In this document: one piece after another, positions 1-26,089 of the stretch
Layout of the letters: each line of letters begins with the position of its first letter
Numbering within the stretch: the first letter of the stretch is position 1
DNA from: a virus
DNA length: 26,089 bases
Reading direction: 5' to 3' (one strand)
Virus record (IMG/VR): IMGVR_UViG_3300017917_003616
Span: 1 to 26,089 of that record
Position numbers and translations under genes: made by a program
Notes under the pieces: generated by a model
The model's database searches: none
Seen by the model: only the letters and a program-made list of their open reading frames with translations
Told to the model about the DNA's origin: nothing

Positions 1-117
1 TGGCGGAATTGGTTCGCTAGGAGTGTTGGGTGTAGTTACCCACATATCACAAAGACGTGGTTTTGAAACGTGAGGTATTCAATTCTTATACAGGTTCGAG
101 TCCTGTCCTGACTGCTA
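1..117 (+). tRNA. tRNA-like gene, 5' end cut by the window edge, identity unclear
   Basis: The 3' part is a convincing tRNA end: a 5-bp T stem (90-94 with 102-106) closes the loop TTCGAGT, followed by seven acceptor bases (107-113). The window opens with TGGCGGAATTGGT, as in positions 8-20 of Leu-type tRNAs, with a D stem GCG/CGC at 3-5 and 15-17. The 5' acceptor strand would lie just before base 1. The middle is too long: an extra hairpin sits at 23-45 (TGGGT/ACCCA core at 27-31/38-42) before any anticodon arm. A possible anticodon arm is 55-58 with 68-71; depending on register the anticodon would be TTT or TTG. A long variable arm may lie at 72-89. It could be a tRNA with an insertion, a decayed tRNA, or a tRNA-like RNA. 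The T arm is clear; the anticodon is not. Confidence 0.5.
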
Positions 118-128
118 AATTAAAAGTT

Positions 129-314
129 ATGATAAACATATTAATTGAATTTCTATTTGGGGTTAAAGTCGTGGGTGAGCCAATCAATATGGAATATGGC
201 GTTGAGCAACCTAAACGCACCGTACAACCTCCATCTAAGTTACCCGAGTTCGAATGGTGTCAACACGTACGATTCGGAAGTCTACACAACGTAGTACAAC
301 GCGTCCACTTGTAG
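129..314 (+). CDS. small hypothetical protein (61 aa)
   Basis: I do not recognise this protein. The ATG at 129 lies 12 bases after the tRNA-like gene; an earlier in-frame ATG at 57 falls inside the tRNA-like RNA and is unlikely. The N-terminus is hydrophobic (MINILIEFLFGVKVV) and the rest is polar. Residues around QPKRTVQ resemble the C-terminal tails of the next two genes (QPKRAVA and PQRATAE). Unlike those genes it lacks a TATATTCACG box upstream, so it may be a remnant or be read from upstream. It is supported mainly by position and by that shared peptide. Confidence 0.35.
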   Translation: MINILIEFLFGVKVVGEPINMEYGVEQPKRTVQPPSKLPEFEWCQHVRFGSLHNVVQRVHL

Positions 315-330
315 GGCAATGTTCCGTTCA

Positions 331-340
331 TATATTCACG
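331..340 (+). promoter_or_regulatory. class 1 promoter-like box TATATTCACG
   Basis: First of five exact TATATTCACG copies in the accessory cluster. The box starts 27 bases before the ATG at 358 and is followed by GTATAAAATTAA. The same block recurs at 655, 931, 1132 and 1367, and in altered form at 4750. It resembles the Bacteroidetes -7 element TAnnTTTG with the last bases changed, so I infer an early or middle phage promoter. Confidence 0.55.
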
Positions 341-357
341 GTATAAAATTAATAAGT

Positions 358-645
358 ATGAATAAGAAAGAAATTAAGAACATGATTACAAGAACAGTAT
401 GTCAGTTCGTTAGTGATTTAGGTTATAGTGTTGATGATGATGGGTTTCATGGTTCATTAACATTCCAAAAACACGGCTCATCAATTGATGATTCGATCGA
501 ATGGAATCGTAGTTACCAAGATGCAATATGTGCTAATTGGGCGAGTGATGAAGCTAAAGCCGATTGTGAGGCGATTAACGAGTATATGAAATCAATAATC
601 ATATATTGGGAAGCTCAATACCAACCGAAACGTGCCGTGGCATAG
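358..645 (+). CDS. small acidic hypothetical protein (95 aa)
   Basis: The protein is soluble, acidic and unrecognised; it starts MNKKEIKNMITRTVCQFVSD and is rich in Asp, Glu and Trp. The start at 358 is chosen over an upstream in-frame ATG at 319 because 319 lies before the class 1 box (331-340). The A/T-rich spacer and box-to-ATG distance of 27 also match the next two genes exactly. The tail QYQPKRAVA resembles the tail of the following gene at the DNA level. It is probably an early accessory (host-takeover type) protein, judged only from size, promoter and neighbours. Confidence 0.65.
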   Translation: MNKKEIKNMITRTVCQFVSDLGYSVDDDGFHGSLTFQKHGSSIDDSIEWNRSYQDAICANWASDEAKADCEAINEYMKSIIIYWEAQYQPKRAVA

Positions 646-654
646 TTCGGTTCG

Positions 655-664
655 TATATTCACG
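655..664 (+). promoter_or_regulatory. class 1 promoter-like box TATATTCACG
   Basis: Exact copy of the box at 331, followed by the same GTATAAAATTAAT spacer and placed 27 bases before the ATG at 682. The upstream bases TTCG are also shared with the copy at 931. Confidence 0.55.
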
Positions 665-681
665 GTATAAAATTAATGAGT

Positions 682-924
682 ATGAAACAAAAAATGGTTA
701 AAGCGTACCACATCGATCATGATGGATGCTACAGTAACATAGTGATGATCAACACACATAAAGAACACGTTGATAATTACCACACTACGTTCTTCAAATT
801 AGCAGACGCTAAACGTGAGTTATTAAATAGCCTGAAATACCATATTGATCAATACACATATGCTGCTAAACGTATTAGAGCGATTAACAACGAAACAGTA
901 CCTCAACGCGCTACGGCAGAGTAA
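682..924 (+). CDS. small hypothetical protein (80 aa)
   Basis: An unrecognised soluble protein starting MKQKMVKAYHIDHDGCYSNI, rich in His, Tyr and Lys. Two in-frame ATGs lie six bases apart (676 and 682). I choose 682 because it matches the box-to-start distance of the neighbouring units, but 676 would add only MS. The last residues PQRATAE resemble the tail of the preceding gene. It probably belongs to the same class 1-driven set of accessory proteins. Confidence 0.62.
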   Translation: MKQKMVKAYHIDHDGCYSNIVMINTHKEHVDNYHTTFFKLADAKRELLNSLKYHIDQYTYAAKRIRAINNETVPQRATAE

Positions 925-930
925 CGTTCG

Positions 931-940
931 TATATTCACG
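931..940 (+). promoter_or_regulatory. class 1 promoter-like box TATATTCACG
   Basis: Third exact copy, 27 bases before the ATG at 958, followed by TCATAAAATTAAATG. It supports the reality of the very short gene downstream. Confidence 0.55.
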
Positions 941-957
941 TCATAAAATTAAATGAT

Positions 958-1101
958 ATGACAACAGGTTATGAAAAATGGTTAAGTGGTGAATTGAGAA
1001 ATTTAGGTTCGTTCGCCGAGTCGTTAATGGAAACGTATTTGAAAGCTGATAGTAGCAATCGTGCTAAGTTAGAGCAAGCGTTCCCTGAGTGGTTCAAGTA
1101 A
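958..1101 (+). CDS. very small hypothetical protein (47 aa)
   Basis: A 47-residue ORF starting MTTGYEKWLSGEL and ending EQAFPEWFK. A Ser/Ala-rich helix followed by KADSSNRAKLEQAFPEWF resembles short phage accessory proteins in which a phrase like SNRxKLxxAFPEWF closes the protein; that resemblance is from memory and unverified. The class 1 box sits at exactly the same distance (27 bases) as in the two preceding genes, the strongest evidence that it is translated. Function unknown. Confidence 0.6.
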   Translation: MTTGYEKWLSGELRNLGSFAESLMETYLKADSSNRAKLEQAFPEWFK

Positions 1102-1111
1102 ATAGAATGGG

Positions 1112-1128
1112 GTGGGGCGTAGCCCCAC
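1112..1128 (+). other. GC-rich perfect hairpin between two small genes
   Basis: GTGGGGC, loop GTA, GCCCCAC: a 7-bp perfect stem in otherwise AT-rich DNA. It lies between the stop at 1101 and the class 1 box at 1132. No T tract follows, so it is not a typical Rho-independent terminator. It could stabilise an upstream mRNA 3' end or mark a transcript boundary. Confidence 0.4.
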
Positions 1129-1131
1129 TCG

Positions 1132-1141
1132 TATATTCACG
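1132..1141 (+). promoter_or_regulatory. class 1 promoter-like box TATATTCACG
   Basis: Fourth exact copy, 29 bases before the ATG at 1161. The spacer after the box differs from the other copies (TCACACAAATAATAACAAC), which shows that the box itself is what is conserved. Confidence 0.5.
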
Positions 1142-1160
1142 TCACACAAATAATAACAAC

Positions 1161-1361
1161 ATGAAACAATTAGTAAGTAAAACAGGTGCTGCATTATTAA
1201 CAATATGGGCAGTAGTAATGGTAGTAGTAATAGTAATTGGAGCTGGATCAGACGGTCCGATTGATGGTCCTGAACTCATTAACGCATGGACGTTCTACGG
1301 GTTCTTATTAGGTGTACCTACAATATCAGCTGCAATGATGAAGTGGGGCAGTCAGAAATAA
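1161..1361 (+). CDS. small two-helix membrane protein (66 aa)
   Basis: Starts MKQLVSKTGAALLTIWAVVM. The first membrane segment covers about residues 9-28 (Ala/Leu/Val/Ile only, plus one Trp); a second hydrophobic stretch lies at about 44-60 (FYGFLLGVPTISAAMM). The linker GSDGPIDGPE is acidic and short. I start at 1161 rather than an upstream in-frame ATG at 1089 because 1089 lies inside the previous gene and before the class 1 box. It could be a superinfection-exclusion or envelope-altering protein, or a holin-like protein; the sequence alone does not decide. Confidence 0.6.
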   Translation: MKQLVSKTGAALLTIWAVVMVVVIVIGAGSDGPIDGPELINAWTFYGFLLGVPTISAAMMKWGSQK

Positions 1362-1366
1362 ACACG

Positions 1367-1376
1367 TATATTCACG
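1367..1376 (+). promoter_or_regulatory. class 1 promoter-like box TATATTCACG
   Basis: Fifth exact copy, 30 bases before the chosen ATG at 1397, followed by TCATGATAAAATTAAAA. The ATG embedded in that spacer (1379) is probably not the start, because the other copies place translation at 27-30 bases. Confidence 0.5.
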
Positions 1377-1396
1377 TCATGATAAAATTAAAACGT

Positions 1397-1591
1397 ATGG
1401 AATTAACATTACAAGAGTTAAATGAAGTGTATTACAGCTTAAATGTATTACTAAACGACAAAGATTCACATTTCGTTAATGTGGATGTAGTAACTAACCT
1501 GATAGATAAAATCGGTGATGAGATTGGACGTTTAGCTATGGATGAAGTAAATGAGGAAATAAACGAATTAAAATTAACAGGTAAACTATAA
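1397..1591 (+). CDS. small helical acidic protein (64 aa)
   Basis: Starts MELTLQELNEVYYSLNVLLN and is predicted almost entirely helical, with Leu/Ile at heptad-like spacing and many Glu and Asp. In-frame ATG 1379 would add MIKLKR, but 1397 fits the promoter spacing of its neighbours. The next gene follows after 7 bases, so 1397-1962 probably forms one small transcript from the class 1 box. Not recognised; a coiled-coil binding protein is possible. Confidence 0.6.
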   Translation: MELTLQELNEVYYSLNVLLNDKDSHFVNVDVVTNLIDKIGDEIGRLAMDEVNEEINELKLTGKL

Positions 1592-1598
1592 TTAAAGT

Positions 1599-1754
1599 AT
1601 GAACACAAACGAATTAAAAGAACAACTACAACAGGACTTATTAAGTCTATTAGAGGGAATGGGTATTGAAGATACATTATCACCTAGTGATTATGAAAAC
1701 CTCAAAAACGAAGTATGTGGTATTGTAATTACTAACGTTAATAAATTAAAATAA
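1599..1754 (+). CDS. very small acidic protein (51 aa)
   Basis: A 51-residue ORF starting MNTNELKEQLQQDLLSLLEG. It is acidic and helical at the N-terminus and ends ITNVNKLK. It sits 7 bases after the previous stop, and the next ATG follows its own stop by one base. Its first codons (MNTNEL) resemble those of the following EF-hand gene (MNVNEL), suggesting a shared initiation region or duplication. No Shine-Dalgarno sequence is present; the upstream ATTAAAGT is A/T-rich as elsewhere in the window. Function unknown. Confidence 0.55.
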   Translation: MNTNELKEQLQQDLLSLLEGMGIEDTLSPSDYENLKNEVCGIVITNVNKLK

Positions 1755-1755
1755 T

Positions 1756-1962
1756 ATGAACGTAAACGAATTAATGAACATGAATGACATGTACTATGTA
1801 GGTAACATATACGATGTAGACGGTAATGGATGGGTAACCAAAGCGGAAGCACAAGCGATATTAAATGAGATAGGCATGGGTGATGATAACTCAGGCGGAT
1901 ACGGTGACGAGTCACCAGACGAGTACAAACGCATGATGGCTACCGTGGGGATTAAAATCTAA
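1756..1962 (+). CDS. EF-hand mini-protein (68 aa)
   Basis: Residues 20-31 form a canonical EF-hand calcium loop: Asp20, Asp22, Asn24, Trp26 (backbone position), Thr28 and Glu31, with Gly at loop positions 4 and 6 (DVDGNGWVTKAE). Helical sequence flanks it on both sides (about 5-18 and 30-39). An acidic Gly-rich tail, GDDNSGGYGDESPDEY, follows. Only one loop is present, so calcium binding may need dimerisation; single loops also occur in dockerins, but the second dockerin repeat is absent. There is no signal peptide. It lies at the end of the small operon that starts at 1397. The partner is unknown; calcium sensing or sequestration are only possibilities. Confidence 0.68.
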   Translation: MNVNELMNMNDMYYVGNIYDVDGNGWVTKAEAQAILNEIGMGDDNSGGYGDESPDEYKRMMATVGIKI

Positions 1963-1997
1963 TGGGCATGATGCTCGGGCATACGAAGTTCTAAAGG

Positions 1998-2140
1998 ATC
2001 GGGTCGCTAGCGGTTGTTAGCGTCCCGATAGCGGTCTGACGACGGAATGCTCCCATGATAATTGCGGTCCATCGACGGGGCGTGGTTGTGCACAAAAAAA
2101 CTATGGGTATTCTCAACTCGCACACGATCTCTACGCCCCG
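1998..2140 (+). ncRNA. GC-rich structured non-coding region, candidate RNA or DNA element
   Basis: The 281 bases between 1962 and 2244 hold no convincing gene but are GC-richer than the flanks and contain strong inverted repeats. Hairpin A is 1998-2029: ATCGGG/CCCGAT outside, a T-T mismatch, then CGCTA/TAGCG around an 8-base loop. Hairpin B is 2076-2140: CGGGGCGTGG paired with CTACGCCCCG (one G-T pair), with an inner TGTGC/GCACA stem at 2087-2091 and 2120-2124. An imperfect direct repeat, GCGGTC-n4-GACGG, occurs at 2031-2045 and 2064-2078. TATATAC (2144) and ATATTTAT (2163) boxes follow. This could be a structured RNA, an origin or a packaging-related site. Confidence 0.35.
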
Positions 2141-2243
2141 ACAGTATATACGCATATCCCCCATATTTATACCCGCATTTCCATTTAACCCATTTTGGAA
2201 CCACTTGCAAAAATTGCAAAATCTCTTTTAAACAAAATTTTTT

Positions 2244-2417
2244 ATGTCGAAAAAGTATATACAGGATTCGTTAATGTTAACGAAAGAAGCATTCATCGAA
2301 GCGGCGTTACGTCAACAAACCGCGGAAGCCGCGCAATATGGATTAACACTCGATGAATGGCAACAAGCAATAATGAGTGGATCGGTTGTTCAGGCAAAAC
2401 TTCCATCGGATATTTAA
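2244..2417 (+). CDS. very small hypothetical protein (57 aa)
   Basis: Starts MSKKYIQDSLMLTKEAFIEA, then an Ala/Gln-rich helix and LTLDEWQQAIMSG near the end. It is soluble and unrecognised. The ATG at 2244 follows AAACAAAATTTTTT, an A/T-rich initiation region typical of this phage; an internal ATG at 2274 is the alternative. The nearest promoter-like boxes are ATATTTAT at 2163 and TATATAC at 2144, giving a leader of about 70 bases. Its codon use (many GCG and TCG) resembles the accessory cluster more than the structural genes. Confidence 0.5.
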   Translation: MSKKYIQDSLMLTKEAFIEAALRQQTAEAAQYGLTLDEWQQAIMSGSVVQAKLPSDI

Positions 2418-2435
2418 GTAAACAAATAAAAGGTT

Positions 2436-2630
2436 ATGGAAATATTCTTATTTTACGTATTATTCAGCGGATTATTCATCGCTGGATTCGTCAGTATACG
2501 TGAACACGAAAACAATCATCGACTTACATTATCCGATCTACTACTCAATTTTATCGGTGGTATCGTAATAGGTTGGTTAATGCTACCAATAGTTGTAATA
2601 ATTTATTTAGGACAAATTAAACTTAAATAA
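2436..2630 (+). CDS. small two-helix membrane protein (64 aa)
   Basis: The N-terminal membrane segment covers residues 3-20 (IFLFYVLFSGLFIAGFVS). A short charged loop with EHENNHR follows, then a second segment at about 37-59 with Gly-rich and Ile/Val-rich sequence, ending in IKLK. The stop overlaps the next ATG by one base (TAATG), so the two genes are translationally coupled. This small hairpin-like topology suits holin-like, anti-holin or superinfection-immunity proteins, but no family is recognised. Confidence 0.6.
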   Translation: MEIFLFYVLFSGLFIAGFVSIREHENNHRLTLSDLLLNFIGGIVIGWLMLPIVVIIYLGQIKLK

Positions 2631-3121
2631 TGAAACAACTATCACACGACGAAGCTAAAAAGTATCGTATGCTAGATACCGAACAAGATCTTTATCGTAG
2701 CATGCATCACGCTGTTGCTTATACCCTTACTCCCGTCCCTGATTCTCCAGGTTGGGAAGAAATCACATACTATGGCCAAGCATTACTAGATCCTACTGAT
2801 GCTATTAAAAAACCTGAATATGTTTATGTTCTAGTTAACCCATCAGTGCCCGGTATATGTAAGATTGGGTTTACTACTACAACCGTTTACCAGCGAGTGA
2901 GTGAAATTAATAATGCTACTGGTGTTATTACACCGTGGTATCCTGTATTTTCATATAAGTGTCCCGATGGTCGTATGTTAGAACGCGACATACATGAATA
3001 TCTTGCTATGCGTGGTACTCGTGTTAATCCTAATCGTGAAGGATTTCAAATATCATCTGATGATGCGCGCGTTATTATTGAAAAACTAGGTAAAAATTAT
3101 ATATCAAATGAAATTAACTAA
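2630..3121 (+). CDS. T5orf172-type GIY-YIG superfamily nuclease domain protein (163 aa)
   Basis: Residues 64-150 match the T5orf172/MUG113 pattern, a branch of the GIY-YIG superfamily: YVYVL at 64-68, KIGFT at 78-82, Arg89 in the following helix, then a Glu/His pair in LERDIHEYL (Glu118, His122), and REGF at 136-139. The first 60 residues are a separate region, perhaps DNA-binding or target-specific. Such proteins occur widely in phages and may act as endonucleases in DNA processing or mobility. Codon use is more pyrimidine-rich than in the preceding small genes, compatible with separate acquisition. The start overlaps the previous stop (TAATG), and the 3' end overlaps the next gene by 14 bases. 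Confidence 0.75.
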   Translation: MKQLSHDEAKKYRMLDTEQDLYRSMHHAVAYTLTPVPDSPGWEEITYYGQALLDPTDAIKKPEYVYVLVNPSVPGICKIGFTTTTVYQRVSEINNATGVITPWYPVFSYKCPDGRMLERDIHEYLAMRGTRVNPNREGFQISSDDARVIIEKLGKNYISNEIN

Positions 3122-3278
3122 TATCTTAATAGTATTATTAGGTCATATGGCCTTAATTTATCTTCATCGCTATCATATGAGTATGAGTGGAATTCAACCG
3201 CTACAATTTATGGGATTTATGCTATTACACGCGATATGGCATTTCTTTACTGCTAAACGAGCGTATATACGTATCTAA
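3108..3278 (+). CDS. small membrane-associated protein (56 aa)
   Basis: ATG 3108 lies inside the end of the T5orf172 gene in another frame (14-base overlap). The product starts MKLTNILIVLLGHMALIYLH, a likely membrane segment at about 4-20. A second amphipathic or hydrophobic part, LQFMGFMLLHAIWHFF, is followed by a basic tail, AKRAYIRI. The His-rich pattern (six His in 56 residues) is unusual. It is not recognised; overlap with the upstream gene suggests coupled translation. Confidence 0.5.
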   Translation: MKLTNILIVLLGHMALIYLHRYHMSMSGIQPLQFMGFMLLHAIWHFFTAKRAYIRI

Positions 3279-3336
3279 AGATTGGTGTTGGTAGCCACAA
3301 GACTATAATAGGGGGCGATGGCTTATTGCTGTTTGG

Positions 3337-3345
3337 TATATTTAT
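3337..3345 (+). promoter_or_regulatory. class 2 promoter-like box TATATTTAT
   Basis: TATATTTAT lies 17 bases (box start) before the ATG at 3354. The same box or ATATTTAT recurs at 4229, 5561, 8387, 11645 and 17553 before structural-region genes. I infer a late promoter read by the gp55-like factor. If transcription starts about six bases after the box, the mRNA would be almost leaderless. Confidence 0.5.
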
Positions 3346-3353
3346 TGTAAACA

Positions 3354-4067
3354 ATGGCTACATTCAAAATTAAACTAGAAGACAAAGCAGCTTTCCTTAA
3401 CCGTATGGAAAAGCAAGGTGTTGGGTTAGATAGCACTCAAATTGTTGATGATAAACTTAAAGGGTATTTTGAAGTAATTATTGAAGAACCAAAACAATTA
3501 CAAGTAGCTAAAGGTATTTTAAAACAATCTCCAAAAATTAACACCATAAAAGAAATGGAAAATAACAAGAAAAAAATGACTAAAGACGAATTAAAAGAAA
3601 TGGTTCGTCAAGAATTACAAGCTGTATTAGCTGAAAAGAAAAAAGCAGCAGAAGATAAAGAAAAATTAGACGAAAATGAAGAGATTTTAGAAGAATCTCC
3701 TGCGGCTGAAATTTTATCTATCTTAGCTGGTGTTGCTGGTTTAGGTTTAGGTAGTGCTGCTATTATGAAAGCACAAGATGTTTTAAAAGCTAAAAAACCA
3801 GAATTATTTAAGAAATTACAAGGTATCAGTGGTGCAATTGGTAAAGCAGATCCTTCCAAGAAATTAGAAGAAACTGAAGAAGTACTTGAAGAATCTCCAG
3901 TAATGGATATCTTAGGTGTTTTAGCTGGTGTTGGTGGCTTGGGTTTAGGTAGTGCTGCTATCATGAAACTACAAGATAAAATCAAACAAAAGAATCCAGA
4001 ATTATACGCAAAATTACAAAAGGCAAGCAGTGCAATTAGCTCAGCTGATCCTTCCAAGAAGTTGTAA
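3354..4067 (+). CDS. protein with tandem 63-residue Gly-rich duplication, probably virion-associated (237 aa)
   Basis: Three parts are visible. Residues 1-66 form a mixed alpha/beta domain. Residues 67-108 are a highly charged helix (MTKDELKEMVRQELQAVL), like the N-termini of many T4-type phage structural and core proteins. Residues 109-171 and 175-237 are two copies of the same 63-residue unit, about 44 of 63 identical by hand count. Each unit starts EExLEESP, continues with a hydrophobic Gly-rich helix (LAGVxGLGLGSAAIMK), then a charged helix, and ends ADPSKKL. The Gly-rich helix could insert in membranes or pack in a coil. A class 2 box precedes the gene and a terminator follows, so it is a single-gene late unit. 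A prohead core, head decoration or membrane-active role is possible; function is not established. Confidence 0.7.
   Translation: MATFKIKLEDKAAFLNRMEKQGVGLDSTQIVDDKLKGYFEVIIEEPKQLQVAKGILKQSPKINTIKEMENNKKKMTKDELKEMVRQELQAVLAEKKKAAEDKEKLDENEEILEESPAAEILSILAGVAGLGLGSAAIMKAQDVLKAKKPELFKKLQGISGAIGKADPSKKLEETEEVLEESPVMDILGVLAGVGGLGLGSAAIMKLQDKIKQKNPELYAKLQKASSAISSADPSKKL
3678..3866 (+). repeat. intragenic tandem repeat, copy 1 of 2
   Basis: Encodes residues 109-171 of the 237-aa protein. Copy 2 is at 3876-4064. The strongest nucleotide match is around the codons for GLGLGSAAIMK and for ADPSKKL. Confidence 0.75.
3876..4064 (+). repeat. intragenic tandem repeat, copy 2 of 2
   Basis: Encodes residues 175-237 and ends at the stop codon. 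It is separated from copy 1 by only three codons. Divergence lies mainly in the lysine-rich second helix. Confidence 0.75.
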
Positions 4068-4093
4068 TTCGCAAATTAAAAATAAAGAAATTT

Positions 4094-4120
4094 GGGCGTC
4101 TTGAAAAAGATGCCCTTTTT
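4094..4120 (+). terminator. Rho-independent terminator
   Basis: GGGCGTCTT (4094-4102), loop GAAA, AAGATGCCC (4107-4115): a 9-bp stem with one G-T pair and a GNRA tetraloop, followed by five T (4116-4120). It lies 27 bases after the stop of the duplicated-repeat gene and insulates it from the next unit. Confidence 0.88.
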
Positions 4121-4161
4121 CTTTGGAGGTATAAAATCCCCTTCGTAACTTCCACCTACGC

Positions 4162-4208
4162 GGGTTGGAAAAAAGGGAATGGGGGGAAAGGGGAAAAACG
4201 GCGAGGGG
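4162..4208 (+). other. G-rich polypurine tract with G-quadruplex potential
   Basis: G runs occur at 4162-4164, 4175-4177, 4181-4186, 4190-4193 and 4205-4208, separated mostly by A. At least four runs of three or more G with short loops allow an intramolecular G-quadruplex on the + strand. The tract lies in the non-coding gap (4121-4252) between the terminator and the class 2 box at 4229. Confidence 0.5.
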
Positions 4209-4228
4209 TTGGAGAACGGGAAAGCACA

Positions 4229-4237
4229 TATATTTAT
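4229..4237 (+). promoter_or_regulatory. class 2 promoter-like box TATATTTAT
   Basis: TATATTTAT is followed by ATATAAACATATATT and the ATG at 4253 (24 bases from box start). It is downstream of a terminator, so it must restart transcription for the next genes. Confidence 0.5.
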
Positions 4238-4252
4238 ATATAAACATATATT

Positions 4253-4450
4253 ATGAAATACAAAAACAACGTATTAGATAAATTAGTACAATTAGAATCA
4301 ACTGTTAATAAAGTTCACATCCAAGTAAATAGAGGTGGAACACAAGATAGTGTTAATGAGTCTATTGAGACTTTAAAAGAACAAATTGAAAAAGTACGTG
4401 AAATGATTTCTTTAGAAGGAGATGATTTTGCACAACAATTCGCTAGATAA
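4253..4450 (+). CDS. small coiled-coil hypothetical protein (65 aa)
   Basis: Starts MKYKNNVLDKLVQLESTVNK. Two helices with heptad-like Leu/Ile/Val spacing (about 5-27 and 35-55) surround a Gly-Gly turn (RGGTQD), and the tail is acidic. It is probably a helical hairpin or coiled coil. The next gene starts two bases after its stop, so they are co-translated. I do not recognise a family; the position before the sigma factor and baseplate genes suggests a conserved T4-type accessory protein. Confidence 0.65.
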   Translation: MKYKNNVLDKLVQLESTVNKVHIQVNRGGTQDSVNESIETLKEQIEKVREMISLEGDDFAQQFAR

Positions 4451-4452
4451 TT

Positions 4453-4725
4453 ATGTGGTTAACATTATTAATTGTACATATTATTGAATTAGCCGTTATT
4501 GGTGGTATTTTACTTATTAGACGCAACGCTGCACTTGAAAAAGCTGTAGTTGAACAACGTCAATATATGGATGCTATTAGTATTATAATTGCTAATTCGG
4601 ATGCTAAATTAAGAGAATTAGATATTCAAGGAGCGTTTGAAGCGGACGATGAAGTAGGTGCATTCTTTAATAATTTAAAGGAAATCCAAACCATCATAAG
4701 CGACTTTAATAATTCTAGAAACTAG
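4453..4725 (+). CDS. membrane-anchored conserved phage-type protein (90 aa)
   Basis: One N-terminal membrane segment (residues 2-22, WLTLLIVHIIELAVIGGILL) ends with two Arg, predicting a cytoplasmic C-terminal part. That part is helical and contains AKLRELDIQGAFEADDEVG, then FFNNLKEIQTIISDF. A phrase like GAFEADDEVG-x-FF-x-LKEIQ is one I associate with small proteins of marine T4-like phages, but this is from memory. It might tether a replication or transcription component to the membrane, or take part in lysis. Start chosen as the first ATG after the previous stop. Confidence 0.65.
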   Translation: MWLTLLIVHIIELAVIGGILLIRRNAALEKAVVEQRQYMDAISIIIANSDAKLRELDIQGAFEADDEVGAFFNNLKEIQTIISDFNNSRN

Positions 4726-4749
4726 TTTGGTTACGTCATTTTCCTTCCA

Positions 4750-4772
4750 TATATTGGGAGTAAAATTAGGAA
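4750..4772 (+). promoter_or_regulatory. class 1-related promoter-like block before the sigma factor gene
   Basis: TATATTGGGAG followed by TAAAATTAGG aligns with the class 1 block (TATATTCACGG then TATAAAATTAA). The box-to-ATG distance of 29 bases is also within the class 1 range of 27-30. This places the sigma-factor gene in the early/middle set rather than the late set. Confidence 0.5.
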
Positions 4773-4778
4773 ATCACT

Positions 4779-5555
4779 ATGTCATACTATGATAATTACG
4801 GTGCTGATATATTCGCCGATGACGATAAGCTAGCACTTACTAAACGAGGTAAACCGCGCAAGCGTAAACCAAAGGAACCTCGTATTTATTTTACTCAAGA
4901 TACTGAAGACGCTATTGTAGAATATTTGGCTTGTACTGATCAAGTTGAACGTAATCGCATTTATAACGACCGTATTGAATATGGTTTTTATAAGTTATCC
5001 GAAAATATTATTCATACATTTAAGTTTTACTATACGGATACAGATACGATTGAGGAACTTAAACACGAGGTAATTACATTTTTACTAGAAAAACTCCACT
5101 TATATAAACCTGAGAAGGGTAAAGCATTCTCTTATTTTGGTACTATTGCCAAACGTTATCTTATTGTATATAATGAAAACAACTACAAGAAACTTCAAGA
5201 AAAAGTTGATGTAGATGAATCTGATGAGGAACAAATGTCATTATATGAAAATGATAAGAATATTGAGAGTATGCTGGATGGTAATACATTTATGGACCAA
5301 TATATTAGATACATAGACAAATATCTATTCAAACTGTTCCCTAAAAAACAAGATGCTCAAACAGCAGATGCTATTGTTGAATTATTTCGTAAACGTGAAA
5401 CATTAGAAATATTCAATAAAAAAGCACTATACATCTATATACGTGAAATTACCGACGTATCTACTCCTCAGATTACTAAAATTATTAAAAAACTCAAATT
5501 AATATACGTTCAGCTATATAATGAATACTACGAGCATGGACATATAAAGATTTAG
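4779..5555 (+). CDS. 55: gp55-like late transcription sigma factor (258 aa)
   Basis: The protein follows the pattern of T4 gp55 and its cyanophage relatives: YFTQDTEDAIVEYL at 38-50, then NIIHTFKFYY at 77-86, an EEL-x-HEV helix, and KLHLYKPEKGKAFSYFGTIAKRYLI at about 105-129, matching sigma region 2 (core RNA polymerase binding and -10 recognition). The N-terminus carries a basic patch (KRGKPRKRKPK). At 258 residues it is longer than T4 gp55 (185 aa); the acidic segment DVDESDEEQ near 143-151 and the C-terminal helical domain, with DVSTPQITKIIKKLK, may replace the DNA contacts supplied in T4 by gp33. It would direct host polymerase to late promoters, here probably the ATATTTAT boxes. Its own promoter looks class 1. 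Confidence 0.85.
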   Translation: MSYYDNYGADIFADDDKLALTKRGKPRKRKPKEPRIYFTQDTEDAIVEYLACTDQVERNRIYNDRIEYGFYKLSENIIHTFKFYYTDTDTIEELKHEVITFLLEKLHLYKPEKGKAFSYFGTIAKRYLIVYNENNYKKLQEKVDVDESDEEQMSLYENDKNIESMLDGNTFMDQYIRYIDKYLFKLFPKKQDAQTADAIVELFRKRETLEIFNKKALYIYIREITDVSTPQITKIIKKLKLIYVQLYNEYYEHGHIKI

Positions 5556-5560
5556 TTATT

Positions 5561-5569
5561 TATATTTAT
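5561..5569 (+). promoter_or_regulatory. class 2 promoter-like box TATATTTAT
   Basis: It sits immediately after the sigma-factor stop (5555) and 23 bases before the ATG at 5584. It opens the long structural block running to 8385. Confidence 0.5.
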
Positions 5570-5583
5570 TGATAAACGCATTT

Positions 5584-5967
5584 ATGGCAAATTTTGATGA
5601 CGTGACAGTATTCGGTAGCACGTCTCTATCGGATCTGTTCAAACAAATACACAAGAATAATAAAGACATCGACAAACAAATCGGTGAATTCATTGATACT
5701 CTCAAACCAATGGCATCATCTAATGCAGGATCTGCAGTAATGTTAATGCCTACTGTCAAAGATTTAATTGATGTTAACGTAAAGAATAACGAACAATTAA
5801 TTAAGATGGCAGCTATCGCACAACGTGCGGCTACTGTTAGTAATAATTCAAACAATGAATTGATTGATATGAGCGAAATTGAAGCTTTATTAGCTGAACA
5901 AAAAGAAGTTCAAGAACAAGGACAAAAATTATTAGAACAAGCACCTGTTGTTGCAATAAATAATTAG
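5584..5967 (+). CDS. conserved helical phage protein next to hub genes (127 aa)
   Basis: Starts MANFDDVTVFGSTSLSDLFK. A TTG at 5569 is in frame, but it overlaps the promoter box, so ATG 5584 is preferred. Residues 15-45 form a Lys/Asp-rich helix (KQIHKNNKDIDKQIGEFIDTL), the middle holds AVMLMPTVKDLIDVNVKNNEQL, and the end is a Glu/Gln-rich coiled coil. I associate a phrase like LMPTVKDLIDVNVKNNE with a small conserved protein next to baseplate-hub genes in T4-like phages, unverified. It may be a virion or chaperone protein; function not known. Confidence 0.7.
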   Translation: MANFDDVTVFGSTSLSDLFKQIHKNNKDIDKQIGEFIDTLKPMASSNAGSAVMLMPTVKDLIDVNVKNNEQLIKMAAIAQRAATVSNNSNNELIDMSEIEALLAEQKEVQEQGQKLLEQAPVVAINN

Positions 5968-5968
5968 T

Positions 5969-7138
5969 ATGAAGTATACCATTGGATCAGCAAACTCTTT
6001 TAAAGGATTTGGAAATAATAACTTTGCTCCTTTTATCCCCCCAACTACTGGTAGAGTATATGGGGTTGTTACAACTGAAAATACTCCTACTGCTGCTATG
6101 TTTAAAAAAGTAGGGGGATTTAATGCTATTGGTACTATCTTTTATCTTAATTATAATGAATCTATTGGTGTTGTTGGAAGTATGGATGATGCATTTTTAG
6201 ATGGTTGTAGTATTGCTAAACCAATATCATCTCAAGTAGCAAACTATCCTGTATTACATGAATTAGTTAATATTTTAAATTTACCTTCTTCAGATACTCA
6301 ACAATCACCAGGTTCTACTTTTCCATACTATACTCTTATAAATTTATGGAATAGCGTACAACAAAATGCCCAACCAGCAAATATTAACGCTAATCTAGGA
6401 ATTACATTTGTTGAGAATTCAAATATTAGATCATTACTTCCTTTTGAGGGTGATTATATAATACAAGGTAGACAAGGTGGATCTATAAGATTTAGTTCAA
6501 CAACTAAGTTATATAGTGATAAAAATGAATGGAGTAGTATAGGAAATGAAGATAGTCCTATTGCAATAATAACAAACGGACTTAAGTTTGATCCTCAAAA
6601 AAGTTATTATGTTGAACAAATAAATAAAGATGATTCTTCACTTTATTTAACTTCAACTCAACAACTACCTCTACAAACAGATAGAACAGGGGTATTAAAT
6701 CCTCTTACAAACCCAATTGAAGCATCAAAATACTTTAACTCTCAAGCTATTTTAAACAGTGATAGAATTGTTTTAAATTCTAAGAAGGATGAAGTAATGT
6801 TATTTGCTAAAACAAATGTTGAGATAAGTACTAAAAATATTATTAACTTAAATGCTGGTGATAGAGTACATCTTAATAGTGATAAAGTTTTTTTAGGTAC
6901 TGTAAATAATCAATTACCAACTGAAAATATAGTATTAGGTGGTAAGTTACATGATTTATTACTTGATTTAATGGATACTATACACCAATTTGGAACTGAT
7001 ATTGCAAGTGCTATTGGTAGTCCTGAGGGGACACCAGCAACTGATATTATATCAGCAGCAAATAGTTTATGTAATTCAATAAATAACATTGAGAAAAACT
7101 TAGAAGGAATACTATCACAACAAAACTTTACAGCATAA
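5969..7138 (+). CDS. probable baseplate hub/spike structural protein (389 aa)
   Basis: The N-terminal 150 residues are Gly/Asn-rich beta sequence with IPPTTGRVYGVVTTENTP, compatible with an OB-like tail-spike fold. Residues about 262-311 are short alternating strands (DRIVLNS, VEISTKNIINLN, DRVHLNSDKVFLGT), like the beta-helix spikes of T4 gp5 and VgrG-type proteins. The last 78 residues turn helical (LGGKLHDLLLDLMDTIHQFG), probably for trimerisation or attachment. There is no lysozyme domain, unlike T4 gp5; the muralytic activity may instead be the GH19 protein at 11028. The stop overlaps the next ATG by one base. Confidence 0.6.
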   Translation: MKYTIGSANSFKGFGNNNFAPFIPPTTGRVYGVVTTENTPTAAMFKKVGGFNAIGTIFYLNYNESIGVVGSMDDAFLDGCSIAKPISSQVANYPVLHELVNILNLPSSDTQQSPGSTFPYYTLINLWNSVQQNAQPANINANLGITFVENSNIRSLLPFEGDYIIQGRQGGSIRFSSTTKLYSDKNEWSSIGNEDSPIAIITNGLKFDPQKSYYVEQINKDDSSLYLTSTQQLPLQTDRTGVLNPLTNPIEASKYFNSQAILNSDRIVLNSKKDEVMLFAKTNVEISTKNIINLNAGDRVHLNSDKVFLGTVNNQLPTENIVLGGKLHDLLLDLMDTIHQFGTDIASAIGSPEGTPATDIISAANSLCNSINNIEKNLEGILSQQNFTA

Positions 7139-8385
7139 TGGCAAATGATTTAAATGTAGGATCTGTAGTTTCTCCTGATGTTTTAAAAACAATATCTGCA
7201 TCAACAGCAATTAAAACTTTTGGTGATCAATTAAAGAATAAAGCTAAAGAAAAAGTTGTAGCTGTTATTAGAGATAAAGCAGGAGAATTAACATCTAATC
7301 TTGAACAAGTAATTAAAGATGAACAACAAGCAAAAATTAATCATAATAATGAATTAAAAAGATTAGAAACATTATACCAACAAGGACAAATTCCTACTAA
7401 AGAAGAATATGATAAAGCTATTTTAGCAGAAAATGAAGCTTATAAAAAACAACAAGAATCTTTTGATCTTCAAAAGAAAAAAATAAATAAGGACATAGAT
7501 AATGTCAACTTAGATCCTTATAAAAAAATAAAAGAAGATAAAAAAATAAGAAAACAAAAAAGACAAGATATACAAGCTAAAAATAAAGCTAAACAATTAG
7601 AGTCTAAAAGAAACTTATCAAAAAAAGTAATAAAAAATGCTAAAAAAACATTAGCACCTATTATAGGATTACAAATTGCAAATCAACTTTCTAGTATTAT
7701 ATCTCAAAGAGCAAAATTAGAAGAATTAGTAAATCAAGTAAATGCTTATATTGACACAGCTAATACACCTGAAACTACTAGTATTGCTACTAATTTAAGA
7801 AACAATACCATTACTTTAATTAACAATAGTATTGGCAAACTACAAAGTCTTCAAACTACATTAAATCAGATAAATACGTATTTAGCCATATTTAATGCTA
7901 TTGTAACTGTACTATCTGCTATTCCTATCCCTACCTCAGTACCTCCTGGTATTGGTATCCCTATTAATATAATTACTAGAATTGTTAAAACTATTGAAAG
8001 TGCAAATAAATTGATATCTGCATTAAATGTAGTATTAGCTGTTGCTTCTGTATCATTAGAGAATGAAATAGGAAAATTAAATGAACTTATTTTAAAACTA
8101 AAAAATGTTAATTTAACTGGGTTGAATAGTCAACAATTAGCTGATCTTACATCGTCTATATATAATAATGTCGATGATTTTCCTCCATATAAAGGTTTTA
8201 AATTTAAAATTAAAGTAGAAGAAAATAAAGCATTTGAAGTTAAAGGTAATAAACGTCGTTATGCCGTAGCAACTAATCGTGATGGTGTTGAAGTATTAAA
8301 AAGTGAATATTCATTCACATTGGATCCTAACGACCTAATAGACCAATTAAAACTAGTTATCGATCAACGAAATTTACAAGGATAA
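7138..8385 (+). CDS. baseplate hub or tape-measure-like structural protein (415 aa)
   Basis: Residues 1-175 are Lys/Glu/Gln-rich helix and coiled coil with a strongly basic stretch near 135-170. Residues about 250-290 are hydrophobic (AIVTVLSAIPIPTSVPPG, then GIPINIITRIV), possibly membrane-active. The C-terminal 65 residues form a beta domain (FKFKIKVEENKAFEV, then RRYAVATNRDGV). A helical rod with a hydrophobic centre beside hub genes resembles tape measure or hub proteins such as T4 gp29. However, 415 residues is short for a T4-type tail tape measure, so a hub protein is as likely. Translation is coupled to the upstream gene. Confidence 0.5.
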   Translation: MANDLNVGSVVSPDVLKTISASTAIKTFGDQLKNKAKEKVVAVIRDKAGELTSNLEQVIKDEQQAKINHNNELKRLETLYQQGQIPTKEEYDKAILAENEAYKKQQESFDLQKKKINKDIDNVNLDPYKKIKEDKKIRKQKRQDIQAKNKAKQLESKRNLSKKVIKNAKKTLAPIIGLQIANQLSSIISQRAKLEELVNQVNAYIDTANTPETTSIATNLRNNTITLINNSIGKLQSLQTTLNQINTYLAIFNAIVTVLSAIPIPTSVPPGIGIPINIITRIVKTIESANKLISALNVVLAVASVSLENEIGKLNELILKLKNVNLTGLNSQQLADLTSSIYNNVDDFPPYKGFKFKIKVEENKAFEVKGNKRRYAVATNRDGVEVLKSEYSFTLDPNDLIDQLKLVIDQRNLQG

Positions 8386-8386
8386 A

Positions 8387-8394
8387 ATATTTAT
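8387..8394 (+). promoter_or_regulatory. class 2 promoter-like box ATATTTAT
   Basis: ATATTTAT ends four bases before the ATG at 8399, the shortest spacing in the window. If it is a -10-like element, transcription would begin at or just after the start codon, predicting a leaderless mRNA. Otherwise this copy is fortuitous and the gene is read from upstream. Confidence 0.35.
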
Positions 8395-8398
8395 AATT

Positions 8399-8764
8399 AT
8401 GAACACTAAAGCATTTAAAAGATTAATTAAAGAAGCCGTAATCGATGCTATTCATGAAGAGTTACCATACATTCTTGAAGAGCATATGGCTAAACAAGAA
8501 AAAAAAGCATTACGTGAAGGTAAAACAATGAGCTTCACCAGTGCAGATGTAATGACAGGTGCTGTTAATTCAGACGTTAGAGCATCATTACGTAGTAAAA
8601 TGGGTGAAGCGTTTGGTTTCCAACAACCCCAAACACAATTAAAAGTAATTGATGCTGTTGATGAAGCTACTGGAGAGAAAGTAAATCCATTCGCTGCATT
8701 TATTGCTGATGCCGCTGCTAATATGACACCGATGGACAGATCAGGATTAAGACAATTAGATTAA
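8399..8764 (+). CDS. conserved hypothetical virion-type protein (121 aa)
   Basis: Starts MNTKAFKRLIKEAVIDAIHE, the kind of charged helix seen at the N-termini of T4-type core and structural proteins. The middle has LREGKTMSFTSADV. The C-terminal part reads VDEATGEKVNPFAAFIADAA and ends in LRQLD, a phrase I associate with small proteins of T4-like phages next to gp25, though not verified. One base separates it from the gp25 gene, so it belongs to the baseplate transcript. Function unknown. Confidence 0.65.
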   Translation: MNTKAFKRLIKEAVIDAIHEELPYILEEHMAKQEKKALREGKTMSFTSADVMTGAVNSDVRASLRSKMGEAFGFQQPQTQLKVIDAVDEATGEKVNPFAAFIADAAANMTPMDRSGLRQLD

Positions 8765-8765
8765 T

Positions 8766-9179
8766 ATGCCTATACCTCAAACGATACGTGTAAATCCGTT
8801 AGATTTACGGAAGAATATTGCTATTGGGGTATCTTTACCTTTTAAAGGACCTTTTAAAAGTACTTTTACTACTAAGGATCAAATTAAGTCTAATTTAATT
8901 AATCTTTTACTTACCAATAAAGGTGAAAGAGTAATGAATCCTACTTTTGGATGTGATATAAAAAGACAATTATTTCAAAATATTACTACCGAATTACAAC
9001 AAAAAATTATAGATATTATTGTAGAATCTGTTAGAATATTCATTCCTGAAATACAACTTTTAAATGTAGTAGTATCTCCTGATATTGATTCTAATTCAAT
9101 AAGCATAACAATAGACTACAAAATAGTAATATCAAATACACCAGGTCAAGTAACAATTCAATTTGAAACAATTAGATAA
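8766..9179 (+). CDS. 25: gp25-like baseplate wedge protein (137 aa)
   Basis: The GPW/gp25 family pattern is clear: IKSNLINLLLTNKGERVMNP at 40-59 followed by TFGCDIKRQLF, then a helix and beta strands ending in VTIQFETIR. In contractile tails gp25 is part of the wedge core that contacts gp6 and the sheath and starts sheath polymerisation. Its length is normal for the family. The gp6 gene follows after two bases, the gene pair expected in T4-type phages. Confidence 0.92.
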   Translation: MPIPQTIRVNPLDLRKNIAIGVSLPFKGPFKSTFTTKDQIKSNLINLLLTNKGERVMNPTFGCDIKRQLFQNITTELQQKIIDIIVESVRIFIPEIQLLNVVVSPDIDSNSISITIDYKIVISNTPGQVTIQFETIR

Positions 9180-9181
9180 AA

Positions 9182-11008
9182 ATGATGACAAACGAAGATA
9201 AAAATATATCATATTTAAATAAAGATTTTGGCTCTTTTAAAGCAGAATTACAACAGTATGCCAAAACTTATTTCCCAACAACATACAATGACTTTACAGA
9301 AGCAACACCAGGAAATATGTTTATTGAAATGGCATCTTACGTTGGTGATGTTATGTCATTTTATCTAGATACCCAAGTACAAGAAAATTTCTTATTATAC
9401 GCTAAAGAAAAAGAAAATTTATACGCCCAAGCATATGTAATGGGTTATCGCCCTAAAGCATCGTATGCTTCAAATACTATAGTTGATATAAGCCAACTAG
9501 TTCCTTCTATTACTAATGCAGGTATAACAACACCAGACTATACTACTTATGGAGTTATAATACCAGAAAATACTATCCTTACTTCAACTACAACGGGTAC
9601 TAAATTTATAACAACTCAACAAGTAGATTTTACTGATACGGGTAGTACTGAAATTTCCTTTATAGATTCTAATTATTTTTTATTAAAAAAATCAGTTCCC
9701 GCTATATCAGCCGAAATAGTAGAAACTACAATCAATGTAGGTTCAAATCAAAAATTTGCTACTACTACTATTACTGATACTAATATATTACAAATATTAA
9801 ATGTTACTAGTAGTGATGGAAATCAATGGTATGAGGTTCCTTATTTAGCCCAATCATCTATTTTCAAATCACTAGCTAATCCTTCATACAATACAGATCA
9901 AGTTCCTTATTTATTACAGTTACAAAATACTCCTAGACGTTTTGTTTCTAGAATTTTATCTGATAATACATTACAGATGGAGTTTGGAGCTGGTTTATCT
10001 TCAAATAAAACTGATACTCAAATTATCCCAACCCCAGATAACATTCAAGCTGGTGTTGTACCCGGTATTTCATTATTAACTAATAATTATAATGAAGCTG
10101 GTACTTTCTTTACCCAAGAGTATGGTTTAGTACCTAATGGTGATTTAACAGTAAAATATTTAGTTGGAGGTGGTATTGAATCAAATGTACCTGCTAATGA
10201 TTTAACTGTTATTGATACAACAGGAGTAACATTTCCTGGTGGTGGTGGGGCTTTAAATGCTACAGTATTACAAAGTATAGTATCATCAAATCCTAATCCA
10301 TCTTCAGGAGGAAGAAATGGTGATACAGTAGATGAAATTCGCCAAAACGCATTATATGCTTATTCAACTCAATTAAGAGCTGTAACTAAAGATGATTATA
10401 TAGTAAGAGCAATGTCTATGCCTTCTGATTATGGTACTGTGGCTAAAGCTTATATTTCTCAAGATTTAAATCAAAATCCACAACAAACAGTAGCTACACT
10501 ACAACAAAATAATCCATTAGCTTTAGATTTATATGTTTTATCTTATAATAATGATAAACAAATAGTTACAGGATCTTTAACTCTAAAAAACAATTTAGTA
10601 ACCTATCTTAATCAATATAGAATGGTTACTGATGCTATTAATATTAAAGATGCTTATTATATTAATATAGGATTAAATTTTGATATAATTACATTAAGTG
10701 GATATTCTAATAAAGATGTAATAACTAACTGTATAACTGTACTAAAAGACCATTTCAATATAGATAAATGGCAAATTAATCAACCAATTACACTTTCAGA
10801 TATCACTTCTAAACTTTTACAAGTTAAAGGTGTACAATCAGTAGTTAAATTAGAAATAATAAATAAACAAGGAGGCGATTATTCTCAATATGGATATGAT
10901 ATTGCTGGTGCAACTAAAAATGGAAATATTTATCCTTCATTAGACCCAGCTATATTTGAAGTTAGATTCCCTGATATTGATATACAAGGTAGAGTAGTAG
11001 TAAGTTAA
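9182..11008 (+). CDS. 6: gp6-like baseplate wedge protein (608 aa)
   Basis: The N-terminus is diagnostic of gp6/baseplate J-like proteins: SYLNKDFGSFKAELQQYAKT, then DFTEATPGNMFIEMASYVGDVM, then AYVMGYRPK. The protein continues with beta-rich domains and a C-terminal part with KDDYIVRAMSMPSDYG and a final strand region. gp6 forms the hexagonal inner ring of the baseplate with gp25 and gp53 and is essential for tail assembly. Its length is close to that of T4 gp6 (660 aa). Two ATGs lie side by side (9182 and 9185); either may be used. Confidence 0.9.
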   Translation: MMTNEDKNISYLNKDFGSFKAELQQYAKTYFPTTYNDFTEATPGNMFIEMASYVGDVMSFYLDTQVQENFLLYAKEKENLYAQAYVMGYRPKASYASNTIVDISQLVPSITNAGITTPDYTTYGVIIPENTILTSTTTGTKFITTQQVDFTDTGSTEISFIDSNYFLLKKSVPAISAEIVETTINVGSNQKFATTTITDTNILQILNVTSSDGNQWYEVPYLAQSSIFKSLANPSYNTDQVPYLLQLQNTPRRFVSRILSDNTLQMEFGAGLSSNKTDTQIIPTPDNIQAGVVPGISLLTNNYNEAGTFFTQEYGLVPNGDLTVKYLVGGGIESNVPANDLTVIDTTGVTFPGGGGALNATVLQSIVSSNPNPSSGGRNGDTVDEIRQNALYAYSTQLRAVTKDDYIVRAMSMPSDYGTVAKAYISQDLNQNPQQTVATLQQNNPLALDLYVLSYNNDKQIVTGSLTLKNNLVTYLNQYRMVTDAINIKDAYYINIGLNFDIITLSGYSNKDVITNCITVLKDHFNIDKWQINQPITLSDITSKLLQVKGVQSVVKLEIINKQGGDYSQYGYDIAGATKNGNIYPSLDPAIFEVRFPDIDIQGRVVVS

Positions 11009-11027
11009 AAATTAAAAATAATAAAGT

Positions 11028-11627
11028 ATGAATTTAGACAAATTAAAAGGACACATTCCTGAAGCTGTTATAACCCAAATCCCAGGTGTTATGGAAAAAT
11101 TCCAAATTAACACTCCTCTACGTTTAGCACACTTTTTAGCTCAATGTGGTCATGAATCTGGTGGTTTTCGTTTAACAAAAGAAAACTTAAACTATAGTGC
11201 TAAAGGTTTAGCAAATACATTTAAAAAATATTTTCCAACCGAAGCAGCCGCTGCATCGTACGCTAGACAACCTGAAAAAATTGCCAATAAAGTTTATGGT
11301 AATAGAATGGGTAATGGCCCTGAATCATCAGGTGATGGTGCTAAATTTTGTGGTCGTGGTTACATTCAATTAACTGGAAAAGATAATTATACTGCATTTG
11401 GTAAATCAATTAATGAAGATTTAACAAAAGACCCAACAGTAGTAGCAGGTAAGTATGCCCTATTATCAGCAGCATGGTTCTTTAGCAAAAACGGTTTACA
11501 TAAAATGGCCGATGAAGGCGCTACTGATGCAGTTGTAACTAAGATTACTAGGCGTGTTAATGGTGGTACTATTGGTTTAGCTGATAGAATTAAGCATTTT
11601 AAAGAATATCACGCATTATTAGCATAA
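11028..11627 (+). CDS. GH19 chitinase-class lysozyme, tail-associated or endolysin (199 aa)
   Basis: Family 19 glycoside hydrolase features are present throughout: HFLAQCGHESGGF at 35-47 with proposed catalytic Glu43, a second acidic position Glu52 in TKENLNYSAKG, FCGRGYIQLTGKDNY at 107-121, and ITRRVNGG at 173-180. It has no signal peptide and no cell-wall-binding domain, so it is a single catalytic module. It would cleave peptidoglycan glycan. Lying between gp6 and further tail genes, it may be the baseplate lysozyme (the enzymatic role of T4 gp5) rather than, or as well as, the endolysin. No holin is adjacent. Confidence 0.88.
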   Translation: MNLDKLKGHIPEAVITQIPGVMEKFQINTPLRLAHFLAQCGHESGGFRLTKENLNYSAKGLANTFKKYFPTEAAAASYARQPEKIANKVYGNRMGNGPESSGDGAKFCGRGYIQLTGKDNYTAFGKSINEDLTKDPTVVAGKYALLSAAWFFSKNGLHKMADEGATDAVVTKITRRVNGGTIGLADRIKHFKEYHALLA

Positions 11628-11644
11628 CAAAATTATATACTGCC

Positions 11645-11652
11645 ATATTTAT
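11645..11652 (+). promoter_or_regulatory. class 2 promoter-like box ATATTTAT
   Basis: CATATTTAT in the 43-base gap after the GH19 gene, with the ATG 26 bases from the start of ATATTTAT. It opens the second structural block. Confidence 0.5.
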
Positions 11653-11670
11653 ATGTAGTAATTACTAATT

Positions 11671-12768
11671 ATGGCGGTATATAAAATTTTTCCTGAAAAA
11701 AGTGCTACTATATATTCTTACTACCCACTATTAAACACGGGTATTGATGAAATATTAGAAATAAGTACATTTGAATCTATTGATGGTAACAGTGAAGTAT
11801 CACGTGTATTAATTCAATTTCCAACAGATCAAATAAACGATGTAATTCTTAATAAAGTATCTGGTAATACTTATGATGCTTATCTTAAAGGATATTTAAC
11901 TACCGCCTCTGAAGTTCCATTTAGATACACTATATTTTCTCATCCTGTAGCTACTAGTTGGAATCAAGGTACTGGGAGGTTAAGTAATGTTCCTGCAACA
12001 ACAGATGGTGTAAGCTGGAGATTTACAAACCAATCAGGAAGTACAGTATGGACTAGTGGTGTGTTTTCTAATGGGGTAACAGGATCTTATACTGGATCTA
12101 ATGAAGGAGGTGGTACTTGGTATACGGCCTCATCTTACCAATCAACTCAATCATTTACTAACATTTCAACTAAAGACATTGAAATGAAAGTAACAGATAC
12201 TGTAGTAGCATGGTATGGTACTACGATACCTAACAATGGTTTTATATTAAAACATAGTAGCTCATTAGAATTCACTACTGCTTCTAAATTTGAAACAAAA
12301 TACTTCTCAGCAAATACTCATACTATTTATCCTCCGTGTTTGGAGATTAGATGGAATGATTTTTCATACAACACAGGTTCATTAACAGTAGTTACATCTA
12401 GTTATTTTGCCGCTGTGATTAACAATAATAAAGAAGAATATCAACAAGACTCAATTCAACGTTTCCGAGTTGCTGTTAGGGGTTTATATACTCCTACTGC
12501 ATTTAGAACTATATTAAGCTATGGTAACACACATGCTTTACCTACTTCTTCATACTGGGCGATAAAAGATTTGGATACTGAAGAAATGGTCGTAGATTAC
12601 GATACATCATATACTAAAATTAGTTGTGATAGTACTAGTAATTATTTTGATGTATATATGAACGGGTTAGAACCTGAACGTTACTATAAATTACTTATTA
12701 AAACTATACTCCCAACAAAAGAAGTAATAGTATCTGATAAGGATTACATTTTTAAAGTTGTAAGATAA
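11671..12768 (+). CDS. beta-rich tail structural protein with DNRLRE/CBM96-like domain (365 aa)
   Basis: The N-terminus reads KIFPEKSATIYSYYPLLNTG followed by EILEIS and VSRVLIQFP, which fits the DNRLRE/CBM96-type beta-sandwich pattern (Ala-Thr-Ile-Tyr-Ser, Asn-x-Gly, Ser-Arg-x-Leu-Ile-x-Phe). The middle, residues about 95-165, is Ser/Thr/Gly-rich, and the end is a second beta domain (YYKLLIKTILPTKEVIVSDK). It probably sits on the baseplate periphery and may bind glycans or connect fibres. Its stop overlaps the next ATG by one base. No T4 counterpart is assigned with confidence. Confidence 0.6.
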   Translation: MAVYKIFPEKSATIYSYYPLLNTGIDEILEISTFESIDGNSEVSRVLIQFPTDQINDVILNKVSGNTYDAYLKGYLTTASEVPFRYTIFSHPVATSWNQGTGRLSNVPATTDGVSWRFTNQSGSTVWTSGVFSNGVTGSYTGSNEGGGTWYTASSYQSTQSFTNISTKDIEMKVTDTVVAWYGTTIPNNGFILKHSSSLEFTTASKFETKYFSANTHTIYPPCLEIRWNDFSYNTGSLTVVTSSYFAAVINNNKEEYQQDSIQRFRVAVRGLYTPTAFRTILSYGNTHALPTSSYWAIKDLDTEEMVVDYDTSYTKISCDSTSNYFDVYMNGLEPERYYKLLIKTILPTKEVIVSDKDYIFKVVR

Positions 12769-13100
12769 TGTCTCAAATACCAGTACAGAAAACTGTATTT
12801 AATAAAGATAGTTTTGGTAGAGTAATTAACACTCAATTTAACCAATTACTAAATCAAACTGTAGAAGAAACTAATACTTTTACAGTAGATGATTTCTTTC
12901 AACTATATGAAGATTTATTTTATCAAATTCCTAAAGAAGGAGATACTAACTCTCATAGATATATTTTACAACGTGAGGCTGATTACTTAGGTGTTAGTAT
13001 TAGTCAAGATGATATACAAGCATTACTAAATGAAATTACATCATTAAGACAACAAGTACTAGAATCCCAACAAACAATAAACGATTTGACTAAAAGATAA
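12768..13100 (+). CDS. small tail protein with C-terminal coiled coil (110 aa)
   Basis: Starts MSQIPVQKTVFNKDSFGRVI. Residues 40-75 are helical and aromatic (DDFFQLYEDLFYQIP), and residues 83-110 form a coiled coil (LLNEITSLRQQVLESQQTIN). It overlaps both neighbours by one base at TAATG junctions, a tight stoichiometric arrangement. It is perhaps an assembly adaptor for the 1476-residue protein; no family recognised. Confidence 0.65.
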   Translation: MSQIPVQKTVFNKDSFGRVINTQFNQLLNQTVEETNTFTVDDFFQLYEDLFYQIPKEGDTNSHRYILQREADYLGVSISQDDIQALLNEITSLRQQVLESQQTINDLTKR

Positions 13101-16100
13101 TGGCAGATAATATTAAAATAGTAGGTGAAATATTAAACGAACAGCAAGTATCTCGCTATGATGATGCTGACATTAATTTACTTGAATCTCAAACACTCCG
13201 AGAAGATTTTGGTTTAACTGATGATTATATTGAGTATTTTGTTTCTGATGCTGTTGGTAATATTTTAAATACAAACTATACTTATAGAGATTTTAAATCA
13301 CCTAATACATCATATGTTAATCCAAAAAACAATGGATTACCTATTATTGAAATTGACCCTGTTAAGGATTTACAAAATTTAGGATACAGATCAGGAGAAT
13401 TTAAAGTTCAATATAACTTATTTACTAACAAAATCTCAAATCCTAATGCCGAATTATTCTTAAAAGAAATATCGGCAGATAGAACTGAATTGAGAGTAGG
13501 ATCTACTATTTTAACTAATGAACAAATTGAAAGTGGATCTTTAGAACTTATAGATGAATATACTAATTCCCCTTATTTTGTAGATTATCTTTTAAATTTT
13601 AATAATAATATTCAAGCAGTAGTTGTAAATGTTGCTTTAAATAAAGTTGAAAGTGGATATGAAATTTTATTTAAATTATACCAACCACTACCAGACGAAA
13701 TTCAAGAAAAAAATACATTATGGGTAGTTAAAGAAAAAGTAACTCCATATATTTTTGATATTAATCTGGACACATTAATAACCCTAGCTCCTGGTCCTAA
13801 ACTAAGAGGGCCTAACTTTAATATTGATATTCCTAATCAAAATAACGTTGCTACATCATATCAAAACTACACCAGTTTAGTTAACAGTGTACAAAACGTA
13901 TCTACATCTTCATATCAACAATTATTAAGTTTAATTACTTCTCAAAGTATTGATATAAATGTAGATTATACTGATTTTACAAACTTTACCTTCTTTAGCT
14001 CAGCTAAACAAAGAGTTATTAATTTTTATGGTAAAGTAAAACAAATAGAAGATTATAAAAATAATATTTCTGTTTATACTCCTCTTACTTCTAGTAACCC
14101 TAATTTAATTAATGATTTAAACAATACTACTGCCAGTATTAATAATATTATATCTGGATTTGATGGATATGAATACTATTTATATTTTGAATCTAGTTCA
14201 TATGCGTGGCCTAAAACAACATCTACAACTCCATATATCTTAGCAACTACAGCTTCTGCTCAAACGTGGTATAGTGCTCTTACTAGTAGTGCTGGGTTTT
14301 ATGATGACAATAATCAAAATAATTTAGTATTTACCCTTCCTTCATTTATTAAAGATGATGAAGATAATGATCCATATATCACATTTCTTAATATGATTGG
14401 TCATTATTTTGATAATATTTGGATTTTCTTACAAGCAGTAACTGATATTAATCTAGCAAATAACAACCTAGAAAAAGGCGTTTCTAAGGATTTAGTATAC
14501 TATGTGTTACAATCATTGGGAGTAAAATTATACAACCAATACGGCGATTCAGACAATACTAATTTCTTAGTTGGTGCTAGTGGTAGTTCTAATTGGGATA
14601 ATAACTTTACCTCAACTGGTTCTTATTTAAATTCAATACCACGTAAAGATTTACTTGCTGAATCTTATAAACGTATTTACCATAACTTACCACTATTATT
14701 AAAAACAAAAGGTACTACCTACGGTTTACAAACATTAGTATCTACTTTTGGTATTACTGGCAGTACATTACAGATTAAAGAATATGGTGGGGATTTAAAA
14801 AACAATACATTAGACGAATTTAATAATGATAAAATAAGAATTGTACCTAATAGTATAACAGGTAGTGTTTTATCACCACATGTTAGTTTACAATTACAAC
14901 CTACATCATCAACTTCATTTAGAACAAATGATTTACATTATGTAGATATTTCATTCTCACCACAAGATAAAATTGATATATTCACCTCAGCTTCTGTAGT
15001 AGCAACTAATCCTTCTTGGAATGTAGATAATTTTATTGGTGATCCTAGATACCAATACAACAGTTCATACCCAACATTAGAAATTGAACGTACTAAATAC
15101 TTATCACCTCTAACAGCATCTATAGTACCATATACTGGCTCTTCAACAAATGGATTAACTAGTGGATCAATTGGTGCTACTGATTATAATAGCTTTATTC
15201 GCCTAATTCAGTTTTTTGATAATTCATTATTTAAAATGCTGAAAGATTATGTTCCTGCAAGAACAAGCTTATCAACAGGTATTACTATTAGCTCTCCTAT
15301 TTTAGAGAGAAATAAATGGGTTTTCGCAAATCCATCTTCTACCTCTGAAATTGAGGTAGAGGATGGTACTATCGAGGGTCCTTCTATTCAAACTGAATAT
15401 ACTGATCTTTATGAAGGAATTAATTATGATAACAAAGTAGCTTATTATGATGGTAATTTAACAGGTAGTGGAATTAATGTTCATAATTATTTTGCTACAG
15501 CAAATATTAATCCTTATTTATTCAACACAGCTTCATGGAATGCTCAAAATCCAATATCAGAAAGTATTGATCTAAATAAGTTTGCTCATTCTGATTATAA
15601 CGTAATGTTAAATAACGTTTCTAAAAGTTTAACATCACGCAATAGACAAGATATTGAATATATTTTTGGTACAACACAAAGCATTATATCACCAGTTGAG
15701 TTACAAGATTCATATGAGTCTTTAAAAACACATCAACTTTCACGTTATGAAGGCGTAAAATTATCTAGTTTATATTATAACACATATACTAGTGCTTCAT
15801 CTGATTATGTAGGTGATACTTCATTTGGTAAAACAGCTGTAATAGATAAAAATGTAGTTAAGTTAGGTTTATTTTCTGAAATAACAAATAATATATATTT
15901 ACCTAATCGTAATAATGCTATATTAAAATATTTAGTAGATATTGATGGTAATTTAACTGAACTTAATCTTCGTAATACACATTGGGAGGAAATTCAAAAT
16001 ACATTTAAAGCTGGAGATACAGGCAGTATATCACAATTTAATAGTCAACTATACTCTAACCAAAAACCTACTGATGGTGAAAAGATGATATATAATAGTG

Positions 16101-17530
16101 GATATACTTATTCTCCACTTCTATATTTCCCATCTTGCAGTGCTGGTAATAGTAAAATTTCATTCCAAAACCAAGTAAACCAATCAGCTTATTTGGCTAC
16201 TGCTCAAAATTTAAGCTCATCTTACTTTATAAGTGGGAGTACAACATTAGGATATCCTGTAACAATGAGTGCAGGTATAGGAGGTACAAATGCTATTGTT
16301 AATATATTTAATAACCCAATCAATACCCCTTCAACACCAACACAATATTACTTCCCAGGAGCTTTAAACCACTCTCCAACATATTCCGCTTTAGAAACAG
16401 GACAATATAGAATAAATGCTTCTATGGATATGGATATTACTATGTCTTCTGGAAGTCATGCTACTTGGAGTTTAGAAATGTATAGTGGATCTACTTTAAT
16501 AGAAAGTTCACTACAACAAGTATATTTTGGAGACATAACAGGATCCTGCACCAGTTATCTTTTATCTACTTCTAACCTGAGTGATCCTATTGTTTATACA
16601 GTTAATTATACTTCATGTGCTGATGGAACTCCTGCATCTGTACGTTTAACTAGTGGCCTTGTGGGTGGTGTAAGTGTATGTTCTAGAACAAAACCTTATG
16701 TATTTGATAGTAATACTGGTAATCCTGCATTTCCTGGAGCAATTAATGAATCTACTTTCACACCTTGTGATATCTACACTATCCCTGGTAGTACCACCAA
16801 AACCCTAAACTTTAATATTGACAGAGGAAATAATAATTCTAATTATGTTTCTCTTGCAAGTGGTAGTAGAATATCATTTCAATTAAGATTATTAGGTATA
16901 AGTAGCGATAACTACACAGCATCTCTTAATAATGGAGATTTATCTGTTGGATCATTAGCACTAAGCACAGGATACTCTGAAATAAGTTGCCCATTTGTAA
17001 CTAGTGGATCTACATCTAATTCACTTACATTTACACCAGAAGTATCTAGTTTTTATAATAGAAATTATTTATTCGTACCAAACCCATTAACAGGTTCTCA
17101 AAGTAGTTTATATAGTACTTACAAAGATGTAGACTATACATTTAATCCTAAAGAAAATGATATGGTTATTTTATACTTATCTGATAATAGTATATTAGAA
17201 TATGTTATTAATAAAGTAAGTGTAGATTCAACAACAGGACAATTATCTTTATTTTTTAATAAAGAATTATCAACAACAGCAGCAAGTAATTTAGTAAACG
17301 GGACTTATAAAAGATTTTTATTATTATCAAGACAAAAAGATGAAACCAGTGTTATATTGAACTTTATTAAACGTGAAGGTAAATCATCAAATGGATTCTT
17401 AATACCTGAAAATATTAGTCAAACCGTATTGAATAATATTGACGTAATAACTAAAGAAGTAAAGCAAAAAATACTTGGAGACCAGCCAATAATTAATGAC
17501 CTTAACGGTGGAACTTCTTTCGGTCCTTAA
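13100..17530 (+). CDS. very large baseplate/tail structural protein (1476 aa)
   Basis: This is the largest gene in the window. Residues about 1-240 are mixed alpha/beta. Residues about 420-480 contain LPSFIKDDEDNDPYITFLNM and GHYFDNIWIFLQAVTDI, a recognisable phage tail phrase, followed by PRKDLLAESYKRIYHNLPLL and LLKTKGTTYGLQTLVSTFGI (about 514-555). The last third is Ser/Thr/Gly/Asn-rich beta sequence. A segment of about 280 residues near 1013-1290 carries all the Cys I noticed (SCSAG, SCTSY, TSCADGTP, VCSRTKP, TPCDIY) and looks like an inserted beta domain; after it KENDMVILYLSDNSILEYV resumes the helical/beta base. Position after gp25/gp6 suggests a gp7-like wedge periphery protein or fibre base, but no T4 assignment is secure. 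Confidence 0.7.
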   Translation: MADNIKIVGEILNEQQVSRYDDADINLLESQTLREDFGLTDDYIEYFVSDAVGNILNTNYTYRDFKSPNTSYVNPKNNGLPIIEIDPVKDLQNLGYRSGEFKVQYNLFTNKISNPNAELFLKEISADRTELRVGSTILTNEQIESGSLELIDEYTNSPYFVDYLLNFNNNIQAVVVNVALNKVESGYEILFKLYQPLPDEIQEKNTLWVVKEKVTPYIFDINLDTLITLAPGPKLRGPNFNIDIPNQNNVATSYQNYTSLVNSVQNVSTSSYQQLLSLITSQSIDINVDYTDFTNFTFFSSAKQRVINFYGKVKQIEDYKNNISVYTPLTSSNPNLINDLNNTTASINNIISGFDGYEYYLYFESSSYAWPKTTSTTPYILATTASAQTWYSALTSSAGFYDDNNQNNLVFTLPSFIKDDEDNDPYITFLNMIGHYFDNIWIFLQAVTDINLANNNLEKGVSKDLVYYVLQSLGVKLYNQYGDSDNTNFLVGASGSSNWDNNFTSTGSYLNSIPRKDLLAESYKRIYHNLPLLLKTKGTTYGLQTLVSTFGITGSTLQIKEYGGDLKNNTLDEFNNDKIRIVPNSITGSVLSPHVSLQLQPTSSTSFRTNDLHYVDISFSPQDKIDIFTSASVVATNPSWNVDNFIGDPRYQYNSSYPTLEIERTKYLSPLTASIVPYTGSSTNGLTSGSIGATDYNSFIRLIQFFDNSLFKMLKDYVPARTSLSTGITISSPILERNKWVFANPSSTSEIEVEDGTIEGPSIQTEYTDLYEGINYDNKVAYYDGNLTGSGINVHNYFATANINPYLFNTASWNAQNPISESIDLNKFAHSDYNVMLNNVSKSLTSRNRQDIEYIFGTTQSIISPVELQDSYESLKTHQLSRYEGVKLSSLYYNTYTSASSDYVGDTSFGKTAVIDKNVVKLGLFSEITNNIYLPNRNNAILKYLVDIDGNLTELNLRNTHWEEIQNTFKAGDTGSISQFNSQLYSNQKPTDGEKMIYNSGYTYSPLLYFPSCSAGNSKISFQNQVNQSAYLATAQNLSSSYFISGSTTLGYPVTMSAGIGGTNAIVNIFNNPINTPSTPTQYYFPGALNHSPTYSALETGQYRINASMDMDITMSSGSHATWSLEMYSGSTLIESSLQQVYFGDITGSCTSYLLSTSNLSDPIVYTVNYTSCADGTPASVRLTSGLVGGVSVCSRTKPYVFDSNTGNPAFPGAINESTFTPCDIYTIPGSTTKTLNFNIDRGNNNSNYVSLASGSRISFQLRLLGISSDNYTASLNNGDLSVGSLALSTGYSEISCPFVTSGSTSNSLTFTPEVSSFYNRNYLFVPNPLTGSQSSLYSTYKDVDYTFNPKENDMVILYLSDNSILEYVINKVSVDSTTGQLSLFFNKELSTTAASNLVNGTYKRFLLLSRQKDETSVILNFIKREGKSSNGFLIPENISQTVLNNIDVITKEVKQKILGDQPIINDLNGGTSFGP

Positions 17531-17552
17531 TATAATGAAATTTTAATTTAAC

Positions 17553-17560
17553 ATATTTAT
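17553..17560 (+). promoter_or_regulatory. class 2 promoter-like box ATATTTAT
   Basis: CATATTTATTAG in the 53-base gap after the giant gene; the ATG at 17584 is 31 bases from the start of ATATTTAT. It probably starts a fibre transcript. Confidence 0.45.
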
Positions 17561-17583
17561 TAGTATATACAACATAAAGAATT

Positions 17584-18246
17584 ATGGCAATTTTAAATCC
17601 TACAACAGTAACTGTAGATGCAATATTAACCACGAAGGGCCGCGAATTGTTGGCTCGTAATGATGGTTCATTTCAAATTACTCAATTCGCATTAGCTGAT
17701 GATGAAATTGATTATACTCTATATAACCCAAATCATCCATCAGGATCTGCGTTCTATGGTGAAGCAATTGAAAACACTCCTGTGTTAGAAGCTTTCCCTA
17801 ACGAATCACAAATCATGCGTTACAAATTAGTAACTTTACCTCGTGGTACATCTAAATTACCAGTTATTAACCTAGGTTATAACAGTATTATATTACGCCA
17901 GGGTGCTTCATTAACAATTACTCCACAAACCTTAAATTATTTAGGTTCTACAAGTACATTTGAAGCAAACGGATACACAGCTACAATTGCTGATTCTCGT
18001 TTAGTATCTTCATTTACAGGTACAGGTATCACCTCAACAACACCACCTGCAGGATTAAACACAACTACAGGAACTGTATTATCAGTAACTCAAATTGGTA
18101 CTTCATTTACTATAACAGGTACAACAATTAATACATTATTCGGTTCTACTTTAACACAATTATCAACTACAATCACTGTGATTGGTAGAGATAGTGGTGC
18201 AAGAGTTACTATTCCTCTTAATATTCAAAAAGTATCATCAATCTAA
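17584..18246 (+). CDS. tail/fibre structural protein (220 aa)
   Basis: The N-terminal domain reads ILTTKGRELLARNDGSFQIT followed by QFALADDEIDYTLYNP, a phrase typical of structural proteins of Bacteroidetes phages in my recollection. After LPVINLGYNSIILRQG the C-terminal 120 residues are Thr/Ser/Gly-rich beta strands with almost no charge, as in fibre shafts or Ig-like domains. It lies 8 bases before the next fibre-type gene. Probably a fibre base or connector; partner and receptor unknown. Confidence 0.65.
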   Translation: MAILNPTTVTVDAILTTKGRELLARNDGSFQITQFALADDEIDYTLYNPNHPSGSAFYGEAIENTPVLEAFPNESQIMRYKLVTLPRGTSKLPVINLGYNSIILRQGASLTITPQTLNYLGSTSTFEANGYTATIADSRLVSSFTGTGITSTTPPAGLNTTTGTVLSVTQIGTSFTITGTTINTLFGSTLTQLSTTITVIGRDSGARVTIPLNIQKVSSI

Positions 18247-18254
18247 TTTAACAT

Positions 18255-19256
18255 ATGTCATTCTCAAGATATAACACCGAAGATTCAGTAATCAGCTCAG
18301 AAACCGTAGTACGTGGTTTATGGAGTGGAGATGCTAATAGTTTATCTACTTTCTTTACTCAAAGTGGATATACTGAATATTATTTAGATGTATATAATGG
18401 AGACCCCTCATTATCTGGTTCTTCAGTACAGTTTTCAATCCAATATGGTAATTTAAATGGATCTGGATCTAATTTAATAAATCCAAGTGTACCGAACGGA
18501 GGTTATACTCCATCACGTGTGGTATATGGTGAATATAGAAATTTAGTTTTTGGAACTGAAACAACAAATTTTAGCTTTGATAATGGTTTAACAACAGCAA
18601 ATGATATATTTGTAATTAACGTTGCTCGTTCTCGTTATAAAGAATCTTTATTACCAGGTTCATTTAATTTAACTTTAGGAAGTGGTAGTAATACTATTAA
18701 ATTAACTGATGATAGTGGAACTACAAGTTTAACTCGCTTTATTGGTGAAAATAAAGTATTCTACATTATTAGTGGAAGTAATGGCAATGCTTATACCTCA
18801 GCAGCATCCTCTTCTTATTATGGAATGATGTTCCCAGATTTAGATATTATTGTATTAAATGCAACTGCTTCTTCTGTAGTAGATTTAAGAAGTTACTTTG
18901 CACCTTTAACAACAGCCACTTCTTCAGTACAAAACAACCACTTAAAATTATACAATTCAGTTGTAAGTGGATTAGTATCTGGTAGCTTCCAATTAAGATC
19001 ATCTGAAACAGTTTCTTCACGTTATTTCTTTACAAGAGTAAAAAATAGTGAATTTAACTATACTTCAAATCCATCTATTATAGATACAAATGGTAACTTA
19101 TTATACACAACTTTAATTAATAATCCTCAAACATACGTTACAACAGTAGGTATGTATAATGATAATAACGAGTTGTTAGCAGTAGCTAAATTAAGTAAAC
19201 CATTAACAAAAGATTTTACTAAAGAAGCTCTAATTAGAATCAAACTAGACTATTAA
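18255..19256 (+). CDS. tail/fibre structural protein with AVAKL module (333 aa)
   Basis: Starts MSFSRYNTEDSVISSETVVR. Beta-rich Ser/Gly/Asn sequence runs throughout. The C-terminal ~78 residues form a module with NPS, then TYVTTVGMYNDNNELLAVAK, then LSKPL; this module recurs as a stand-alone protein at 23090-23401. It is probably an assembly or attachment domain at the fibre or baseplate. The next gene starts four bases after its stop. Confidence 0.65.
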   Translation: MSFSRYNTEDSVISSETVVRGLWSGDANSLSTFFTQSGYTEYYLDVYNGDPSLSGSSVQFSIQYGNLNGSGSNLINPSVPNGGYTPSRVVYGEYRNLVFGTETTNFSFDNGLTTANDIFVINVARSRYKESLLPGSFNLTLGSGSNTIKLTDDSGTTSLTRFIGENKVFYIISGSNGNAYTSAASSSYYGMMFPDLDIIVLNATASSVVDLRSYFAPLTTATSSVQNNHLKLYNSVVSGLVSGSFQLRSSETVSSRYFFTRVKNSEFNYTSNPSIIDTNGNLLYTTLINNPQTYVTTVGMYNDNNELLAVAKLSKPLTKDFTKEALIRIKLDY

Positions 19257-19259
19257 TGC

Positions 19260-20639
19260 ATGTCTTCATTCAAAAAGTTAAGCAAATCGGACGTTACAGT
19301 AGTACCAAATCATGCTAATAAGCAATGGTTATTAGATTATTGTCCTTATCCTACGTCATCTGAATACTTAACTATTTATAAAGGCACGAATGTTACTGGT
19401 AGTTTTTCTTTAGATGAAGATGTTACTGAGGGTCAATATGAACGGTTAGTTTATTCTCAAATAAATCAGTTATTCTATCAAGACTATACTGCTTCGTTAG
19501 ATACTAGTTCGTTAATGTTTACACTTAACAACTATGAATCTGCTTCTCAACAACGTCCTACTTCATCTTATTTCATATACAATGATAATAAGAATTTAAT
19601 TACATCCTTCCCTACAGGTGCTATGGAGGGAATTCGTGTATTAGCTATTAATCAAGACATTTATGGTAATAAAGTATTACCAAATCATTTTATCTTATCT
19701 TCATCTGCATATTATGTAACTGATGATGGTTTTGGTAATTTATATGATAATGGGTCAACTCATATCGGAAATTTATTTTATGCTCATGGTTTAGGCGTAA
19801 TAACAAACCCAGACTATCAGCTAATGTTTCCTTTACCACCAATAGCTAAAAATGATATTGGATATTTTTCAACAACAGATTCACCAAAAATAATTTCAGC
19901 ATCATCAAATGATTATGCTAGAAGTGGAACTTTAAATACAGGTTCGTTAATATTGTCTGGTAGTACATCAGGAACAAATTATTCTTGGGCTACAGGAAGT
20001 AATGGTACTATTGTTTTAACAACAACAGTTGCAGGTACTTATACCATTTATTATACAATTGGAGCTGATATAGCTGGTTCTTGTGCTGTTCAATTAAGAA
20101 GTAATAAGGCTAAAGTTACAGCTATTGTTACAGGAATAACACCACCAACAACAACTACTAGTACGACAACATCAACAACAACTGTAGCTCCTACTACAAC
20201 AACAAGTACGACTACAACAACAACAACAGCTGAACCTACTACTACCACTACTACAACAACAAGTACGACTACAACAACAACAACAGCTGAACCTACTACT
20301 ACTACTACAAGTACGACTACAACAACAACAACAGCTGAACCTACTACTACAACAACGACTAGTACAACTACATCTACCACTACATCTCCGGATACTTTTT
20401 ACTTAGCTGAGAGATATCAATGTGCATCTCCTGGTCCTGGCTGTACTGGCCCTGTTAGTGGAAGTAATGTTACAGTAGTACTTTCTAATGGAGCATCATC
20501 CACATTAAATTATTTCCATAACCCAGTAACTCCTGATGGTTATGTTTATAAATTAATAAGCACAACAACAGGTCCTGCTAGTATAACAGTAAAAACAGCA
20601 GGATATGGATCTTGTAATGATGCTTGTTTAAATCCCTAG
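19260..20639 (+). CDS. mucin-like fibre/adhesin with poly-threonine stalk (459 aa)
   Basis: Domains in order: residues 1-195, a beta-rich attachment part (QWLLDYCPYPTSSEYLTIYK near the start); 196-294, an Ig-like region (IAKNDIGYFSTTDSPKI, then AGTYTIYYTIGADIAGSC); 295-378, a stalk of almost pure Thr with single Ser and AEP/VAP spacers; 379-459, a small Cys-containing tip (YQCASPGPGCTGP and GSCNDACLNP, four Cys). The stalk resembles mucin-type linkers that are O-glycosylated in other organisms. Three glycosyltransferase genes follow directly. I infer a distal host-binding fibre whose stalk may be glycosylated. There is no signal peptide, as expected for a virion protein. The trinucleotide repeat DNA makes stalk length prone to change. 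Confidence 0.72.
   Translation: MSSFKKLSKSDVTVVPNHANKQWLLDYCPYPTSSEYLTIYKGTNVTGSFSLDEDVTEGQYERLVYSQINQLFYQDYTASLDTSSLMFTLNNYESASQQRPTSSYFIYNDNKNLITSFPTGAMEGIRVLAINQDIYGNKVLPNHFILSSSAYYVTDDGFGNLYDNGSTHIGNLFYAHGLGVITNPDYQLMFPLPPIAKNDIGYFSTTDSPKIISASSNDYARSGTLNTGSLILSGSTSGTNYSWATGSNGTIVLTTTVAGTYTIYYTIGADIAGSCAVQLRSNKAKVTAIVTGITPPTTTTSTTTSTTTVAPTTTTSTTTTTTTAEPTTTTTTTTSTTTTTTTAEPTTTTTSTTTTTTTAEPTTTTTTSTTTSTTTSPDTFYLAERYQCASPGPGCTGPVSGSNVTVVLSNGASSTLNYFHNPVTPDGYVYKLISTTTGPASITVKTAGYGSCNDACLNP
20148..20387 (+). repeat. ACN trinucleotide repeat tract with higher-order 48-57 bp units
   Basis: This tract encodes the Thr-rich stalk. A core starting AAGTACGACTACAACAACAA and running into GCTGAACCTACTACT occurs at 20204, 20261 and 20309 (spacing 57 and 48 bases), with a degenerate copy beginning near 20159. 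Unequal unit lengths in multiples of three point to in-frame slippage or recombination. Confidence 0.9.
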
Positions 20640-20666
20640 GTAACATAAAACAATTATATTATAGTT

Positions 20667-21626
20667 ATGAAAAATTTACGTTATGTTTGTGTTCAACCTC
20701 GCATACTATATTATGCTTGGCAGGTTGAAGTAATGATTAATAATTTTATTAAGCAAGGAATTAATCCAAACAATATTGACATTCTTGTTGCCTGGAATCC
20801 AAACGACGACACTTCAAAACCAGAAAACATAGAAGCATGGAATAAACTTGCTTCGCATTATAGTTCGGTTCGTTTTTTCTTTTATCAAGACACTAGACAA
20901 CAACCTATATACTACATTTCATCTGTACGCCCCAACGTATTAAAACAGCACTTTAAAGCGCATCCTGAATTGGAATCTGAGGCGATTTTCTATCATGATT
21001 GTGATATTGTATTTACTCGTAAGCCTGATTTTAATGCGTTTTTAAATGATAAAATTTGGTATTTAAGTAATACAAATTCATACATTAATTATGATTATAT
21101 CATATCTAAAGGATTAGATGTATATGACAAAATGTGTAAAATAGTTAACATAGATTCTATCATACCTAAGCTAATGAACTCAAATTCAGGTGGTGCTCAA
21201 TATCTAATGAAAAATGTTGATTGGGTATTTTGGGAATTTGTTGAACGGGATAGTGAAAAATTATTTAAAGAAATAACTGAATTAAATAATATTAAAAAAG
21301 CAAATGATCCTAACCACCACGAACTCCAGATTTGGTGTGCTGATATGTGGGCTGTTCTTTGGAATGGATGGATGTTAGGAAATGAAACTAAAGTAGTACC
21401 TGAAATGGATTTTAGTTGGGCTACTGATCCATCTAACAGATGGAATGAAACTCTAATCTATCACAATGCAGGTGCAACTTGTGGTTGTGGTGGTACTTTC
21501 TATAAAGCACTATATATGGATCTATTACCATATAGTTTAAATGCAGAAAAATTTGATAAAGAAAAAAATTGTTATAACTACGTTTTAGAAATAATAGAAA
21601 CAGCCCAAAAATCATGTCTAATTTAA
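20667..21626 (+). CDS. putative GT-A glycosyltransferase with DxD motif (319 aa)
   Basis: EAIFYHDCDIVFTRKPDF holds the DxD metal and nucleotide-sugar motif (Asp111-Cys-Asp113) after a beta strand, as in GT-A folds. Later elements are NSGGAQYL at 173-180, CADMWAVLWNGWMLG at 224-238, VVPEMDFSWATD at 243-254 and IYHNAG at 264-269, the order seen in donor- and acceptor-site loops. The overall layout faintly recalls peptidyl hydroxyproline/serine glycosyltransferases, but this is a weak impression. No membrane segment or signal peptide is present, so it would act in the cytoplasm. It starts 27 bases after the mucin-like fibre gene and overlaps the next glycosyltransferase gene by 13 bases. Confidence 0.75.
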   Translation: MKNLRYVCVQPRILYYAWQVEVMINNFIKQGINPNNIDILVAWNPNDDTSKPENIEAWNKLASHYSSVRFFFYQDTRQQPIYYISSVRPNVLKQHFKAHPELESEAIFYHDCDIVFTRKPDFNAFLNDKIWYLSNTNSYINYDYIISKGLDVYDKMCKIVNIDSIIPKLMNSNSGGAQYLMKNVDWVFWEFVERDSEKLFKEITELNNIKKANDPNHHELQIWCADMWAVLWNGWMLGNETKVVPEMDFSWATDPSNRWNETLIYHNAGATCGCGGTFYKALYMDLLPYSLNAEKFDKEKNCYNYVLEIIETAQKSCLI

Positions 21627-22303
21627 AAGTAGCAGGAATGATGAGATTAGCTGAGGTTGATCAAACAAAAGTAGGTAAAAGATTAATGAAATTATCTATT
21701 CAATCATTAGCAGATAAAGTTTCTCAAATATATTTCCTTCAAATAGGTCTTATTGATAATGATATTATAGAATTTATTAATAATTTGCCTATTAAAATTA
21801 AAATTACTAACCAAACTACTAATTACAATAGTGGGTGGGCATTTAAAAATAATGAAAGCTTAGACGATTTATACCAAACAATAGATAAAAATTTTGACTG
21901 GATACTATACCCAGATGCAGATGATTTACTACCAGAAAATATATTAGAATTATGTGAAAAAGCAGATTTAGAAAATAAAAACACAATACGTTTACATTTT
22001 ATCGAATGCTTTGGTTCAGAAAATAATATTATTGAAATAAAACCAGGATATCCTATAGGTCCTCATTTTAAAGCAATTAAACCATTTGAAGGATTAACAT
22101 TTATTGGTAGTGATGGTTTTAACGAAGCAAAAGGTCCTTTAAATAGATATGAAACTCCATATTGTATAAGACATTTAAGATATGCAAATATAGATAATAT
22201 CAAACAAAGACAAAAAATGAATTATTTTCAATCCTATTTTTTAGAAGAACATAAAACAAAAGAATACAAACCTAATCAAACAATAAATTATTACTATGCA
22301 TAA
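21614..22303 (+). CDS. putative small GT-A glycosyltransferase (229 aa)
   Basis: FDWILYPDADDLLPENIL (about 94-110) contains the Asp-x-Asp-Asp motif (101-104) at the end of a strand, as in family 2-like GT-A enzymes. Upstream, KVSQIYFLQIG and the NQTTNYNSGWAFKNN region fit a nucleotide-binding first half. At 229 residues it is compact and lacks membrane segments. It overlaps the preceding glycosyltransferase by 13 bases and the following one by 8, so the three enzymes are made together. Donor and acceptor are unknown; the preceding fibre is the suggested acceptor only from context. Confidence 0.7.
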   Translation: MSNLKVAGMMRLAEVDQTKVGKRLMKLSIQSLADKVSQIYFLQIGLIDNDIIEFINNLPIKIKITNQTTNYNSGWAFKNNESLDDLYQTIDKNFDWILYPDADDLLPENILELCEKADLENKNTIRLHFIECFGSENNIIEIKPGYPIGPHFKAIKPFEGLTFIGSDGFNEAKGPLNRYETPYCIRHLRYANIDNIKQRQKMNYFQSYFLEEHKTKEYKPNQTINYYYA

Positions 22304-23087
22304 GAAAGTAAGTTTTGTTTGTACAACATATAGACGTTTTACTTGTGTAGAAAGAGTAGTAGCACAATATTATGCACAAACTTATCCAAACAAAGAATTG
22401 ATCATATTCAATACAGATGAAGAATATCCGTATGAGTTAGGATTTGGAGATGATAGTATTATAATTGTAAATAACAATATAAATTATCAAACAGCATGTG
22501 AATATGAGAATAGAGGACAAATATGTAGAGATGCGGTTACTCACGCTACGGGTGATTATTTTATGTTAGCAGATGATGATGACATTTATTTACCTTGGCA
22601 TCTCCAACAAGCAATAGATGGTATAGAATTAAATAAAAAAGATGCATGGAAACCAGAAATGAGTTTCTTTGCTAGCCAACAAGAGGTAAAAATAGTAATG
22701 AATACCCTAGAGGCTTCTGTTATTGTTAAAATGGATAGAATACGTGAAATTGGATTTAGAAGTGATTTAACAGGATATGAAGGATTAAGTTGGTACACTA
22801 GATTAAGAGATGAAGGACAATTGGATGAACATAATAAAAATTATGTACCTTCATATTGTTTTAATTGGAGTGATCCTTCAGAAATAGCAGGACATAAACA
22901 AAGTGGTGATATTAATAACCCTAATAACTTTGAAAATCACAAACAAGCTAGTGGGGATTATGCTAAAAAACCATTATCTAGAATTGAAATAGGTACAATC
23001 TATGATAAGTACTATGATTATTTACGTACCAATAAAGATCAATTTAATCAAGAATACTATAAAAAGTATGCACTTCAATATTTATAA
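22296..23087 (+). CDS. family 2-type glycosyltransferase (263 aa)
   Basis: Classic GT2 layout: KVSFVCTTYRRF at 4-15, a strand-helix nucleotide-binding region, ENRGQICRDAVTHATGDYFM at 71-90, then LADDDDIYLPWHL with the acidic metal site at 93-96. The second half has GYEGLSWYTRLRDEGQLDEH, compatible with an acceptor region and catalytic base. There is no transmembrane helix, unlike lipid-linked polysaccharide synthases, which favours a soluble protein- or DNA-modifying enzyme. It is the last of the three overlapping glycosyltransferase genes, and the fibre-module gene follows after two bases. Confidence 0.82.
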   Translation: MHKKVSFVCTTYRRFTCVERVVAQYYAQTYPNKELIIFNTDEEYPYELGFGDDSIIIVNNNINYQTACEYENRGQICRDAVTHATGDYFMLADDDDIYLPWHLQQAIDGIELNKKDAWKPEMSFFASQQEVKIVMNTLEASVIVKMDRIREIGFRSDLTGYEGLSWYTRLRDEGQLDEHNKNYVPSYCFNWSDPSEIAGHKQSGDINNPNNFENHKQASGDYAKKPLSRIEIGTIYDKYYDYLRTNKDQFNQEYYKKYALQYL

Positions 23088-23089
23088 CC

Positions 23090-23401
23090 ATGCCATCAGT
23101 AGTACACACAGGACCCTTCACAGTATCATTTAAAAATGAACATACCATCTACGAAAACGAAGTTCGTTGCTTGGTAAAGGAAAGTGATTACAATTTATCA
23201 TACAACCCAACATTAGTGTCAGGTAGCTATGAAAGTGGATCCTTAAAGAATTTTGCTACTAGCTCAGACTTTTATACCTATGCTACAACATTAGGATTAT
23301 ACGATGATGATAATCAATTATTAGCTGTTGCTAAATTAGGTAAACCAATTATGATGTCACCTGACACAGACATGACGTTTGTAGTCAAGTACGACGCATA
23401 A
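23090..23401 (+). CDS. stand-alone copy of a fibre-protein module (103 aa)
   Basis: Residues about 33-95 match the C-terminal module of the 333-residue fibre protein at 18255: SYNPT, then FYTYATTLGLYDDDNQLLAV, then AKLGKPI, against TYVTTVGMYNDNNELLAVAK and LSKPL. The N-terminus MPSVVHTGPFTVSFKNEHTI is extra. It is therefore a small structural protein paralogous to a fibre domain. It could cap or decorate the fibre, or be a duplicated remnant kept with the glycosyltransferases. It follows the third glycosyltransferase by two bases. Confidence 0.65.
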   Translation: MPSVVHTGPFTVSFKNEHTIYENEVRCLVKESDYNLSYNPTLVSGSYESGSLKNFATSSDFYTYATTLGLYDDDNQLLAVAKLGKPIMMSPDTDMTFVVKYDA

Positions 23402-23415
23402 AATAAATTTTAGTT

Positions 23416-23859
23416 ATGTTACAAACATCTAATCCTCTTTATGTTGAGGATTTAATTAATGATCCTAATTTTAATATTGATGACTATTGTGGTTATGTCT
23501 ATATGACTTGCCACGACTTAACAGGCCGTAGGTATATTGGTAAAAAAGTATTTCACCACACCACCACTAAAAAATTAGGCAAGAAAGAACTAACTGAAAT
23601 TCCAGTTACTAGGGGTAAACGCCCAACTAAAAAAACAGTAGTTAAGGAAAGCGATTGGAAAACATATTACGGTTCCAACACTGAAGTAAAGTCATTACCT
23701 AAAGACGAAATGGTTCGTATCGTATTACGTTTGTGTAAAACAAAAAAAGAATTAACATACTACGAAACAAAATTCCTATTTGATTATAACGTGTTGGAAA
23801 ACGACACTTATATGAATGATAATATACTAGGTAAATTCTATCGAAAAGACTTGTTATAG
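23416..23859 (+). CDS. GIY-YIG-like phage endonuclease (147 aa)
   Basis: CGYVYMTCHDLTGRRYIGKK at 25-44 fits the GIY-YIG core (Tyr-Val-Tyr, then Arg-Tyr-Ile-Gly-Lys-Lys). After a basic insertion (KLGKKELTEIPVTRGKRPTK) come SDWKTYYGSN at 79-88, a helix with ELTYYETKFLF where Glu117 would bind metal, and NDNILGKFY at the end. Small T4-like phage endonucleases share this order, including a DWKxYYGSS-like phrase. It may be a free-standing homing endonuclease or have a role in DNA processing. It lies between the glycosyltransferase cassette and the replication genes, the kind of place where homing nucleases move segments. Confidence 0.72.
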   Translation: MLQTSNPLYVEDLINDPNFNIDDYCGYVYMTCHDLTGRRYIGKKVFHHTTTKKLGKKELTEIPVTRGKRPTKKTVVKESDWKTYYGSNTEVKSLPKDEMVRIVLRLCKTKKELTYYETKFLFDYNVLENDTYMNDNILGKFYRKDLL

Positions 23860-23873
23860 GCAAAATAAGGTCG

Positions 23874-23881
23874 TATATTTG
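23874..23881 (+). promoter_or_regulatory. TATATTTG box before the primase gene
   Basis: TCGTATATTTGAGG matches the Bacteroidetes -7 consensus TAnnTTTG exactly and shares CGTATATT with the class 1 boxes. It lies only 13 bases (box start) before the ATG at 23887, so a transcript from it would have a very short leader or none. Confidence 0.45.
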
Positions 23882-23886
23882 AGGTT

Positions 23887-24834
23887 ATGGATAATACAGC
23901 TTTACTATTTCTAACTGAATCAGTACTGGGTAAGGGACAAGCTACAAGCAAAGGCAACTATGCTTTTAAGTGTCCGTTCTGTACCCACCATAAAAACAAG
24001 ATGGAAATTAGCATGCGCACAACGGAAAAGAAAGAAAATTTCTGGCATTGTTGGGTGTGTGGAGCTAAAGGCAAAACATTACTATCATTATTTAAGAAAA
24101 TCAAAGCACCAGCTGCTAAGATAGCAGAATTAAATATATTAGTAGTACCTAATAAGAAAGATAAAACGATTGAACAAGGCGCTCCTGAACTACCTAAAGA
24201 ATTTATTTCATTTAGTGATCATGAAAAATTTGTAACTGATAGAATTGCTCAAATTGAATCAAAACATGCTTTCAAATTCTTATCTAAGCGTGGTATTACT
24301 AATGAAGATATTATAAAATACAATATTGGTTTTTGTAAAGATGGACCTTATGCTGAACGAATTATTATACCATCATACAATGAACTAGGCCAATTAAATT
24401 ACTTTATCGCTAGAGCTTATAAAGATTCAGATCGCAAATATAAAAATCCACCAATAGCATCTAAGGAAGCTATTGGTTTTGAACTATATATAAATTGGGA
24501 CGCACCAATCATACTTGTTGAAGGTATGTTTGATGCATTAACAATTAAACGTAATGTTATACCTTTATTTGGTAAAGTATTACATGACAAACTAATGAAG
24601 AAATTAGTTGAATCCTCCGTAAATCGTATTTATATTGCTTTAGATAATGATGCTAGAAAAGATGCTTTAAAACAAGCTGAAACATTAATGTCGTATGGTA
24701 AAGAAGTATATCTAGTTGAAATGGAAGGTAAAGATGCTAATGAAATTGGTTTTGAACAATTTCTCAACACAATTGAGCAAACACAACCTCTTGATTTAAA
24801 GAGTTTGCTTGAAAAAAAATTACAATTAATATGA
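23887..24834 (+). CDS. DNA primase, CHC2 zinc finger and TOPRIM (315 aa)
   Basis: The N-terminal zinc finger is CPFC at 29-32, His34/His35 and CWVC at 55-58. The linker has KFLSKRGITNEDIIKYNIGF at 130-149. The TOPRIM centre is ILVEGMFDA with Glu212, and ALDNDA with Asp253 and Asp255; these acidic residues bind catalytic metals. The protein corresponds to T4 gp61-type primase, shorter than bacterial DnaG and lacking its helicase-binding C-terminal domain. It makes RNA primers for lagging-strand synthesis with the phage helicase. The next gene overlaps by four bases (ATGA), coupling primase to a nuclease. Confidence 0.9.
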   Translation: MDNTALLFLTESVLGKGQATSKGNYAFKCPFCTHHKNKMEISMRTTEKKENFWHCWVCGAKGKTLLSLFKKIKAPAAKIAELNILVVPNKKDKTIEQGAPELPKEFISFSDHEKFVTDRIAQIESKHAFKFLSKRGITNEDIIKYNIGFCKDGPYAERIIIPSYNELGQLNYFIARAYKDSDRKYKNPPIASKEAIGFELYINWDAPIILVEGMFDALTIKRNVIPLFGKVLHDKLMKKLVESSVNRIYIALDNDARKDALKQAETLMSYGKEVYLVEMEGKDANEIGFEQFLNTIEQTQPLDLKSLLEKKLQLI

Positions 24835-25613
24835 TCGAAAAAAATGTAAACATTATCAAAGATCCTAAAATCAAACGTATTGTTGAATACGCTGAAGGGG
24901 ATAAACAAGTTAATGTTTTAGACAGTAGATTTTACAGACGAGAAGGTAATTATTATCCTTCAGTAACGTCAATCTTGAATTACTTTCCTAAAAATCAATT
25001 CTTCCACTCTTGGTTGAAAGATGTAGGACATAATTCAGATATTATTGCAGCTAAAGCAGCAGGTGAAGGTACTCAAGTACACAACGCTGTAGATGCTTTC
25101 TTAAACGGACAAGAAATTACTTGGATTGATGAGTTTGGAAATGCTAAGTACAATTTAGATGTTTGGAGAATGATTTTACGCTTTGCTGATTTCTGGAACA
25201 CACATAAACCAGAATTAATTGCAACTGAATATCATTTATTCTCAGACGAACACAAATATGCTGGTACAGCGGATTTAGTTGTTAGATTATTTGATAATAT
25301 TTGGTTATTGGATCTTAAGACATCAAATTCACTTCATACGAGCTATGATTTGCAATTAGCTGCTTATGCTCAAGCATGGAATGAAACACATGATGAGAAA
25401 GTAACTCACACAGGTATCTTATGGGTTAAAGCAAATACTCGTGGAGAAGGAAAGAACGGAAAGATACAAGGTAAAGGATGGGAATTAAAGTTCGTAAATG
25501 AAATTGATAAGAACTTTGACATGTTTAAGAAAATATATGACATATACAAGTTAGAAAATCCTGATTTCAAGCCTATGACTGAATTATTACCCACATCGGT
25601 CAAAATTTCTTAA
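24831..25613 (+). CDS. PD-(D/E)XK nuclease, RecB/Cas4-like exonuclease fold (260 aa)
   Basis: RecB-type nuclease motifs are visible in order: GEGTQVHNAVDAFL with His84, TEYHLFSDE with Glu133, YAGTADLVV with Asp148, LLDLKTS with Asp161 and Lys163, and YDLQLAAYAQAW with Gln175 and Tyr179. This is the H-E-D-DxK-QxxxY signature of RecB/AddB/Cas4-like nucleases. No iron-sulphur Cys set is seen, so it is not a typical Cas4. It probably trims DNA ends during recombination-dependent replication. It is translationally coupled to primase and followed by a leader and terminator. Confidence 0.85.
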   Translation: MIEKNVNIIKDPKIKRIVEYAEGDKQVNVLDSRFYRREGNYYPSVTSILNYFPKNQFFHSWLKDVGHNSDIIAAKAAGEGTQVHNAVDAFLNGQEITWIDEFGNAKYNLDVWRMILRFADFWNTHKPELIATEYHLFSDEHKYAGTADLVVRLFDNIWLLDLKTSNSLHTSYDLQLAAYAQAWNETHDEKVTHTGILWVKANTRGEGKNGKIQGKGWELKFVNEIDKNFDMFKKIYDIYKLENPDFKPMTELLPTSVKIS

Positions 25614-25649
25614 TATATTTATGCTTGAAAACCAAAAGTTTTTATATTG
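25614..25649 (+). promoter_or_regulatory. possible promoter region before the TonB receptor gene
   Basis: TATATTTAT at 25614-25622 looks like a class 2 box. Separately, TTG at 25625-25627 and TATATTG at 25643-25649 could be -33 and -7 elements, with a gap of 15 bases that is slightly short for Bacteroidetes. Either start would place the terminator at 25685 inside the leader of the receptor gene. Confidence 0.4.
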
Positions 25650-25668
25650 TTACACAAGTATTACACAA
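25650..25668 (+). promoter_or_regulatory. direct repeat TTACACAA x2 at helical spacing, operator-like
   Basis: TTACACAA occurs at 25650-25657 and again at 25661-25668, an 11-base period that puts both copies on the same DNA face. The repeat begins right after the -7-like TATATTG. This arrangement suits a regulator bound as a dimer; no regulator is identified. Confidence 0.4.
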
Positions 25669-25684
25669 CTGTAAATAACGATTT

Positions 25685-25716
25685 GAGCGGGGACGTTGTC
25701 TCCGCTCTTTTTTTTT
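25685..25716 (+). terminator. strong Rho-independent terminator
   Basis: GAGCGGGGAC (25685-25694), loop GTT, GTCTCCGCTC (25698-25707): a 10-bp stem with one G-T pair, followed by nine T (25708-25716). It ends the primase-nuclease transcript or acts as an attenuator of the next gene, whose ATG is only 18 bases past the T tract. Confidence 0.92.
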
Positions 25717-25734
25717 AACCAAAACAAAACATAA

Positions 25735-26089
25735 ATGAAAAAAGCGATTTTATCGTTACTTCTTTCAGCACTATTTTTAGTGGGATTTGGTCAGGTTACC
25801 ACATCCTCTATCTCTGGTGTTGTTAAGAATGAAAAACAAGAAGTACTAGTAGGTACCGTTGTAGAAGCAATACACGTTCCTACAGGTACAAAGTACAAGA
25901 CCGTTACAAATAAGAATGGTGTTTATGTGTTACCTGCTGTTAGAGTAGGTGGTCCATATGTAATCCATGCTTCGTTTGTAGGATTTAAAAAGAGTGAAGA
26001 AACAGATGTAAACGCTCAATTGGGTGTTACTACAAACGTTGACTTTGCTTTAGTAGATGAGAAATCAACTCTTAAAGAAGTAGTTGTAA
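25735..26089 (+). CDS. TonB-dependent outer-membrane receptor, N-terminal part (118 aa, runs off the window)
   Basis: The reading frame is open to the window end. Residues 1-20 form a Sec signal peptide (MKKAILSLLLSALFLVGFGQ). Residues about 24-110 are a CarboxypepD_reg-like beta-sandwich (SISGVVKNEKQEVL, then TNKNGVYVLPAVRVGGPYVI and HASFVGFKK), the N-terminal extension of SusC-type receptors. The last residues LKEVVV are the usual entry into the plug domain (LxEVVVTA). Such receptors import glycans, siderophores or vitamins across the outer membrane with TonB energy. Its presence directly after phage replication genes is unusual; it could be phage-carried cargo or mark a junction with host DNA. 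The ATG follows AACCAAAACAAAACATAA, an A-rich Bacteroidetes-type start. Confidence 0.85.
   Translation, partial: MKKAILSLLLSALFLVGFGQVTTSSISGVVKNEKQEVLVGTVVEAIHVPTGTKYKTVTNKNGVYVLPAVRVGGPYVIHASFVGFKKSEETDVNAQLGVTTNVDFALVDEKSTLKEVVV

Follow-up and report, generated by a model that had tools for sequence, protein, structure and literature searches.

A candidate virion O-glycosylation cassette inserted in a tail structural gene of a probable Flavobacterium phage

The stretch of viral DNA analyzed here (26,089 nucleotides, hereafter the window) derives from an uncultured virus whose host is probably Flavobacterium, and it contains at approximately 19830..23107 (+ strand) a block that is likely an exchangeable virion-glycosylation cassette inserted in a tail structural gene. 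The block joins a Thr-rich stalk and a fibre tip to three glycosyltransferase (GT) genes. Such a cassette had been proposed in a first-pass annotation, and the proposal is now supported by the co-occurrence of the stalk with the first enzyme (GT1), by Thr-rich tails on virion proteins of Firmicutes phages, and by the predicted GT-A fold of GT1.

Architecture of the locus

The fibre protein (ORF call; 459 aa, 19260..20639, + strand) consists of a conserved N-terminal domain (residues 1-190), an added domain (191-290), a Ser/Thr stalk and a variable C-terminal tip; relatives share residues 1-290 and differ in their tips. It is taken to be a virion component because of where its gene lies and because the locus is syntenic with a region annotated as tail fibre/spike. 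The stalk, the proposed O-glycan acceptor, spans residues 295-378 (20142..20393, + strand) and is encoded by a DNA repeat with a unit of about 48-57 bp. The Thr tract and its spacers (three AEP, one VAP) are as originally described, but "nearly pure Thr" is too strong since 60 Thr and 8 Ser are found in 84 residues (71% Thr, 81% Ser+Thr). This tract is not a chance occurrence; a run of seven Thr codons is present in 3 of 50 random viral contigs.

Three GT genes follow on the same strand, and rechecking of the ORFs reproduced exactly the 27-base gap between the fibre gene and GT1 and the successive GT overlaps of 13 and 8 bases. GT1 (319 aa, 20667..21626) is the proposed initiating Thr glycosyltransferase, with GT2 (229 aa, 21614..22303) and GT3 (263 aa, 22296..23087) as proposed extenders. 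An acidic DxD-type motif is indeed found in each (DCD at residues 111-113 of GT1, DAD at 101-103 of GT2, DDD at 93-95 of GT3), and none has a membrane helix, with a maximum 19-residue Kyte–Doolittle score of 1.07, below helix level.

The next ORF (103 aa, 23090..23401, + strand) encodes a C-terminal domain that has split off from the ancestral fibre-base gene, and the same domain forms the C terminus of an upstream paralogous structural protein (18255..19256, + strand). In stalk-less relatives, fibre residues 1-190 are fused directly to this domain, as in locus L330 (67% and 77% identity to the two fused parts) and in gp105 of the isolated Flavobacterium phage immuto, which has neither stalk nor GT. 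Where these relatives have one gene, GT1-containing phages harbor the base, the stalk, the tip and the GTs, with the 103-aa ORF as a unit of its own. Because the stalk-less relatives carry the fused gene, we conclude that the stalk, tip and GT genes were inserted in one ancestral gene. A structure model of the ancestral fibre base is weak (pLDDT 65), and its fold matches are uninformative.

GT1 and the genes that follow it

GT1 is a member of PHROG 4417 (1.8e-57), with residues 5-311 matching profile positions 2-290 of 293, thus a full-length match; the family is labeled "unknown function" and also appears as "prophage pi2 protein 34." D111 and D113 of the DCD motif and H266 are invariant in 50 homologs. 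GT1 has no Pfam match and no PDB sequence match, and a 50-sequence GT1 profile retrieved no PDB chain at E<=1 and thus no sequence homology to CAZy families GT8 or GT24. The structure model (pLDDT 96) confidently predicts a GT-A enzyme, with a fold like those of enzymes that glucosylate or galactosylate proteins: the best PDB folds are UGGT (GT24), collagen galactosyltransferase (GT25) and glycogenin (GT8), all GT-A (8-15% identity, TM-score about 0.3-0.5), which lie near GT1 in fold but lack a sequence-level match. The classical DNA glucosyltransferases AGT and BGT have a GT-B fold, in contrast to the GT1 model. Matches to DNA-base or lipopolysaccharide glycosyltransferases, which the annotation held would indicate another acceptor, were absent for GT1 from Pfam and PHROG profile scans and from the fold search, and GT1 is therefore not identified as a DNA alpha- or beta-glucosyltransferase.

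Across all non-identical GT1 genes, the gene immediately upstream encodes a poly-Thr protein in 71%, the second gene upstream in 21%, other upstream positions in <10%, and the two downstream genes in 0%. With the search patterns applied, a screen of about 85,000 genomes for a bacterial source of GT1 returned only three matches, all on contigs of Bacteroidetes metagenome-assembled genomes; two of these have poly-Thr genes as well and are for that reason judged phage-like. GT1-radical SAM fusions also exist among the GT1-profile matches.

The first-pass assignment of all three genes as GT-A-type holds for GT1, by its fold model. GT3 is a family 2 glycosyltransferase that passes PF00535 (29.4 bits versus a gathering cut-off of 23.3; 9e-07), matches SpsA (2e-04) and has homologs of 68-84% identity in other cassettes. 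GT2 has neither a family nor a relative in IMG/VR, phage records or PDB, and we therefore call this orphan a putative glycosyltransferase on the single basis of its DxD context (DADD). PF00535 itself is found in 19 of 50 poly-Thr records and in 2 of 50 random records. Since the genes after GT1 vary, these comparisons of gene content suggest a cassette logic of one conserved initiator, GT1, followed by exchangeable extenders.

Co-occurrence of Thr-rich acceptors and GT1

The lineage was surveyed with an upstream gene (17584-18246) as anchor, which is blind to stalk and GTs, scoring a stalk as a pure Ser/Thr run of 8 or more and assigning GT1 by BLAST. A stalk is present in 5/5 GT1-positive and 0/45 GT1-negative loci (Fisher p=4.7e-7); when GT1-selected loci are added, these counts become 31/34 and 0/55. 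On a tree of 89 loci GT1 is forced to change at least six times, and the stalk tracks GT1 in 5.9 of 6 well-supported independent pairs, never in the opposite direction (p=0.03, tree on two proteins). The outcome named beforehand as contrary to a cassette, an equal frequency of the GT genes among stalk-less relatives, was thus not observed in the survey, and the tree contrasts agree. Three related GT1-positive loci (L034, L037 and L038) have a short, stalk-less fibre. A clade of near-identical GT1 genes adjoins lysis genes and lacks a poly-Thr neighbor; all six of its records over 50 kb (L046, L047, L057, L058, L064, L069) encode poly-Thr elsewhere. In a broad sample, PHROG 4417 is found in 9 of 50 poly-Thr phages, and most thus lack it.

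In relatives with alternating Pro-Thr stalks, GT1 is replaced at the same locus by a PF11397 GlcNAc-transferase, which belongs to a different sequence family and is absent from the window; the founder of PF11397 is the Skp1 hydroxyproline GlcNAc-transferase. A prolyl hydroxylase was sought beside the Pro-Thr stalks and not found there, and a Skp1-like hydroxyproline pathway was rejected on this ground.

Remote GT1 homologs (27-38% identity) are found in isolated Lactococcus, Enterococcus, Lactobacillus and Staphylococcus phages, mostly within head/tail modules. In such GT1-bearing phages, major tail proteins, capsid proteins or both carry Thr-rich C-terminal tails (phiFL1A, 1_EfsPF36, 1706, CHPC971, R3.3, R9.1, nattely, bIL285 and CHPC836), and relatives of the phiFL1A tail protein from Javan47, Javan311, Javan570, Bassarid and phiJL-1 lack both the Thr tail and GT1, in a comparison of small sample sizes. 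The candidate acceptors are C termini of capsid and tail proteins in Firmicutes phages and an internal fibre stalk in the window. Because GT1 adjoins Thr-tailed virus proteins in phages of two bacterial phyla, it very probably decorates virions with sugars.

Phage glycosyltransferases often alter the host cell surface. It is unlikely, though the strongest alternative, that the enzymes here modify O-antigen, capsule or teichoic acid against superinfection and adjoin the fibre through joint receptor-driven exchange. Such a role is common among phage GTs (PMC12619734) and would fit the generic family 2 character of GT3, its weak similarity to exopolysaccharide GTs, and the change of fibre tips together with cassettes; however, the GTs lack membrane helices, no flippase is seen in the cassette, and GT1 follows Thr-rich tails even on major tail and capsid proteins, which are not receptor-binding fibres, and is missing where relatives of those proteins have no tails. 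Somewhat less probable still is that the stalk is an unmodified flexible linker generated by repeat slippage, with the GTs as passengers of a mobile block. The repetitive stalk DNA and the TTAP or TNTP stalks of the lineage, with no GT closer than about 6 kb, are compatible with a linker, whereas joint gain or loss recurs on the tree and the pairing persists across phyla at about 30% identity, on other carrier proteins and with no common block. Glycosylation of modified bases in phage DNA is very improbable: DNA glucosylation is a usual role of phage GTs (PMC12619734), but the window genes scanned include no DNA-base-modifying family, Firmicutes GT1 homologs reside mostly in head/tail modules, and the fold contrast described above argues against it.

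Proposed mechanism and relation to known systems

The structure of the cassette, the joint occurrence of stalk and GT1, the GT-A fold of GT1 and the pairing with capsid and tail-tube proteins in Firmicutes phages are results of the analysis; catalysis, sugar, enzyme order and benefit are inferred. The acceptor would be the Thr/Ser stalk that connects a variable tip to the N-terminal domain anchored in the tail, and the enzymes, encoded directly behind the acceptor gene, would be cytoplasmic. GT1 would use a host nucleotide sugar to attach the initial sugar residue to threonines of the stalk, either ahead of assembly or while it proceeds, and GT3, probably with GT2, would then lengthen or vary the glycan. 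The product may be a stiff, extended stalk, a particle masked from proteases or surface-binding molecules, or one with altered binding. General protein O-glycosylation in Bacteroidetes acts on an acceptor motif containing Asp-Ser/Thr in exported proteins; Asp is absent from stalk residues 295-377, so this motif is not present, and host general O-glycosylation is not needed for the proposed modification.

A broader reading, which we advance only tentatively, is a mucin-like modular system in phages of Bacteroidota and Firmicutes, in which the stalk repeat is matched to the initiating enzyme. It would pair PHROG 4417 with Thr/Ser homopolymers and PF11397 with Pro-Thr or Pro-Ser-x-Thr repeats. 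Downstream extenders (GT6, GT25, GT61, PF04488, an epimerase, methyltransferases) would be swapped to alter the glycan, much as bacteria exchange O-antigens.

Virion glycosylation in the mycobacteriophages Che8, Corndog and Myrna is reported to have been described by Freeman et al. in 2023 (PMC12363180, PMC12619734, PMC13313380). Phage-encoded GTs there decorate capsid and tail-tube subunits, reportedly at their C termini (PMC12619734). The likeness to those systems, phage GTs acting on virion subunits, is one of proposed role, read here from genes; of the 74 records that carry a GT1 homolog, none is from a Mycobacterium phage, and a homologous GT is thus not found there. The acceptor here differs in that it is a homopolymer of Thr/Ser, present as a stalk or a tail; that of the window lies on a fibre protein with several enzymes. 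Virion glycosylation is therefore already known, while the pairing of GT1 with a Thr acceptor is, as far as we found, apparently undescribed; our literature search returned no paper on phage poly-Thr stalks or the PHROG 4417 family, and the link of PHROG 4417 to Thr-rich tails is new as far as these searches show.

These findings provide a testable function for PHROG 4417 in Lactococcus 1706 and bIL285, Enterococcus phiFL, nattely and 9183, and Staphylococcus SA2, with the prediction that the tail tubes and capsids of those isolates are glycoproteins. If true, virion glycosylation would reach phages of two host phyla beyond that of the mycobacteriophages, a dedicated enzyme-acceptor pair would move as a block, and soluble enzymes would become available for mucin-like polymer production in bacteria.

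Layout of the window and its candidate enzymes

The virus record of 26,089 bases, which is itself a fragment, is covered in full by the window. It holds a contractile-tail block with baseplate wedge genes (8766-11008), an endolysin (11028-11627), a 1476-aa protein (13100-17530), two structural proteins (17584-18246 and 18255-19256) and the fibre (19260-20639), which is followed by three enzyme genes, GT1 (20667-21626), GT2 (21614-22303) and GT3 (22296-23087). A 103-aa ORF (23090-23401) lies 3' of these, followed by a SegE-type GIY-YIG gene (23416-23859); primase and exonuclease genes are also present. The first-pass annotation had proposed a virion O-glycosylation cassette, and the fibre and enzyme coordinates, gap and overlaps that it gave match the ORFs found here. 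The fibre stalk (residues 295-378) comprises 60 Thr and 8 Ser among its 84 residues. The nearest isolates are the Flavobacterium immuto phages (160 kb), whose tail block is syntenic with the window, with two genes at 67% and 57% identity. PHROG 447 and the immuto record name the 23416-23859 product "NAD synthetase," a label that looks wrong because Pfam assigns it as a SegE endonuclease.

GT1 belongs to PHROG 4417, which it matches over its full length (1.8e-57). This family is labelled as of unknown function, and Pfam and PDB sequence searches with GT1 returned no match. The best PDB folds for a structure model built from 50 sequences (pLDDT 96) include WbbM, collagen galactosyltransferase, glycogenin, xyloside xylosyltransferase, the Skp1 galactosyltransferase and catalytic domains of UGGT, all of them GT-A enzymes. 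D111, D113 and H266 are invariant in the alignment of 50 homologs. GT3 is a family-2 glycosyltransferase (PF00535), and GT2 offers only a DADD motif, with no relatives found in IMG/VR, phage records or the PDB. Sugar donor, linkage and enzyme order in the proposed glycosylation are features that we infer, with GT1 as putative initiator and GT2 and GT3 as putative extenders.

Association of GT1 with Thr-rich stalks

Using the upstream gene 17584-18246 as bait, we collected 80 relatives, 50 of which had enough flank to be counted. In this sample of the lineage, which the choice of bait keeps unbiased, a Ser/Thr run of ≥8 downstream of the bait was found in 5/5 loci with GT1 and 0/45 without it (p=4.7e-7); an equal frequency of the GT genes in stalk-less relatives, which would have told against the cassette, was thus not seen. 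Addition of loci selected by GT1 gave 31 with both, three with GT1 but no stalk, 55 with neither and none with a stalk alone. Since the loci are related, we built a tree from two proteins, which places at least six GT1 changes on supported branches; across six independent pairs, the stalk changed in the same direction as GT1 5.9 times on average and never in the opposite one (p=0.03).

We also scored the neighbours of 107 non-identical GT1 genes: a poly-Thr gene occupies position -1 in 71%, -2 in 21% and positions further upstream in ≤7%, and never +1 or +2. PHROG 4417 occurs in 9/50 records picked solely by the poly-Thr pattern vs 0/50 random viral records (p=0.003), and PF00535 in 19/50 vs 2/50; for PF00535 in records of 10-100 kb at equal total length, the counts are 14/43 and 1/44 (p=1.5e-4). 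Several GT families are represented among the genes that directly follow poly-Thr ORFs, but almost none among those that precede them.

There are exceptions. Three loci (L034, L037 and L038) retain GT1 with a shortened, stalk-less fibre, possibly reflecting recent stalk loss or a different acceptor. One GT1 clade adjoins lysis genes with no neighbouring poly-Thr gene; all six of its records >50 kb carry poly-Thr elsewhere. Finally, TTAP and TNTP stalks of the lineage have no GT within about 6 kb, and therefore Thr stalks do not always need GT1.

Anatomy of the probable insertion and exchange of enzymes

In stalk-less relatives (L330, L331, L338, L341, L346, L357, L359, L363, L367, L369, L371, L374, L375, L379 and L391), a single ORF fuses fibre residues 1 to ~190 to a domain corresponding to window ORF 23090-23401. 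Isolate immuto gp105 (L429) shares this layout, with neither GT nor stalk; as a cultured relative with an unsplit fibre-base gene, it is a convenient outgroup for the insertion. The stalk, tip (the variable C-terminal part of the fibre) and GT genes therefore sit inside a once-continuous gene (insert at about 19830-23107). We infer insertion rather than later fusion because of the tree and the gene layout of the immuto outgroup. The insertion is modular, because some relatives (e.g., L335) carry the split without stalk or GT. Stalk and enzymes are gained and lost together.

The genes following GT1 vary between phages and include GT6, PF04488, a weak GT61 match, PF00535 relatives, an NAD-dependent epimerase, methyltransferases and radical SAM/SPASM proteins. 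The last adjoin GT1 in L037, L038, L107 and L137, and the long ORFs of two large phages (L100 and L141) seem to be fusions of the two; the radical SAM/SPASM proteins may represent a second peptide modification on the acceptor of GT1. In L065, L078 and L079, GT3 homologs are 68-76% identical and GT1 only about 55%, and the extenders were therefore swapped separately. Behind stalks of this lineage that consist of Pro-Thr repeats, a PF11397 enzyme takes the place of GT1 (9/19 vs 2/31, p=0.001), which suggests that the initiating enzyme is matched to stalk repeat type. One of the two loci that have the enzyme without Pro-Thr repeats, L351, carries a Pro-Ser-x-Thr stalk. PF11397 enzymes accompany repeat stalks in L342, L350, L351, L352, L355, L358, L378, L383, L387 and L389; they are GlcNAc-transferases of the Skp1 type, which to our knowledge are rare in prokaryotes.

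Distant relatives of GT1

By tblastn, 74 phage records contain a GT1 homolog; almost all of these phages are from Firmicutes, and identity is <60% in every case. All 20 regions inspected have clear Thr-rich tails near GT1 except the two weakest, Enterococcus 9183 (tail-protein end TTTDPVTTTSTTRQ) and LP65 (TETQTQ repeats). Such tails occur on the phiFL1A capsid (...TTTTTKPTTTTTTTQG) and major tail protein (...TTTTTTTQASSK), on the 1706 protease-capsid and major tail proteins (...TTTTTTTTTHHD), and in nattely, bIL285, R9.1, CHPC836, R3.3, iLp84, Semele, LpeD, SA2, RQ1, PT94, SAC12B and Chryseobacterium MA9V-3. The phiFL1A tail protein also has relatives in Javan47, Javan311, Javan570, Bassarid and phiJL-1, where both the tail and PHROG 4417 are missing.

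In Staphylococcus/"Arcanobacterium" phages (L086:5117-5930, L412:2164-2926 and L416:2229-2931), the major tail protein ends ...ACT ACT CCC TAA, with a long poly-Thr ORF continuing from there in the +1 frame. The site is the same in all three, which suggests a programmed +1 frameshift; a minor tail protein bearing a mucin-like tail would result.

Our literature search found no paper on PHROG 4417 or its poly-Thr pairing. In mycobacteriophages, phage-encoded glycosylation is established, with capsid and tail-tube C-termini as acceptors, according to the passages of PMC12363180 and PMC12619734 that cite Freeman et al. 2023. That GT1 is nearly always accompanied by Thr-rich virion proteins is well supported.

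Follow-up and report, generated by a model that had tools for sequence, protein, structure and literature searches.

An Oar-type TonB-dependent transporter gene as probable mobile cargo of large freshwater Bacteroidota phages

The window analysed here, a linear viral record of 26,089 bases with the gene content of a phage (annotation search), ends inside a gene for an Oar-type TonB-dependent receptor (TBDR). We consider it probable that large tailed phages infecting freshwater Bacteroidota carry this gene as mobile auxiliary cargo, and that it encodes a complete Oar-type importer that sustains uptake during infection. Phages supply their hosts with photosynthesis, phosphate, and carbon genes; outer-membrane gates in phages have, to our knowledge, hitherto been reported just in passing. 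If the receptor is indeed widespread, exchanged, and TonB-coupled, infected lake cells would import on the phage's terms, which bears on how phages manage TBDRs, themselves common phage entry points.

The phage genes of the window include baseplate wedge subunits (8766-9179 and 9182-11008) and an endolysin (11028-11627). Towards the 3' end, a DnaG-like DNA primase with a zinc finger and a Toprim domain (23887-24834, plus strand; Pfam/annotation search) and a PD-(D/E)XK exonuclease (24831-25613, plus strand) precede the receptor gene, an order of primase, nuclease, and receptor that the initial annotation had read correctly. It had set the start of the receptor feature at 25614; positions 25614-25734 (plus strand) form a non-coding leader, which puts the true gene start 121 bases later, at 25735. 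Its 5' part, 118 codons at 25735-26088 (plus strand), runs open into the contig end. Residues 1-20 form a signal peptide (MKKAILSLLLSALFLVGFGQ, 25735-25794, recognised by eye), residues 25-106 match CarboxypepD_reg (PF13620, E 2e-17, Pfam; 25807-26052), and residues 113-118, LKEVVV (26071-26088), correspond to a TonB box by conservation in 56 distinct phage proteins. The signal peptide and the CarboxypepD_reg domain had both been named from the DNA; LKEVVV had been taken for the entry to the plug, but it is the TonB box itself and supplies the last six residues of the frame, with the plug beginning beyond them. That the window stops inside the gene is probably an assembly break caused by near-identical gene segments common to co-occurring phages; 16 further contigs likewise stop within the TBDR gene.

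A gene cut by a contig end, seen in the window alone, could mark an assembly chimera or a host boundary, with misassembly or integration having attached a chromosomal receptor to the phage. Relatives make this scarcely credible. The closest one, 98% identical over the 118 residues and in the same gene order, lies on a 179-kb phage contig, where a full-length TBDR (1090 aa) has the phage exonuclease on one side and a zeta-toxin-like kinase on the other; beyond the kinase come a nucleotidyltransferase (in cultured relatives NadR-like) and further phage genes. The receptor is thus carried by the phage, and the suggestions that it might be a truncated remnant or that the contig passes into host DNA both fall away. 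Searching IMG/VR with the 118 residues returned 32 loci in other viral contigs with a related N-terminus (40-98% identity), so the observation in the window is not due to chance; where the contig is long enough, the frame mostly has 1085-1096 aa, one copy being split. A profile search of IMG/VR gave 148 matching stretches, from which 80 loci were kept; this is a minimum for the Oar-type family, which occurs on metagenomic contigs of up to 321 kb and in no fewer than seven genomic contexts. Of the 19 large TBDR contigs tested, 13 encode the terminase large subunit. The junction recurs in independent contigs with a gap of 122-125 bases, phage genes flank both sides, no compositional step leads up to the TBDR gene in the window, and the phage copies are merely 67-70% identical to chromosomal genes. 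Given the flanked full-length copies, the many large contigs, and the terminase, we reject host contamination and chimerism.

Relatives of the window gene exceed the cut-off for the barrel family PF25183 (OMP_b-brl_4). None of the phage TBDRs tested matched PHROGs v4, and among named phages the only Oar-type match was a 6-kb faecal fragment at 31%. The initial annotation had considered SusD as a downstream neighbour. No SusD-like gene was seen beside the Oar-type TBDR, whose neighbours are the kinase, GroEL, an endonuclease, and others; the lipoprotein partner belongs to a second TBDR type found in the same slot.

Comparison of 80 exonuclease loci indicates that the slot 3' of the exonuclease, which forms its left border, is a cargo hotspot. 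The next gene is a kinase, a nucleotidyltransferase, an Oar-type TBDR, a TBDR of another type, or some other gene, and in some relatives the slot is empty. Among the fillings are a second TBDR, unrelated to the first and paired with a lipoprotein, a third type of TBDR (L085), and a small secreted protein (L065) which, by eye, looks like an outer-membrane barrel. Empty and filled sites have a common kinase leader (AATATTTATAGGTGGCTTGG...CCAGGTCACCTATTTATATTCACGTATG), so the cargo is bounded cleanly by the exonuclease stop and that leader. In Flavobacterium phage immuto, a cultured relative with a 57% identical exonuclease, the position holds a hypothetical protein. TBDR presence is scattered over the exonuclease tree with 7 changes, at least four of them forced by well-supported branches, counts that are indicative, given the small size of the exonuclease and the possibility that it undergoes recombination of its own.

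The second TBDR family (Plug plus OMP_b-brl_3, TonB-Xanth-Caul-like; e.g., L040:10814-14256) occurs in about 80 further loci (L264-L343) and is as widespread as the Oar-type; a lipoprotein gene lies downstream where seen, and some phage contigs carry both types. Its host homologues adjoin genes that by eye resemble SulP-type transporters and carbonic anhydrases, and no phosphate genes.

The best matches to the Oar-type gene in the bacterial collection are chromosomal genes of Sediminibacterium-like Chitinophagaceae (67-70%), followed by Cytophagales (46-48%). On the tree, 18 phage proteins and six chromosomal Sediminibacterium-like ones form one clade with full support, and L030/L032 and L085 (a long branch) appear to be separate acquisitions. 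The chromosomal Oar-like TBDRs of Sediminibacterium and other Chitinophagaceae (L114-L119) are orthologues of the phage proteins over 1090 aa; they differ in lying among bacterial genes, and the host orthologue was found in no informative gene cluster. The phage host is probably a member of the Chitinophagaceae related to Sediminibacterium, as judged solely from this TBDR relationship. In a larger TBDR tree (FastTree), 22 changes of genomic context are required, and two phage copies fall within the chromosomal ones. This pattern indicates that phage lineages pass the gene among themselves, probably with more than one exchange with hosts as well. It is a host-derived gene within phage genomes and varies among close relatives, as a phage auxiliary metabolic gene does.

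We modelled the relative L023 with AlphaFold2 from an alignment of 66 phage and bacterial homologues, replacing an earlier, poor AlphaFold model built from 21 sequences. The model (pLDDT 86.5, pTM 0.82) is a 22-strand beta barrel with an internal plug, the strands being counted by hand from the DSSP string. Its nearest solved structures are TonB-dependent transporters (Z 27-33, maximum 32.8; BtuB, FhuA, FusA, Cir, and others), and the single strong match in the viral structure library is a marine phage 'TonB-dependent receptor SusC' (BFVD A0A8D9FQQ5); a search by sequence found no solved structure. Patchy presence, together with a copy split into two frames (L011/L256), might point to an inert, decaying passenger from the host. 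This is very improbable in view of the intact frames of more than 1000 codons in 67 phage loci examined and a median dN/dS of 0.16 (Nei-Gojobori, 934 pairs).

The TonB box reads mostly L-x-E/D-V-V/T-V/I in the 56 distinct phage proteins and is conserved between variable linkers, with an entropy of 0.1-0.7 bits in its core versus 1.6-2.8 for the six residues before it. Divergence from the host orthologues is 13% in the plug, the most conserved part of the phage TBDR, 27% in the strands, and 31% in the outer loops, with loop borders assigned by hand from the DSSP string. The outer loops hold 1 fixed phage-versus-host difference in 491 positions, and within phages they are no more variable than the strands. 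Sequence comparison therefore indicates that purifying selection holds the TonB box, the plug, and the outer loops. No MotA/ExbB protein was detected in 19 phage contigs, so the phage TBDR would have to borrow the Ton system of the host. With the conserved TonB box, plug, and loops, this makes an importer powered by the host Ton system the most likely product.

The initial annotation had offered both a change in nutrient uptake and a decoy or replacement receptor as functions. Conservation of plug, loops, and TonB box favours the former: it points to a functional Ton-coupled transporter that keeps the specificity of the host, and away from an altered replacement. A replacement of that kind is reportedly made by phage PA-2, a lambdoid phage whose porin Lc is a phage-encoded outer-membrane barrel that takes the place of the host porin used as receptor; Lc is a diffusion porin of a temperate phage, whereas the gene described here encodes a predicted TonB-coupled transporter with unaltered loops. 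Superinfection could also be excluded by flooding the outer membrane with phage receptor that soaks up competitors or titrates TonB against TonB-dependent phages. TBDRs are classic phage receptors (FhuA for T1, T5, and phi80; PMC11658791), a conserved TonB box is compatible with titration, and retained host-like loops are compatible with a decoy mimicking the host receptor. However, the loops match the host and are not hypervariable, which lends no support to a receptor changed to evade binding. Neither plug nor loops would be retained for titration alone, and one exclusion protein known to target a TBDR is instead a small lipoprotein (Llp, in complex with FhuA in PDB 8a60). We therefore rate exclusion as rather unlikely.

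Less likely still is an Oar-like export function, the release of a phage or host protein such as the secreted endonuclease that some of these phages encode alongside the TBDR. Oar of Myxococcus xanthus is required for secretion of the PopC protease (PMC6434023), and the phage protein resembles it in its CarboxypepD_reg extension, TonB box, plug, and 22-strand barrel, a likeness of architecture and domain order that would be compatible with export by analogy. Oar is a bacterial protein needed for protein secretion, while the Oar-type gene described here is carried by phages and its role is a predicted one. A secreted DNA/RNA endonuclease gene lies within three genes downstream in 11 loci, but most copies lack it as a neighbour, and the copies showed no secreted partner in common. 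In several phage lineages, this DNA/RNA non-specific endonuclease follows the TBDR directly or nearly directly (L004:13355-13990 and relatives).

For the importer, the favoured reading, the protein would be exported to the host outer membrane during infection, couple to host TonB-ExbBD, and import the type of ligand that the host orthologue takes up, as homology suggests; uptake would then be sustained through a long and costly infection. More tentatively, these phages might share a pool of mobile transporter cassettes, with at least three TBDR types (one with a lipoprotein) and expression governed by a conditional leader hairpin, and use it to redirect what infected cells import or export.

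The non-coding leader of the Oar-type gene travels with it in the exonuclease slot and is absent from empty-slot relatives. In the window it contains a terminator-like hairpin (GAGCGGGGACGTTGTCTCCGCTC, 25685-25707, plus strand) followed by a T-run; the feature ends 27 nt before the ATG. Of 65 distinct phage TBDR leaders, 49 have a similar hairpin with T-run, ending 24-52 nt before the start codon. The background is 6.6% for the remaining gene starts on the plus strand of these loci and 22% for those whose upstream gap exceeds 60 nt. The hairpin was present in none of the six chromosomal orthologues, a further difference between these and the phage genes. The stem sequences vary between genomic contexts, and little space is left for a host-type promoter from the hairpin to the start codon. 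The hairpin may act as an attenuator, or it may be an insulating terminator to which a short phage late promoter is fused. A repeat, TTACAC-N5-TTACAC-N5-TAAATA, at 25650-25677 invited a Pho-box reading; the repeat is not conserved beyond the exonuclease-slot group, which leaves host phosphate control without support.

Phage-borne TBDRs have precedents. A TBDR 'SusC' in the marine megaphage Mar_Mega_1 and huge phage LR745206 was read as a carbohydrate-uptake gene (PMC9723777), and these are likewise full-length TBDRs in very large phages, proposed as auxiliary uptake genes. LR745206 matches the second TBDR type at 27% and gives no match to the Oar-type family, and the passages of that account consulted here describe no hotspot, inter-phage exchange, leader, or host clade. 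Phrases naming phage-encoded TonB receptors had no match in the open-access literature searched. Within that literature, the protein family is already known, and its scale in phages, the cargo slot and mobility, the inter-phage exchange, and the leader hairpin appear to be new.

Further features were seen in the leaders and in the window. The motif ATATTTAT at 25615-25622 (plus strand) resembles a phage late promoter. It occurs ten times on the plus strand of the window and never on the minus strand (sites include 3338, 4230, 5562, 8387, 11645, 17553, and 25615), for the most part in short gaps with 11-30 nt to the next gene start (119 nt in the case of the TBDR), and is a candidate late-promoter motif of the phage group of the window. 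Leaders of L040 and L085, which hold different TBDR types in the same slot, have a common short hairpin of the form AGTGAATnnAATTCACTT directly before the start codon. By eye, the leaders of one phage group (L222-L246) carry, ahead of the TBDR hairpin, a short Tyr/Phe-rich ORF that may encode an attenuator peptide; short leader ORFs are not conserved in frame in the group of the window. The tail region of the window includes a protein (19260-20639) with a Thr-rich low-complexity repeat (20090-20380) and three successive glycosyltransferase-like genes (20667-23087), of which one has a Pfam match (Glycos_transf_2); this set varies among close relatives.
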